Of a DNA stretch of 64,000 nt, positions 1 through 64,000 are shown one piece after another. Numbering within the stretch: the first letter of the stretch is position 1; each line of letters opens with the position of its first letter. This DNA is from Candidatus Thioglobus autotrophicus. Its GTDB lineage: Bacteria > Pseudomonadota > Gammaproteobacteria > PS1 > Pseudothioglobaceae. Location of the stretch: contig JAKUUR010000003.1 of NCBI GenBank assembly GCA_022448455.1, forward strand, positions 1 to 64,000. The letters run 5' to 3'. A program made the position numbers and the translations under genes. The notes beneath the pieces are model-generated. The model had not been told where the DNA came from and did not search any database. It was given only the letters and a program-made list of their open reading frames with translations.

Positions 1-34
1 AAACAGTTTTATTCCACTACTTTAAGGGATCTGT

Positions 35-59
35 TTTGATATAGATACTTTGATATAGA
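35..59. repeat. 11-bp direct repeat near the integrase 3' end
   Basis: The word TTTGATATAGA occurs at 35-45 and again at 49-59, a period of 14 bases. It lies 65 bases beyond the integrase stop codon. It could belong to an attachment or arm-binding region of the element, but nothing in the window shows the other end of that element, so the role is open. Confidence 0.45.
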
Positions 60-123
60 GTGAAATATCCAGTTCGTTTTCTCTGTAATTTTTTGCGAGT
101 ATATTTTTGACTTGAAATAGTGA

Positions 124-1428
124 TTACAGAAACTTTATTTGTCCTTCTTGCTTCTTGTATGACTTTAATGCTGCCGTTCTTGATTGTTCTTTACGATAAT
201 GTAAGTAAGTGTCCGAGATGTGTTTAACAGATGTTCCTGCCATTTTAGATATGTTTATTAAATCCACTCCTGATTGAACTCGTTGAGTAATACCAAAGTG
301 TCTTAAAGAATACCACGAGAGTTTTCTATCTTCCCAGTTTGTAATACCAATACCTTCCATTAATTCTTCCCAGTATTTTCGTTTTCGCATATCGTGTATT
401 GATTTCTTACCATTCATAGAGAAAACTAAATCTTCGTCATTAGTATGTTGTTGTCGTTCTTTCAATCTCAAAAAGTATTGACCACCACGACATAAGAACT
501 TTCTGTGTTTTCTTACTTTTGATGTTTCAGCACGAACTTCAATCTCAACTAATATTTGTTCTTTTTTCTTATCCTCATACTCACTCTCTTTATTATGTGT
601 TTCGTAGTTTCCAACGCAACCCCAGGTGAGTTGTAAAATCTCACCAACACGCATACAAGTATTTGCTAACGCAAGAACATAATCTCTAATCATCAACCTC
701 TCTAACTGATTTTGTTCCTTTGTTTCAATAACCGCAGTCATCTTAAAATCTCTATTACCTATTCTTTCTTTTGCGTGTTTGAGAGAACTAAAACTTCTCA
801 TAAACCTTACTAACTTGTCGTATTCTTGTTCTGTAAATGTTCCTCTTCTACTTAATAAATCACCTTTGATGATGATTTGCTTAAAATCAAAACTCTCAAA
901 GTGTATTAACTTATTCCTATAAGCAAACTTAATCATATGATTGATAGTAGATTTTTCCATTCTAATCGTCTGCACAGCACCAACTTTGATTTCGTTTCTC
1001 ATTACTGAATATTCATATAAGTCCTCTTTATTTAAGTTAGAGAGTTGAGTATTTTCACCACAGATTATTGGAAAATATTTAAGTTGCGACTTGATTGTCT
1101 GCCACCGTTTAAGAGATATTCCAGTCACCAAATCTATGTCGTTCTTTCTATATGCGACATATTCTTCTATGAGTTGTCTAATAGTAATACTGAAAACGAG
1201 TTTGTCCGACATTCCGTGTGCCATCAAATCTTTTGTGAGTTTCTTTGCTTTTTCTAATGCTATGTCGTAATCTTTTGTTCTTAAACTTTTGCGATAGTGT
1301 TTCCCTTCTTCTTTAATCCACATCCTAAACTGATATACTTCACCACTCTTTTTGACTTTGTAGATATGACTTTCCCCGTCATAGAGAGTTTGTTGAAATG
1401 TGTGTTTGTTTTTTCTATTATCAGTCAT
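124..1428 (-). CDS. Tyrosine recombinase / phage-type integrase
   Basis: A site-specific recombinase of 434 residues that would integrate or excise a mobile element. The C-terminal catalytic domain has the first active-site arginine near residue 259 in CMRVGEILQL, a lysine-rich beta-hairpin region (TSKVRKHRKF), the second arginine in YSLRHFG and the nucleophilic tyrosine near residue 408 in HISDTYLHY. The usual box II histidine is a tyrosine, as in several phage integrases. The N-terminal third has a basic, SAM-like core-binding character. The start is ATG at 1428. No tRNA lies next to it and no excisionase is visible; the rest of the element probably lies to the left of the window. It is transcribed away from mfd. 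Confidence 0.9.
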   Translation of the reverse strand: MTDNRKNKHTFQQTLYDGESHIYKVKKSGEVYQFRMWIKEEGKHYRKSLRTKDYDIALEKAKKLTKDLMAHGMSDKLVFSITIRQLIEEYVAYRKNDIDLVTGISLKRWQTIKSQLKYFPIICGENTQLSNLNKEDLYEYSVMRNEIKVGAVQTIRMEKSTINHMIKFAYRNKLIHFESFDFKQIIIKGDLLSRRGTFTEQEYDKLVRFMRSFSSLKHAKERIGNRDFKMTAVIETKEQNQLERLMIRDYVLALANTCMRVGEILQLTWGCVGNYETHNKESEYEDKKKEQILVEIEVRAETSKVRKHRKFLCRGGQYFLRLKERQQHTNDEDLVFSMNGKKSIHDMRKRKYWEELMEGIGITNWEDRKLSWYSLRHFGITQRVQSGVDLINISKMAGTSVKHISDTYLHYRKEQSRTAALKSYKKQEGQIKFL

Positions 1429-1430
1429 AT

Positions 1431-1513
1431 ACTTCGCATTAAAGTTCGCACTAAGTATAATAACTATACACCACCTAATACATTAAATGTAGGAGTTCGC
1501 ACGGACTTCGCAT
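1431..1513. repeat. Four TTCGCA-core repeats between the integrase and mfd
   Basis: A nine-base motif, A(C/G)TTCGCA(C/T), occurs four times in the same orientation: 1431-1439, 1443-1451, 1494-1502 and 1505-1513. The copies form two pairs. Within a pair the spacing is 12 or 11 bases, about one helical turn, and the pairs are mirrored in order (ACTTCGCAT, AGTTCGCAC, then AGTTCGCAC, ACTTCGCAT). This pattern resembles binding sites for a DNA-binding protein, either integrase arm sites or an operator controlling the integrase. No such protein is visible here. Confidence 0.55.
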
Positions 1514-1563
1514 AATAAGATTTGTTGATATGACGCGTTTTTTACCTAAAGTGAGTATCTCTT

Positions 1564-4500
1564 ATGAACATCCTTTATCCTGAAGACTGCAAAACGTTTT
1601 CGTCGGGTTCAACATATTACTGGGGCTCGCTTTTTGGCTCTTCAGAGGCACTCGCATTAATAGAGTTTGCTAAAACTCAACAACAGGTTGTACTCTATGT
1701 AGCCAAAGATATTAAACATTACGTGCAAATTCAAAGGGCACTGAATTTTTACAATTCTTCTTTGAAGATATTAGGCTTCTCTAACTGGGAAGTTCTTGCT
1801 TTTGACCACTTTTCACCTCACCCAGACATTGTTTCATCTCGTCTGGAAACACTTTCACAACTTGCTACTCTTAAGACTGGAATCGTTATCACGACTTTAG
1901 AATCTTTATCACAAAGATTGTGCCCTACTGACTATATTGATAAATATAGTTTCAGTTTGAATGCTGGTGAAACACTTGAAATTGAACCCTTTGTTAACAA
2001 GCTTTTAAAGATTGGATATCGTAGGGTATCAACTGTAATGGAGCAAGGGGAATTTAACATCAAAGGTGCCTTGATTGACCTTTATCCAATGGGCGCTAAA
2101 AGTCCTTATCGAATTGATTTATTTGACAATGAAATTGATTCAATCCGAACCTTTAAAGCTTCAACCCAGAGGTCAATTGACGTTATAAACCATATTAACC
2201 TTTTGCCTGCACGCGAATTTGCATCTGATAGTGAGAGTATCTCAATCTTTAAGAAAAATTATCTATCCGAGTTCGGCAACACAGATGGTTTCATTTATGA
2301 AGAGGTCAGCGAAGGCAGGTTTCCAGGTGGCATTGAATTCTACTTGCCTCTTTTCTTTAATAAAACAAATACCCTATTTGACTACTTAGACACACAACCA
2401 ATTATTGTTCATCAGAAAGGCTTTATTGAAGCAACTCAACTTCACAGTGATGAACTCTTAGATCGTTTTGAGCACTGCAAACTCTCACTTCAAAGGCTAC
2501 CTTTGCCAATCAATAAGGTTTTTTTGAATTTTGAGGAACTCTCCAAACTATTGCAAGACAAAAAGAAAATACAAACACAAGCACCCAAGTCCAATAAAAA
2601 AGAATCTCTAAATTTTTCTGCAGCATTGTTGCCTCCTCTGAAAATTCAATCTCAAACAAAATATCCACTCAACAAATTAATCAAATTTGTAGAGAATTTT
2701 AAAGGCAGAGTATTGATTGTTTGTGAGTCTCAAGGACGGCAGAGTGTACTCACTGACCTTCTTTCAAGTTATCAATTAAGTGCGGTTAATTGTGACCATT
2801 GGATTGACTTTCTTGAACAAAAAGAAAAGCTTTGTATTACCAATGCCAGTCTGAGTGAAGGTATTCTTTGTGATCAGTTTGCAATCATTACTGAGAACAA
2901 TTTATTTGGCAAAGATGTTGTTAAGCAGCAGCGACGTAGGCGTGCTAAACACAAAGATTTTGATGAAGCTATTAAAAGCCTTATTGAGATTCAATTGGGC
3001 GATCCTATAGTTCATGAACAATATGGAGTGGGTCGGTACCTTGGCCTAAAAAGCCGTAGCTTTGATGACAATCAACAAGATTTTTTATCCCTTGAATATG
3101 CCAATGGTGCAATACTATTGGTACCTATTACGTCTCTTAATTTAATTTCTCGTTACTCTGGTGCAAGCATTGATCACGCTCCACTTCATAAACTCGGAAG
3201 CCAACAATGGGCAAAAGCAAAGAAAAGAGCCGCAGAAGCGCTCTATGATGTTGCCGCAGAGTTATTAGAGATATACGCCAAGCGAGAATCACAAAAAGGT
3301 TTTGCTTACCCTAAGCCTAACGATTCTTATAGCTCTTTTGTTGCCAGCTTTGCTTTTGAAGAAACACCCGATCAACTTAAAACAATGGATGACGTTTTGA
3401 TGGATATGCAATCTGACAAACCAATGGACCGTTTGGTTTGTGGGGACGTAGGTTTTGGCAAAACTGAGATTGCTATGCGAGCTGCTTTTTTAGCTGTCGA
3501 AGCGGGTAAACAAGTTGTGATGTTGGTACCAACGACTTTGTTAGCCAGTCAGCATTATCAAACTTTTGTTGATCGCTACGCAAAATATCCTATATTGATT
3601 AAATCAATTTCTCGATTCCAAAGCATAAAAGAACAAAAACAAATTAAAGTTGCCCTTCAGGAAGGCAAAATCGATATTGTAATAGGGACCCATAAACTTA
3701 TCCAAGGTTCAATTAAATACAAAAAATTAGGATTAATTATTATTGATGAAGAGCATCGCTTTGGAGTTAAACAAAAAGAAGCCCTAAAACAACTTCGAGG
3801 ACAAAGTGATATATTAACAATGACTGCAACGCCAATACCGAGAACACTTAATATGGCACTTGGTTCGCTTAGGGAGCTTTCCATCATTGCCTCACCACCG
3901 GCTAAACGTAGCGCCATCCAAACCTTTGTCGATGAATGGGATGATGAAACAATCAAGGAGGCTTGTTCACGTGAATTACACCGAGGGGGGCAAATTTTTG
4001 TCCTTCATAACGACATTGACACGATTGACAATATGGCAGCGTCACTAAGTGAAATGATGCCAAATCTTCGGATTCGTATCGCCCACGGCCAATTGCCGAA
4101 CAAAGAACTGGAACAAATTATGGCTGATTTTTACCATCAACGTTTTCAACTGCTGGTTTGTACTACAATCATTGAAACAGGAATTGATATTCCAAGCGCC
4201 AACACTATCATTATTAATAATGCACAAAATTTTGGCCTCGCTCAACTTCACCAACTTCGTGGCCGAGTAGGTCGTTCGCACCATAAAGCTTATGCTTATC
4301 TCATTATAAAATCACATCAATCCATAACCGCTGATGCTAAAAAGCGTCTAGATGCGATTGCATCTTTAGAAGAACTTGGTGCCGGTTTTATGTTGGCTAA
4401 TCATGATCTAGAAATACGTGGAGCTGGTGACTTGTTAGGAGAGAACCAAAGTGGCAAGATATCCGAGATTGGCTTCAATCTTTATCATGATCTCTTGAAG

Positions 4501-4992
4501 CGAACAATTCAAGCAATCAAAAATAACACCAAACTCGACCTTGATGATTCATTGGTCGAAGAAATCGATATCAATATTGGTATTGCTTGTATCATCCCTG
4601 AAACCTATCTAGACGATGTTCATGAGCGTTTGATACTCTATAAAAGAATCGCCAGTGCTGAGGATGATAGTGAATTAAAAGATTTAAAGATCGAGATGAT
4701 CGATCGTTTTGGTCTGCTGCCAGATGCAACCAAAAACCTCTTTGCCTCCACTTCATTGAGAATTTTTTCCAAAAAGATTGGCATTGAAAAAATCAATATC
4801 ACAGATGATAAGGCTGAAATTACTTTAAATCAAAAAAGCACTATTGAAGCATCAAAAATAATTAATCTGATTCAAAAACAACCACAAAAATATCAATTAA
4901 AAAATCAAAACACCTTGGTCTTTAATGTTTCGATGGATGAAGACGGTTCTCGAATTGAAAGAGTCAAAAATCTAATAAATCAGTTGAATTAA
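1564..4992 (+). CDS. mfd: Transcription-repair coupling factor Mfd
   Basis: A DNA translocase that displaces RNA polymerase stalled at lesions and recruits UvrA for nucleotide excision repair. At 1142 residues it is close to the 1148 of the E. coli protein. The N-terminal part is the UvrB-like damage-recognition module, followed by the RNA-polymerase-interacting domain around residues 480-560. The helicase core has Walker A GDVGFGKTE near residue 627 and a DEEH box in IIIDEEHRFGV near residue 727, plus QLRGRVGRS of motif VI. The C-terminal TRCF domain is complete. It converges on the PfkB kinase with only two bases between stop codons. Confidence 0.97.
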   Translation: MNILYPEDCKTFSSGSTYYWGSLFGSSEALALIEFAKTQQQVVLYVAKDIKHYVQIQRALNFYNSSLKILGFSNWEVLAFDHFSPHPDIVSSRLETLSQLATLKTGIVITTLESLSQRLCPTDYIDKYSFSLNAGETLEIEPFVNKLLKIGYRRVSTVMEQGEFNIKGALIDLYPMGAKSPYRIDLFDNEIDSIRTFKASTQRSIDVINHINLLPAREFASDSESISIFKKNYLSEFGNTDGFIYEEVSEGRFPGGIEFYLPLFFNKTNTLFDYLDTQPIIVHQKGFIEATQLHSDELLDRFEHCKLSLQRLPLPINKVFLNFEELSKLLQDKKKIQTQAPKSNKKESLNFSAALLPPLKIQSQTKYPLNKLIKFVENFKGRVLIVCESQGRQSVLTDLLSSYQLSAVNCDHWIDFLEQKEKLCITNASLSEGILCDQFAIITENNLFGKDVVKQQRRRRAKHKDFDEAIKSLIEIQLGDPIVHEQYGVGRYLGLKSRSFDDNQQDFLSLEYANGAILLVPITSLNLISRYSGASIDHAPLHKLGSQQWAKAKKRAAEALYDVAAELLEIYAKRESQKGFAYPKPNDSYSSFVASFAFEETPDQLKTMDDVLMDMQSDKPMDRLVCGDVGFGKTEIAMRAAFLAVEAGKQVVMLVPTTLLASQHYQTFVDRYAKYPILIKSISRFQSIKEQKQIKVALQEGKIDIVIGTHKLIQGSIKYKKLGLIIIDEEHRFGVKQKEALKQLRGQSDILTMTATPIPRTLNMALGSLRELSIIASPPAKRSAIQTFVDEWDDETIKEACSRELHRGGQIFVLHNDIDTIDNMAASLSEMMPNLRIRIAHGQLPNKELEQIMADFYHQRFQLLVCTTIIETGIDIPSANTIIINNAQNFGLAQLHQLRGRVGRSHHKAYAYLIIKSHQSITADAKKRLDAIASLEELGAGFMLANHDLEIRGAGDLLGENQSGKISEIGFNLYHDLLKRTIQAIKNNTKLDLDDSLVEEIDINIGIACIIPETYLDDVHERLILYKRIASAEDDSELKDLKIEMIDRFGLLPDATKNLFASTSLRIFSKKIGIEKINITDDKAEITLNQKSTIEASKIINLIQKQPQKYQLKNQNTLVFNVSMDEDGSRIERVKNLINQLN

Positions 4993-4994
4993 GA

Positions 4995-5990
4995 TTAGAT
5001 ATTGAATTGTTGCTTGAGACTAATGTACTCAATTGCCTCAATGCGAGTGCCAAACTGACCTACCACTAAGGCGGCTGTAGTGTTGGCAAATCTTGCTGCC
5101 CAAGCGTAATCATGACCGCTACTAATAGCATACAAAAAGGAACCTGCAAACATGTCTCCTGCTCCATTAGTATCTACAGCATTGGTTGACACTCCAGGAG
5201 TATGAATAAGCTGATGACCATCGTATGTTAAGGAACCACCTGGACCGCGAGTAATGACAAATGTTTTTGCATACTGTTTGAGAACATTCGCAGCTGCCTC
5301 AACTGTATGTGTTCCTGTAAACCTTCTAGCCTCATCAGTATTACAAAAAAGCAAGTCAATACCCTCTCCTATAACACTTTTAAGGCTCTCTGAAAAGACT
5401 TTTACTACATAAGGATCCGATAGACTTAAAGATGTTTTTACACCTTTTTGTTTAGCACAAGCCATGGCATTAATGGCAACATCAGTCCTTGCTTTATCGG
5501 TTACAAGATAACCTTCCATATATAACCACTTTGAGTTTTCTAAGGATATCGTATCAACCTCTTGGAATGTGATATCTATACTCACTCCCAAAAAAGTGTT
5601 TAGGGTCCGTTCTGCATCTTGGGTAATCATAACAAGGCACTTTCCCGTGGTGCCGTCGCTTGCAGCTGCATTATGAAAATCAACACCAGCGGCGTTTAAA
5701 TCTTTTACGAAAAAATCACCTTCCCAATCATCCGCCACCTTGCCTGAATAAAATGTCTTTGATCCAAAGCTGCTAGCGGCAACAATGCTGTTGCAAGCTG
5801 AACCACCGCAATTACGTTTGACAGGAGTTTTTTGAGAAGTTAGAGCGTTGATTAGTTGATGTTGACGCTCCTCGTCAACCAGGGTCATTATGCCTTTTTC
5901 CACTTTGTTTTTGCTTAGAAAGTGGTCGTTAACGACAACTTCAATATCCACTATAGCCGCACCTATTCCGTATACATCATATTTTTTCAT
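4995..5990 (-). CDS. PfkB-family kinase, adenosine kinase-like
   Basis: A ribokinase-fold kinase of 331 residues. It has the N-terminal GGSACNS glycine motif used in substrate binding and the C-terminal DTNGAGDMFAGSFL anion-hole signature that carries the catalytic aspartate. The overall pattern matches the bacterial adenosine/nucleoside kinase branch of PfkB rather than fructokinase, but substrate cannot be read from sequence alone. It lies downstream of ispH on the same strand, 43 bases away, and may be cotranscribed with it. The ATG at 5990 precedes MKKYDVYGIG, a normal beginning for this family. Confidence 0.85.
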   Translation of the reverse strand: MKKYDVYGIGAAIVDIEVVVNDHFLSKNKVEKGIMTLVDEERQHQLINALTSQKTPVKRNCGGSACNSIVAASSFGSKTFYSGKVADDWEGDFFVKDLNAAGVDFHNAAASDGTTGKCLVMITQDAERTLNTFLGVSIDITFQEVDTISLENSKWLYMEGYLVTDKARTDVAINAMACAKQKGVKTSLSLSDPYVVKVFSESLKSVIGEGIDLLFCNTDEARRFTGTHTVEAAANVLKQYAKTFVITRGPGGSLTYDGHQLIHTPGVSTNAVDTNGAGDMFAGSFLYAISSGHDYAWAARFANTTAALVVGQFGTRIEAIEYISLKQQFNI

Positions 5991-6033
5991 TGAAGTTGTG
6001 ACCCTAAAAATGTTTAATTTTAAATAATAACTG

Positions 6034-6963
6034 TTACACTCTTAATGTATTTGGTACTGGAAAATGCACAGACTCATTGGCGCCCCTAACTTCAATTATC
6101 TCATTGGCACCATTATCTAAAAGATAACTTACAACCTCCTGAACTAATATTTCAGGCGCCGAAGCACCTGCTGTTATACCTATCGAATCTAGTCCCTTAA
6201 GCCACGCAGGATCAATATCATTGGCTCCATCAATTAGATATGCTGGTTTTTTATTTTTTTCTGCTATCTCCCGAAGTCTATTAGAGTTCGATGAGTTTTT
6301 TGAGCCAAGCACTAACAACATATCTGAACTATTAATGATGGCTTTTACAGAATCTTGCCGATTTTGTGTCGCATAACAAATGTCACTCTTTTTTGGGGCT
6401 TGAATCCGTGGGAACTTTGATTGCAATGATTCAACAATCTGTCTGGTGTCATCAACTGATAAGGTAGTCTGTGTGGTATAAGAGATATCTATACCAGTTG
6501 GAAAATCAAGCGTTTCGACGTCATTAATTGATTCTACTAGGGTAATTTTTTTGATGTCATTTGACTGACCAAGAGTACCTTCAACTTCAGGATGTCCAGC
6601 ATGACCAATCAGAATAACTTGATGATTTTGTTTTTGACGCCGTGTAACTTCTTTATGCACTTTTGTTACTAAAGGGCATGTTGCGTCATAAATAGTAGAT
6701 GTAATTGAGTTTGCATCTTTTCTGACTTTTTGAGAGACTCCATGAGCACTAAAAACCACAATACCGCCTTCAGGCACCTGATTAATTTCGTCGACAAATA
6801 CTGCGCCTTTTTCTTTCAGGTTGTTGACAACAAATTGATTGTGAACAACTTCATGACGAACATATATTGGAGCACCATGCTTATCTATAGCTCGCTCAAC
6901 TATCTTAATTGCGCGCTCGACACCTGCACAAAATCCTCTTGGGTTAGCCAGAAATACTTTCAT
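6034..6963 (-). CDS. ispH: 4-hydroxy-3-methylbut-2-enyl diphosphate reductase IspH
   Basis: The last enzyme of the MEP isoprenoid pathway; it reduces HMBPP to IPP and DMAPP with a [4Fe-4S] cluster. The 309-residue protein opens with LANPRGFCAGVERAI, whose cysteine is the first cluster ligand. The other two conserved cysteines lie in DATCPLVTKVH and in DICYATQNRQ. The HEVVHN and HAGHPEVEGT histidine motifs of the substrate pocket are present. Full length with an ATG at 6963. Confidence 0.97.
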   Translation of the reverse strand: MKVFLANPRGFCAGVERAIKIVERAIDKHGAPIYVRHEVVHNQFVVNNLKEKGAVFVDEINQVPEGGIVVFSAHGVSQKVRKDANSITSTIYDATCPLVTKVHKEVTRRQKQNHQVILIGHAGHPEVEGTLGQSNDIKKITLVESINDVETLDFPTGIDISYTTQTTLSVDDTRQIVESLQSKFPRIQAPKKSDICYATQNRQDSVKAIINSSDMLLVLGSKNSSNSNRLREIAEKNKKPAYLIDGANDIDPAWLKGLDSIGITAGASAPEILVQEVVSYLLDNGANEIIEVRGANESVHFPVPNTLRV

Positions 6964-7035
6964 GATTGTTATACATTATTGATATCAAGGGATTAATAAA
7001 ATATCTAAAATTAAAAAATAAAAAAAATAGATTTA

Positions 7036-7878
7036 CTATTTATAGTTTAAAGCAGACAAAATCTGAAATATTTTATTGCGTAATTCTGAGCGGTGAACAA
7101 TCATATCTATGGCGCCCTTCTCTAATAAAAATTCACTCCTCTGAAAACCTTCTGGCAACTTTTCATTAACAGTTTGTTCTACAACTCTAGCGCCAGCAAA
7201 ACCAATCCTTGCTTTGGGTTCTGCAATTTGAATATCTCCCAGCATTGCCAGACTCGCAGAAACACCACCCATCGTTGGGTCAGTCAAAACAGAAATAAAA
7301 GGAATTTTCTTGTCGGCCATCAATTTCACAGCAAGCGACGTTTTAGACATTTGCATCAAAGAAAAAAGTCCTTCCTGCATTCGAGCACCACCGCTCGCTG
7401 AGAAACAAACAAGGGGATTACTGTTCTCAATCGCTGAATCCGCTGCTCTGACAAACTTTTCACCAACAACTGAACCCATCGAACCCCCCATGAAATTGAA
7501 ATCAAAGGCAGCTGCTACAATTGGCATGCCTTTTAATAAACCTTTTTTAACAATCAAAGCGTCTTTCTCTTTGGTTTTTTTTTGAGCGTCAATATAACGG
7601 TCTTTGTATTTTTTTTGGTCTTTAAATTTCAGAGGATCCACAGACTGAATATTTGGCGCAATTTCAAATTGATGCTCCACATCCAGGAAATTTTTAAGTC
7701 GCCTTCTTGCCGATATTATTAAATGATGGTCACACTTTGGACAGACATAAGAAAGGCGCTCAAGTTCTTCCTGATAGAGGACGCGACTGCACTCAGGGCA
7801 TTTACTCCAGAGGCCTTCTGGAATATTTTTTTTAGCGTTCTTGCCAATTGACGGCAAAATTTTCTCTAACCAGCTCAT
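7036..7878 (-). CDS. accD: Acetyl-CoA carboxylase carboxyltransferase subunit beta
   Basis: Transfers the carboxyl group from carboxybiotin to acetyl-CoA with AccA, giving malonyl-CoA for fatty acid synthesis. The 280-residue protein has the N-terminal zinc ribbon (CPECSRVLY followed by CPKCDHH) and the crotonase-fold carboxyltransferase region with SGGARMQEG and [12 protein letters not shown]. It follows trpA by 12 bases on the same strand, the trpA-accD order common in proteobacteria. Confidence 0.97.
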
Positions 7879-7890
7879 AGTAGACCTTGA

Positions 7891-8691
7891 TTAATTAATG
7901 GCATTTGAGAATTGATTTGCCAGATTACCAACCTTAGTAATCATTTTATCCTTATCACTAGAGAATTGCTCAATAATAGAAACAAGAGTACTGCCAACAA
8001 TAACTGCATCGGCATTTTCACTAACCTGTTTAGCTGTTTCAGCATTTTTGATACCAAAACCTACGCCGACTGGTAATTTAATATGATTTCGCATCCTAGC
8101 CAGATGATGGTTCACAGAGTCAATATCTAAATTTCCAGCACCAGTGACACCCTTCAAGGAGACGAAGTATACAAAACCAGTTGCTATTTTTGAAATGTCC
8201 TTTAATCTGTCGTCCGTGGTTGTAGGGGCCACCAGAAAAATGAAGTCAATTGCAACAGCATCCAATTCAGATTTAAGATCATGAGCTTCTTCAGGTGGCA
8301 TATCCACCACCAAGACACCGTCCACTCCAGCCTCTTGAGCTCTCTCTGCAAAGGCTTTATAACCATAAACTTCAATTGGGTTGGTATAGCCCATTAACAC
8401 AATACCAGTACTTTGATTGTGTTCTCTAAACCTCTCAACAATGGCAAGAACATCTTTCAAACTAACACCATCGGCAACAGCACGTTCATGAGATTTAGCA
8501 ATCACTGGTCCATCTGCCATGGGATCAGAAAAAGGTACACCTAGCTCAATAATATCTGCACCATTGTTCGCTAAAGAAAACACCAAGGCATCAGAATTAT
8601 CTAGACCCCCATCACCGGCTGTTATAAATGGGATAAAAGCTTTTTTGCCAGATTGCCCGAGTTCGTTAAAAATGTTTGAAATTATTGACAT
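7891..8691 (-). CDS. trpA: Tryptophan synthase alpha chain
   Basis: Cleaves indole-3-glycerol phosphate to indole and glyceraldehyde 3-phosphate within the TrpA2B2 complex. The TIM barrel carries the catalytic glutamate in DIIELGVPFSDPMADGP and the aspartate in VLVVDMPPEE, and the C-terminal phosphate-binding loops GVGFGIKN and VIVGSTLV. I start it at ATG 8691 (MSIISNIFNEL, 266 residues); a TTG 27 bases upstream is in frame but would add residues foreign to the family. trpB is not in the window, so the gene is either separated from it or trpB lies elsewhere. Confidence 0.95.
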   Translation of the reverse strand: MSIISNIFNELGQSGKKAFIPFITAGDGGLDNSDALVFSLANNGADIIELGVPFSDPMADGPVIAKSHERAVADGVSLKDVLAIVERFREHNQSTGIVLMGYTNPIEVYGYKAFAERAQEAGVDGVLVVDMPPEEAHDLKSELDAVAIDFIFLVAPTTTDDRLKDISKIATGFVYFVSLKGVTGAGNLDIDSVNHHLARMRNHIKLPVGVGFGIKNAETAKQVSENADAVIVGSTLVSIIEQFSSDKDKMITKVGNLANQFSNAIN

Positions 8692-8774
8692 AGTTTTGTT
8701 CGCCTTAATGAGAGTCAAATTTTAGCACAGAAGCACTTCAACACAATTTATTGTCCTATCCAAGAATGTTTGAT

Positions 8775-9821
8775 TTATTTTACTTTATGATAAGAATGCA
8801 CAGCATCCACCAATACTTTCATATTATCGGGATTAACATCCGGACTTATACCATGACCAAGATTAAATACATGCCCAGTTTCTCCCTTAAATTGGTCAAG
8901 CACTTTATTAACTTCAGTGACAATAACCTCAGGTTTGGCATAGAGAACTGATGGATCTAGATTGCCTTGCAATGCTACCTGAGATCCAACCCGTCTTTCA
9001 GCTTCTCCTAACTCTATAGTCCAGTCTAGACCGATCGCATCACAGCCACTTAAAGCAATCTGCTCAAGCCAAGCAGACCCCCCTTTTGTAAACACTGTTA
9101 CCGGAATCGTTTTATCTTCATAATAACGATGAATTCCTGCGACAATTTTTGTCATATACTTGAGAGAAAAATCCTCATAACTCTGTTTATTTAAAAGACC
9201 ACCCCAGGTATCAAAAATCATTACTGAATCTGCACCTGCTTCAATTTGGTTATTCAAATAATCAATGACCGTTTCTGCTAGGACGTTTAAAAGTTGATGC
9301 ATATGATTGGGATTTTCAAACATCAAACCTTTAACCTTTGAAAAGCTCTTACTGGAACCGCCCTCTACCATATAAGTCGCCAAAGTCCACGGACTTCCAG
9401 CAAAACCTATAATGGGGACTCTACCTTTGAGGTTCTTTTTGATTACTGAGACCGCTTCACTGACATAGGCAAGCTCGCTACCGACATCTGGTTTAGACAG
9501 TCTATCTATATCATCTAGTGTGGTCAAAGGTTTGTAAAACTTAGGGCCCTCACCTTCCACAAAATATAAACCAAGACCCATCGCATCTGGAATGGTTAAA
9601 ATATCTGAGAAAAGAATCGCGGCATCCAAATCAAAACGCTCAAGAGGTTGAAGTGTAACTTCACACGCCAATTCACTGGATTTACATAAGCTTAGGAAAT
9701 CACCAGCTTTTTTTCGAGTCTCACGATATTCTGGCAAATATCGCCCCGCTTGTCGCATAACCCAAACTGGAGTGCGTGTTACTTCTTTTTTTAAAAGGGC
9801 GTTTATGTAGTCGGATGCCAT
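8775..9821 (-). CDS. hemE: Uroporphyrinogen decarboxylase
   Basis: Decarboxylates the four acetate side chains of uroporphyrinogen III to coproporphyrinogen III in haem synthesis. The 348-residue sequence has the family signature [17 protein letters not shown] near residue 16, whose arginines bind the substrate carboxylates, and the second signature [17 protein letters not shown]. The C-terminal [10 protein letters not shown] is also conserved. It stands alone, separated from rpmE by a terminator and from trpA by 83 bases. Confidence 0.97.
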
Positions 9822-9890
9822 AATAATGTCTCAATCGAAAAGGTGATTATAATGATTTTGCAGTATATTTTATGTTTCCTTCTGGCACAA

Positions 9891-9914
9891 AAAAAGCCAC
9901 AATTGTGGCTTTTT
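9891..9914. terminator. Terminator downstream of rpmE
   Basis: A perfect inverted repeat: AAAAAGCCAC, then AATT, then GTGGCTTTTT. It gives a GC-containing stem followed by a U-run on either strand. It lies 20 bases past the rpmE stop and 70 bases before the hemE start, so it ends rpmE transcription and insulates hemE. Confidence 0.85.
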
Positions 9915-9933
9915 CAAGCATAACAGTAATTAT

Positions 9934-10146
9934 TTACCGCTTGAATGCACCGTAGCGAGACTTAAACCTCTCAACACGACCAGCAGTATCTACAATTTTT
10001 TGCTTACCCGTATAAAAAGGGTGACAATTTGAACATACATCTATGTGTATTTCATCTTTCGTGCTAGTTGAACGCGTTTCAAAAGCATTGCCACAACTAC
10101 ACACAACCTTAGTGGTTTCGTAAGCAGGATGAATATCTGTTTGCAT
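9934..10146 (-). CDS. rpmE: 50S ribosomal protein L31, zinc-binding form
   Basis: A 70-residue large-subunit ribosomal protein located at the intersubunit bridge. The zinc ligands of the C+ form are visible: CSCGN near residue 16 and CSNCHPF near residue 38, followed by YTGKQK. Presence of the cysteines distinguishes it from the zinc-free YkgM type. Transcription ends at the hairpin immediately downstream. Confidence 0.97.
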
Positions 10147-10186
10147 AACTGTAATCTACAAGGTTAAAAAGAACGCAAATTATATA

Positions 10187-10414
10187 CTATCTCTCTTTAG
10201 GGGTGTAGGTTTTAACGCTCAACGCGTGCAGCTCTCCACTTTTGATTTCTTCGCTCACCACCGCGAGTACTATCCTTTGTCTCTGTAAAAGTGATAATCC
10301 TTCAAATATTGGAGAAACAACAACTGCAGAGCAGTTGCAACCATCCCCTTCCATGGTTACTTGAGATTGTTCTATAGTAGATTCGAGTTTTTTTTGTATT
10401 TCTGCTAAAGTCAT
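10187..10414 (-). CDS. BolA/IbaG-family protein
   Basis: A 75-residue BolA-fold protein. Members work with monothiol glutaredoxins in iron-sulfur handling. Supporting features are the length, the C-terminal HALSVKTYTP motif with its invariant histidine, and the loop around DGCNCSAVVV, where CNC resembles the [C/H] metal-ligand loop of BolA proteins. The pattern is closer to IbaG (YrbA) than to BolA itself. It lies 27 bases from the pit gene on the same strand. Confidence 0.88.
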   Translation of the reverse strand: MTLAEIQKKLESTIEQSQVTMEGDGCNCSAVVVSPIFEGLSLLQRQRIVLAVVSEEIKSGELHALSVKTYTPKER

Positions 10415-10441
10415 AAGTAACTCCTACTTAACAAAAGAAAT

Positions 10442-11710
10442 TTAAGCCCCGAAGGCACCCTTAAGTGCAAAGAAGAATAAAATTGACATGAAAGCGCCAG
10501 CAGGTAGAGTCACGATCCATGATAAAAATATTCTACTAATGACTCGAGTATCTAATGCAGCCATTCCTCGAGCAAGACCAACACCCAGCACTGCACCAAC
10601 CAATACTTGTGTTGTTGAAACTGGAATTCCAGTGCTTGAGGCAATAACAACTGTTGCAGCAGCAGCCAATGTTGCAGCAAAACCACGAGATGGGGTTAGC
10701 TGGGTAATACCAGTGCCTATAGTTGCAATAACTTTATGACCATAAGTAATAAGACCAACAGCGATACCAACACCACCAAGAAATAATATCCATAAAGGCA
10801 GTGCACTCTTGGAACCGATAATGCCTCCACTATCAATAATACTATAAATCGCTGCCAACGGACCGATGGCATTAGCAACATCATTAGAACCATGAGCAAA
10901 AGCCATTGCTGCCGCAGTAATAATCATAAGTACACTAAATATTCTCTCCATTGAAGCATAGTAAAAGTCTTTGTTTTCATCAGGGTCAAGATGGATATTA
11001 CGAATAAAAAAGGTTCCAATAGCTGCTATGAGTACCCCAAATCCTATTGATAGTAAATAACTTGTCACTGCGTCAAAACTCAAACCAACATGTTTAAGTC
11101 CCTTAAATATAGTTACTAAGGAGACTACAAGGCCAACCAAAAACATATAATAAGGAACATATTTTTTTGCATTATTGAACGGATGATCAGTATCAATAAT
11201 TAAATTTTGAAGACTCCTAAACAAGGTAAAGGCGATGATTCCAGCCAACACTGGTGACGCTATCCAACTCATTACAATTTTAACGACTTGATTCCACTCA
11301 ACGGCATCAACACCAACACCAACAGCACCAAAACCTACAATCGCGCCAATAATAGTGTGTGTTGTAGATACTGGCCAACCTAATGATGAAGCAATTAATA
11401 ACCACGAGCCTGAAGCCAATAAAGATGCCAACATACCATACACCAATAAATGTGGCTCGTTGGCAAACAATGCTGCATCTAGTATGCCTTTACGAATTGT
11501 ATCAGTCACCTCTCCACCAGCCAGAATTGCACCTGCAAATTCAAAAATAACCGCAATAATAATCGCTTGTTTAATTGTAACAGCGCCAGAACCTACTGAT
11601 GTACCCATTGCATTAGCGACATCATTTGCACCAATACCCCAGGCCATGAATACACCAAAAACAATTGCCATTATTACTAATAAATCACCATAATTGGTAA
11701 TAATTTCCAT
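10442..11710 (-). CDS. pit: Inorganic phosphate transporter, Pit family
   Basis: A cation-coupled phosphate permease of 422 residues with about ten hydrophobic segments. The two inverted repeats of the PHO4/Pit family are visible: GANDVANAMGTSVGSGA with GWPVSTTHTIIGA in the first half, and HGSNDVANAIGPLAA with GIPVSTTQVLVGA in the second. It follows the DUF47 gene by 16 bases, the usual two-gene arrangement for low-cost phosphate uptake. There is no Pst system in the window. Confidence 0.96.
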   Translation of the reverse strand: MEIITNYGDLLVIMAIVFGVFMAWGIGANDVANAMGTSVGSGAVTIKQAIIIAVIFEFAGAILAGGEVTDTIRKGILDAALFANEPHLLVYGMLASLLASGSWLLIASSLGWPVSTTHTIIGAIVGFGAVGVGVDAVEWNQVVKIVMSWIASPVLAGIIAFTLFRSLQNLIIDTDHPFNNAKKYVPYYMFLVGLVVSLVTIFKGLKHVGLSFDAVTSYLLSIGFGVLIAAIGTFFIRNIHLDPDENKDFYYASMERIFSVLMIITAAAMAFAHGSNDVANAIGPLAAIYSIIDSGGIIGSKSALPLWILFLGGVGIAVGLITYGHKVIATIGTGITQLTPSRGFAATLAAAATVVIASSTGIPVSTTQVLVGAVLGVGLARGMAALDTRVISRIFLSWIVTLPAGAFMSILFFFALKGAFGA

Positions 11711-11726
11711 ATTATGTCTCCAGCAA

Positions 11727-12407
11727 CTATTTAGTTAACATGACTTCGAAACGCGAGCCCACCTTTTGGGCCGCATCAGCAGTTTCACCTAGCCATTCGA
11801 TGGCTCGATAGTAAAACATCACATCAACAGGAGGTAAGTCAGATTCTAGGGCGAATAGTTTGTTACGAATATCGTTTTGAGCGTCATCAGTCTCGTGCTC
11901 GAGTTCATTGACCGTTTTAATCATTTTGTCAACTATTTTCCGTTCACGACTACTAAATGCCGTTTCTAATAATTCATCTAATTCATTAATTGCCATTAAA
12001 GCAGCAGCTGAAGTTTTAATACAAAGCCCAGCCAACTTTATAAAGTCACCCGCAATTTCCTCAGGAAAAACCATATGACGCGTCATCATTAAACCGGCAA
12101 GGTCTTTAGTAATGTTGGCAATTGAGTCTTGAATTAGAAGAACGTCTAGTAAATCTCTACGAGAAAAAGGCATCATAAAAGTGCTAGGCAAATTCATGCG
12201 TAATTTCTTTTTCAGTTTATCTGCTTTTTGCTCTTTATTATTAATCGAAATGTGGATTGTTTCTGCTGTGTCCCAATCTTGAGCATTTGAAGCTTTGGCA
12301 AAAACAGCAAAATCTTTAAGACATGAATGTACTTGCTTCATGTGCTTTTGAAGGGGAGTTATAGGAGACTTTCCAAATAAACTTGTAATATTATCGGTTT
12401 TGGCCAT
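11727..12407 (-). CDS. DUF47 (PhoU-like, TIGR00153) phosphate transport partner
   Basis: A 226-residue all-helical protein of the PhoU-like DUF47 family, usually encoded with Pit permeases and thought to regulate them. The family's FGKSPITPLQKHM-like N terminus and charged helices such as VNELEHETDDAQNDIRN, which carries the metal-binding E/D pattern, are present. It is the first gene of the DUF47-pit pair. The ATG at 12407 fits the conserved beginning. Confidence 0.93.
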   Translation of the reverse strand: MAKTDNITSLFGKSPITPLQKHMKQVHSCLKDFAVFAKASNAQDWDTAETIHISINNKEQKADKLKKKLRMNLPSTFMMPFSRRDLLDVLLIQDSIANITKDLAGLMMTRHMVFPEEIAGDFIKLAGLCIKTSAAALMAINELDELLETAFSSRERKIVDKMIKTVNELEHETDDAQNDIRNKLFALESDLPPVDVMFYYRAIEWLGETADAAQKVGSRFEVMLTK

Positions 12408-12580
12408 ATTTATTATTCACTTTTTATAATCTAATGCGAATTTTACTATTAAACAGTCAAATTATTAATAAATCAAAGTTGAAAAATACACAATTATTAA
12501 AAGTGTAATATTATACAAAAAACTAGTTATCGCTTAAAATAAGTATTAATTCTAGTTAAGTACTATAAACCCATACAAAT

Positions 12581-13936
12581 ATGATTGACGCCATCATCTT
12601 AGCTGCCGGCCAAGGCACTCGAATGAAATCAAATAAAGCGAAAGTACTCCACCAACTTGCTGGCAAATCATTATTGCAGCACGTTGTTGATGCAATTAAT
12701 CCTTTATCTGCTTCAATCAATATTGTGATTGGTAATGATGCTGAACTTGTAAAGAATTCAATTAACAGCGATTCTATAAATTGGGTAGTACAAAAAAAAC
12801 AATTAGGGACAGGGCATGCAGTTCAACAAGTAAAAACTGGTATCAATGATAAATCGACTTGCATCATCCTCTATGGTGACGTGCCACTCATTTCAACAAA
12901 TACAATAAAATCACTGATAGCCCAATCACAGTTAACAGGCTTTTCACTTTTAAGCGTAATTCTAGATGACCCAAGTGGTTATGGACGTATAGTGCGTGAT
13001 AAAAATAAACTAATCCAGGCTATTATTGAACACAAAGATGCAGATGACGACAAACAAAAAATTAATGAAATAAATACTGGCATTATGGCCATCAAGGGCT
13101 CTCTTTTGAAGAAATATATAAGCCAACTGGAACCCGATAACAAACAAGGTGAACTCTATCTCACTGATATTGTTGAAAATGCAGTCTCAGATAATGTTAC
13201 TATTTCATCATTAGTGTGCGACAATGTATCTGAAGTTATGGGCATAAACAATAAAAATCAATTGGCCGAAGCGGAACGCATTTATCAGCAAAAGCAAGCA
13301 AAAGATTTGATGTCTAACGGGTTAACCATTAAAGATCCAAATCGTTTCGACTGTCGTGGTAATTTAATCTTTGGTAAGGACTGTTCAGTAGACATAAATG
13401 TCGTTTTTGAAGGTGAAAACGAATTAGGTGAAAATGTTCTAATTGCGCCTAATTGTATAATAAAAAACGCTAAAATCGGTGATCATACAGAAATTATGGC
13501 AAATTCTATTATTGAAAATTCTATAATTGGAAGCCACTCAACTGTGGGCCCTTTTGCTCGTGTTCGCCCAGAAACTAAGGTGGGCAATCATGCCAAAATT
13601 GGTAATTTTGTTGAAGTAAAAAAATCCACAATTGGTGACAATTCTAAAGTACTACATCTAAGCTATGTTGGCGACAGCTCAATAGGTCAAGATGTTAATA
13701 TTAGTGCAGGTGTTATAACTTGTAATTATGATGGTGCAAATAAACATCAAACCATTATTGAAGATGGTGCATTTATTGGATCTGATACTCAATTAATTGC
13801 TCCAATAACGGTTGGTAAAAATGCTACTATTGGAGCTGGCTCAACTATCACCCAAGACGCTCCTAGTGAAAAACTGACATTAAGCCGAAAAAAGCAAAAA
13901 ACGATTGATAATTGGAAAAGAAAGAAAAAGCAATAA
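12581..13936 (+). CDS. glmU: Bifunctional GlmU uridyltransferase / acetyltransferase
   Basis: Makes UDP-N-acetylglucosamine from glucosamine 1-phosphate. The N-terminal pyrophosphorylase has LAAGQGTRMKS near residue 7, and the UTP-binding YGDVPLI is near residue 101. The C-terminal left-handed beta helix (from about residue 250) shows repeated hexapeptides and the acetyltransferase motif GNFVEVKKS. Length (451) is normal. No clear Shine-Dalgarno sequence precedes the ATG. Confidence 0.97.
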   Translation: MIDAIILAAGQGTRMKSNKAKVLHQLAGKSLLQHVVDAINPLSASINIVIGNDAELVKNSINSDSINWVVQKKQLGTGHAVQQVKTGINDKSTCIILYGDVPLISTNTIKSLIAQSQLTGFSLLSVILDDPSGYGRIVRDKNKLIQAIIEHKDADDDKQKINEINTGIMAIKGSLLKKYISQLEPDNKQGELYLTDIVENAVSDNVTISSLVCDNVSEVMGINNKNQLAEAERIYQQKQAKDLMSNGLTIKDPNRFDCRGNLIFGKDCSVDINVVFEGENELGENVLIAPNCIIKNAKIGDHTEIMANSIIENSIIGSHSTVGPFARVRPETKVGNHAKIGNFVEVKKSTIGDNSKVLHLSYVGDSSIGQDVNISAGVITCNYDGANKHQTIIEDGAFIGSDTQLIAPITVGKNATIGAGSTITQDAPSEKLTLSRKKQKTIDNWKRKKKQ

Positions 13937-13966
13937 TTCCGTCCCAATAGAAGAAAACCTTATTTA

Positions 13967-15142
13967 ATGCTTCAACTCCCAAAAAATGTCTGGATATTAG
14001 CGATAAGTTCGGCGTTTTTTATGTCAGTTGCCGTATTTATGGTCTTTGTTGGCGGGATTATCGGTAACTCACTTACTCACTTAGAAAATCTTTCAACTCT
14101 TCCAGTTGCGATAATTGTAGTAGGCACTGCACTCACTATTCTACCGGTCAATCGGCTAATGTCTCTTTTTGGTCGCAAAAGAGTTTTTTTAAGTGTATGT
14201 CTCTACACAATTGCCACAATAGGCCTAGGTATCTATGCTATTAATACTGGATCTTTTCTTCTTTTTTGTCTGTCAAGTTTTTTGTTAGGTGCTACGGCTG
14301 CAACGATGTATCAGTTTAGATTTGCAGCAATTGAAAGCGTTCAAGAAGAACAAAGAACTACAGCTATAGCTATAGTTCTTTTTGGGGGCCTGCTATCAGC
14401 CTATCTTGGACCTGAAGTTGCTACCTTAGGAAAAGATTGGTTTGAGGTCGATTTTGTAGGCTCATTTGTTTTGCTTGCCTTGCTCTTCGTTGCTGCCTTT
14501 GTGTTGCTTTGTTTTTTTCAACCAACTGAAAAATTTCGTGAACAAGTGGACAAATCGAAACGTCCCTTGATTGAAATTATTAAGCAAGGCTCTTTCGTCG
14601 TTGCTGTTTGTGCTGCAACTACAGGTTATGTTGTTATGAGTTTTGTCATGACAGCAACCCCAGTGAGCATGCATGTGATGGATGGCTTTCCACTTGAGCA
14701 TACTAAATTTGTTATTCAAAGTCATGTCATTGCGATGTTTCTACCGTCACTATTTACAGTAATGATTGTTAAGTATTTGGGGCTTTCTCGAATGATGATT
14801 CTTGGCGTTATTTTTTTCTTTATCTCTGTTACCATTGCATACCTCAGCCACTCTTTAAATAGTTACTGGTGGTCTTTGATGCTCCTTGGGCTGGGTTGGA
14901 ATTTTTTGTTTATTGGAGGAACTCATTTACTCCCTCGTTCTTATAATGAAAATGAAAAGTTTAAAGTTCAATCAGCTAACGATTTTCTAATTTTTGGTTT
15001 TCAAGCTTTTGCAGCTCTTTCAGCGGGCTGGTTTGTGTTCAACTATAGTTGGGAAGTAATGATTTTGTCTGTTGTCCCGTTATTAACATTTCAGTTGTTA
15101 CTTCTTTTATGGTGGCTAAATTATGACAAAAAAGAATCATAA
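13967..15142 (+). CDS. MFS transporter, unknown substrate
   Basis: A 391-residue integral membrane protein with about twelve hydrophobic helices. The loop after helix 2 reads MSLFGRKRVF, a form of MFS motif A. The substrate is not recognisable. It starts 30 bases after glmU and is followed 63 bases later by the TauD-type dioxygenase, so import of a dioxygenase substrate is one possibility. The coding sequence contains a 28-base near-palindrome followed by a T-run at 14353-14380. Confidence 0.85.
   Translation: MLQLPKNVWILAISSAFFMSVAVFMVFVGGIIGNSLTHLENLSTLPVAIIVVGTALTILPVNRLMSLFGRKRVFLSVCLYTIATIGLGIYAINTGSFLLFCLSSFLLGATAATMYQFRFAAIESVQEEQRTTAIAIVLFGGLLSAYLGPEVATLGKDWFEVDFVGSFVLLALLFVAAFVLLCFFQPTEKFREQVDKSKRPLIEIIKQGSFVVAVCAATTGYVVMSFVMTATPVSMHVMDGFPLEHTKFVIQSHVIAMFLPSLFTVMIVKYLGLSRMMILGVIFFFISVTIAYLSHSLNSYWWSLMLLGLGWNFLFIGGTHLLPRSYNENEKFKVQSANDFLIFGFQAFAALSAGWFVFNYSWEVMILSVVPLLTFQLLLLLWWLNYDKKES
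14353..14380. repeat. Intragenic 28-base near-palindrome with a T-run
   Basis: The sequence reads AAGAACTA, C, AGCTATAGCT, A, TAGTTCTT and is self-complementary except for one C:A pair. It is followed by TTT and then a run of G. On the plus strand it looks like an intrinsic terminator lying inside the MFS gene, about 390 bases from its start. It is AT-rich, so as RNA it would be weaker than a classical terminator. Confidence 0.6.
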
Positions 15143-15205
15143 AAAATCATTGCTTTTTAATAGATTTTCTTATAAAGTATTGATTTTTTGGTTGGGAAGT
15201 GAATT

Positions 15206-16030
15206 TTGAAAATCGAAGCAATTACACCTGCCATCGGAGCAGAGATTTCTGGAGTATCGCTTAACAAAGACCTAAACGATGATACATGTAATCAGATATA
15301 CAAGGCACTGATTAAACACCAAGTTGTTTTTTTTCGAGACCAAGATTTGTCGCCCAAAAGCCATCTAAAACTAGCAAAAAGTTTTGGCGAACCGGAACCC
15401 CCTCACCCTGTCTATCCTCATGTTGATGGTTATGAAAATATTGTTCTACTTAAGAATGATGAAGATATCATTCCAGATACTAATGACTGGCACAAGGATC
15501 TTACCTTCAAGGCTAACCCTCCATTTGCCAGTATTTTGCACGGTATAAAAATTCCTGACGTTGGTGGTGACACTCTTTGGGCGAGCATGAGTACTGCTTA
15601 TGATAATTTGCCAGATGGCTGGAAGCAGCACTTGGAGAGCTTGGAAGCTATCAATGACATGGGAACATTTAGGAATGATTTTTATAGAGATGGGGGCATT
15701 GATTCTGTTAATAATGCACTTAAGAATATCGGCTCTGCAGTCCACAAAGTTATCGAGACACACCCGGTTTCTGGCTTGAAATATTTAAATGTTAACCAGT
15801 CATTTACACGCAATATAGTTAATGAAAGTCAAGGAAAAAGTGACCATATACTGCAATTCTTATACCAACACATTAATAAACCAGAATTCCAAGTCAGGTT
15901 TCGTTGGCGCAACAATTCTGTTGCCATCTGGGACAATCGAATTACACAACACTACGCTGTTGTTGATTATTTACCTAATATTCGTCATATGCAGCGCGTA
16001 ACTGTTCTTAACGACAAAAGAGTGAAATAG
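15206..16030 (+). CDS. TauD/TfdA-family 2-oxoglutarate-dependent dioxygenase
   Basis: A non-haem Fe(II) oxygenase of 274 residues that would hydroxylate a small organic acid or sulfonate with 2-oxoglutarate as cosubstrate. The facial triad is visible as H96 and D98 (DWHKDLTF) and H249 (NRITQHYA), with a 2-oxoglutarate-binding arginine near residue 264 (MQRVTVL). The start is TTG at 15206, preceded by GGGAAG; no better in-frame start gives the conserved opening MKIEAITPAIGAEI. Taurine is only one possible substrate. Its stop lies one base from the convergent metC stop. Confidence 0.9.
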   Translation: MKIEAITPAIGAEISGVSLNKDLNDDTCNQIYKALIKHQVVFFRDQDLSPKSHLKLAKSFGEPEPPHPVYPHVDGYENIVLLKNDEDIIPDTNDWHKDLTFKANPPFASILHGIKIPDVGGDTLWASMSTAYDNLPDGWKQHLESLEAINDMGTFRNDFYRDGGIDSVNNALKNIGSAVHKVIETHPVSGLKYLNVNQSFTRNIVNESQGKSDHILQFLYQHINKPEFQVRFRWRNNSVAIWDNRITQHYAVVDYLPNIRHMQRVTVLNDKRVK

Positions 16031-16031
16031 T

Positions 16032-17198
16032 TTAATTTAGTGTACTAAAACTACTTTTTATATCTGAAATTAAGTCCTTTGTATCCTCAAGACCTATATT
16101 GAGTCGAATAAGATGCTTACCATCATGCACCCATTTACCATCACGTTTATACTGTCTTGCAGTTACAAGACTTTTAAAACCTCCCCAACTATAACCAAGC
16201 CCAAACATCTCAAGGGAATTCACAAATAATGCAATTTGTTTATCTGAATATTTTTCTTTAAATGTAAATGCAAAGAGTCCAGAAGCACCAGAATAATCTC
16301 TCTTCCAGAGATTGTGCTGGGGGTGCGATTCTAGGCCAGGATGAATTACACAGTCAACAATGTCTTCTGTTTCTAACCATCTGGCAATCTCAAATGCAGA
16401 CTTTTGATGAGCAATGAGACGAACTTGGAGTGTTCTTAATCCTCTCAAAGCTAGGTAACAGTCGTGAGAGTTCGTATAACTTTCAACTGCATGTAAGTAC
16501 TCATCAAACTCTTTTGAATACTTCTTATTTACGGTTACGCAGCCTATTAAAACATCAGAATAGCCACAAATATATTTCGTAGCTGAGTGAATCGAGATGT
16601 CAACTCCAAGATCCAAAGGTTTTAAAAATAATGGCGTAGCCCAAGTATTATCAACGACTGTAGGAATGCCTGCTCTTTTTGCTATTTTTACAATTGCAGG
16701 AATATCTTGAATTTCAAAAGTATTGGAACCTGGAGACTCTAAAAAAATCAGTTTAGTATTGTCATTGATATATTGACTAATTTCAGAACCAATATTCGAC
16801 TCTATATGTGTAATTTTAATGTTGTATTTAGCAAGAACTTTATGGCAGAATATCGCAGTGGGTCCGTAGACATTGTCAGTAAGTAGCACCTCATCACCAC
16901 TCTGAGTAAACGCCATTAATGTACATATAATTGCATTAATACCTGAAGGAAATGCACGTGAAATATGACCATTTTCAAGCTTGCACATAGCCTCTTCAAA
17001 GCTCTTCTGAGTAGATAATCCGCCTGTCCCATAAGTGACACCAGGGTACTGGCCCTTCTCAATCAACTGCATATCCTCATAGCTTTCAAACAAAACCGTA
17101 GAACCACTTTGTATAGACGGATTAATGGTTCTAATCTCCCTGTCGCCATAACTATAGCTATAGTCATTCCAACCAATCAGTTCACTGGGCTTACTCAT
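16032..17198 (-). CDS. metC: Cystathionine beta-lyase
   Basis: A fold-type I PLP enzyme of the Cys/Met metabolism family; cleavage of cystathionine to homocysteine, pyruvate and ammonia is the likely reaction. The lysine that binds PLP lies in SIHSATKYICGYSD, and the N-terminal YPGVTYGTGG and the VDNTWATPLFLKPLDLG aspartate motif are present. Length (388) and motif spacing match the proteobacterial MetC branch better than cystathionine gamma-synthase, but these families are close. It is monocistronic between the convergent dioxygenase and the helicase gene. Confidence 0.87.
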   Translation of the reverse strand: MSKPSELIGWNDYSYSYGDREIRTINPSIQSGSTVLFESYEDMQLIEKGQYPGVTYGTGGLSTQKSFEEAMCKLENGHISRAFPSGINAIICTLMAFTQSGDEVLLTDNVYGPTAIFCHKVLAKYNIKITHIESNIGSEISQYINDNTKLIFLESPGSNTFEIQDIPAIVKIAKRAGIPTVVDNTWATPLFLKPLDLGVDISIHSATKYICGYSDVLIGCVTVNKKYSKEFDEYLHAVESYTNSHDCYLALRGLRTLQVRLIAHQKSAFEIARWLETEDIVDCVIHPGLESHPQHNLWKRDYSGASGLFAFTFKEKYSDKQIALFVNSLEMFGLGYSWGGFKSLVTARQYKRDGKWVHDGKHLIRLNIGLEDTKDLISDIKSSFSTLN

Positions 17199-17281
17199 AC
17201 CTATAAATACTATAATAAATTGGAAATCATCATAGGTGTAATTCTATATTTTGTCCAGTAATTTATGTACTTAAAATAAAT

Positions 17282-20200
17282 TTATAGTTGAATCAATTGA
17301 TTAATGGCGGGACAGTATAAGGCCAACTTTGTAGGCAGCTTGAAGACTTTCTGGAGAATTTCTTGATACCCTATGAGTTGCTCTCGATGAGAATGTTTTT
17401 GACGCTCAATAAACGTATCAATAGATTCGTTTTTTGTTGGTGAAGCTGTTTTGAAGTCAATAATCCACAGCACGCCATTCTCAATAAATAGTCTGTCAAT
17501 AATAATATTTTTTGAGTTATCACTATATTCGGCTTCAACTTGAGTAGACTCTCTGTACTGAAATAACCAATCAAACACTTTATCTTGCTTAGTATTCTGA
17601 AGTAGCTGACAAACTTGTTTGGTATATGTGTGAAGGAGTTTTTTTGGCAAACCAAACTCAAGTAACTTTATTTCAACACTTTTTTCTGAGGGTTCAAACA
17701 AACTATGTTCTAAAAAATAATGAACAATAGTACCCAACGCACTTTGATAAATTAAATCAATATTTCTGGATAAATTTTTCGGTTCATTAATATGTTGAGT
17801 TTCCCTTTCAGAAAGAGTCGGGAGCTCTGTGTAACGAATCATTTTAGGTGCAACTAATTGTTTGATATTTTCTTCAGGAAAATTTTTCAAGTTATCAATT
17901 GATTCTTGATAAAAACGACTCAAAAAATCAAGCAATGTATTACCTGACACTTTGCCTGATTTATTAACACTCCCCAGTAAATATAGTTTTTCTTTTGCAC
18001 GACTCATCGCTACATATAATAAGCGCATCATCTCGAAATGACTTTGTTGTTTTTCAATATATTTCAAATAAAGATATGTCTTGCTTTCCTCTCTATCATA
18101 GGCTGACTTGATAGGCGCTAATAATATATTGTGGTTCGAAAATTCTTGTATTTGAATCAATGATGATGGGTTGCTTTTCCCCGTTTTCCCTAACCCAGGA
18201 AGAATAACTATATCAAACTCTAATCCTTTAGCCTGATGGATAGTCATAAGCTTCACAGAGGCAGACTGAGAAGGTGCGTATAAGTCCTGAAGCATTAACT
18301 CTAGGGTATCAATATTAAGATTTTCGTTGCTCTCACATTTATTTAAAAGAGAGACAAACTGAGACCTTATATTTCGTTGCAGTTGGTTCATTTCTTGGTC
18401 TGGATTCAACTGATTTAGAGCATAAAGAAAACGCTCAACAAAAGAGAAGCGTCCTTCATTGAAGACTGCCTCTGAAATTGCTTGATACAGGTGTTTTGCT
18501 CGTTTCATACCATCCTCAGTAAACTCTTTTAAAACAGCATCGTCATTTAGTTGGTGAAAAATTGTCATCTCATCAGAGCGACTAAGAATCAATAATTCAT
18601 TTAGTTTTAAGCCACACCAAGGGGAGCGAAGAATTGATAGCCAGGCCAATTTATCTCCTAAACTTATTAGGGCACGAGTTAGACTTATTAAATCTCGGTT
18701 AAACAAATCAGACCTTAAAGGCTCTGTTTTTACAGCTTCAAAATTAATTTCATGAGACTGAAGTGAGACAATGATGTCTTGCAAATGAGTTCTCGACTTC
18801 ACTAACACTGCAATCTCTTGAGTTGGATCCTGTTGCAGTGCTTTACTGATAATGGTGCTCACTTGTTCAGCCTCTTGTTTATTTTGGCCATAACTATAGG
18901 GATAGAACTTAACTGCATCCTGAGGCATATCTTTGGAAGCCGAGGTGGACTTAGAAAAATGAATAGCACCCTGTATTAGGTTATCCACATCGGGGAAAAT
19001 ATCAGAAAAAAAAGTATTATTTGATTCAACAATACTCATATTCGATCTAAAGTTAGTACTCAGTAATAGTGAATTTATCTTTACATTTGCAATTCCATTT
19101 TTCATTACTTTTAAAAAAATTCCTACCTGGGATTCACGAAATCGATAGATTGATTGCATTGGATCGCCTACCAAAAATATTGTTTTACCGTCACCCTCTT
19201 GCCAGCTCTCAAGCAACTTTTGAATAAGACTTAATTGTGCATAAGAAGTATCCTGAAACTCGTCAATTAAAAGATGTTTGATTTGATAATCTAAAAATAA
19301 AACAATATCATTGACTACTTCAAGACTATCTAGTGCTTTAATTGCTTGCATTCCAACTTCTGAAAAATCCTGAACACTTTGTTCTTCAAATATCAACCTT
19401 AATTGAGCAACGCCTAGTTTCAATACTTGGCTGATATCGTTGATATTGCTTATGGTGGATTCATTTTGATGAGCATTTGGCAATTGATCTAACTCAAGAA
19501 GTTGTTTTTTGAAAATATCTGCAGAAGCTAGTTCTTTCAAAATTACCATCAAAGATTTTTTTTGCTCTTTGAGTTCTGCTGGAAAACCAAGTGACTTATC
19601 TATTTTTTTTCGCCATTCTCCGCTACTTTTTGCTAGCAATAGGTCAGCAATTATTTTCCAATTAGACAAGTCACTTAGCTTGTCACCAGGAAGTTTGTTA
19701 ATTTTGGAAACTTCAGGTCGAGTATTAGCTTTAAGTAAAGTGAAAATATCTACATTCAAACACTCCGATGCAATCTCTCTAAGAACTTGTAAATGCTCAA
19801 TAATAATTTGTTGCGCAGTTCGCTCCAAAAAATCAACATCAAGCACACCTTTGAGATACAACCTAGGCAACCATTGCTCTCGTTTTGATAGCATATATAC
19901 CAAAAGCCGATAAAACTTATCTACATGATTATCCAAATACAATAAAACTCTAGCAATAGACTCGTTGTACTCGTCTTCCTCTATCAACATCAGTGTTTTT
20001 TCTGCTGCCATTTGATACATGTATTCGTACTCATAACGATCACTCATTATTCTGGGTGGTATTAGTTGCTCTAATGATGGGTACTTCGACACAATCAAAC
20101 TCGAAAGTGAATCAATGGTGCTAATTTTTATCCGTGAAGGATTATTGAACAAATTCCACTCTCGAAGTTCAGACTGTTTCAAAACCTGATTAGCTAGTTT

Positions 20201-20458
20201 ATAGGTCTTCAGTTTGTGGGCTTCTTTGGGTGGAATTGATTTTGCTTGCGTCAATGAACTTACGACTCTGTGTTTAAGTTCATCTACTGCCTTATTGGTA
20301 AATGTTATTGCTAATATAGTTTCAGGCTCATCAGCAATGCTGAGCAATTTTAGATAACGCTGAGTAAGTAGTTCTGTTTTGCCAGAACCCGCTGGCGCTT
20401 GTACAATAAAAGAATCGCTTATATCTAAAGCCTGATCTCTTTGAGATTGATCATTCAC
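17282..20458 (-). CDS. UvrD-superfamily helicase with C-terminal nuclease (RecB/AddA-like)
   Basis: A large (1058 residues) SF1A helicase-nuclease for double-strand-break processing. Walker A is [19 protein letters not shown] near residue 19. Walker B is LLIDEFQDT, followed by [12 protein letters not shown]. Motifs V and VI appear as [17 protein letters not shown] and [13 protein letters not shown]. The C-terminal PD-(D/E)XK motif is visible as [10 protein letters not shown]. The start is GTG at 20458, overlapping the argS TGA by four bases, so the two are translationally coupled. An AddB-type partner is not in the window; it could be encoded elsewhere. Confidence 0.9.
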
Positions 20459-22203
20459 ATTGACTCTGGTGCGCTCACCCCTAAAATATTCAATCCATTT
20501 ACAAACACTTGTTTGGTTGCAGAAATGAGTGACAGTCTTGCTTGAGAAAGCTTTTTATCATCAAGCAAGAAAGGACAGGCATTGTAATAGCTATGGAAAT
20601 GGGCTGCCAATTCACGTAAATAATAAGCTAACTGGTGAGGTTCATATTGTAAGGCTGAGGATTCAATGACACTTTTATAACGACTAAGTTCTTTTAAAAG
20701 AGCCTTTTCACTATCCTCTGTAAGCAATGACAGGTCAGCTGTTTGACTCTCAAATTCAATGCCTTTGTCTACAGCTTGCTTAAAAACAGAGCAAATACGA
20801 GCGTGCGCATACTGGATATAGAAAACTGGATTTTCATTAGTTTTAGATTTGGCTAAATCTAGATCAAAGTCCATGTGCTGTTCTGATTTTCTAAGAATAT
20901 AGAAAAAACGAGCAGCATCATTACCTACTTCATTACGCAGTTCTTCTAAGGTCACAAAAGAACCGCTACGAGTTGACATTTGTAACTTCTTGCCTCCACG
21001 ATACAAGTTAGCAAACTGAACCAGCAGAATTTCTAATTTATTAGGGTCATGGTTAAGTGCAGCAATGGAGGCCTTAACTCGAGCAATATAACCGTGATGA
21101 TCAGCACCCCAAATATTAATTATCTTGTCATAGCCGCGTTCAAATTTCTCGAGATGATAAGCAATATCTGAAGCAAAATAAGTATGGATACCATTATCGC
21201 GAACAACGACACGGTCCTTCACATCTCCATATTCCGTTGTATTGAACCAAAGCGCTCCATCCTTTGAATAGATATGACCGGACTTCTGTAATTTATCAAC
21301 ACTAATCTTAGCTAAACCATTATCAATCAAAGACTGCTCTAAAAACCATTTCTCAAAATTAACACCAAACTCAGCTAAATCACTTTTAATACCATCGAGA
21401 ATGATATCGATACCAATACGAAAGATGGCTACATAACCTTCACCCAGCAGCTGCCTTGATCTAACAATCAGTTCATCAATATGAGATTCTTTATCACCTC
21501 CCTGTTGACTATCTTTGCAAACATCTTTATAGACTTCTGATGAACTCTTTCGCCATCTATCTCCATATTTTTTAAAGACGCTTTCAGAGATATCTTTGAT
21601 ATAGTTGCCTTGATAGCCGTTATCAGGAAACCTAAGTTTCTCTCCAGATAAAGTCAAATACCGGAAAAAAATACTCACAGTCAGAATATCCATCTGCCTG
21701 CCTGCATCATTGACATAATACTCATTGTCAACCTTAAAACCAACAGCCCTTAAAAGATTAGAAACTGTAGCTCCATAAGCAGCTCCTCGGCCATGACCTA
21801 CATGAAGTGGTCCTGTCGGATTGGCTGAAACAAATTCCAAGAGCACACTTTTTCCTAAACCAATAGTCGACATACCATAACCATCACCATTATCAATAAT
21901 GTCATTAATCACAGCACTGCTCGATTCATCAGAAAGGAAAAAATTAATAAATCCCGGTCCAGCGATTTCTGTTTTTTTAATAAGTTCAGATTCTCCTAAT
22001 TGATCAACAATGGACTGCGCTAATTTTTTCGGGTCACTCTTGGTTTGCTTTGCCAACACCAATGCAATATTCGTTGCATAATCACCATGAGTTTTATCTT
22101 TAGTATGGTCTATCCGAATCTTTGAAGGCAGATCTCTGAGCTGACCCTGATCGATTAGGTCGCTAAGACTTTTAATAAGTAGATCTTGTAACTGTTCTTT
22201 CAT
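20455..22203 (-). CDS. argS: Arginyl-tRNA synthetase
   Basis: A class I aminoacyl-tRNA synthetase of 582 residues. The N-terminal Add-1 domain is followed by the HIGH-type signature [16 protein letters not shown] near residue 131. The KMSKS-equivalent loop is [14 protein letters not shown], and the C-terminal DALR anticodon-binding domain starts around residue 465 ([13 protein letters not shown]). It overlaps the downstream helicase-nuclease gene by four bases (GTGA). Confidence 0.97.
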
Positions 22204-22344
22204 TATTAATTAACTACTGATTTATTAAACTATGTAGTTGACATTTTAGTTTAACTCGATACCCCATTATTAGCCAAATATTGTATTCAAATTTGAAAAG
22301 TAAAATGTTTTTATGATTGATAAATAAAATTATAAATTTGCTCT

Positions 22345-25080
22345 CTAATGTGCCTCTTGCCAACTATCTCCAATACCCACATCAACAACTAAAGGGACAC
22401 TTAGCTTTGCAGCATCTGACATCATAGAACGTATATTTTCACCATACTCTTTTGCCTTATTGGTCTGCATCTCAAAGACCAGTTCATCGTGTACCTGCAT
22501 AATCATCTTGACATCATTATTCTCACGATTTATCCAGGCCTGAATATCTAGCATTGCTTGTTTAATAATGTCGGCTGATGATCCTTGCATAGGTGCATTG
22601 ATTGCTGTCCTTAAGGCATGTTGCTGTAGCATTTTATTTTTTGCATTGATTTGAGGCAGGTAGAGTCGCCTACCTAATATCGTTTCAACAAATCCTTGTG
22701 ATTTGGCTGTTTCTTTGGTTTTTTCCATATATTTAAGTACACCTGGATAATTGTCAAAATAATCATCAATATACTGCTTAGCTTCCGTTCTAGAAACATC
22801 AATTTGTTTTGCCAGACCAAAAGCACTCATACCATAGATTAGCCCAAAATTAATCGCTTTAGCTTTTCGGCGCTGCTCTTTGCTTACTTCTGACAACTCT
22901 GTGTTAAATACCTGAGCAGCAGTTGCACAATGGACATCTATATTATTTGCAAATGCCTCAATCAAATTTTTGTCCTTAGAAATATGCGCCATAATCCTCA
23001 GCTCAATTTGAGAATAGTCAGCCGCCACAATAACATTACCTTCACCTGAAATAAACGCTGATCGGATCTTTGCACCTTGTTCTGTTCTTATCGGGATATT
23101 TTGAAAATTAGGTTTTGAAGAAGAAAGTCTTCCCGTTGCAGTTATTGCTTGATGATACGAGGTGTGTAAGCGACCCGTCTGTCTATTGATTTGTTTTGGT
23201 AGAGCTTCTAAATAGGTAGAATTCAGTTTAGTTAATGTCCGGTAAGACATAATTAAATCCACCAACGGGTGTTCCAATTGTTTTAGCGCTTCTTCATTTG
23301 TTGATGGTTGACCTTTAGCAGTTTTCTTTTTCGGTTCGAGACCCAATCCTTCTTCACTAAACAAAATTTGTTGGATTTGCTTGGGCGATTCAAGATTAAA
23401 TTCATCTCCTGCTATTTCAAAAGCCTGAGTTTGAATCTCCTGCATTTCAGCTTTGATTTGAACCTGTTGATTGAAAAGTGAAACCTCATCAATAAGTGCG
23501 CCATTGCGTTCCAACTTTAGCATGATATTTACTAGAGGGAGTTCTAAGGTTCGATACAATGTCATTAATTTTGGATATTGTTGTAACTTAGATTCCAGGA
23601 TTTTGTTTAATTCAGAAGTGACAATAACATCCTCACAGGCGTATGGAAGTGCCTCATCTATATTTACCTGATTAAAGGTCAATTGTTTTTTACCACTTCC
23701 TGCTACATCAGCAAAATGAATTGTTTTATGACCAAGATAGTGCTCTGATAAATCATTCATGTTGTGACGTGTCGCCACAGAATTTAAGCAGTATGATTTG
23801 ATCATAGTATCGTCAACAATACCGCTCAAATCAATACCTATATTTGCTAGTACATGGGCATCATATTTTAAATTTTGACCAATCTTACCAATAACTTGAC
23901 TTTCAAGGATAGGCTTTAATGATTTCATCACTGACTTTCGAGATAATTGTTCAGGAGCATCTAAATAATCATGTGCAACCGGTAAATAGTAACTTTGCTT
24001 ATCAAGTAAAAATACCAATCCAACAACCTCTGCATTCATATAGTCTAGGCTATTGGTTTCCAAGTCAAAAACAAAGGATGTACAATTTGATAATTGCTTC
24101 AGCAAAGATTCAAAATCAGCTTGTTCAAGAATTAGTGTTTGCGTAAATTCCTGAAGAAATAATGTACTCTTTTGATCTTGGCTTTCACTCACTAAAGGTT
24201 CGATTGTCTCAGTTATTGGCTGTTTTTTTAATTGGTCACCTAATTGTTTTAGCCACATAGAAAAACCATATTCTGTATACAATTCTATCAATTCTTCAGT
24301 GTTTTCTCCCGGCTCATCATCAAAGACATTAAAAGGTAAATCAACATCAAACTTAAGTTCGACTAATTGGTAAGAAAGATTTAACAAGTCAAATGACTCT
24401 CTTAACTTTTCACCAACCTTGCCATCTATTTTGTTTGCATTAGCTTTAACACCTTCTATATCACCATACAACTGTAACCATTTTATAGCCGTCTTGGGGC
24501 CTACACTTGGTACGCCAGGTATATTGTCTGAAGCATCACCGCTCAAAGCTAACAAATCTAGGATTTGGTGTGGCCTAACACCCATTTTTTCTTTCACCAT
24601 TTCTGCGTCATAAAGCGTACCCTTCATATTAAGTTGCTTGATATGACCACCTACTAGTTGAAAGAGGTCTTTGTCACTACTCGCTATGATGGTTTTAATA
24701 TTTTTTTCATGTGCTAGTTTAGCTAATGTTGCTATGACATCATCTGCCTCAACACCTTCTTCACAAATAAAATGAAAACCCATCGCTCTAATGATTTGAT
24801 ATAGAGGTTCGATTTGAACAATCAACGATTCATCCGCGGGTTTCCTATTGGCTTTATATTGTGGATAAATTTGATGACGAAAATTTGACCCCTTGGAATC
24901 AAAAATCATAATCAGCTTGGCACCTTGATATTGTCTTTGTAAATGTTTAATCGCATTAATAACACCAAACATTGCACCCGTTGGAAAGCCTTTATCATTA
25001 GTTAAATTTTGTGATAAGGTCGAGAAGTATGAACGAAACAAGTATGCCGAACCGTCGACTAAAATGAGTTGCTGAGCCAT
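22345..25080 (-). CDS. polA: DNA polymerase I
   Basis: Repair and Okazaki-fragment polymerase of 911 residues. The 5' nuclease domain (residues 1 to about 290) has the VDGSAYLFRSYF start and the acidic GVEADDVIATLA and SSDKDLFQLV motifs. The 3'-5' exonuclease looks active: FDLETNSLD, NLKYDAHVL and YACEDV carry the expected acidic residues. The polymerase domain has DYSQIELRIMAH, RRKAKAINFGLIYG and the catalytic QVHDELVFE near the C terminus. It diverges from znuC. Confidence 0.98.
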   Translation of the reverse strand: MAQQLILVDGSAYLFRSYFSTLSQNLTNDKGFPTGAMFGVINAIKHLQRQYQGAKLIMIFDSKGSNFRHQIYPQYKANRKPADESLIVQIEPLYQIIRAMGFHFICEEGVEADDVIATLAKLAHEKNIKTIIASSDKDLFQLVGGHIKQLNMKGTLYDAEMVKEKMGVRPHQILDLLALSGDASDNIPGVPSVGPKTAIKWLQLYGDIEGVKANANKIDGKVGEKLRESFDLLNLSYQLVELKFDVDLPFNVFDDEPGENTEELIELYTEYGFSMWLKQLGDQLKKQPITETIEPLVSESQDQKSTLFLQEFTQTLILEQADFESLLKQLSNCTSFVFDLETNSLDYMNAEVVGLVFLLDKQSYYLPVAHDYLDAPEQLSRKSVMKSLKPILESQVIGKIGQNLKYDAHVLANIGIDLSGIVDDTMIKSYCLNSVATRHNMNDLSEHYLGHKTIHFADVAGSGKKQLTFNQVNIDEALPYACEDVIVTSELNKILESKLQQYPKLMTLYRTLELPLVNIMLKLERNGALIDEVSLFNQQVQIKAEMQEIQTQAFEIAGDEFNLESPKQIQQILFSEEGLGLEPKKKTAKGQPSTNEEALKQLEHPLVDLIMSYRTLTKLNSTYLEALPKQINRQTGRLHTSYHQAITATGRLSSSKPNFQNIPIRTEQGAKIRSAFISGEGNVIVAADYSQIELRIMAHISKDKNLIEAFANNIDVHCATAAQVFNTELSEVSKEQRRKAKAINFGLIYGMSAFGLAKQIDVSRTEAKQYIDDYFDNYPGVLKYMEKTKETAKSQGFVETILGRRLYLPQINAKNKMLQQHALRTAINAPMQGSSADIIKQAMLDIQAWINRENNDVKMIMQVHDELVFEMQTNKAKEYGENIRSMMSDAAKLSVPLVVDVGIGDSWQEAH

Positions 25081-25194
25081 GAAAGAATTTTACCTCTAAT
25101 CTCAGCTTTTTTTATGCCAAACTCACTTTTGAAAAACATAAGCATAGTCGGATATTTTTCTGCTTTGCTAAGGATTGTTAGCTAAAATATTAGT

Positions 25195-25914
25195 ATGTCT
25201 GATGCACTCATTACCGCTGATAATATTTCACTTCATCATAATGGTAAAAATATCTTAGATGATGTGAGTTTGAAATTACATCCTGGAGAGTTCATTACCT
25301 TGATTGGTCCAAATGGAGCTGGAAAGAGTTCCTTGATTAAAGTTCTGTTAGGGATTATTAAACAAGATAGTGGCCAAGTGAACCATAGTAATAATGTTCG
25401 TTTAGGCTACACCCCTCAATCATTTACTGCAAACCCTTTTATTCCAATATCAGTTGTCGATTTTTTGACACTCAACCAAAAGGCAGATAAAGACTTTACC
25501 GATCAAATATCTGAACTTACAGGCATCAAAGATTTGCTAAATTCGCCCTTAAAAAATCTCTCAGGGGGTGAGTTACAAAAAGTACTGCTAGCACGAGCCT
25601 TGCTTAACAAACCAAACGTACTTATTTTGGATGAACCCGCACAAAATCTTGATGTAGATGGACAGATGCAATTATACAAATTGATCCAAGAGATTCACCA
25701 AAAACAAAAATGTGCCGTGTTGATGGTTTCTCATGATCTTCACCGAGTAATGAAAGAGTCCACCCAAGTTCTATGCTTATATCACCATATTTGTTGTGAA
25801 GGGCCTCCAGGATCGATTCTAAAAGATGAACAATTTAGTAATTTATTTGCTGATCAAATACATGAATTAATGGCTACTTATGAGCATCATCATAACCACC
25901 ACCATGAACATTAG
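25195..25914 (+). CDS. znuC: Zinc ABC transporter ATP-binding protein ZnuC
   Basis: The cytoplasmic ATPase that would power zinc import through ZnuB with ZnuA. The 239-residue protein has Walker A GPNGAGKSSL, the signature LSGGELQKVLLARAL and Walker B LILDEPAQNLD. The C terminus ends in a histidine-rich tail (EHHHNHHHEH), typical of ZnuC and probably a metal sensor or buffer. Neither znuA nor znuB lies in the window; the next gene, dapD, starts 57 bases later on the same strand. Confidence 0.9.
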   Translation: MSDALITADNISLHHNGKNILDDVSLKLHPGEFITLIGPNGAGKSSLIKVLLGIIKQDSGQVNHSNNVRLGYTPQSFTANPFIPISVVDFLTLNQKADKDFTDQISELTGIKDLLNSPLKNLSGGELQKVLLARALLNKPNVLILDEPAQNLDVDGQMQLYKLIQEIHQKQKCAVLMVSHDLHRVMKESTQVLCLYHHICCEGPPGSILKDEQFSNLFADQIHELMATYEHHHNHHHEH

Positions 25915-25971
25915 AGAAGATTCAAACTGTTCTGACTGATATAATTAAGCCTTTTTTTTATTGACAAAATT

Positions 25972-26787
25972 ATGAAAGATATTATTGAAGCGGCCTTTGA
26001 AGATCGCGCCCATATCACTCCTGATTCAGCCAAAATAGAAGTTAGACAAGCGGTTAAAGAGGCGATTCATTTGCTTGACACCGGTAAGGCTAGAGTTGCT
26101 GAACAAAAGGGGATAGGAGATTGGCAGGTTAACGAGTGGTTAAAAAAGGCTGTTTTACTGTCTTTTAGGCTAGAAGACAACATTCCAATGACAGCCGGCT
26201 ACACTCAATATTATGACAAAGTGCCTTCAAAGTTCGCTAGCACAACGCCTGAAGAGTTCCAAGCTGCAGGTGTTCGAGTCGTTCCGCCTGCAACTGCAAG
26301 ACGTGGCTCTTATATTGCCTCAGATACCGTTTTAATGCCATCTTATGTAAATATTGGTGCATATGTAGACTCTGGAACAATGATCGATACCTGGGCAACT
26401 GTGGGTTCCTGCGCTCAGATTGGTAAAAATGTTCATCTTTCTGGAGGTGTTGGTATTGGGGGTGTTCTGGAACCATTGCAGGCAAATCCTACGATTATTG
26501 AAGATAATTGTTTTATTGGAGCTCGATCAGAAGTAGTGGAAGGAGTAATCGTTGAAGAAGGTGCTGTCATTTCAATGGGTGTCTATATTGGACAATCTAC
26601 AAAAATCTTCAACCGTGAAACTGGTGAAGTTACTTTTGGGCGAATACCGGCAGGTTCTGTGGTTGTATCAGGCAACCTACCATCAAAGGATGGTAGTTAT
26701 TCTTTATACTGCGCAGTAATAGTCAAGCAGGTTGATGCAAAAACAAGATCTAAAGTTGGTATCAACGAGCTATTAAGAGGTATCTAG
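25972..26787 (+). CDS. dapD: Tetrahydrodipicolinate N-succinyltransferase
   Basis: Succinylates tetrahydrodipicolinate in the lysine/diaminopimelate pathway. At 271 residues it is close to E. coli DapD (274). It shows an N-terminal helical domain, then left-handed beta-helix hexapeptides ([23 protein letters not shown] and onward) and the [16 protein letters not shown] loop. A bidirectional terminator follows 38 bases after the stop. Confidence 0.97.
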
Positions 26788-26824
26788 AGAATCTCTAATT
26801 ACTGTTCTTGCTTCTAAGAAAAAA

Positions 26825-26842
26825 ACCCGCCTTTAGGCGGGT
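26825..26842. terminator. Bidirectional terminator between dapD and the first small membrane gene
   Basis: Stem ACCCGCC, loop TTTA, stem GGCGGGT. The minus-strand reading is followed by a run of U (complement of the A-run at 26819-26825), and the plus-strand reading by TCTTTT. It therefore ends both dapD and the 73-residue gene that faces it. Confidence 0.92.
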
Positions 26843-26867
26843 CTTTTATTGAGTTAATATGTTACTT

Positions 26868-27089
26868 TTAACGTGTAAATATCTTGTAGATCAAGCCCGC
26901 TGCAACCAAACCAACCAGGTTGGCGGCACCAAGCGAACTGATTATTCCAGTTAGGCTGCCAATGATGTCCCCAGGAAGGAACGCAGCATCAGCACCAAAG
27001 ATTATCTGTACAACTACTGCAAGAGCAATTACTGCAACACCTGCCTCAGTTAACTTTTTGATCCATCCAATTATATTATCCATTAACAT
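26868..27089 (-). CDS. Small two-helix membrane protein (copy 1), unknown function
   Basis: A 73-residue hydrophobic protein that I do not recognise. After a short amphipathic start (MDNIIGWIKKLTEAG) come two membrane-length hydrophobic stretches, about residues 17-33 and 50-68, separated by a conserved FLPGD turn, with a basic end (YKIFTR). The ATG at 27089 is seven bases from a GGAG ribosome site; a second ATG two codons on is less well placed. It has its own promoter, a 5' hairpin and a strong terminator, which together suggest high expression. Its neighbour at 27267 is a paralogue identical at 57 of 73 positions. Confidence 0.85.
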   Translation of the reverse strand: MLMDNIIGWIKKLTEAGVAVIALAVVVQIIFGADAAFLPGDIIGSLTGIISSLGAANLVGLVAAGLIYKIFTR

Positions 27090-27115
27090 AACATCTCTCC
27101 TTTAGAGGTAAAAGA

Positions 27116-27138
27116 CAACCAACATATTCAGTTGATTG
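27116..27138 (-). promoter_or_regulatory. 5'-UTR hairpin of small gene copy 1
   Basis: In the minus-strand RNA, CAAUCAAC pairs with GUUGGUUG (one G-U pair) around a seven-base loop. It would begin two or three bases from the predicted transcript start. Hairpins at the very 5' end are known to protect some bacterial mRNAs, such as ompA, from decay; that role here is inferred. Confidence 0.6.
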
Positions 27139-27146
27139 ATGCACTT

Positions 27147-27173
27147 TTTATAGTATCAAAAACATTGTGTCAA
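27147..27173 (-). promoter_or_regulatory. Sigma-70-type promoter of small gene copy 1
   Basis: On the minus strand, TTGACA (27168-27173) is separated by 15 bases from TATAAA (27147-27152). The -35 box is a perfect consensus match and the -10 has five of six bases; the spacer is shorter than the optimum of 17. The same arrangement is kept in the duplicate. Confidence 0.7.
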
Positions 27174-27223
27174 GTTTATTAGTGGGGAAATTACAGAAAA
27201 TACTTAAATTAAGGTATAAAAAA

Positions 27224-27241
27224 ACCCGCCTCACGGCGGGT
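27224..27241 (-). terminator. Terminator of small gene copy 2
   Basis: Stem ACCCGCC, loop TCAC, stem GGCGGGT, with a U-run on the minus strand from the A-run at 27218-27224. It separates copy 2 from the promoter of copy 1, so the two genes are independent transcription units. The loop differs from the copy 1 terminator while the stem is intact. Confidence 0.92.
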
Positions 27242-27266
27242 CTTTTATTGAGTTAATATGTTACTT

Positions 27267-27488
27267 TTAACGTGTAAAGATCTTATAGATCAAGGCCGCA
27301 GCAATTAAACCGACTAAGCCGGCGGCGCCAAGCGAACCGATTATTCCAGTTAAGCTAGCAATTACATCCCCAGGAAGGAATGCAGCACCAGTCCCAAAGA
27401 TTACTTGTATAACTATTGCAAGTGCGATCAATGATACACCCGCTTCAATTAACTTTTTAATCCATCCAGTTACATTATCCATTAACAT
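27267..27488 (-). CDS. Small two-helix membrane protein (copy 2), unknown function
   Basis: The 73-residue paralogue of the protein at 26868-27089. Substitutions are nearly all conservative (I/V, A/S, G/A), the two hydrophobic segments, the FLPGD turn and the YKIFTR end are unchanged, and there are no gaps. This pattern indicates selection on the protein rather than decay. The ATG at 27488 follows TGGAGAG at the same spacing as in copy 1. It could be a membrane-associated stress, holin-like or bacteriocin-like peptide, but I see no motif that decides between these. Confidence 0.85.
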   Translation of the reverse strand: MLMDNVTGWIKKLIEAGVSLIALAIVIQVIFGTGAAFLPGDVIASLTGIIGSLGAAGLVGLIAAALIYKIFTR

Positions 27489-27515
27489 AACATCTCTCCA
27501 TTAAGTTATAAAAAA

Positions 27516-27538
27516 CAACCAACATATTAAGTTGATTG
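27516..27538 (-). promoter_or_regulatory. 5'-UTR hairpin of small gene copy 2
   Basis: The same CAAUCAAC/GUUGGUUG stem as in copy 1. The stem sequence is unchanged while the loop differs by one base and the flanking leader differs more, which supports the structure being functional. Confidence 0.6.
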
Positions 27539-27546
27539 GTGCACTT

Positions 27547-27573
27547 TTTATAGTACCAAAAACAGTATGTCAA
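27547..27573 (-). promoter_or_regulatory. Sigma-70-type promoter of small gene copy 2
   Basis: TTGACA at 27568-27573 and TATAAA at 27547-27552 on the minus strand, with a 15-base spacer. An A/T-rich tract lies just upstream of the -35 box and could act as an UP element. Confidence 0.7.
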
Positions 27574-27658
27574 GTTTTTTTGAAGAAAAAACACTAAAAA
27601 TAGAAGAAATTTTTCAGAAAAAACCATAATTGTTGCAAAAAAACAACAGAAGATATCG

Positions 27659-28501
27659 TTAAATAGCTATAGATAGAAAGACACCAAAAAATAGTGTCAT
27701 ACCAATGAAATGGTTATTTATGAAGGCCTTAAAATAGTCCATTTTTTGACGCTTCTTGATCAAAAATTGATGATAAATCATAAAAAATAAAATAATTATT
27801 AAAGAAATATCATAAAAAGCCCCTAAATCGAATAAATTTCCAATTTTTATAAACACTATCATTAATAAAATTTGCAGTAAAGTGATGAAAATTTGGTCGT
27901 ATTTTGCAAACAAAATCGCTGTTGATTTGACTCCAATTTTCAAATCTTCATCTCTATCTGCCATTGCATAAAGGGTGTCGTAAATCAGCGTCCAGAGCAC
28001 GGTTGCCAAAAAAATCCATCCAGCTGATACTGTTACAGTACCGGTTTGAGCGCTAAATGCCATAGGCACACTCATCGCAAATGCTAATCCCAAAATTAAC
28101 TGTGGTAGATTTGTCCAGCGCTTGCTAAAGGGATACAAAACAGCGAGAGCTAATGCAATAAATGAGATCTTGATGGTTAATGTATTGGTTAACAGCACCA
28201 AAGCGAAAGCTACCAATACTAAGGCAAAAAATAATAGTAAAGCTGCTTTCGGGCTAATTTCGCCTGCAGTAATAGGTCTATCACGAGTTCGAGCAATATG
28301 TTTATCAATATCGCGATCAGCATAATCGTTAATTACACAGCCTGCAGAACGCGTAATAATTACACCAAAAGTGAATATGATTAATAAATCAATATCGGGC
28401 CAACCTCCAGCACTTAAAAATAGCGCCCAATAAGTTGGCCACAAAAGTAAATATATACCAATCGGTTTATTAAGACGCATTAAACGGAAATAAGCATTCA
28501 T
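27659..28501 (-). CDS. ubiA: 4-hydroxybenzoate polyprenyltransferase
   Basis: An integral membrane prenyltransferase that joins the polyprenyl tail to 4-hydroxybenzoate in ubiquinone synthesis. The 280-residue protein has the two aspartate-rich motifs: NDYADRDIDKHIARTRDRP near residue 68 and DTLYAMADRDEDLKIG near residue 190, with about eight hydrophobic helices. Its ATG overlaps the rluC TGA by four bases (ATGA), so it is the last gene of a tatD-rluC-ubiA group. Confidence 0.96.
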   Translation of the reverse strand: MNAYFRLMRLNKPIGIYLLLWPTYWALFLSAGGWPDIDLLIIFTFGVIITRSAGCVINDYADRDIDKHIARTRDRPITAGEISPKAALLLFFALVLVAFALVLLTNTLTIKISFIALALAVLYPFSKRWTNLPQLILGLAFAMSVPMAFSAQTGTVTVSAGWIFLATVLWTLIYDTLYAMADRDEDLKIGVKSTAILFAKYDQIFITLLQILLMIVFIKIGNLFDLGAFYDISLIIILFFMIYHQFLIKKRQKMDYFKAFINNHFIGMTLFFGVFLSIAI

Positions 28502-29421
28502 AACTTGTTTAAAAAATTCTCAAGTTCGATTGGCAATGGTGCGACTACTTTTTGGATTTCGTTTGTCGTAGGATTTGTAAAAGTAACTGACTTGGCATGC
28601 AAAAATAGTCGATTCAACCCCTTTTCCTTCATCACCTTATCAAACAAGTGGTCACCGTACTTATCGTCCTGTGCAATTGGGTGGTCTGCATATTTTGCAT
28701 GCACACGAATTTGATGGGTGCGGCCAGTTTCGATTACAACTTCAACTAAGGAGGCGCTGAAATCATCTTTTTGAAAATTCTTCAGCGGATGAAAATGACT
28801 TACTGCTTGCTTTCCCTTAGCATCAATCACACTATATCTAGAATTTTGATAAATCGGAGCATCAACAGTATGACGTTTTTTACTCCAAGAATTTTTGACT
28901 AGAGCTATGTAACGTTTTTCCATTTGGTGATGTACCAGTTGCTCATGTAATGCTTTTAAAACCGATCGTTTTTTTGCCAAAATCAAACATCCTGAAGTTG
29001 ACCTGTCAAGTCGATGAACGAGCTCAATTGGTTGTTTATATTTAGTCTTCAAGGCCTCAACCAAACCAACACTGACATTACTTCCACCATGTACAGCCAT
29101 GCCGTGATGCTTATTAAGAATCATCATCCCATTGTCCTCGTATAGAATTGACTGATTAAGTAAATCAATTAAATTATCCGAGGGTTTTATGGCTTTTTCA
29201 GAAGCAGTTTTTATAGGAGGGATGCGCACAATATCTTCCAATTGCAGCTTGTACTCTGCTTTTTTTCTACCTTTATTGACCCTTACTTCACCCTTACGAA
29301 TAATTCGATAAATGTGAGATTTAGGAACACCTTTGAGTTGCTTCAACAAATAATTATCTAGCCGCTGCCCTATTGAAAACTCGTCAACTGTTACAAGTCT
29401 AGCTGTGACATGAATAGTCAT
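28498..29421 (-). CDS. rluC: 23S rRNA pseudouridine synthase RluC
   Basis: Isomerises uridines in 23S rRNA (positions 955, 2504 and 2580 in E. coli). An N-terminal S4 RNA-binding domain (QRLDNYLLKQLKGVPKSHIYRIIRKGEVRVN) precedes the RluA-type catalytic domain, whose aspartate lies in HRLDRSTSGCLILAK. I start it at ATG 29421 (MTIHVTARLV, 307 residues), four bases after the tatD stop; a longer open frame upstream overlaps tatD. Assignment to RluC rather than RluD rests on the S4 pattern and overall similarity. Confidence 0.92.
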   Translation of the reverse strand: MTIHVTARLVTVDEFSIGQRLDNYLLKQLKGVPKSHIYRIIRKGEVRVNKGRKKAEYKLQLEDIVRIPPIKTASEKAIKPSDNLIDLLNQSILYEDNGMMILNKHHGMAVHGGSNVSVGLVEALKTKYKQPIELVHRLDRSTSGCLILAKKRSVLKALHEQLVHHQMEKRYIALVKNSWSKKRHTVDAPIYQNSRYSVIDAKGKQAVSHFHPLKNFQKDDFSASLVEVVIETGRTHQIRVHAKYADHPIAQDDKYGDHLFDKVMKEKGLNRLFLHAKSVTFTNPTTNEIQKVVAPLPIELENFLNKL

Positions 29422-29425
29422 AAAA

Positions 29426-30196
29426 TCACGAAAAAAATAATTGATTAAAATTTTGCGTTGTGACCGCTGCCATTTCATCAATACTGGTATTTCGAATTTC
29501 AGCGAGTCTTTCTACAACATAATAAGTATAAGCTGGACTATTAGGTTTTCCGCGGAAGGGCATCGGCGTCAAATAAGGACAATCCGTTTCTACTAAAAGA
29601 CGATCAGCGGGAATTTTCTTGGCAACTTCACGCAAAGGTTTTGCGCTATTGAATGTCAAAATTCCTGAAAAAGAAATATACATTCCAAGGTCCAATGCAG
29701 CCTTAGCTGTATCCCAATCTTCAGTAAAACAATGCATAACTCCCGCCTCAGCCTTTTCCTCAGATAGAATTCTAATGGTATCTTTTTTTGCATCTCTCAT
29801 GTGAACGATCATCGGCTTACCAGACTCGTTTGAAGCTGAAATATGGCGACGAAAACGCTCTCTTTGCCAGTCAGCATCGTCTTTTTTAATGTGAAAGTAA
29901 TCTAGACCAGTCTCACCAATCGCAATCACCCTGTCGCTTTTTGCGTAAACCAGTAACTCATCGACTTCCGGGTCTTTACAATTCGTTTCTGTCGGATGAA
30001 CTCCGACCGATGCGAAAATACTTGGGTGAGCCAATGCCAAGTTGTGCACTTGATCAAAGTGCTCTAAATCAATGCATACGCACAAAAATTTTGATACGGA
30101 TAAGCCGTCAGCGTGTTCCAACATTGATTCAATGCTACCTCCAAATGCATCTAAATCAACACGGTCAATATGGCAATGAGAATCAACGATTTGCAT
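29426..30196 (-). CDS. TatD-family metal-dependent hydrolase
   Basis: A 256-residue TIM-barrel nuclease of the TatD/YcfH family. Metal ligands are visible as DSHCHID at the N terminus, GETGLDYF near residue 95, HMRDA near residue 131, HCFTE near residue 155 and VETDCPYLTP near residue 204. Members of this family act as 3'-5' DNA exonucleases or as D-aminoacyl-tRNA hydrolases; which one applies cannot be read here. The YcfH-like branch fits better than TatD itself. Confidence 0.93.
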   Translation of the reverse strand: MQIVDSHCHIDRVDLDAFGGSIESMLEHADGLSVSKFLCVCIDLEHFDQVHNLALAHPSIFASVGVHPTETNCKDPEVDELLVYAKSDRVIAIGETGLDYFHIKKDDADWQRERFRRHISASNESGKPMIVHMRDAKKDTIRILSEEKAEAGVMHCFTEDWDTAKAALDLGMYISFSGILTFNSAKPLREVAKKIPADRLLVETDCPYLTPMPFRGKPNSPAYTYYVVERLAEIRNTSIDEMAAVTTQNFNQLFFS

Positions 30197-30204
30197 AGCA
30201 AAAA

Positions 30205-30816
30205 TTATAACTGAATTTCTAAAAGTGAACGCTTTTCTGAAACAAAAGGCACCGTCATTGAATGTACCTTTACATTAAAATTATCGACATCCTCTTCATG
30301 AATATTACTGCCTTTCATCAACAAGTAGCGACCATTTTCTTCGAGAAGATGTTTAGTTAATTGGATTGTTTTACTTGCTTCTGCAAAAGCTCTTGAAGTA
30401 ATTTGAGAAAAAGATTTCTTAGATTTAAAGGATTCAACTCTACTATTTACTACGATTAAGTTTTCAAGGGTTAATTCGGATTTTACAGCTTGCATAAATC
30501 GGCACTTTTTACCTACACTATCTAATACAAACACCTCGGTTTCAGGCTTCATGATTGCTATCACAATGCCTGGCAATCCTGCACCTGAGCCTACATCTAA
30601 TAGCAAACCAGGCTGTACAAAATGAATAATTGATAAACTGTCTAACAAATGTTTTTTAACCGATTCAATGGGATCCCGAATAGCACTCAGGTTATAGATC
30701 CTATTCCATTTAAGAATGAGTGAAAGATAACGAAGTAATTGCTGGACTTGTTTATCTGAAAGTGAGATATTCATCAACTCTGCTCCTTCACAGAGTAACC
30801 GTTTTTTTTCACTCAC
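30205..30816 (-). CDS. rsmG: 16S rRNA (guanine-527-N7) methyltransferase
   Basis: A SAM-dependent methyltransferase of 203 residues that modifies G527 of 16S rRNA. The SAM site is [17 protein letters not shown] near residue 74, and NLSAIRDP and SRAFAE are family motifs. The start is GTG at 30816, overlapping the mnmG TGA by four bases (GTGA). The mnmG-rsmG order is conserved in gammaproteobacteria. Confidence 0.95.
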
Positions 30817-32684
30817 GACGGAGTTTTATAGGTTTTTAAATACACCAGAAGAATAGAGATAGATGCAGGTGTTACACCTTGAATTCTACTAGCCTGTCCA
30901 ATTGTTTCAGGTTTTTGTTCGTTTAACTTTTGTCTAACCTCGTTGGATAATGCCTTAATCTTAGTGTAATCAATGTCAGCCGATAAATGAGTATTTTCAT
31001 TTTTGCGATATTTTTCAATCTCATCTAACTGTCGTTTGATATAACCCTCATATTTAATTTGATTTTCAACTTGCTCAATGAGTATAGTGTCTTCCAAAAA
31101 TGGCTTGGCCTTCTCAATTTTACTAAGCGTTTTGTAATCTATATTGGGTCTTTTAAGCAATGCTTCCAAATTATATTCATGGCCTAGTTTTATTCCCAGT
31201 ACAGCTTCAGCTTCAGCATCACCTGCCTGAATCCAAAAAGTCTTTAAGCGTTTCTTTTCTGTTGCCACTTGTTCATACTTACCACTAAATGAACGCCAGC
31301 GAAGATCATCAATAAGGCCTAACTCTCGTGCCTGAGGTGTTAGCCTTTCGTCAGCATTATCTTCACGAAGCAATAATCGATATTCAGCTCGTGAAGTAAA
31401 CATTCTATAAGGTTCACTCGCTCCCTTAGTTGTCAAATCATCAACCATAACGCCAATATATGACTCATCTCGTTTGGCAAGCCATGGGGATTTTTCTTGC
31501 ACCTGTAAGGCGGCATTGATGCCAGCAAGGATACCTTGCGCAGCTGCCTCTTCATAACCTGTTGTGCCATTAATTTGACCAGCAAAAAACAATCCAGATA
31601 TCTTTTTAACTTCAAGCGTTTGTTTTAAACCACGTGGATCAAAAAAATCGTATTCAATAGCATAACCTGGGCGGATAATTTTTGCATTTTCAAAACCCTT
31701 GATCGAGTGAACAAAGTCTTCTTGCACCTCATAAGGCAAAGAGGTGGAGATTCCATTTGGGTATACCTCATGAGTGGTCAGTCCTTCTGGCTCGACAAAT
31801 ATTTGATGAGAGTCTCTTTCTGAAAATCGTACAACTTTATCTTCAATCGAAGGGCAATATCGTGGTCCTACACCTTCAATATTGCCACTATACATCGGTG
31901 AATCTTTCAAGCCATTACTTATATATTCATGTGTTTTAGAATTAGTGTGTGTAATAAAGCAAGGAATCTGCTGAGGGTGATCTGTTGAACTACCCATAAA
32001 TGAAAAACTTGGCAAAGGGGTGTCGCCATGTTGTTTTTGCAAAACATCAAAGTTAATAGTCTTTCCATCCAAACGAGGAGGGGTACCTGTCTTTAATCTT
32101 CCAACTCCTAAATCATAAGAACGTAATTTCTGTGATAAAACGTTAGCAGAAGCATCACCCGCACGACCTCCTTGGTAATTTTGCTTACCAATGTGTATCA
32201 CGCCTCCTAAAAAAGTACCTGACGTAAGAATGACTTTATCTGCAAAAAATTCTAAACCCATTTGAGTGATGACACCTTTTACTTGATAATTCTCAATAAT
32301 TAGGTCATCAACTGGCTGTTGAAATAGAGTCAAATTTTCTTGATTTTCAAGTTTACTTCTAATTGTTGCTTTATACAATATTCTATCTGCTTGGGCTCTG
32401 GTGGCTCTTACAGCTGGCCCCTTTGAGGCGTTTAATGTTCTAAATTGTATGCCAGATTTGTCTATTGCTTTGGCCATTAAACCACCCATAGCATCTATTT
32501 CTTTGACAAGATGTCCTTTCCCAATACCTCCAATAGCTGGATTACAGCTCATCTGACCTAGTGTTTCAATATTATGTGTAATCAATAATGTATCAACACC
32601 CATGCGTGCTGAAGCAAGCGCCGCCTCTGCGCCTGCATGGCCACCACCAACAACAATTACTGGAAAATATTTACTTTGCTTCAT
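30813..32684 (-). CDS. mnmG: tRNA uridine-34 modification enzyme MnmG (GidA)
   Basis: With MnmE it installs the carboxymethylaminomethyl group on wobble U34 of tRNAs. The FAD-binding [20 protein letters not shown] begins near residue 10, and the signatures [21 protein letters not shown] and [12 protein letters not shown] are intact. I start it at ATG 32684 ([10 protein letters not shown], 623 residues) rather than at a TTG 24 bases upstream that gives non-family residues. It is transcribed ahead of rsmG. Confidence 0.96.
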
Positions 32685-32706
32685 TTTCTTTTCATCGTTC
32701 CAATAC

Positions 32707-32733
32707 AAAGGGCCCGTAATTTACGGGCCCTTT
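32707..32733 (-). terminator. Terminator of the tkt-gap-pgk-pyk-fba operon
   Basis: A 13-bp inverted repeat (AAAGGGCCCGTAA / TTACGGGCCCTTT) with a one-base centre, 60 bases past the fba stop. The minus-strand reading is followed by TTTGTATTG, a weak U-tract, so some read-through into mnmG is possible. Confidence 0.75.
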
Positions 32734-32792
32734 ATTATACGCTCTATGTTTTAGCTAATCTACGAGCCTAACTTACCTAAAAATAAGATTTA

Positions 32793-33854
32793 CTAGTATT
32801 TATATCCAGCTTCGAACAAGGTATCTTGCGAAGAAGGCTGGGAACCTGCAACATAATCACCTGTAGAGGCTTCAGAGTTTGCTTGTGCTCTTGCCATTAA
32901 AGCTTTTTGACCAGCCACAATATCATTACCCTGCCATGCTTGCAAACAAGATTGCTGTAATGCCCTGCCATAAGAAAATGCGAAGCTCCGTGAACTTGTA
33001 CGATCAATACTATTCATAGTATTAAGATAAACAGAAGCGTCCTCTTCAGTTAAACCACCAGAAAGAAACATGATCCCTGGAACGGCTGCAGGTACACAAC
33101 GCTCCATTGTACGTACAGTCGTCTTAGCAACTTCTTCAGAACCTGCTTTATTATCGTTATCGGCACCTGAAACAGTCATTGAAGGCTTTAATAAACTACC
33201 TTCTAGGAAAACACCGTTTTCTGCACATGCCTTATAAACCTCCGTTAGAATTCTTTCTTGGACTTTTGCTGTACGCTCAATAGTATGGTCGCCATCCATG
33301 AGAATCTCAGGCTCGACAATTGGTACAAGGCCAGATTCTTGACAAATTCTAGCGTAACGAGCCAATCCCCAAGCATTTTCTGTGATCGCAAGATCAGTAG
33401 GACATCCATCAGCAGTAATTTGTAAAACAGCACGCCATTTTGCAAAACGAGCACCACGATCATAATACTCAGCTGTTCGCTCAGCTAAACCTTCTAAACC
33501 CTGACACCAAGTTTCAACTGCGTGAGCCCCTTCAAGTGGGCGCAAACCTTTGTCAACTTTAATTCCAGGAATTATTCCCAACTTATCAAGTTTTGCAACC
33601 ATGGTTTCACCATCTGCATGATTTTGATATAGCGTCTCTTCAAAAAGAATAGCGCCACTTATATACTCACCAAGACCTTCTGAAGTAAACAGCATGCCAC
33701 GATAAGCCTGACGGTTCTCTTCTGTATTTTCCATATTGATACCAGCAAGGCGTTTGCCAATCGTTGGAGTAGATTCATCAACCGCCAGCAAACCTTTTCC
33801 TTTGGTTGCTAGGCGATTGGCTGTTTCTCTCAACTCATCTTGTTTATCGATCAT
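32793..33854 (-). CDS. fba: Class I fructose-bisphosphate aldolase
   Basis: Reversible cleavage of fructose 1,6-bisphosphate through a Schiff base. At 353 residues it resembles eukaryote-type class I aldolases: GKGLLAVDESTPTIGKRL at the N terminus, EGSLLKPSMT with the Schiff-base lysine, and FLSGGLTEEDASVYLNTMN. The C terminus ends in a tyrosine (AGYKY), the residue that is catalytically important in animal aldolases. It is the last gene of the glycolytic operon and needs no zinc, unlike class II. Confidence 0.95.
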   Translation of the reverse strand: MIDKQDELRETANRLATKGKGLLAVDESTPTIGKRLAGINMENTEENRQAYRGMLFTSEGLGEYISGAILFEETLYQNHADGETMVAKLDKLGIIPGIKVDKGLRPLEGAHAVETWCQGLEGLAERTAEYYDRGARFAKWRAVLQITADGCPTDLAITENAWGLARYARICQESGLVPIVEPEILMDGDHTIERTAKVQERILTEVYKACAENGVFLEGSLLKPSMTVSGADNDNKAGSEEVAKTTVRTMERCVPAAVPGIMFLSGGLTEEDASVYLNTMNSIDRTSSRSFAFSYGRALQQSCLQAWQGNDIVAGQKALMARAQANSEASTGDYVAGSQPSSQDTLFEAGYKY

Positions 33855-33881
33855 TATTTTTCATCCCTCTATTTTTATTAT

Positions 33882-35327
33882 TTAATAATTTCCTTCTCCA
33901 ACACGAACAATCTTTATCATGTTTGTTCCGCCTGATTTATCTTTGTACATTCCCTTCGTTATTATTACTAAATCCCCATCTTCCACAGCCGATTTTTTCT
34001 GAAGATTTTCTATCACATGGGTGTTAATGGCATACCAATCATCAGCACTTGTTTTTTTCACGCCGCAAGGGTATACACCCCTATACAAAGTTACCTTTTG
34101 TAATGTTTTCTCACTATCAGACATCGCAAAAATTGAAATATTTGAACTAATTCTAGACATCACCAGAGCAGTATTTCCTGTTTGAGTCAGTGCTGCAACA
34201 ACTTTTGCACCAATATGATTTGCAGCATACATGGCACTCATAGCGATTGAATAATCAACGTCTTCAAAGTGCGAGTGAAGCCTGTGACTAGATAAGGTTG
34301 CTTTTCGACTTTTTTCGGCCTCAAGACAAACATCGCTCATTGTTTTAACGGCATTGACTGGATATTCACCAACGGCAGTTTCTGCTGAAAGCATTACAGC
34401 ATCTGTGCCATCAAGAACGGCATTGGCAACATCAAACACCTCTGCCCGAGTGGCAATGGGATTAGCAATCATTGACTCTAACATTTGTGTCGCTGTAATC
34501 ACAACTTTGTCACTAGATCGAGCCAATTTTATAAGCTTTTTCTGCACTGCAGGTAACTGTGCGTCTCCGATTTCAACCCCTAGATCCCCACGAGCAACCA
34601 TAATTCCCGCTGACTCATTTAATATCTCTTGAATTACGTCGTCTGCTAATGATTCAGCTCGTTCAATTTTCGAGATAACGCTCGCTCTTGAACCGGCTTC
34701 TTTTAAAAGTTTTTTAGTTTCACGTACATCATCTGCATTGACAGGAAAAGATAAAGCAACGTAGTCAGCATCAGCCTTTGCTGCAATCAAAATATCTTTC
34801 TTGTCTTTATCAGTAAGGGCGTGAGCGCTTAATCCTCCGCCACGCAAATTGACGCCTTTATTGTTATGTAGAATACCTGCTTGAATGACGGTTGTTAGAA
34901 TCTTTGAGCCTTCAGTACGTTCCACTTCAAGAATAATTTTGCCATCATCTAATAGCAGAACATCTCCGGCTTTAACCTCATTGGGTAAAGACTTATATGC
35001 AATGCCAACAGAATTTTGATCACCTTTGTTTTCATCTAAATTTGCATCAAGTGTAAACTTGGAGCCATTTTTTAATTCAACTTTGTCATTTTTGAAAGCA
35101 GATATACGAATCTTTGGACCTTGAAGGTCCATTAAGATACCGATGTAGGTATCGTTTTCTTTTGCATAGTCTCTCACTGCCGCAATACGGCTCAAATGCT
35201 CCTCTTCTGCGCCATGAGAAAAATTGATGCGCACAACATTTACACCAGCATCTAAGATACCTTCCAATACTCCTGGCTTATCGGTTGCTGGGCCCAGTGT
35301 TGCTAGAATTTTAGTTCGTCTATTAAT
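33882..35327 (-). CDS. pyk: Pyruvate kinase with an apparent ATT start codon
   Basis: Converts phosphoenolpyruvate and ADP to pyruvate and ATP. The catalytic core has KGVNLRGGGLSAHALTDKD, the lysine motif SVISKIERAE and GIMVARGDLGVEIG, then the C-terminal allosteric domain. The first ATG, GTG or TTG in frame (TTG at 35267) would remove strand one and the conserved NRRTKILATLGPATDKPG stretch, which is plainly encoded upstream. Reading on, the frame meets only ATT at 35327 and 35330 before the pgk coding region, with AGAGGA six or three bases before them. ATT at 35327 gives 481 residues, the normal size. Confidence 0.9.
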   Translation of the reverse strand: MNRRTKILATLGPATDKPGVLEGILDAGVNVVRINFSHGAEEEHLSRIAAVRDYAKENDTYIGILMDLQGPKIRISAFKNDKVELKNGSKFTLDANLDENKGDQNSVGIAYKSLPNEVKAGDVLLLDDGKIILEVERTEGSKILTTVIQAGILHNNKGVNLRGGGLSAHALTDKDKKDILIAAKADADYVALSFPVNADDVRETKKLLKEAGSRASVISKIERAESLADDVIQEILNESAGIMVARGDLGVEIGDAQLPAVQKKLIKLARSSDKVVITATQMLESMIANPIATRAEVFDVANAVLDGTDAVMLSAETAVGEYPVNAVKTMSDVCLEAEKSRKATLSSHRLHSHFEDVDYSIAMSAMYAANHIGAKVVAALTQTGNTALVMSRISSNISIFAMSDSEKTLQKVTLYRGVYPCGVKKTSADDWYAINTHVIENLQKKSAVEDGDLVIITKGMYKDKSGGTNMIKIVRVGEGNY

Positions 35328-35329
35328 AA

Positions 35330-36493
35330 TTATTCCTCTGCTCTGCTTTCTAAAACTTCTACTACTGGTAATTTCTTACCTTCTAGAAATTCTAAGAAGG
35401 CGCCACCACCGGTTGATAGATAGGAAATTCTATCTGCAATATTGAATTTATCTACTGCAGCAAGAGTGTCACCACCACCTGCAATTGAAAAAGCTTTGGA
35501 TTCTGCAATCGCATTTGCCAAGATTTCAGTACCACTTGCGAATTGGTCAAACTCAAACACGCCAACAGGTCCATTCCAAACAATCGTACCAGCATTGAGC
35601 ATAATCTCAGCTAATTCACTGGCAGAATTAGGACCAATATCAAAAATCATATCATCTACAGCAACATTACTTGAGCTTTTAATTTCTGCAGTCGCAAACT
35701 CAGAAAACTCCTTACCACATACTACATCAGTTGGTACAGGAATTAGACAATCCTTCATCAAAGCTTGGGCTGTTGGAATGAGGTCATGCTCGCACAAAGA
35801 TTGACCAACAACATGGCCTTGGGCAGCAATAAAAGTATTAGCAATGCCACCACCAACTACTAATTGATCAACAATTTTTGAAAGGGCATCTAATACAGTC
35901 AACTTAGTTGATACTTTTGAGCCACCAACAATTGCCACCATTGGTCTCTTTGGGTTGTCAAGTGCCCTTCCAAGAGCTTCTAGCTCTGCAACAAGAAGCG
36001 GTCCTGCACAAGAAATAGGTGCAAACTGTGTGACTCCATAGGTCGACGAATGAGTCCTATGTGCCGTACCAAACGCATCTTGTACACAGACATCACACAA
36101 GGCTGCCATTTTTTTTGATAAAGTCTCGTCGTTCTCCTTTTCACCTTCGTTGAATCGTACATTTTCACAAAGTACAACTTCACCATCTTCTAACTCCACA
36201 CCATCAAGCCAATTAGATACAAGATTCACTGGCTGACCGAGTAATTTGGTGAGATGTTTAGCTACCGGCTCTAATGAGAACTTTGCATCAAACTCACCAG
36301 CAGTTGGCCTACCGAGGTGTGTAGTTAACATCACTTTGGCGCCAGCTTCTATTGCATGAATAATAGTTGGTAGAGAAGCTACAATACGTTTATCACTCGT
36401 AACCTCACCATCCTTAATTGGGACATTTAAATCCTGCCTAATTAAAACCCGCTTACCTGATAAATCCAGATCGGTCATTTTAAGTACATTCAT
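35330..36493 (-). CDS. pgk: Phosphoglycerate kinase
   Basis: Interconverts 1,3-bisphosphoglycerate and 3-phosphoglycerate with ATP formation. The 387-residue protein has [10 protein letters not shown] near residue 17, the substrate-binding [16 protein letters not shown], and the C-terminal nucleotide motif [15 protein letters not shown] at 36493 gives [16 protein letters not shown], as in E. coli. Its TAA is two or fewer bases from the proposed pyk start, so pyk is probably translated by coupling from pgk. Confidence 0.97.
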
Positions 36494-36520
36494 CAATTTT
36501 TCCCCATAAATTCAAATAAT

Positions 36521-37519
36521 TTATTCGGTAATATGCTCAGCCAAACGCAGCAGGTTGCATGTATAGCTGTACTCATTGTCGTACCAAGAAATCAGCTTAA
36601 CAAATGTTGAATCCATCGCCATACCAGCCTCAGCGTCAAAGGTTGATGCGCAAGTACTACCAATGAAGTCAGTTGAAACCACCTTCTCATCTGTGTAACC
36701 TAAAACTCCTTTCATAGAGCCTTCTGAAGCAGATTTCATTGCTGCACAGATGGATTCATAGTCAGATTCAGTTTTTAACTCAGCAGTTAAATCCACTACT
36801 GAAACATTAGAGGTTGGTATACGAAAAGCCATTCCAGTTAATTTACCGTTTAACTCAGGCAACACGACACCCACTGCTTTAGCAGCTCCAGTTGATGAAG
36901 GAATAATATTTTCCAAAATACCACGACCACCTCTCCAGTCTTTCATTGAAGGGCCATCTACAACTTTTTGAGTTGCCGTTGCAGCATGTACAGTTGTCAT
37001 TAAGCCGCGCTTAATACCCCACTCATCATGAAGTATTTTGGCAATCGGCGCCAAACAATTAGTTGTACAAGAGGCAGCTGAGATGATCGCTTGACCATCA
37101 TATGAATTATGGTTAACGCCATAAACAAACATAGGAGTTCCGTCTTTGGAAGGGGCTGATTGAATGACTTTTTTTGCGCCCGCTTCAATGTGAGCTTGAC
37201 AACTATCTTCTGTTAAGAAGAATCCTGTACAGTCAATCACTAAGTCTGCTCCGATCTCGTCCCACTTTAAATCAGCAGGGTTACGCTCTGCAGTTAAACG
37301 AATCTTTTTACCATCAATAACAAAATTATCACCTTCAACAGCGACATCTTTACCAAAACGACCATGAACTGAATCATACCTAAGCATGTAAGCCAAATAG
37401 TCGTTGTCAAGTAGGTCGTTAATTCCTACAACTTCTAAGCCATCAAAATCTTTCTCAATCGCACGAAAAACCATACGACCGATGCGACCAAAACCATTAA
37501 TACCAACTTTAACTGTCAT
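36521..37519 (-). CDS. gap: Glyceraldehyde-3-phosphate dehydrogenase
   Basis: NAD-dependent oxidative phosphorylation of glyceraldehyde 3-phosphate. The 332-residue sequence has the Rossmann start [16 protein letters not shown], an aspartate after the second strand (GINDLLDND), which favours NAD, and the catalytic cysteine in [15 protein letters not shown] near residue 150. ATG at 37519 follows GGAG by seven bases; residues encoded upstream are not conserved. It lies between tkt and pgk. Confidence 0.97.
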
Positions 37520-37538
37520 CTTTTTACTCCTCAATATT

Positions 37539-39527
37539 TTAACCTAACACTGACTCAACAGTTGAAACTACCTTCTCTACTGTAAAGCCAAAATGTTTAA
37601 ACAAATCTCCCGCAGGTGCAGATTCACCAAATGTCGACATAACCACAACATCACCGTCAAGACCGATATATTTGTACCACGACTCTGCAACGCCGGCTTC
37701 AATTGCCACACGTTTAACTCCAGGTGTTAAAACAGAATCTTTGTAATCCTGATCTTGGTCATCAAATGCATTAGTAGATGGCATTGAAACCACTCGAACT
37801 TTCTTATCAGTCATTGCTTCAGCGGATTCAACTGCTAAGCCAACCTCTGATCCAGTAGCAATTAAAATAATTTCAGCTTCACCTTCACAGTCCTTGAGAA
37901 CGTAGCCACCTTTTTCAATATCTCTTACTTGGTCATCCGTGCGCTCCATTGGAGTCAAGTTTTGGCGCGAGAAAATTAATGCCGTTGGTGCATCAATTCT
38001 CAGCATTGCCATTTTCCAAGAAACCGCTGATTCAATTGCATCACATGCTCGCCAAGTTTGAAAGTTAGGAATTACTCGAATAGTAGATAGTTGTTCAACT
38101 GCCTGATGCGTTGGACCGTCTTCACCTAGACCAATTGAATCATGACTATAAACGAAGATAGAACCGATTTTCATCATTGCTGACATACGAAGAGCGTTAC
38201 GCATATACTCCATAAACATCAGGAATGTTGCACTATAAACCTTGAGTCCACCATGAAGAACCATTCCATTCATCATCGTTGCCATACCAAACTCACGAAC
38301 ACCCCATGAAATATAATTACCGTTCGCATTATCAGCATTAACAACAACACTGCCAGACCATTTGGTCAAGTTAGAACCTGTTAAATCAGCTGACCCTCCA
38401 AACAATTCAGGAACAATAGGTCCCATTGCTTCAATCGCATTTTGCGAGGCTTTTCTGGAGGCAATATTAGGCATTTCTTCTTGAGTTTTGGCAATGTATT
38501 TGTCCATTTCGTCAACAAAATTAGCAGGCAGTTCACCTGACATACGACGTTCAAACTCGGCTGCGTCTTCCGGAAATTCAGCCCTATAAGCCTTAAATCT
38601 CTCGTTCCAATCTTCTTCAACTTCAGCTCCTTGTGCTATATGGTTCCAGCCTTCATAAATTTCATCTGGGATTATAAAAGGCTCATGATGCCAACCAAGC
38701 TGTTCGCGAGTTTTAGCGACCTCTTCATCACCCAGAGGTGCACCATGACAATCGTGTGTACCGGCCAAGTTGGGTGCACCAAAACCAATCACTGTGCGTG
38801 TGCAAATAAGGGTTGGCCTATCTTTAATTGATTTTGCTTCCACAATAGCGGCGTTAACTGCAACTGAGTCATGTCCATCAACATCGGCAATTACATGCCA
38901 GTCATATGATTTAAATCTTCCCGGGACACCTTTCTCCATCCAGTCACCAATGTGGCCGTCAATTGAGATATCGTTATCATCCCAAAAAGCAATTAATTTA
39001 CCCAAGCCTAATGTTCCAGCCATCGAACAAGCCTCATGCGACAAACCTTCCATCAAGCAACCATCTCCCATAAACACATAGGTATAGTGGTCTACAATAG
39101 AGTGCCCGGTTTTGTTGAAATGCGCAGCAAGAGTTCTCTCTGTAATTGCCATACCAACAGCATTTGAAATACCTTGAGCTAATGGTCCAGTCGTTGTTTC
39201 TACTCCATCCGCGTAACCATACTCAGGATGCCCTGGAGTTTTGGAATGCAACTGACGAAAATTTTTTATTTCATCAATACTTAAATCAAAACCTGTCAGG
39301 TGCAATAAAGAATAAATCAACATCGAGCCATGGCCGTTGGATAAAACAAAGCGATCTCGATCAGCCCAATTTGAATTGGCAGGGTTATACTTTAAATGGT
39401 TGTTCCATAAAACTTCGGCAATGTCAGCCATTCCCATAGGGGCACCTGGGTGTCCAGACTTTGCTTTTTGGACAGCGTCCATACTTAAAGCACGAATTGC
39501 ATTCGCTAATTCTCTCCGTGAAGTCAT
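37539..39527 (-). CDS. tkt: Transketolase
   Basis: A thiamine-diphosphate enzyme that moves two-carbon ketol units in the pentose phosphate or Calvin cycles. The 662-residue protein has the [20 protein letters not shown] start, the ThDP motif [18 protein letters not shown] ending in a [10 protein letters not shown] aspartate region, and the pyrimidine-domain [15 protein letters not shown] at 39527. It is the first gene of tkt-gap-pgk-pyk-fba and diverges from ppsA across 308 bases. Confidence 0.97.
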
Positions 39528-39835
39528 GCTAGACCCTGATTTATACAAAACCGAATATTATACATTTTTTTTGCCCTTTTTTCTGCCGTTAAAGTTACTA
39601 TTCGTGTATAAACTGATAGTAATTTTCACTTGCAATATAGTCTGATAATGAAATTATCAAAAATAAATATTAATCGGAAAAATTCTTTAACGTATTTCAT
39701 TTTTAGTATATTAAAATTATACTTTTTTTGATAAAAACTTATTTTACAAAACGTGTCTTTTTGTAATCATTTTATTCAAAATTGATCTTTTCTTAAAATG
39801 ATTGTTAGTTGATTGATTAATATTCTAGGACTGTG
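39528..39835. other. Divergent control region between tkt and ppsA
   Basis: About 308 very AT-rich bases between two divergent central-carbon genes. It must hold promoters for the glycolytic operon and for ppsA. I see several T-runs and A/T blocks but no convincing -35/-10 pair, no hairpin and no coding frame. Confidence 0.6.
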
Positions 39836-42202
39836 ATGACTGAAAACGTAGTCTGGTTAAATGATGTCAGCATGTCTGACATAGAAAAAGTTGGCGGGAA
39901 AAATGCTTCCTTAGGCGAAATGATTAGTGGTCTAAGTTCACAAGGAATCCAGGTGCCTGGTGGTTTTGCTACAACCGCGGAAGCGTTTGAATCTTTTTTG
40001 AACCATTCAAATCTGAGACATCAAATCAACGAGCTACTTTTATCTCTTGATATTGCCAATATTGAGGATCTAACACAAACGGGTGCAACTATTCGCCAGT
40101 GGGTTGAAGAGGCTCCTTTTCCGAAAAAACTTTACGAATCTATTGTTAACAGTTATCAAACTTTAACGGGTCAGTTGGGTCCAGACGTAACTTTTGCAGT
40201 GCGCTCATCTGCAACAGCAGAGGATCTGCCTGAAGCTTCGTTCGCTGGACAACAAGAGACCTTTTTGAACGTTAGTGGCATCGATGATATTTTTCTTGCT
40301 ATTAAAAAGGTCTTTGCTTCGTTATATAACGACAGAGCGATTTCCTACAGAGTGCACCAAGGATTTAAACATGAAATAGTTTCGCTTTCTGCCGGAGTTC
40401 AGCAAATGGTTCGAAGTGATATTGGTTCAAGTGGCGTCATGTTTACTCTTGATACAGAGTCAGGCTTTAATGATGTTGTCTTTATTACTTCAGCATATGG
40501 GCTAGGTGAAACGGTAGTCCAAGGATCCGTCAACCCTGACGAATTTTATGTCCACAAACCGACATTAAGCTCTGGCCGTCCTGCAATCTTATCTCGCAAG
40601 TTAGGTTCAAAGTCCATCAAAATGATTTATGCAGATGCTAAATCAAATATTTCCGTGCAAACTGTTTCTGTTATAAAGAAGAAACGACTGCAATTTAGTT
40701 TGAACGACACTCAAATAGAGCAACTCGCACAGTATGCAATGGCAATTGAATTACACTATGGAAGAGCTATGGATATAGAGTGGGCTCTTGACGGCAATGA
40801 CGGTAAACTCTACATCGTACAAGCAAGACCTGAGACCGTCAAAAGTCGACAAAATAATTCTCAGAAAATTGAACGCTACCGACTCCAAGAGACTTCAAAT
40901 ATTCTCATTGAAGGTCGCGCAATAGGCCAAAAAATTGGCACCGGCAAAGTTCGAGTTATACAAGATTTATCCGAGATGAACCAAGTAAAAAAAGGTGATG
41001 TCCTTGTTACAGATATGACTGATCCAGATTGGGAACCTGTCATGAAGCTAGCTTCAGCAATTATTACCAATCGAGGTGGAAGGACATGCCACGCGGCTAT
41101 TATAGCCAGAGAACTCGGAGTGCCTGCAATAGTCGGCACTGGTAACGCAACCAAATTACTTAAAGATTCTCAATCAATTACCGCCTCTTGTGCAGAAGGT
41201 GACACGGGCCAAGTTTATCAAGGAATTTTAAAATTTGAACACACCTATACAGAAATTAATGACTTGCCAGAAGTGCCCGTAAAAATCATGATGAATATTG
41301 GCAACCCTTCTCGTTCTTTTGACTTTGCAAACCTACCGAATGCCGGTGTCGGACTGGCAAGACTTGAATTTATTATTAACAATACAATTGGAATTCATCC
41401 AAAAGCTTTGCTTGAATTTGAGCAACTACCAAAAAAACTGAAGTCTGAGATTGAAAGAAGAACTGCTTGTTACAAATCCCCTGTTGATTTTTATGTTGAA
41501 AAGCTGACTGAGGGAATTGCCACAATTGCTGCAAGTTTTTCCCATTCACCCGTCATTATCCGCATGTCTGATTTTAAATCCAATGAATACGCAAACCTAC
41601 TTGCAGGAGATCTTTACGAGCCCCATGAAGAGAATCCAATGATCGGCTTTAGAGGTGCGTCACGTTATATTTCAACAGAATTCAGAGAATGCTTTGAATT
41701 GGAATGTCAAGCAATTAAAAAAGTTAGAAATGACATGGGTATGCGAAATGTAGAGATTATGATTCCATTCGTTCGCACAACGGAGGAGGCTGCAAATGTC
41801 ATCGAACTATTAAAAGAAAATGGGTTGGAACGTGGTAAAGATGAATTGCGAATTATTATGATGTGCGAACTACCATCCAATGCCATTCTAGCGGATGATT
41901 TTTTACAGTACTTTGATGGCTTCTCCATTGGGTCAAATGACCTAACCCAGCTGACGCTTGGGATGGATAGAGACTCTGGATTAATTGCAGATGGTTTTGA
42001 TGAAAGGAATGATGCAGTAAAAAAATTGATTGCTATGGCCATTGAGGCCTGCCATCGTCAAGGAAAGTATATTGGCATCTGTGGGCAGGGCCCTTCTGAT
42101 CATGTGGATTTTGCAGAATGGCTTTTACAACAAAAAATCACCAGCATCTCCCTCAATCCTGATACAGTAGTTGAAACCTGGCATCGGCTTGGAGCCATTT
42201 AG
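39836..42202 (+). CDS. ppsA: Phosphoenolpyruvate synthase
   Basis: Makes phosphoenolpyruvate from pyruvate and ATP for gluconeogenesis. Three domains are visible in 788 residues: the N-terminal ATP/pyruvate-binding domain ([31 protein letters not shown]), the swivelling phosphohistidine domain with [21 protein letters not shown] (histidine at residue 419, like His421 in E. coli), and the C-terminal PEP-binding barrel with [20 protein letters not shown] at 39836 follows AGGA by five bases. It is followed by its regulator ppsR. Confidence 0.97.
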
Positions 42203-42218
42203 ATTATATTAAAATCCT

Positions 42219-43031
42219 ATGAGAACCGTTTTCTTTATTTCAGATAGAACAGGCATGACGGCAGAAGCGTTTGGAAATAGTTTGCTCACTCAATTTAATG
42301 ATATAGAATTTAAGCGTGTCAACATAGCATTTATTGACACACTCTCGAAGGCAAAACATGCTGCAAATCAAGTTAAAAAAGCTTCTGAAGCTGATGGCCA
42401 ACCTGCCTTAATTTTTAGTACCCAAATCTCAAAAGAGTATCGACAATTATTAATCAATAGTAGTGGTGTTTTCTTCGATTTTTTTGAAACTTTTATCTCT
42501 AAATTAGAAGAAACACTTGGTACTAAATCATCTCAAACTGTGGGCTTATTGCATAGTATGGCAGATGAAAATAACTATGGAAATCGTATCCATAGTATTA
42601 ATTTCGCTCTTAGTTGTGATGATGGCCTCAATATAAAGAACTATGACAGAGCTGATATTATCCTAACAGGTGTTTCTCGTTCTGGGAAAACCCCAACCTG
42701 TCTGTTTCTTGCTTTGCAATATGGAATATTCGCAGCAAACTATCCACTGATAGAGGAAGATCTAAAAACAATAAAACTACCAATAATTCTTCAAAAGAAC
42801 AAAAATAAACTATTTGGACTAAGTATCAACCCTGTTCGTCTGCAAAGTATTCGTGATGAAAGGCGTTCGAACAGTGATTATGCTTCAATCGACCAATGCC
42901 GTAAAGAAGTCAAACTAGCAGAAGATATGTTTGTACAAAATCAAGTGCCATTTCTTGACACTAGTCATACATCAATAGAGGAAATTGCTGGAAGAATCCT
43001 AAACAAAGGTGCTATAAAAAGACGCTATTAA
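42219..43031 (+). CDS. ppsR: PEP synthase regulatory kinase/pyrophosphorylase PpsR
   Basis: A bifunctional DUF299 protein (270 residues) that inactivates PpsA by ADP-dependent phosphorylation and reverses it by phosphorolysis. It shows the VFFISDRTGMTAEAFG start and the P-loop-like GVSRSGKTPTCLFLA near residue 150. It follows ppsA by 16 bases, the arrangement expected for the pair. It converges with fhs. Confidence 0.95.
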   Translation: MRTVFFISDRTGMTAEAFGNSLLTQFNDIEFKRVNIAFIDTLSKAKHAANQVKKASEADGQPALIFSTQISKEYRQLLINSSGVFFDFFETFISKLEETLGTKSSQTVGLLHSMADENNYGNRIHSINFALSCDDGLNIKNYDRADIILTGVSRSGKTPTCLFLALQYGIFAANYPLIEEDLKTIKLPIILQKNKNKLFGLSINPVRLQSIRDERRSNSDYASIDQCRKEVKLAEDMFVQNQVPFLDTSHTSIEEIAGRILNKGAIKRRY

Positions 43032-43084
43032 AAGTGAGTTAGTGAATGAATCTCGTAGTCAACTGTATCGGTAACGTTCATCTT

Positions 43085-44764
43085 TTAGAACAGACCTTGC
43101 ACTAATCCGTTCTCATCCAATTTAATTTTATTAGCAGCCGGCACTCTAGGTAATCCAGGCATAGTCATAATATCGCCACAAACAACCACAACAAATTCAG
43201 CGCCTGCTGAAAGTCTTACTTCACGAATTGATATTGAATGGCCAGTAGGTGCACCTAATAACTGTGGATCCGTAGAAAAGCTGTATTGCGTTTTAGCAAT
43301 ACAAACTGGCAAGTGTCCGAAACCATTATCTTGGTACCAGTTAAATTTGTCTCTAACTGCCTTGTCAGCTAAAACTTCATCTGCATGGTAAAGAGTTTTA
43401 GCTATCGTTTCTACTTTTTCAAAAAGTGGCATCTCGTCATCGTACAATGTCTTGAATTGAGAGGCACCTGAATCAGCCAACTTGACAACCTTTTCTGCTA
43501 AATCAATTGCACCATCTCCACCATGCTCCCAATGACTAGTGACGCTTACCTCAACATTGAATTGTTCGCAATAATCTCTGATTACTTGGAATTCGGCTTC
43601 AGTATCAGAAACAAATTTGTTGATGCCAACAACTAGCGGTACGCCGAATTGGCTTAAGTTGCGAATATGTCTGCCTAAATTTGTACAGCCTTTAAAAAGA
43701 GCTTCGGTGTTTTCGGTATTTAAGTCGTCTTTCGCAGTTCCACCTTGATGTTTAAGAGCTCTAACAGTTGCAACTAATACAACTGCATCCGGAGCTAGTC
43801 CTGCTTTACGACATTTAATATTAAAGAATTTTTCAGCACCCAGGTCTGCACCAAAACCAGCCTCTGTAACAACATAGTCTGACAACTTAAGTGCTGTCTT
43901 AGTTGCAATCACTGAGTTACAGCCATGTGCGATATTAGCAAAAGGACCACCATGAATTAGTGCAGGGTTGCCCTCCAAAGTCTGCACTAGGTTTGGTCTA
44001 AATGCATCTTTTAATAGCACAGTCATAGCGTGATGTGCGTTAATTTGCTTTGCTCTAACGGGAGTCATGTCACGAGTATAGGCAACGATAATATTGCCCA
44101 ATCTTTTTTCAAGTTCTGTCAAGTTTTGTGACAAGCAAAAAATAGCCATCACTTCGGAAGCAACCGTAATATCAAAACCATCTTCGCGAGGGTAGCCATT
44201 AGTTGAACCACCCAAAGAAGAAGTGATTGTACGAAGTGAACGATCATTCATATCGACAACACGACGGAAGGCAACTTTTCTACTATCAATATTGGTTGAG
44301 TTACCCCAATAAATATGGTTATCAATCATTGCAGAAAGTAAACTATGCGCTGATGTAATTGCGTGGAAGTCTCCAGTAAAGTGAAGGTTAATATCTTCCA
44401 TTGGTATTACCTGGGCATATCCTCCACCTGCGGCTCCACCTTTCATACCAAAACATGGACCTAAGCTAGGCTCACGCAGGCAAACTGTTGTTTGTTTACC
44501 AATTTTATTAAGGCCGTCAGTAAGACCAACAGAAGTAGTTGTTTTGCCTTCACCAGCTGGTGTAGGAGTTACCGCAGTCACTAAGATAAGCTTACCGTCT
44601 TTGTTTTTTTGTGCGTCATCAATGGCATTCCATGCAATCTTGGCTTTGTCATGTCCAAAAGGCACCAAATCCTCTTTCCTGATATTAAGTTTTGCACCAA
44701 TTTCATTAATATGCTTACCTGTAACTTCTCTTGCAATATTAATATCTGTTTTATATTCGCTCAT
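43085..44764 (-). CDS. fhs: Formate-tetrahydrofolate ligase
   Basis: Reversibly joins formate and THF with ATP; run backwards it yields ATP and formate from 10-formyl-THF. The 559-residue protein has the P-loop [14 protein letters not shown] near residue 68, [25 protein letters not shown] and the C-terminal [16 protein letters not shown] good AGGAG ribosome site precedes ATG 44764. It sits downstream of the methyltransferase operon, 206 bases after mttB on the same strand, which suggests it is the terminal step of methyl oxidation. folD is not in the window. Confidence 0.97.
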
Positions 44765-44822
44765 CTCTTCTCCTGACTATGTACGAAAGCAAAAAAAATA
44801 GAAAGGCATAAAAACTCATAAA

Positions 44823-44847
44823 CACTTGGAATCGCTCTGCTCCAGTG
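44823..44847 (-). other. Candidate stem-loop in the fhs leader
   Basis: In the minus-strand leader, CACTGGA can pair with TCCAAGTG with one bulged A around a ten-base loop. It lies about 60 bases before the fhs start inside a 206-base gap. I could not match the leader to a known folate, glycine or cobalamin riboswitch, and the stem is short. Confidence 0.25.
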
Positions 44848-44970
44848 AAAATGAGCCTTTAATCTTCTCTATAAATGTAATCCGGAATATTATCTTACAA
44901 AATCAATCATGCATGAATAATAAAATTCATAACTGCTTGAATTAAAATCACCGCGAGCTCCACCTCATCA

Positions 44971-46500
44971 TTATATATTAGAATCTTCGAAGCTATCTTT
45001 GCGTTCTTTTATGTAGGCTAGTAAAGCCTCATCAATCGCTGGATCAAGTGGTGGCAATTCATAATCTGAGAGCATTTGCTTATATTTCTCATTGGCAATC
45101 ATTGCGGTATCCCTTGAACCATCTTCAACCCACTGCTCAAAACTATTATCATCGAGCACATCTGACATATAAAAGGCCACCTTAAAATTTTTCTTGGTGT
45201 GCTCACATCCTAGGAAATGTGACTGTGGACCAACTTCATAAATGGCATCCATTGCCTGACCATTTTCGCTCATGTCAACACCTTCTACTGAAACTCGCAT
45301 CATGCCTGCCTGGTCCGCATCCATTACAAACTTTTCATAACTCATACATAAACCACCTTCTAACCAACCAGCCGTATGCAAATTAAAGTTAACGCTTGAG
45401 TTGATGGTTGCCTGCATAGTGTTTGCTGCTTCATAGCCCGCTTGCGCGTCAGGCATCTTAGCACCATTAAAACCTCCACCGCTTCTGAATGGCACACCTA
45501 GACGTCTAGCTAGGGCACCAGAAATGTTCATCATGTGGCCTGCCTCAGGAGTGCCAAAAGTAGGAGCTCCTGACTTCATAGACATTGCAGTTACAAAGTT
45601 GCCATAAACGACTGGGGTGCCGGGCCTTATTAGTTGTGTTAGTGCTATACCGGCCATACCTTCGGCAAGACTTTGAGCAGTAACGCCTGCAGCTGTCACT
45701 GGTGCCATGGCACCGGCAACAATAAACGGCGTTACAATCGTTGCCTGATTATTGCGCGCATAAACTTTTAGTGCACCCAACATAGTTGCGTCAAATGCCA
45801 TCGGCGAACTCGCATTAATTAGGCTAATTAGGACGCAATTATTGTCAACAAATTCATCACCAAAAACAATTTTTGCCATGTCAACACTATCTTGAGCTCT
45901 CTCAGCTGCTGTCACTGATCCCATAAAGGCCTTGTCGGAATACTTAATGTGACTATAAACCATATCAAAATGACGCTTATTTACAGGCAAATCTACAGGT
46001 TCACAAATCGTACCACCAGAGTGGTGCAGGTTGTCCGACATATAAGCTAACTTAACAAAATTACGAAAATCTTCAATAGTTGCATAGCGGCGACCTTCAT
46101 CAAGGTTATGCACAAATGGAGGACCATAAGCAGGAACAAGAACCATATTATCACCACCAATAACCACACTTCTTTCTGGATTACGTGCGTGTTGGATGAA
46201 TTCTTTTGGTGCCGAGTCTTGTATAATTTTTCTGCACATTCCCCTCGGGAAACGAACACGCTCACCATCAATACTAGCACCAGCTGATGAAAGAATGTCA
46301 AGAGCCTCTTGGTCTTCAGAAAATACAATTCCTACTTTTTCTAAAATAGTGTCTGCATTTTCTTCAATAACACTTAGTTCATCATCACTAAGAATACTGT
46401 AGTGAGGTATTTTGCGTTTAATATAAGCTGGAGCTTTAGGCACCTCTTGTGCTTCAGACTCTGTAGGACCTCTTCTTCGCCTTCTTCTTTCTCTGGGCAC
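44971..46500 (-). CDS. MttB-family corrinoid methyltransferase without pyrrolysine
   Basis: A 509-residue member of the trimethylamine methyltransferase superfamily (COG5598), which moves a methyl group from an amine to a corrinoid protein. The frame is open throughout, with no in-frame UAG. It therefore belongs to the non-pyrrolysine branch; characterised members such as MtgB use glycine betaine or other quaternary amines. The conserved glycine-rich GGGFNGAKMPDAQAGYEAAN region is present. Start is GTG at 46500 after a strong AAGGAGGAGG site. The N terminus carries six arginines in a row (residues 5-10). The exact substrate is not determinable. Confidence 0.9.
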   Translation of the reverse strand: MPRERRRRRRGPTESEAQEVPKAPAYIKRKIPHYSILSDDELSVIEENADTILEKVGIVFSEDQEALDILSSAGASIDGERVRFPRGMCRKIIQDSAPKEFIQHARNPERSVVIGGDNMVLVPAYGPPFVHNLDEGRRYATIEDFRNFVKLAYMSDNLHHSGGTICEPVDLPVNKRHFDMVYSHIKYSDKAFMGSVTAAERAQDSVDMAKIVFGDEFVDNNCVLISLINASSPMAFDATMLGALKVYARNNQATIVTPFIVAGAMAPVTAAGVTAQSLAEGMAGIALTQLIRPGTPVVYGNFVTAMSMKSGAPTFGTPEAGHMMNISGALARRLGVPFRSGGGFNGAKMPDAQAGYEAANTMQATINSSVNFNLHTAGWLEGGLCMSYEKFVMDADQAGMMRVSVEGVDMSENGQAMDAIYEVGPQSHFLGCEHTKKNFKVAFYMSDVLDDNSFEQWVEDGSRDTAMIANEKYKQMLSDYELPPLDPAIDEALLAYIKERKDSFEDSNI

Positions 46501-46526
46501 AACCTCCTCCTTTTTCTATTTAATTG

Positions 46527-48467
46527 CTATGACACTCTTTTTCGGCGTCTTACTTTGTTCGTTTTTTGCTCCTTTACTGGTGATACACTGAATTTCATTG
46601 CATCAACAAAAAACTCTTGGAATCTTGGCTCGGTAGCAGTCTCAATTTTGACAATTTTTTCTACCGCGTCAATAATTATTTTTCGTTTACTAACATCCAA
46701 TAGGGCGGCACTTGCACCAATCCCCGCGGCATTTCCTACAGAAATAATTTTATCTTCTGTTGCGGTTGGAATAATATCTAATAGGGCGACATATCTAGCA
46801 TCTAAATGAGCACCAAAGGCTCCTGCCAATAATACTTGATCAAATTCAGTGCATTCAAGGTAGTCCATCAATATCGAAACGCCTGCAGAAAGTGCGGCTT
46901 TCGCTAATTGAATTGAGCGTATATCTACTTGTTCAACATAAATTGACTGGTCACCCTGATCGACCAATAAAAACCTAGTCATGTTGCCATTTTTTGAGAA
47001 ACGTTCTGGCGCAATTGATTCAACAAAAAGACCAGTTTGGTCGATAATGCCAGCCTCAGCAAAAGAGACAATAGCTTCGATAATGCCACTACCGCAAATC
47101 CCTATAGCCTTCATTTTAACTAATTCAAAGTTCGGTTCGTCAGACCAGGCATCGCAACCAATAACTTTATAACGTACATTTAACGTATCTTTATCAATTC
47201 TAACTCTTTCAATCGCACCGTAAGTTGCCCGCACTCCAGAACTAATTTCCGCACCTTCAAAAGCAGGACCAGTCGGAGATGAGGTTGCATAAACTCTACC
47301 TTCCTTTGCAAGCACAATCTCAGCATTAGTGCCAATATCAATAAGCAAAGTTGTTTGGGAATGCATTATATCTATCTGACTAAGGTAGGCAGCTGCAGCG
47401 TCTGCACCAACATGGCCAGCAATCAATGGCAAAAAGGATATTCTAGTTTTGGGATATAAATCGAAACCTAAGTCTTGAGCATCAACATCCAGCCAGTTCC
47501 TTGTTGCCACTGTAAAAGGCGCCTGTCCGAGCTCGACTGGAGAGATGCCGAAAAAAATATGATGCATAATTGGGTTACCTACAAGAACAACCTCTAATAA
47601 TTTATCTCGTTGAAGTTCTAAAACCTCACAAGCTTCATGCAACATTTCAGTAATCTTGGTGCGCACAGCAACTGTCAATTTTTTATCGCCACCCTTATTC
47701 ATCATCACATAAGAAACCCTACTCATGAGATCCTCACCATAACGAATCTGTGGATTCATTGCAGATGATTCATACACCAACTTTCCATTTTGCAAGTCAT
47801 AGACATAAAGTGCTAGGGTTGTAGAACCGATATCAATTGCAGCACCAATAATTTTTTGTTTACCTTGAGGATAGACAGCTACAACTTCATTTTCATCACG
47901 CACTGCAACAGTTAAATTACCTTTGCTTTCATGAATCAAAGGTTGTAGTCCTCTCAATAAACTGAAGTCAACTCTTGCTTTTATGCCCTGCTTGTCAAGT
48001 TGCTCCAATAAGTTTTCTGTAGCTGAAGGATTTTCGTCTAACGTTGACTCTTCTAGTTCACAATCTAAAAGTCTGATTGCGCTAGCAACAGAATAATCTT
48101 GTTTTGGATTTTTTTTACTGATATAGGCCTTATGCTCCTGACTCTCTTCAGGGACATCTATAACCAAATCTCCTTGAATGCAAGTTTGACATGCCAAACG
48201 TTTACCCTTGTATCTAGGATTATCAGCAATTAACTGTCTTTCAATGCTGGTAATGCCACTCACATTTTCAGCCTTACAATCAACTTTAAATTTGGAGTGC
48301 TTGCCCTCTGAAATCTCAATCCAGCATTGGTGACATTGACCATAACCACCACATAAGGAACGAACCGCTACCCCGGCATCCTGAGCAACCTGCAACAAGG
48401 TGTCACCTATCTCGCCTCGGTATTTACGACCTGAAGGAGTGAAACAAATTTTCTGAGTGTCCTCCAC
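46527..48467 (-). CDS. RamA-like corrinoid activation protein (2Fe-2S plus DUF4445)
   Basis: A reductive activator that returns Co(II) corrinoid to Co(I) with ATP. The N-terminal ferredoxin-like domain has cysteines 39, 45, 48 and 93 in a C-x5-C-x2-C ... C pattern. From about residue 210 an actin-like ATPase fold is seen (AAIDIGSTTLALYV and LLIDIGTNAEIVL), the DUF4445 region. The architecture matches the AcsV/RACo group, in which the cluster is 2Fe-2S; archaeal RamA instead has C-terminal 4Fe-4S clusters. GTG start, two bases after the preceding stop. The tail ends VRRRKRVS. Confidence 0.9.
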   Translation of the reverse strand: MEDTQKICFTPSGRKYRGEIGDTLLQVAQDAGVAVRSLCGGYGQCHQCWIEISEGKHSKFKVDCKAENVSGITSIERQLIADNPRYKGKRLACQTCIQGDLVIDVPEESQEHKAYISKKNPKQDYSVASAIRLLDCELEESTLDENPSATENLLEQLDKQGIKARVDFSLLRGLQPLIHESKGNLTVAVRDENEVVAVYPQGKQKIIGAAIDIGSTTLALYVYDLQNGKLVYESSAMNPQIRYGEDLMSRVSYVMMNKGGDKKLTVAVRTKITEMLHEACEVLELQRDKLLEVVLVGNPIMHHIFFGISPVELGQAPFTVATRNWLDVDAQDLGFDLYPKTRISFLPLIAGHVGADAAAAYLSQIDIMHSQTTLLIDIGTNAEIVLAKEGRVYATSSPTGPAFEGAEISSGVRATYGAIERVRIDKDTLNVRYKVIGCDAWSDEPNFELVKMKAIGICGSGIIEAIVSFAEAGIIDQTGLFVESIAPERFSKNGNMTRFLLVDQGDQSIYVEQVDIRSIQLAKAALSAGVSILMDYLECTEFDQVLLAGAFGAHLDARYVALLDIIPTATEDKIISVGNAAGIGASAALLDVSKRKIIIDAVEKIVKIETATEPRFQEFFVDAMKFSVSPVKEQKTNKVRRRKRVS

Positions 48468-48469
48468 GA

Positions 48470-48883
48470 CTATACTGCTCCGTCTATTTTTCTATCGCCA
48501 TAACCTTCAGATTGTGGCTCGTTGGGATTAATTTCGTAATAACAACCTTTCTCTTCGGTGAATATATGGTGCCATACTCCCAAATTCTTAGCATCTTCAA
48601 GACTCCCTGCTGTGACGCTGATGGTTGGTTGAGTGTCGTTTTGCCAAAACATATGCGCACCACAATTATCGCAAAAACCATGTCGTGATCCTTTATGTGT
48701 ATAGAACCACTTAATCTCACCTTTGATTTTTATTTTATCTCTTTTTACCTGACATGCTGCCATATAATGACCCGTCATTTTGCGACACTGTTCACAATGA
48801 CAATACGATACATCTGCCAAGTCAAAGGCCTCATAGGTGGTCTGACCACAAACACAAGAGCCGTTATATTTAATGCTAGTCAT
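48470..48883 (-). CDS. GFA-family zinc protein
   Basis: A 137-residue protein of the glutathione-dependent formaldehyde-activating (GFA) fold. Zinc-binding cysteines are visible as C10 and C12 (SCVCG), C28, C30 and C33 (YCHCEQC) and C71 and C74 (FCDNCGAHMFW). The family name comes from proposed glutathione-formaldehyde chemistry, but most members lack proven activity. Its place inside a one-carbon operon makes a role in formaldehyde handling plausible. ATG at 48883 lies 11 bases after the methyltransferase stop. Confidence 0.85.
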   Translation of the reverse strand: MTSIKYNGSCVCGQTTYEAFDLADVSYCHCEQCRKMTGHYMAACQVKRDKIKIKGEIKWFYTHKGSRHGFCDNCGAHMFWQNDTQPTISVTAGSLEDAKNLGVWHHIFTEEKGCYYEINPNEPQSEGYGDRKIDGAV

Positions 48884-48894
48884 AGTGTTAATAA

Positions 48895-49794
48895 TCAAGC
48901 ACGCCTTCTTCGACGTCGACCTTCCTTAGAATTATTTCCTTCAGATGAAGGTTCCCTGTAGGCAGCAATCCAACTACTGCAACCATCATCAATCCCAGTT
49001 AATACGTCTGCCGCTCTAATCGCTTGAACTAACTCAGGATGAAGTGGGTTAACTATGGCCGACGTCATACCTGCTGCAATAAGCATTGGTAAGAAAGCGT
49101 TATTAATGCCACTTCGTTGTGGCAACCCAAAACTAACGTTTGAAGCACCACAAGTAGTATTAACTTTCAATTCGGCACGCAGACGACGAACCAATTCAAA
49201 AACCTGATTACCTGCCTGTGAAATCGCCCCGATTGGCATAACCAAAGGGTCAACAACTACATCTTGTGGCTTTATTCCATAATCAGCAGCATGCTCTACT
49301 ATCTTTTTTGCTATTTTGAATCTCTCGTTTGGGTCTTCACTGATGCCAGTCTCGTCATTCGAAATTGCAACAACTGCAGCATCATATTTTTTAACCAAAG
49401 GTAGAACTCGTTCAAGCACCTCTGTTTCACCTGTTGTAGAGTTGACCAATGGACGACCCTGATAAGCAGCAAGGCCAGCTTCTAAAGCTTCAATGATTGA
49501 TGAATCAATAGAAAGTGGGACATCTACAACAGCCTGAATACGACGAATTGATTCTGCAAGAATTGCTGGCTCATCTGCAAGAGGAATGCCGGCATTAACA
49601 TCTAGCATTTGAGCACCCGCTGCAACCTGCGCAATGGCGTCCGCCTCGACACGCGAGTAATCAGCTACTTTCATCTCCTCGGCTAGGATTTTTCTACCCG
49701 TTGGATTAATACGCTCCCCAATCATGACAAAAGGTTGTGAAAAGCCAATTTTGACCTCTTTTGTTGCTGATGATAATGTTGTTGTTATTGACAC
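48895..49794 (-). CDS. Methyl-THF:corrinoid methyltransferase (AcsE/MtgA-like)
   Basis: A 299-residue pterin-binding TIM barrel that transfers a methyl group between a corrinoid protein and THF. The N-terminal MIGERINPTGRK is the family start, followed by MLDVNAGIP and PLSIDSS, and TCGASNVSFGLPQR toward the C terminus. It lacks the other MetH domains. In this operon it would make methyl-THF from methyl-corrinoid, the reverse of the acetogen direction. GTG start at 49794. The C terminus ends in six arginines plus alanine (residues 293-299). Confidence 0.9.
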   Translation of the reverse strand: MSITTTLSSATKEVKIGFSQPFVMIGERINPTGRKILAEEMKVADYSRVEADAIAQVAAGAQMLDVNAGIPLADEPAILAESIRRIQAVVDVPLSIDSSIIEALEAGLAAYQGRPLVNSTTGETEVLERVLPLVKKYDAAVVAISNDETGISEDPNERFKIAKKIVEHAADYGIKPQDVVVDPLVMPIGAISQAGNQVFELVRRLRAELKVNTTCGASNVSFGLPQRSGINNAFLPMLIAAGMTSAIVNPLHPELVQAIRAADVLTGIDDGCSSWIAAYREPSSEGNNSKEGRRRRRRA

Positions 49795-49816
49795 TTTTAT
49801 TTATTCCATAAATTAA

Positions 49817-50827
49817 TTAATATTCATCCTTCGGTGACCAGGGCTTTCTATCACCCAATACACCAGAATCTTGTACCATTTGTGCGACACATTCTTCTTG
49901 CTTATATGCCATTACATGCACGCCACTGACGCCTTCAATCTCCTTCACCTGTTGCATTAGTTCAGTACAAATTTTCTGTCCTTCTTTTTTTTGATCCTGC
50001 GCACCCTCTAAACGTTTAAAAATTGAATCTGGGATATGGACCCCAGGAACGTTATTTTTTATCCATCTCGCAGTTCTCGCTGAAGCTAGTGTTCCGACGC
50101 CGGGCAAGAAAAAAGCTTTTTCTGTTAAACCTTTATCAACCGCTTTCGACATAAAATCTTTAAACATTGGCATATCAAAGCAATACTGAGTTTGAATAAA
50201 GTCTGCACCAGCATTTATCTTTTTTTCAAGTTGCAATATTCTGGATTCAACTGGCGGTACAAAAGGATTAATTGAAGTCCCAACAAACATTTGTGGAGGA
50301 TTAGTTATTGTTCTACCGCTCAAAAAAGAGCCTTCATCTCGAATTTGTTTAATTAGTGTAATAAGAGAGATGCTGTCTAAATCAAAAACACGCTTTGCTT
50401 CAGGATGATCACCCGCACTAACATCGTCTCCTGTTAATGCAAGAACGTTACAAACACTTAGAGCACCCGCACCCAAGAGATCTCCTTGTATGGCTATTCG
50501 ATTTCTATCACGACAAGAAATCTGCATAATAGGAGAATAACCAATATAACTGAGTAGCGCGCACACCACAACACTCGACATATGGCAATTCGCTCCAGAT
50601 CCGTCAGTCGCATTAATGGCATCAACAAAACCATCAAACAGGGTAGCTTGTTCAAAAACTTCATTTCTGTCGGTAGAGTCTGGTGGCGCAAGTTCAGCTG
50701 TCACTGTAAAATCTCCATTTCGTAATACGCGCTCAAATCTACCTCGAGAAATATGCCCCTCTAGCCCAGGTAGCAACTCTCCCGGGTGATAGGTATAAGC
50801 TTGATTATTTGTTTCTGGAATACTCAT
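49817..50827 (-). CDS. metF: Methylenetetrahydrofolate reductase MetF
   Basis: Interconverts methyl-THF and methylene-THF with a flavin. The 336-residue TIM barrel has TAELAPPDSTDR with the catalytic glutamate region, ALTGDD, and GADFIQTQYCFD. Together with the MetV-like gene two bases upstream it matches the two-subunit MetVF reductase of acetogens rather than the single-subunit biosynthetic MetF of E. coli. In this setting oxidation of methyl-THF is the likely direction, which needs a high-potential electron acceptor. Confidence 0.92.
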   Translation of the reverse strand: MSIPETNNQAYTYHPGELLPGLEGHISRGRFERVLRNGDFTVTAELAPPDSTDRNEVFEQATLFDGFVDAINATDGSGANCHMSSVVVCALLSYIGYSPIMQISCRDRNRIAIQGDLLGAGALSVCNVLALTGDDVSAGDHPEAKRVFDLDSISLITLIKQIRDEGSFLSGRTITNPPQMFVGTSINPFVPPVESRILQLEKKINAGADFIQTQYCFDMPMFKDFMSKAVDKGLTEKAFFLPGVGTLASARTARWIKNNVPGVHIPDSIFKRLEGAQDQKKEGQKICTELMQQVKEIEGVSGVHVMAYKQEECVAQMVQDSGVLGDRKPWSPKDEY

Positions 50828-50829
50828 TG

Positions 50830-51282
50830 TTAAGTTATCTGTTTGTCTTCTTTTGCAAGCCTAATCCAGGCGCTGCTTCCTCGATGTGAATGATCAACAG
50901 CAAATTGTATTTCTTGAATTGCAAGATTATTTTTCATTTTTTCCGAACCACTCCAAGCCTCAACCCAAACACATTTCATTTCCGGCTTGACTTCACAATT
51001 ACCATTAGCACGTACCCCACCACATGGACCATTTCTAAGTGTTTTAGGGCAATTCATGGGGCAAGCCATACCTGTAGAAGAGAGTACACAATTACCACAC
51101 ATTTGACAATCAAAAAGAAACCCCTTGACAATCTTTTCGGACCAAGTAATTGGTTTATCTAGCTTTCCCTTTGTGAGTTTATTGATAATGTTTAGGGTCG
51201 ATAATATCACTGGTGATGTTGCGTTATAGATCACCTCATAGGCCCTAGCATGTCTACTAGCAAAAAGTCTCGCTCTGTACAT
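50830..51282 (-). CDS. MetV-like methylene-THF reductase partner subunit
   Basis: A 150-residue protein of the methylenetetrahydrofolate reductase C-terminal (PF12225) type. It has eight cysteines between residues 59 and 104 in a CQMCGNC ... CPMNC ... CGG ... C ... C pattern that should hold zinc and/or an iron-sulfur cluster. In acetogens the related MetV binds MetF and links it to electron carriers. It starts one base after the DUF1638 stop and ends two bases before metF, so coupling is tight. Confidence 0.85.
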   Translation of the reverse strand: MYRARLFASRHARAYEVIYNATSPVILSTLNIINKLTKGKLDKPITWSEKIVKGFLFDCQMCGNCVLSSTGMACPMNCPKTLRNGPCGGVRANGNCEVKPEMKCVWVEAWSGSEKMKNNLAIQEIQFAVDHSHRGSSAWIRLAKEDKQIT

Positions 51283-51283
51283 G

Positions 51284-51934
51284 TTATTTCTCTTCTTCAG
51301 TTGCCAAAGGCACTAAATCGATTTCTTCAAAAACAGAATCAAGACCGCCTGTGCCAACCAATCTGTATTCATATTCAAATCCAAAATCTTTAGCATACTG
51401 CTCTGCATCTTTTTGCAACTGTTCATTTTCAGTTTGCGCCAAATAGACCAATTTTTTATAATTCTCAAAGTATATATCAAACAACTCAGGGTGCTTATCA
51501 AGACCCAAACCCTTAATCATTATTCGATGAAAATTTTTGACCAAGTAATCTGTAAGATAGAAAGTGCCCAGCTCTTGTTCTGATAATTGTTCGAATACAT
51601 CAGAGCCAGCAAAGAATTCATAACAGTGTGCGCCACTAATGCGCTTTGCATTATATTTTTTCAATACCCGGTCTAGAGCTCCGCCTGTTCCGCAGTCAGC
51701 ATAAGCGATGTATATCTCCTTATAAAGATGGGAATTCTCGGCCAAGTACTCTTCAACCCCAGGAGCAATCAGTTGCGGTGTATTATGCCAGCTGGCTGGT
51801 AGACACTGCAAATTGACTTTATCAGATAATGCTGGGTTTTGTTTTATCAGTCTCAGCAGATCGTATACAAGTGCCCCACAGCCTAAAACCAATCGTTTTT
51901 TAGCTGGATCGGTATTTTTCTTATCGATGACCAC
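51284..51934 (-). CDS. DUF1638 protein of corrinoid methyltransferase operons
   Basis: A protein of about 216 residues with no established function. It starts with a Rossmann-like KKRLVLGCGALVYDLLRLI and has conserved cysteines in IAYADCGTGGALDRVL and SGAHCYEFFAG. DUF1638 genes often accompany MttB-type methyltransferases and corrinoid proteins, which fits here. The start is uncertain: I choose GTG 51934, which overlaps the corrinoid gene by 14 bases; GTG 51943 and ATG 51991 are also in frame but overlap more. Confidence 0.75.
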   Translation of the reverse strand: MVIDKKNTDPAKKRLVLGCGALVYDLLRLIKQNPALSDKVNLQCLPASWHNTPQLIAPGVEEYLAENSHLYKEIYIAYADCGTGGALDRVLKKYNAKRISGAHCYEFFAGSDVFEQLSEQELGTFYLTDYLVKNFHRIMIKGLGLDKHPELFDIYFENYKKLVYLAQTENEQLQKDAEQYAKDFGFEYEYRLVGTGGLDSVFEEIDLVPLATEEEK

Positions 51935-52625
51935 GATTATCACGCAAGCCAAGAACGTGCTCTTCGGCCATTTCTGCGCTCCGTGCGGCATCTCGACCAT
52001 AGGCTGGTACACCTATAGAATCAGCAAACTCCTGATTAAGCGGTGCACCACCACACATAATATGTACATCTTTGCGCAAACCTCTTTTTTCCATCTCTTC
52101 TACAACAACGCCCATATAAGGCATCGTAGTTGTCAGAAGAGCAGACATACCTACAATTACTGGCCCATGCTCATCGATAGCTTCTAAGTAGTTTTCTACA
52201 GGGTTATTAATTCCTAAATTAATTATTTCAAAGCCAGAGCCTTCACACATCATGGCAACTAAGTTTTTGCCAATATCATGGATGTCGCCCTTAACAGTAC
52301 CAATTACAAACTTACCTAAAGAAGTATCTATTGCGGACTCAGCAAGAATAGGACGTAAAATTTTCATTCCACCTTTCATTGCTCCCGCACACTTAAGCAC
52401 CTCAGGAACAAATAAGATGCCATCTCTAAAATCAACACCAACAATTTTCATACCACCTACTAAAGCTTTGCCCAAGACATCATTCGCATCCCAGCCACGA
52501 GCAAGAAGTATTTCTGTACCTTCAGTGACTTCTTCATCGAGGCCGTCGTATAGGTCGTCTTGAATTTGCTCTACAAGCTCTTTATCATCTAGGTCGTTTA
52601 AATCAAAATCGTCTTCTTCACTCAT
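51921..52625 (-). CDS. Corrinoid (B12-binding) protein, MttC-like
   Basis: The methyl carrier of the system, 234 residues. A four-helix B12-binding cap (about residues 20-95) precedes the Rossmann B12 domain with the base-off motif D114-x-H116-x-x-G119 in GDIHDIGKN. Later GGAPLNQEFADSIG is the lower loop of the B12 pocket. The first 40 residues are very acidic, unlike most MttC proteins. It is the first gene of the operon; ATG 52625 follows AAGGGG. Confidence 0.93.
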   Translation of the reverse strand: MSEEDDFDLNDLDDKELVEQIQDDLYDGLDEEVTEGTEILLARGWDANDVLGKALVGGMKIVGVDFRDGILFVPEVLKCAGAMKGGMKILRPILAESAIDTSLGKFVIGTVKGDIHDIGKNLVAMMCEGSGFEIINLGINNPVENYLEAIDEHGPVIVGMSALLTTTMPYMGVVVEEMEKRGLRKDVHIMCGGAPLNQEFADSIGVPAYGRDAARSAEMAEEHVLGLRDNRGHR

Positions 52626-52837
52626 CTTTTCCCCTTAGGTTAAAGTAATATGAATTACTCAAAAAACCGGTAAGATACCCTTAATTATTTTCGGTGTCAA
52701 TCATTAAATTTAAATTTTAGACTATTATTCTTGGTTCTATAAAAAGTTTGATAATTCTACCCATAAGTTGTTGTAATTAAATAAAAAAATACTAATCAAT
52801 AAACATGAAATAAATCACTCATAAAAGATGAAATAAA
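52626..52837 (-). promoter_or_regulatory. Upstream region of the corrinoid methyltransferase operon
   Basis: A 212-base AT-rich gap between the amidotransferase stop and the corrinoid protein start. It must hold the operon promoter. I find no B12-box, so no cobalamin riboswitch is apparent. The 11-base word ATGAAATAAAT occurs at 52805 and 52828, the second overlapping the gap edge. No confident promoter boxes. Confidence 0.4.
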
Positions 52838-53551
52838 TTAACCTATAGTAGACATAAAGTTTCTATAAATTTGCCTTGCACAACTCAAACATTGAGCCAT
52901 ATTAGCATCACTATCTGACTTCAAATCCAATAAGGCCTCATTACCGAGTGTCGAACTTAATGCTTCTGCATAAGCTGGTACAGCTCCCCAGTTGTCTACA
53001 GTATCGGGTTCAATCTCCACATGATATTGCATAGACCATGCATTAGAACCAATACGCATTGCTTGAACGGAGCAAACCTCTGATTTAGCTAGAATAATGG
53101 CACCTTCTGGAGCTTGAGCAACTCTCACTGAATGCCATTGGAGACATTTTTGTTTATCGGCTGTACCTTGAAAGAGAGGGTCTACTTTTCCCTCTTCTGT
53201 GAGCTCTATTTCAAGGACACCAATCTCAGGGGTCTTTTGTGGTCCACACGTCCCTCCCAATGCATCAGCTAATAGTTGATGCCCAAGGCATAACCCCAAA
53301 TAAGGCTTACCTAAAACACTCACCCATTCACGAATGGCTGCCTTTTCCGCAACCAGCCAAGGACATTCTTCAATATCCCAAACATCCATCGGGCCACCCA
53401 TCACCCAAAGCGCATCGTACTCATTTAAATTAGGAATCGGTTCTCCAAGATGTAGGTTAACCGCATCCCATTCGACTTTGTCTTCTGCTAAAAACTGTCT
53501 AAGTGAGCCTGGATGCTCACAATCGATATGCTGAAAAACGAGTACACGCAT
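52838..53551 (-). CDS. Class I glutamine amidotransferase-like protein
   Basis: A stand-alone type 1 GATase domain of 237 residues. The nucleophile elbow GLCLGHQ has the cysteine at residue 88, and the His-Glu pair is in QYHVEIEPD. It could hydrolyse a gamma-glutamyl amide or a related substrate; sequence resemblance is to the GMP-synthase-like group, whose members have varied roles. The ATG at 53551 follows GGAG by eight bases. It precedes the corrinoid operon on the same strand and diverges from an MFS gene. Confidence 0.88.
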   Translation of the reverse strand: MRVLVFQHIDCEHPGSLRQFLAEDKVEWDAVNLHLGEPIPNLNEYDALWVMGGPMDVWDIEECPWLVAEKAAIREWVSVLGKPYLGLCLGHQLLADALGGTCGPQKTPEIGVLEIELTEEGKVDPLFQGTADKQKCLQWHSVRVAQAPEGAIILAKSEVCSVQAMRIGSNAWSMQYHVEIEPDTVDNWGAVPAYAEALSSTLGNEALLDLKSDSDANMAQCLSCARQIYRNFMSTIG

Positions 53552-53716
53552 TGATAAACTCCTATTCTATGATTATGTAATAACCAGCAAACTATACCAG
53601 TTTAGTAACCATCAAGATATAACTAGAATAGCTAGATTGTATATTAATAATAATATATTAGAAAATCAAATCATTGTGGTTATACTGTCGCTTTGTCACT
53701 GCTCAAAACAAAGAAC

Positions 53717-54937
53717 ATGGGTCAATACAAGAAATTATTAAGTTTTTCAATCATTGCCGCCTGCATACTTTTGACAATTAACTTCGGTTTCAGGTCTTCA
53801 CTAGGTCTGTTCTTAAAGCCTGTATCAGAGTCATTCGGTTATGGTCGTGAAATTTTTGCCTTCTCTTTGGCGTTACAAAATCTCTTTTGGGGTTTATCTC
53901 AGCCCATAGCAGGAGCTATTGCTGACAAATATGGCACTGCAAAAGTAATAATAGTCGGCGCAATACTCTATGCACTAGGTCTCTACATTACGGCAACTGC
54001 AGATGGATTTCTTGACCTTCACTTAGGTGCTGGCATCTTAATAGGAATGGGAATTGCAGGTACAGGCCTAGGCGTTGTTCTACCCGCAATGGCTAGAATG
54101 GTTAGACCCGAAAAAAGAGCTATTGCTTTAGGTGTTGGAACTGCAGCAGGCTCAGCAGGACAATTCTTATTCATACCGGTAGCAAGAGAATTTCTTGTCG
54201 CTTATGGCTGGCAAATGGCACTCGTGATAATGGCAATAGGTTCCCTATCAATGATCCTTTTTGCACCCGCTTTCAAGAACCATGACGCAAGCAGCTCTGA
54301 GATAGACAACGAACCAAGACAAAATCTTCGGGAGGCGCTTAGCGAGGCATCTAATCACATTCACTACTGGCTACTTATTGCAGGTTTTTTTGTTTGTGGT
54401 TTTCAGCTAGCCTTTATTACTGTTCATATGCCTGCTTATCTCTCAGACAACGGTTTTGATAGCTCTGTAGCTGCGGCAAGTTTATCAATTATTGGACTAT
54501 GTAATATCATAGGCTCTCTAACTGCTGGTCATCTTTCTGGACTCTACTCGAAAAAATGGATACTAGCGTTTATTTATGGAGCAAGGTCAATAGTTATTGT
54601 GCTATTTCTTATAATTCCTATTACAACTTTCACGGTTTATGCCTTCTCCTTTGCCACCGGATTGCTTTGGTTAGCAACAGTGCCACCAACTTCAGGCTTG
54701 GTAGCACAGATGTTTGGTCTGAGATACATGGGAACCTTATACGGTGTTGTATTTTTAAACCACCAAATAGGTTCTTTTTCTGGAGTATGGCTGGGCGGCT
54801 ACCTGTTTGATACTACTGGTTCTTATGATCAAGTGTGGTGGTGGGCGGCAATAATTGCAGCAATTACCGCGATTATTCACGTCTTCATTGATGAACGCCC
54901 AGTTGAAAGACTAAGGTTTGCTGAAAAAGTCATCTAG
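53717..54937 (+). CDS. MFS transporter next to the methyl-transfer operon
   Basis: A 406-residue permease with about twelve hydrophobic helices and a motif A-like GAIADKYGTAKV loop. It resembles the oxalate/formate antiporter-like branch of the MFS, which often carries monocarboxylates. A formate or substrate carrier for the adjacent C1 cluster is an inference. I start it at ATG 53717; a TTG at 53693 is in frame but lacks a ribosome site. It converges on the Pr6Pr-type gene. Confidence 0.85.
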   Translation: MGQYKKLLSFSIIAACILLTINFGFRSSLGLFLKPVSESFGYGREIFAFSLALQNLFWGLSQPIAGAIADKYGTAKVIIVGAILYALGLYITATADGFLDLHLGAGILIGMGIAGTGLGVVLPAMARMVRPEKRAIALGVGTAAGSAGQFLFIPVAREFLVAYGWQMALVIMAIGSLSMILFAPAFKNHDASSSEIDNEPRQNLREALSEASNHIHYWLLIAGFFVCGFQLAFITVHMPAYLSDNGFDSSVAAASLSIIGLCNIIGSLTAGHLSGLYSKKWILAFIYGARSIVIVLFLIIPITTFTVYAFSFATGLLWLATVPPTSGLVAQMFGLRYMGTLYGVVFLNHQIGSFSGVWLGGYLFDTTGSYDQVWWWAAIIAAITAIIHVFIDERPVERLRFAEKVI

Positions 54938-54942
54938 ACTGG

Positions 54943-55584
54943 TTATCTCTGCAACCTTGAAGATAGGTTGACTGTCGCCCTAACAAAATAACCAATACCC
55001 AAAATAACCAGCAATATCACTAAACCATTGAACAGCACCTTAGGGTAGCCTATGACATTGACATCGAAAAAGGGGTAAGGATACTTGTCAATTAACTCGC
55101 CCCGTAGGATGACATAGATTCCATAAATCACTGGATAAATTTCCCAAAGAATCGGTGTTCGTTTAGGAATTTGGGTTTTGGGTGGAAATACTAGCCAGAT
55201 TATAAGTAACGCACTTGGTACAATATAATGGTTCAAATAATTCGTCACTGCCTCCATGCCATCAGGCGACCAATAATCATTTAAAAGTACATGAAACCCA
55301 ATAGCAATCCAAAGCATGGATGTTACAACACAACCAAAAACTTTGGGTGTAGCAAAAACTTTTCCTATTCGAGAATTAGGCAATAGACCCACAATAGTAA
55401 GAACAACAGTAGCAAAAGTATTTGTAAGAATGGTGAAATAAGCCAACATATTAATGACAACTTGACTAACAGAATTGTCTTCAGCGATTGCCCTATTAAT
55501 AGAAATAATGAACTGAACACTGACTCCAAATAATGCCAGCATACCGATTAGCAATAATGTGTAACGCTCAAAAGCCTTATTCAT
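54943..55584 (-). CDS. Pr6Pr-type six-helix membrane protein
   Basis: A 213-residue integral membrane protein with six predicted helices. Histidines and prolines lie at helix ends (GFHVLLNDYWSPDG, YLNHYIVPSALLIIWLVFPP). The pattern matches the Pr6Pr/FAR-17a-like family, for which no firm bacterial function is known. It lies five bases downstream of modC on the same strand, so it may be cotranscribed with modABC. Confidence 0.75.
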   Translation of the reverse strand: MNKAFERYTLLLIGMLALFGVSVQFIISINRAIAEDNSVSQVVINMLAYFTILTNTFATVVLTIVGLLPNSRIGKVFATPKVFGCVVTSMLWIAIGFHVLLNDYWSPDGMEAVTNYLNHYIVPSALLIIWLVFPPKTQIPKRTPILWEIYPVIYGIYVILRGELIDKYPYPFFDVNVIGYPKVLFNGLVILLVILGIGYFVRATVNLSSRLQR

Positions 55585-55589
55585 AGTAC

Positions 55590-56651
55590 CTATGATAACA
55601 ATGCAACACTCTTTATTTGTGCGTATACCTGTTTTCCAGGATTAAGCTTAAGCAGTTCAGCCGATTTACGTGTTATACAAGACAACATAGTAACGTCTTT
55701 TATTTTTAGTCGAACCATCACTTGCGATCGGCCCTCTGGAACTATTTCATCCACTATTGCTGAGAAAATATTCAGAATACTAGTATCAGTTTGTAGCTCT
55801 TGAGTTAGGCTCACGTCACGCGCTGAAACTCTTAAACGCACTTTACTTTCCAATGGCAATTCCCTATCCGTTACAGTGAACTGACCACCAGAAAAATTAA
55901 GATACATCAGATTAAACCGGTCGTCATGACCAACAACTGTAGCTTCAATCAATGAGGTCGCATCACCACCATGAGAGATGGGAAGATCAAACCTAGTCAG
56001 CATCTCATCAATGGCACCACTTCCAACAACACTCCCCTCTTCCAGTAGCACTAGATGATCCGCCAATCGTGAGGCCTCATCGGGTGAGTGTGTGACATAG
56101 ATGAGTGGAATATCTAGTTCATGATGAAGAGAATCAAGATAAGGCAAAATTTCCTTCTTTCGCTTTAAATCTAGAGCTGACAGAGGTTCGTCCATCAATA
56201 AAATATCGGGATTAACTGCCAAAGCTCTCGCAATAGCTACTCGCTGCCTCTCCCCTCCAGATAACTGTTCTGTTGTCCTCTCAAGTAATGGCCTTATATC
56301 TAATAAATCCAGTGCACGTCCCATAAAATCTTTTCCCGCTTCTTTTGCTCGCCTAGCTCCATACTCAAGATTCCCTCGCACATTTAGATGATCAAATAGG
56401 CTAGCCTCCTGAAAAACATAGCCAACTGAACGCATGTGTGGTGGTATAAAATTTTTGCCATCCTGCCAAATCGAGTCACCCACTTTTAGAAACCCATCAT
56501 CACTTTTTTCCAAGCCAGCAAGAGCTCGCAATAATGTGGTCTTACCACAACCCGAAGATCCAAAGACGACAGTGACCCCTTTAGCAGGAGCACAAAACTC
56601 CACATCTAGAGTAAAACCCCCTTGCTTAATTTTTAGCTGACACTCAATCAT
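55590..56651 (-). CDS. modC: Molybdate ABC transporter ATP-binding protein
   Basis: The ATPase of molybdate uptake, 353 residues. Walker A is [16 protein letters not shown], the signature is [15 protein letters not shown] and Walker B is [14 protein letters not shown]-terminal TOBE/Mop domain from about residue 290 would sense oxyanion. It overlaps modB by four bases (ATGA). Confidence 0.95.
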
Positions 56652-57337
56652 TGGTTATCACTTTGCATAAGTGAGAATCGACGATTAAAAATATAGACCA
56701 TCATCAACATTAAAAAGGAAAGCAACAACAATCCTCCAGCAAGCCAGTGCGCCTGTCCATACTCAAGTGCCTCAACATGGTCATAGATTGCAATCGAGAG
56801 GACTTGAGTTTCACCAGGGATATTGCCACCAATCATCAACACAACGCCAAACTCTCCTACTGTATGAGCAAATCCTAATACAGCAGCAGTTATAAAACCA
56901 GAACGTGCTAATGGCACTGCAATACTAAAAAACCGGTCTAGTGGTGAAGCACGTAAAGTGGCAGCAACCTCCATTGGGCGACGACCAATTCCACTAAAAG
57001 CATTCTGCAGGGGTTGAACCACAAAAGGCATCGAGTAAATGACAGAGCCGACTACCAGACCTGTAAAAGTGAAAGCTATCGATGCTCCTCCGAGCGACTC
57101 TAACATTCCACCAACTGGACCGTTAGGCCCAAGAGTTATCAGCAGATAAAAACCTAATACTGTTGGAGGTAATACTAATGGAAGTGCAATTATAGCTTCC
57201 AATATAGTTTTTAGTTTCCAGCGGGTTTGCGAAAGCCACCATGCAAGTGGTGTTCCTAATAACAAAAGAATAAGTGTACTAACTCCTGCCAGCTTTAATG
57301 TAATGAAAAGAGCAGTAATATCAAATTCGTTTAACAT
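56648..57337 (-). CDS. modB: Molybdate ABC transporter permease
   Basis: A 229-residue inner-membrane protein with five helices. The EAA-loop that docks on ModC reads [20 protein letters not shown] near residue 140. It starts within the modA stop codon (TAATG, one-base overlap). Confidence 0.95.
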
Positions 57338-58113
57338 TATGGTAAGCCATATCCAGATTCATAAGTAATACTCAAAGACTCATCGCTTTTAACAAAGGAC
57401 AGAAATTCTCTCCCAATATAACTGTCCTTTAATAGAACTGCTTGTTGCTCTATTGGTTTATAAATCGACTGAGGCACCTCCCAGAATGAGCCATCAATGG
57501 AGAGACCGGGGTTCATAATTTGTGAATAAGCAACAAATCCTAGTTTAGCATTACCACTACTGATAAACTGGAATGTCTGTGCAATATTTGCACCCTGCAC
57601 TAACCTCTCTTTCAAATTCGTCCAAAGTTTGAGTGACTTTAAAGCTTCTTCAGCAGATTTTCCATATGGAGAAAGTTTAGGATTGGCTATGGCCAAATAT
57701 CGAAAATCTTTCTTATTGAGTACTTCCCCTTTTGAGTCAACATAGTTATCTATTGAACTCCAAAGAATTAATTTACCAAGTGCATAGGTAAACCTCGTTC
57801 CAGCTACGATTTTTCCTTCTTGCTCCAACAGTCTTGCTCGCTCTATGTCTGCAGAAAAAAATATGTCAAAAGGGGCGCCATTCATGATTTGGGCATAATG
57901 TTTACCTGAAGAGCCAGGAATTAGTATCACTTTGTGATGTCCTGTAGAGCCGGCTGTTTTTAACTCATAGCGCTTTGCAATTACTTTCATGGTTGGATAA
58001 AAGTTACTTGCTACGGCAACTTTTATCTCGTCAGCAACTGCCTGAGAAGTGCCCATTAGACATCCAAACAAAACAAAAAAACAAGTGAGTGACTTAAGTT
58101 TAGTTTTTCTCAT
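57337..58113 (-). CDS. modA: Molybdate-binding periplasmic protein
   Basis: The extracytoplasmic receptor of the molybdate transporter, 258 residues. A signal peptide (basic MRKTKLK, then a hydrophobic core ending in SQAVADE) occupies about the first 28 residues. [17 protein letters not shown] is the ModA beginning, and [11 protein letters not shown] forms part of the oxyanion pocket. No ModE operator is obvious upstream, and no modE lies in the window. Molybdenum could serve sulfite- or amine-oxidising enzymes elsewhere. Confidence 0.95.
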
Positions 58114-58352
58114 AATTTATAATTGGATGACATAAATATGTATAGTAAAAATGAATATAATTTAACTGCTCTGCAGATATAAACGGAATACTAGATGATA
58201 AAAATAAAACTAACATTCCATTTTAAACTGAAAGAGTTATTTAGTTAATAAAAACAGGCTCTTTCAAGCCCCCATAATTGCATTCAAGTATGTTAATATA
58301 GCGCCCTAACTATCGTTAGAATTTATGTTGTTTAAATTTACTGAGTAAAGCC

Positions 58353-58889
58353 ATGTCACTAAAAAAAATACTATCTCTTTTTTTATTATCATTCATTCTA
58401 ATTGGAAGTTCTAATGCTGACTACGGAGATGGAGATAATGCTTATGCAGAAGGTGACTATCAAGGGGCGATTCTTGAATGGCTTCAAGTTGCCGAGCAAG
58501 GAGATGCTAGAGCACAATATAATGTAGCTTGGATGTATGCACATGGCAAGGGAACAGCTCAGGATTTTCAAGAGGCCGCTACTTGGTATGAAAAATCAGC
58601 TGATCAAGGCTATGTTGATGCACAATACAATTTAGCAAACCTGTACCTTAGAGGAAATGGTGTAACTCAAAACGATTATCTCGCTTTCAGTTGGTTTATA
58701 AAGGCTGCTGAACAGGGTGATGCGCCTGCACAATACAACCTTGGTCGCATGTATCTTCTCGGTAAAGGTTCTGATAAAAATATACTTGAAGCCAGATTTT
58801 GGATGAAACTTGCCATTGAGAATGATGATGAGTACATTCAAATCCTTGCTCAAGAAGTTTGGGATGAATATAAACTTGGCTCTTATTAG
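58353..58889 (+). CDS. Secreted Sel1-like repeat protein
   Basis: A 178-residue protein with a signal peptide (MSLKKILSLFLLSFILIGSS) followed by three to four Sel1-like TPR repeats. The repeat cores read AQYNVAWMYAHGKG, AQYNLANLYLRGNG and AQYNLGRMYLLGKG, spaced by 36 residues. Such repeats mediate protein contacts, usually in the periplasm or at the envelope. No partner is suggested by its neighbours. Confidence 0.9.
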   Translation: MSLKKILSLFLLSFILIGSSNADYGDGDNAYAEGDYQGAILEWLQVAEQGDARAQYNVAWMYAHGKGTAQDFQEAATWYEKSADQGYVDAQYNLANLYLRGNGVTQNDYLAFSWFIKAAEQGDAPAQYNLGRMYLLGKGSDKNILEARFWMKLAIENDDEYIQILAQEVWDEYKLGSY

Positions 58890-58942
58890 CTAGGATAAAT
58901 AATCAAGCGATCACAGTTCACTTTGTAGTTTTTTATTTATAA

Positions 58943-59977
58943 TTAAACACTTAAAGTAACAACTGAACAAGATCTAATACTAACTTGCTCAGCCTCAATA
59001 ATTGCAATTGATTTAGCAGCCTGATTTAATAAGGTCATGTCACTTTTTTCACCTCTTAGAATTTCATCTACAAAAGATCGGATTTCGAATTCATAGCCCA
59101 TTCCTTCATCCAACTTTATGATTTCAGGTTCATAGCTTGATCGAAATAATGTTAGTGTTTCTTCATCATCTAATAAATAACAAGCCGTCGCCTTTTCAAA
59201 ATTTGCTGTGTAAGACATATTAAATCCATAACCTTCTTGCATTGTCCATGTCCCTTCAGCAGTCACTAAAGGAGCATTCTGAGATTGGTCATAAATGTAA
59301 TGAGTAGCCACATGGTCAATACCGCCACTAGGTCCTTTATAGCCTTGACTGAAAACCGCCTTTGGCATGCCAAAACAATAATTAATAAAATCAGTGTCAT
59401 GAACATGAAGGTCTAGTAGCGCACCTCCACATTCATCATCATTGGAATAAAATGTTCCTGGTGGGTGGCTGGTTTGGCGCTTACAAGTCAAAGAAAGACA
59501 TCTACCATATTGTTTGCTGTCTATCACTTTCTTCAGCCAAACCCAAGCAGGCCAATAGCGTAAACACATCGCTGACATGATATTAGTGGAAGAATTCAAT
59601 GCCAGTTCAACTATCTTTTTGGCTTCATCGTAAGTCCGCGCTAATGGTTTTTCAACTAAGACATGTTTGCCTTTCGCTAACGCTGCCTCAACAAAAACGA
59701 AATGTAAATTTGTGCCAACACAAATATCGACTAGTTCAATGTCTGGGTCATTAATCAAATCCATTCCGTCAAGATATTTTTTGGCTTCAAACCCTACAAC
59801 ACTACCCTGGGCCTGACCGCTAATATTGCCTTCAGCTTTGCTAGAACCATCAAGCCGATTTTTTTTTGGATCGGCAACAGCAACTACCTCTACTTCACTG
59901 ATTTGTGAATAAATATCCAAATGGGTTGAGCCCATGCTACCTAAACCAATAACGCCAACTTTTAGCTTTTTAGCCAT
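58943..59977 (-). CDS. Gfo/Idh/MocA-family oxidoreductase (first)
   Basis: A 344-residue NAD(P)-dependent sugar or polyol dehydrogenase. The Rossmann motif is GVIGLGSMGSTHLDIYSQ near residue 9; the lysine of HVLVEKPLA near residue 100 and the DLHVHDTDFINY region are catalytic hallmarks of the family. It is the last gene of a carbohydrate cluster. The two Gfo/Idh/MocA proteins here are not close copies, so they probably act on different carbons or opposite directions. Confidence 0.9.
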   Translation of the reverse strand: MAKKLKVGVIGLGSMGSTHLDIYSQISEVEVVAVADPKKNRLDGSSKAEGNISGQAQGSVVGFEAKKYLDGMDLINDPDIELVDICVGTNLHFVFVEAALAKGKHVLVEKPLARTYDEAKKIVELALNSSTNIMSAMCLRYWPAWVWLKKVIDSKQYGRCLSLTCKRQTSHPPGTFYSNDDECGGALLDLHVHDTDFINYCFGMPKAVFSQGYKGPSGGIDHVATHYIYDQSQNAPLVTAEGTWTMQEGYGFNMSYTANFEKATACYLLDDEETLTLFRSSYEPEIIKLDEGMGYEFEIRSFVDEILRGEKSDMTLLNQAAKSIAIIEAEQVSIRSCSVVTLSV

Positions 59978-59991
59978 AATGCTTAATAGAT

Positions 59992-60846
59992 TTAAGTTGA
60001 ACTATTGAAGTCAAATAACTGATTCATTGCAGCCGATGTGCGAGCCAAAAGCGTCTTATCCCAAGGCAACATTTCGGCAACAATTGTACTTTTATAGTTA
60101 ATCGCTTTGATGGAATCTATTGTCTCTTTCCAAGGTACATCACCCGCGCCTAAATCACAGAAACTAAAACTGCCAGTCCAATCAAAATTTTCTCGATAAT
60201 CTTTGATCTGGACTCTTTTAATTCTAGGGCCTAACAATTCAACCCAATGCGGTGGGTATTGCTGATAGCCAATTAAGTTACCGACATCTAAATAAACACC
60301 CAACTTCTCTGAATCAAAAGAATCTACAAAGTCTCGCAGTTCAATTGGTGAATAAAATAGACCATTCCATACATTTTCAATACACAAATCTATGTCCAGG
60401 TCTTCAGCTATTGGTAGCAACTCATTGATCGCATTTCGTGCACGCTCAAGGGCTCTATCGTAGCGAACTATCTCACTAGAAATGGGGCTTTTGACAACTC
60501 CAGGAACATACAACAGCGCTTTGCAATCCAGATAGCTTGCCACCTTCAGTGCGTCTTTATGAAGATTAACTGATTGTTTTCGCATAGCCTCATTATCACT
60601 CGTTGGATTGATCGCCCAACTCATACCGCTCGCCAGACTGTCGACAAAAAGGCCAGAATCATCAATTTGTTGGCGAATTTGGTGACACTCATTTTGAGTG
60701 GTTGAAGTAGTGAGTACGCCTTGAGTCGATATCGCCAGTTCAAGTGCATCGAAGCCATGAGATTTGGTTTGTTTGAGGGCTGAATCAATAGGGTGTCCGC
60801 CTTCGAGCCCATTTTCAAGAGATAAGTAGCTGATTCCTTTAATCAT
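59992..60846 (-). CDS. TIM-barrel sugar isomerase/epimerase (AP endonuclease 2-like)
   Basis: A 284-residue protein of the xylose isomerase-like barrel family. Metal-binding residues are visible in CIENVWNG, VYLDVGNLI, VQIKDYRE and the final AEMLPW. In sugar clusters these proteins act as keto-sugar isomerases, epimerases or lyases. It lies between the two dehydrogenase genes with 14- and 16-base gaps. Confidence 0.88.
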   Translation of the reverse strand: MIKGISYLSLENGLEGGHPIDSALKQTKSHGFDALELAISTQGVLTTSTTQNECHQIRQQIDDSGLFVDSLASGMSWAINPTSDNEAMRKQSVNLHKDALKVASYLDCKALLYVPGVVKSPISSEIVRYDRALERARNAINELLPIAEDLDIDLCIENVWNGLFYSPIELRDFVDSFDSEKLGVYLDVGNLIGYQQYPPHWVELLGPRIKRVQIKDYRENFDWTGSFSFCDLGAGDVPWKETIDSIKAINYKSTIVAEMLPWDKTLLARTSAAMNQLFDFNSST

Positions 60847-60862
60847 TAGACACTCTCTTCAA

Positions 60863-62014
60863 TCAATACAATGAGTCCAGCTCTTTCCATGTTTCAGTCA
60901 TATCGATAATTTCCCCCTTGATTCGACTTTCATCTATTGCCATCGCAACTAAGCCTGCCTCTATAGCATCTTTAGGACCAACAGGCAATGAATCTGATTT
61001 ACCACGAAGATATGCTATGATGTCTGCACACATTAACTGATCAGCACCGTAATGAGCGGGGTAATTTCCAGCAATTTCTGTACTCAAATAATTAAATTTG
61101 TGATTCTCTAGGCACTTTCCTGTTCGTGCATCAGTGATTCGAAGATTGCCTCGCATAAAGTCCCCTTCTGCCATTCCACGACTACCTATAATACAAAAGC
61201 GTCGATGTTCGTCAGGAACATTAATGCTTGTATGGAAAGAAAAACTAACATCGTTTGGATATTCTAATAATGCATTTTGATGGTCAACAATATCAGCGTC
61301 ACTAGTAAATGGATCATCGACACTTTCCCAGTATGATAATTTTTGCTGATAAACGTCATCATGCTGATTACCCGGAGACTCCTCAGGGACAAAATTACCT
61401 CTCCCACCAAAACTTGCAACTCTAATCGGCCTGTCACCCACAACATTGTTGTATATATCTAAGTCATGACAACACTTTTCTAACATGAAGCCACCCGAAT
61501 ATTTTTTTAAACGGCGCCAATCACGCATAAAAAATGAACCGTGATAGGGCGCAATATGTTCATTGGCTTCTATCGATGTAATTCGACCTAACATTCCTGC
61601 ATCTATTGCACGTCGTAATTCTCTCATATGCTGGGAATAACGCAACACAAGACCCACCATTAGTTGGTTTTCACCGTACTTATGTATTAATTTAGCAAGA
61701 CTGAAGCTTTCTGCCTTAGTGATAACGATTGGCTTTTCTGTAAAAACTTTTAATCCTGCTTCTAATCCGGCCCTAATATGGCCCAAGTGAAGATGGTTTG
61801 GTGATGCCACCCAAAGTAGCTCAATGCTGCACTTGGCAATCATAGTTTCTACACTTTCATATTGTTGAAGTTGGCTTGTGATACCCTTAAGTAGTGGCAA
61901 TCCGCAAGGTTCTGGATCGACGTAACCGACCAATTCCAACTCTGGCATATCGGCTTGCATCATCTTAAGAACATTACCAGCCCTTAACCCTAAACCAACA
62001 ATACCAGTTCTCAT
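60863..62014 (-). CDS. Gfo/Idh/MocA-family oxidoreductase (second)
   Basis: A 383-residue NAD(P)-dependent dehydrogenase. The Rossmann start is GIVGLGLRAGNVLKMM, followed by an acidic GYVDPE that favours NAD, and KVFTEKPIV near residue 93 carries the family lysine. The substrate domain has EKCCHDLDIYNN. A GGAG site precedes ATG 62014. It lies just downstream of the ABC ATPase gene. Confidence 0.9.
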   Translation of the reverse strand: MRTGIVGLGLRAGNVLKMMQADMPELELVGYVDPEPCGLPLLKGITSQLQQYESVETMIAKCSIELLWVASPNHLHLGHIRAGLEAGLKVFTEKPIVITKAESFSLAKLIHKYGENQLMVGLVLRYSQHMRELRRAIDAGMLGRITSIEANEHIAPYHGSFFMRDWRRLKKYSGGFMLEKCCHDLDIYNNVVGDRPIRVASFGGRGNFVPEESPGNQHDDVYQQKLSYWESVDDPFTSDADIVDHQNALLEYPNDVSFSFHTSINVPDEHRRFCIIGSRGMAEGDFMRGNLRITDARTGKCLENHKFNYLSTEIAGNYPAHYGADQLMCADIIAYLRGKSDSLPVGPKDAIEAGLVAMAIDESRIKGEIIDMTETWKELDSLY

Positions 62015-62024
62015 AATTATTCTC

Positions 62025-63125
62025 CTAACTAACTTCAGCTACCTGTTTTCTGCGCAGTGCTATTCCTTGTGAATTAAAAGCATGACACTTTGTAGAATTT
62101 ATAAGCAAGCTGATTGTTTCTCCAGGATGAATTAGAGTATCGCCAGGCAATACCGCGCAAAAGTCATCATTACCAGCAGCAGGGCCATAGATGATTACTG
62201 TTGCACCTATATGCTCTACAACCTCTACATTCATTGACAATCCCTGATTATCAGAGCTAAGCCTAAGGTCTTCAGGGCGAATACCAAGCTCGATTATATC
62301 CCCTGACTTTGTTTCTCCTATTTCAACAGGTAAAGAAATGGTTTCTGCACCAATGTTCACTTGCAACTCGTTACCGTCAACAACAGTATTGGTTGTCTTT
62401 AGAAAATTCATTTTTGGATGGCCAATAAAACCAGCAACAAACTTTGTTGTAGGATGGTGATACAACTCCATTGGTGCTCCAAATTGCTGTACCACACCAT
62501 CATTCAAAACCACAATTTTGTCAGCCATCGTCATAGCTTCGATTTGGTCATGGGTGACATAGACCATTGTGGTTTTTAAGTTTTGGTGTAATTTAGCCAA
62601 CTCAACCCTCATATCACCACGAAGAGCTGCATCCAAGTTAGACAACGGTTCGTCAAATAGAAAGACTCTAGGATTTCGAACAATTGATCTACCTATAGCA
62701 ACCCTTTGGCGCTGGCCACCAGAAAGCTGTCCGGGCTTAAAATCTAAACGATCAGTTAATTGGAGTATTTCAGCAGCACGATTTACTCGCTCCTTTAATT
62801 CAGCTTCATTAATTTTTGCAACTCTAAGTGGAAAGGCAATGTTTTCAAATACGGACAAATGTGGATATAGCGCGTAGGACTGAAATACCATAGAAATACC
62901 TCGATCAACTGGCTGTGCATTGGAAACATCCTCTTCATCAATAAATACCTTGCCGCTAGTAGCCTCTTCTAAACCACAGATAATTCTTAATAATGTCGTT
63001 TTTCCACAACCCGAAGGACCAACAAAAACAACAAACCCCTTGTCATCAATACTCAGGTTAATGTCTTTTAAAACCTCGGTTTCACCAAAACTTTTAAAAA
63101 TATTTTCCAGCTTTAAAGTCGCCAT
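62025..63125 (-). CDS. Sugar ABC transporter ATP-binding protein (MalK/UgpC type)
   Basis: A 366-residue ATPase of the CUT1 carbohydrate importers. Walker A is [18 protein letters not shown], the signature LSGGQRQRVAIGRSIV, Walker B VFLFDEPLSNLD, and the H-loop VTHDQIEAMTMAD. The last ~130 residues form TOBE domains. Permease genes are not between it and the binding protein, so they should lie beyond the right edge or elsewhere. Confidence 0.93.
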   Translation of the reverse strand: MATLKLENIFKSFGETEVLKDINLSIDDKGFVVFVGPSGCGKTTLLRIICGLEEATSGKVFIDEEDVSNAQPVDRGISMVFQSYALYPHLSVFENIAFPLRVAKINEAELKERVNRAAEILQLTDRLDFKPGQLSGGQRQRVAIGRSIVRNPRVFLFDEPLSNLDAALRGDMRVELAKLHQNLKTTMVYVTHDQIEAMTMADKIVVLNDGVVQQFGAPMELYHHPTTKFVAGFIGHPKMNFLKTTNTVVDGNELQVNIGAETISLPVEIGETKSGDIIELGIRPEDLRLSSDNQGLSMNVEVVEHIGATVIIYGPAAGNDDFCAVLPGDTLIHPGETISLLINSTKCHAFNSQGIALRRKQVAEVS

Positions 63126-63268
63126 ATTTATGTTCTTGATTATGGCACATCAATCACGATATGCAATTAAATTATTATTTCTCTTACACCCAAGGTAAAC
63201 CTTAAAAACATACTTAAAATTTGTTAAAAACAGATAAGTATGTTTTTGAAGTTAGCCTTATAAGTGCA

Positions 63269-63290
63269 GGAGCAACGTCACCGTTGCTCC
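63269..63290 (-). other. Intercistronic hairpin after the solute-binding protein
   Basis: GGAGCAACG and CGTTGCTCC form a nine-base-pair stem with a four-base loop, 22 bases past the binding-protein stop. There is no U-run, so it is a poor terminator. Such hairpins commonly protect the binding-protein part of a transporter mRNA and so raise its level over downstream genes; that is the likely role. Confidence 0.6.
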
Positions 63291-63311
63291 TATACTAGTC
63301 AACTAATTGAC

Positions 63312-64000
63312 TTAAAGACCCTCTGCTAGAGTTTCTGCAGCCTCTGCAACTAGATCAGCAGCAGAACCTTCACCCAAGATCATGCCTTGGATGGCGCTGT
63401 TGATACCCATTTGAAGTGCTTTGAAGTCTTCAAACATTGGCTCTGGTCCACCTCTGCCGATTGAATCTACAAATACTTGCCAATAGTCAGTACTGTAGTA
63501 AACATCATCACGCATTTTCTCATATTGCATAATTGGTGTTAAACCCCAGCTCGAATCAAGGTCATATTGAGCCTCACCAGATGTAAGAGCATCAGCTAAC
63601 TCCATTGCAAGACCTTCATTTGCAGAACCTTTGAATACTGCAATAGAGTCAGTAATCAACAATGTTCCACTCTCGCCACTTGGGCCAGCAGGAATAGGTA
63701 CAACTATTTCAGCAATATTTGCATTGTGTTGACCTGCGCCCCATGGACCATTGATGTACATTCCAATCTGACCATCATTGTACAACTGAGTCAATTGAGA
63801 ACGCTCATATCCCATAGGACCTTCCTGAGCAACACCAGCTAATTTACCATAAAATTCTAGTGTCTCAATAGTCTCAGGACTGTTGAAAGTTATCTCACCA
63901 GTAGCTGCATCACTTACAGAACCACCATTACTATATAGGTAGTTAAGGAATTGGTGCATAGTGTTATCAAAGTCCTTTCCAGTTATGCCAATACCTGCAG
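63312..64000 (-). CDS. Extracellular sugar-binding protein, C-terminal part (cut by window end)
   Basis: The receptor of a carbohydrate ABC importer. Only the last 228 residues are in the window; the frame stays open to 64000 (AGIGITGKDFDNT precedes the first in-window methionine), so 63959 is not the real start. The family-1 solute-binding signature GMYINGPWGAGQ and the final helices are present. It is the upstream gene of the ATPase-dehydrogenase-isomerase cluster. Confidence 0.92.
   Translation of the reverse strand, partial: AGIGITGKDFDNTMHQFLNYLYSNGGSVSDAATGEITFNSPETIETLEFYGKLAGVAQEGPMGYERSQLTQLYNDGQIGMYINGPWGAGQHNANIAEIVVPIPAGPSGESGTLLITDSIAVFKGSANEGLAMELADALTSGEAQYDLDSSWGLTPIMQYEKMRDDVYYSTDYWQVFVDSIGRGGPEPMFEDFKALQMGINSAIQGMILGEGSAADLVAEAAETLAEGL

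Follow-up and report, generated by a model that had tools for sequence, protein, structure and literature searches.

The mechanosensitive channel MscL consists of an N-terminal amphipathic helix, a first transmembrane helix (TM1), an extracytoplasmic segment, a second transmembrane helix (TM2), and a basic end. Short proteins with two transmembrane helices often stabilise large complexes. On the transcript level, a stem-loop at the 5′ end of the ompA mRNA stabilises the message, and in the puf operon, hairpins govern the decay of segments (PMC7509114). Two small membrane proteins that resemble these systems in part are encoded in a 64-kb stretch of DNA of "Candidatus Thioglobus autotrophicus", a marine bacterium of the sulfur-oxidiser type, (the window, to which all positions refer). 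Their family is previously unnamed as far as the open-licence literature goes. Among open-licence papers, neither a name nor a transcript report was found for these proteins, and a review of highly expressed SUP05 genes does not mention them.

Tandem units and their expression signals

The two genes are located on the minus strand in a tandem repeat (286 nt at 85% and 94 nt at 83% identity) with a spacing of approximately 399 nt from start to start, and the pair is flanked by ubiA and dapD. Copy 1 (27267..27488) and copy 2 (26868..27089) each encode a two-helix membrane protein of 73 amino acids, distinguished by the motifs VTGW and AGLVGL in the former and IIGW and ANLVGL in the latter. The proteins share 78% identity, with 16 amino acid differences and no gaps, and of the 34 codons that differ, 18 still encode the same residue (dN 0.11, dS 0.57, dN/dS 0.19, NG86). 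Among relatives, dN/dS is 0.15 to 0.21 (0.21 for copy-1-type sequences), and the range over all comparisons is 0.10 to 0.21; the sequence type of copy 2 also occurs in single-copy relatives. By these values, both copies are under purifying selection. The initial annotation had described two hydrophobic 73-residue reading frames in tandem units, which differ without gaps and are both under selection; the frames and the whole repeat were confirmed, and the selection was borne out by the values given above. The host genome of the window contains these two family members only. A clean single-duplication history in this genus was not adopted, because a tree of 72 columns cannot separate one duplication with gene conversion from two duplications.

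Upstream signals were counted across the Thioglobaceae copies, which have 51 distinct upstream regions. The −35 box TTGACA (27568..27573 in unit 1 and 27168..27173 in unit 2, minus strand) is identical in all 51. The −10 box was identified as TAAAAA (27545..27550 and 27145..27150, minus strand, spacer 17 in both units). Boxes of this type are placed 17 nt from TTGACA in 46 copies and 16 nt in five, and TAAATT is found in the most divergent copies. Of the TTGACA/TATAAA promoter proposed initially, the −35 box stands, whereas TATAAA (27547-27552 in unit 1, minus strand, spacer 15) lies 2 nt upstream of the −10 box that the 49 other copies show to be conserved. The pattern TTGACA-N(14-18)-TATAAA occurs at just these two places in the 64 kb (0.12 expected), and the longer pattern CTTGACA...TATAAAAAGT is likewise confined to the two units in the window and did not occur in shuffles. 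With a promoter score of 11/12, both units were the best of 22 operon starts checked. The other 20 scored 8–10, which corresponds to background, so that the earlier description of the region as otherwise nearly free of consensus promoters is fair.

The leader comprises 44–50 nt and contains a short hairpin of eight pairs (27516..27538 in unit 1 and 27116..27138 in unit 2, minus strand). With few exceptions among the copies, the hairpin starts no more than a base or two from the predicted start of transcription. A single leader hairpin taken alone has no significant stability (z about −1). In the alignment of 23 distinct leaders, 89% of the cells are paired and 15 double changes are present, while slid pairing reached at most 56%. 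An attenuator reading of the hairpin was rejected because a long T run follows it in copy 1 alone and this feature is thus not conserved. The Shine–Dalgarno sequence is GGAGAG (27494..27499 and 27095..27100, minus strand), and a G-rich site precedes 51 of 51 distinct Thioglobaceae copies. Each unit ends with an intrinsic terminator (27217..27241 in unit 1, ACCCGCC-GTGA-GGCGGGT followed by a T run, and 26818..26842 in unit 2, minus strand), and a GC-rich terminator was found in all 50 Thioglobaceae copies with enough downstream DNA. The 5′ hairpin at the transcript start, the consensus ribosome site, and the strong terminator of each unit, all part of the initial annotation, hold across the Thioglobaceae copies, the hairpin both by its position and by its compensatory changes.

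As in the 5′ UTR of E. coli ompA, a stem-loop at the extreme 5′ end and a strong Shine–Dalgarno sequence precede the gene of a presumably abundant membrane protein, but in the family the hairpin and the leader are as short as given above and the product is a two-helix inner-membrane protein. By analogy with ompA, the hairpin may stabilise the mRNA. The expression signals in the sequence point to high expression of both units. Codon usage neither supports nor opposes this: it carries no expression signal in this genome region and barely separates the Calvin-cycle genes either.

Distribution in Thioglobaceae and in a second marine order

The family was found in 49 of 83 Thioglobaceae genomes (SUP05/Arctic96BD-19 group); named contigs among the matches include Candidatus Thioglobus sp. 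AH-558-A21 and SCGC AAA007-O20. Genomes of the window's genus (g1) mostly carry two or three copies; those of other genera carry one, which at a locus outside g1 (L043) is likewise flanked by ubiA and dapD. One locus (L008, G007:C1:416240-417290) contains a tandem array of three rather than two copies, and genomes G883 and G892 contain four family members each. In several relatives, the ubiA–dapD synteny is retained around an empty or decayed site. At this junction in two g9 genomes (L109/G065 and L112/G069), the gene is broken by frameshifts or stops and the terminator is intact; in L114 (G067), the gene is gone and the terminator alone is left. These three loci capture the loss of the gene in progress in related lineages. 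The family is absent from all 12 g5 genomes and from 11 of 12 g8 genomes, which, judging from genome size and completeness, probably belong to clam and mussel symbionts. In lineages that are probably intracellular symbionts, the family is missing or decayed.

A profile built from Thioglobaceae members only and searched in other gammaproteobacterial families reaches a second marine gammaproteobacterial order (that of G113 and G363), with genomes of 0.7–1.8 Mb and 33–34% GC in the loci read. This order is probably SAR86. Matches were obtained in 84 of its 101 genomes, including 36 of the 39 near-complete ones, nearly all with two members; an overlapping sample gave 99 of 121. Comparison of the Thioglobaceae profile with two SAR86-like subfamilies by hhalign yielded probabilities of 97.7% (E 1.4e-12) and 97.1% (E 7.1e-11), and 98.5% was reached between these two subfamilies. 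Scores of 13 real sequences were 27–40 bits, and the maximum among approximately 6,500 hydropathy-preserving shuffles was 19.3. Profile–profile comparison and shuffles together show that the Thioglobaceae and second-order pairs are homologous as judged by sequence. Homologues are therefore widespread well beyond one strain, a point on which the initial annotation had made its view depend.

Smaller sets of relatives were detected in G184/G300, G420, and G307. Other samples of the class and the phylum yielded no convincing members, and the family is absent from most sampled gammaproteobacteria; the phylum-wide profile matches in other lineages either were fragments of long proteins or scored near the threshold, and were dismissed as noise. 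No neighbour gene is conserved between the lineages in the loci compared. The G307 homologue (L046/L098, ~1152-1719) carries a long repetitive lysine/threonine tail (KTKTKT...) after the second helix, which is absent from the other relatives read. In G420 (L047/L124-L125), a divergent tandem pair devoid of the FxGDV loop is located between DUF2235-like and speE-like genes, with just a weak fold between the two genes.

Most loci in the other gammaproteobacterial families again hold pairs. In all distinct SAR86-like loci read, gene A with a very G-rich (GGGGGA-type) Shine–Dalgarno sequence is followed after 39–55 nt by gene B. The gap folds into a hairpin with an energy between roughly −16 and −21 kcal/mol, and B starts soon after it (e.g., L096, L044) with little or no Shine–Dalgarno sequence. 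A similar hairpin (−17) is found in the 59-nt gap of the G300 locus. From the hairpin and the weak ribosome site of B, much more A than B is predicted, and A would accordingly be the major and B the minor product in the SAR86-like order. In the window's genus, unlike in the SAR86-like pairs, the two genes form separate, equally strong units. The paired, hairpin-separated relatives in the second order are an addition to the initial annotation. The paired retention in both lineages suggests that two forms may be useful, either as dosage or as partners. The light-harvesting genes of the puf operon are also tandem genes of small membrane proteins, and the SAR86-like pairs resemble them in the separating hairpin between predicted major and minor genes; however, puf is not related to the family in sequence, and no photosystem genes occur in the stretches read.

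Protein architecture and possible role

Family members comprise approximately 72–80 amino acids with the pattern IFG-x(2-6)-F-x-GDV-...-LG-xx-GL-xx-L, which is looser in G420 and G184/G300. The layout common to the subfamilies is an amphipathic N-terminus, TM1, a loop with GD, an amphipathic helix, a GxxG kink, TM2, and a basic C-terminus. Hydropathy and moment were profiled separately for three subfamilies (A1, A6, and A7). In all three, the moment was approximately 0.43–0.63 at the amphipathic N-terminus and 0.41–0.45 at the second amphipathic stretch, the loop after TM1 carries a conserved Asp, and a polar/glycine kink precedes TM2; none has a conserved charged residue inside a TM span. The positive-inside rule predicts an N-in/C-in topology with both ends in the cytoplasm. 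AlphaFold models the monomers with low confidence (pLDDT 58.5 and 57.6) as a pair of long helices without a fold match in the PDB, and for these reasons the models were left out of the argument.

Searches of Pfam, NCBIfam, PHROGs, PADLOC, the PDB, phages, plasmids, and viral contigs gave sub-threshold or unrelated matches only, in agreement with the initial annotation, which had recognised no family and would have been contradicted by a clear match to one, such as a described toxin or holin. A TrbL/VirB6 assignment was rejected, its score (16.9 bits, E 0.0055) being under the Pfam cut-off of 25.9. The F-type ATP synthase subunit c, which served as an unrelated two-helix control, is similar in its length of approximately 75 amino acids, its two helices, the short polar loop, and presumed abundance. 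It was rejected as well, because the family has no conserved carboxylate (Asp/Glu) in TM2 and the hhalign probability was 0.15%.

At a probability of roughly 40%, we tentatively regard the family as inner-membrane proteins that are abundant, assemble with themselves, and play a structural part in free-living cells. The proteins, mostly kept as pairs, would be made in bulk by free-living marine gammaproteobacteria and would assemble in their cytoplasmic membrane. Many copies would pack via the GxxG/LGxxGL face with its small residues, and the resulting homo- or hetero-oligomers may line or shape the membrane in a structural (proteolipid-like) rather than enzymatic manner. Such a role would be needed in open water and dispensable within host cells. 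This reading is favoured by the signals for bulk synthesis, the motif of a self-packing type, the lack of conserved charges in the TM spans and of a conserved neighbour, the two co-retained forms, and the loss in lineages that are probably intracellular.

An oligomeric pore or channel, in which the amphipathic helix and the GxxG kink act as a re-entrant or interfacial gate and A and B subunits co-assemble, is possible, though we consider it rather unlikely. The order of N-terminal amphipathic helix, TM1, helix, Gly kink, and TM2 in all subfamilies measured recalls MscL and minimal two-TM channels, and paired paralogues would suit a hetero-oligomer. The proteins share the amphipathic N-terminus, TM1, TM2, and the basic end with MscL, but they are half as long and do not match the Pfam model of this channel; nor was any other Pfam channel family or any PDB entry matched, by sequence or by fold. 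A two-TM potassium channel was rejected, because the sequences contain no TVGYG-type K+ filter. Strong expression units are also unusual for channels, and the high abundance suggested by the signals is the main reason for preferring membrane shaping over a channel. A more specific form of the pore seems improbable: a minimal two-subunit channel (TM, re-entrant helix, Gly kink, and TM, with chains of approximately 73 residues) that two dominant uncultivated lineages of the ocean would produce in bulk, one of them setting the major/minor dose by the intergenic hairpin.

The family might also provide a small accessory subunit to an abundant respiratory, rhodopsin, or transporter complex of the membrane whose genes lie elsewhere, in line with the stabilising function of many short two-TM proteins. 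High dosage would fit an abundant partner, whose gene would not have to be local. We nevertheless think this unlikely, as no neighbour is conserved between the lineages, two divergent subunits at apparently unequal dose do not resemble a 1:1 subunit, and most sampled gammaproteobacteria lack the family. A phage-derived holin, a toxin, a bacteriocin-like peptide, or a T4SS-type two-helix pilin is very improbable. Apart from the TrbL match, such an origin could draw on a single weak hit to a holin (PHROG 1299, phrog_1299, E 0.77), which was rejected; nothing was found in the viral contigs, phages, plasmids, or PADLOC searched. The fixed ubiA–dapD position on the chromosome in the Thioglobaceae loci examined, the purifying selection, and an N-terminus that does not look like a signal peptide argue in the same direction.

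The family matches no model tried and points to a function of ocean bacterial membranes. Almost all near-complete genomes sampled from one major marine order, probably SAR86, contain its protein pair, and the family is also present in most free-living Thioglobaceae, where promoter, leader, ribosome site, and terminator are all conserved. With some Thioglobus strains in culture and the gene lost from likely symbiotic relatives, the question of function is testable.
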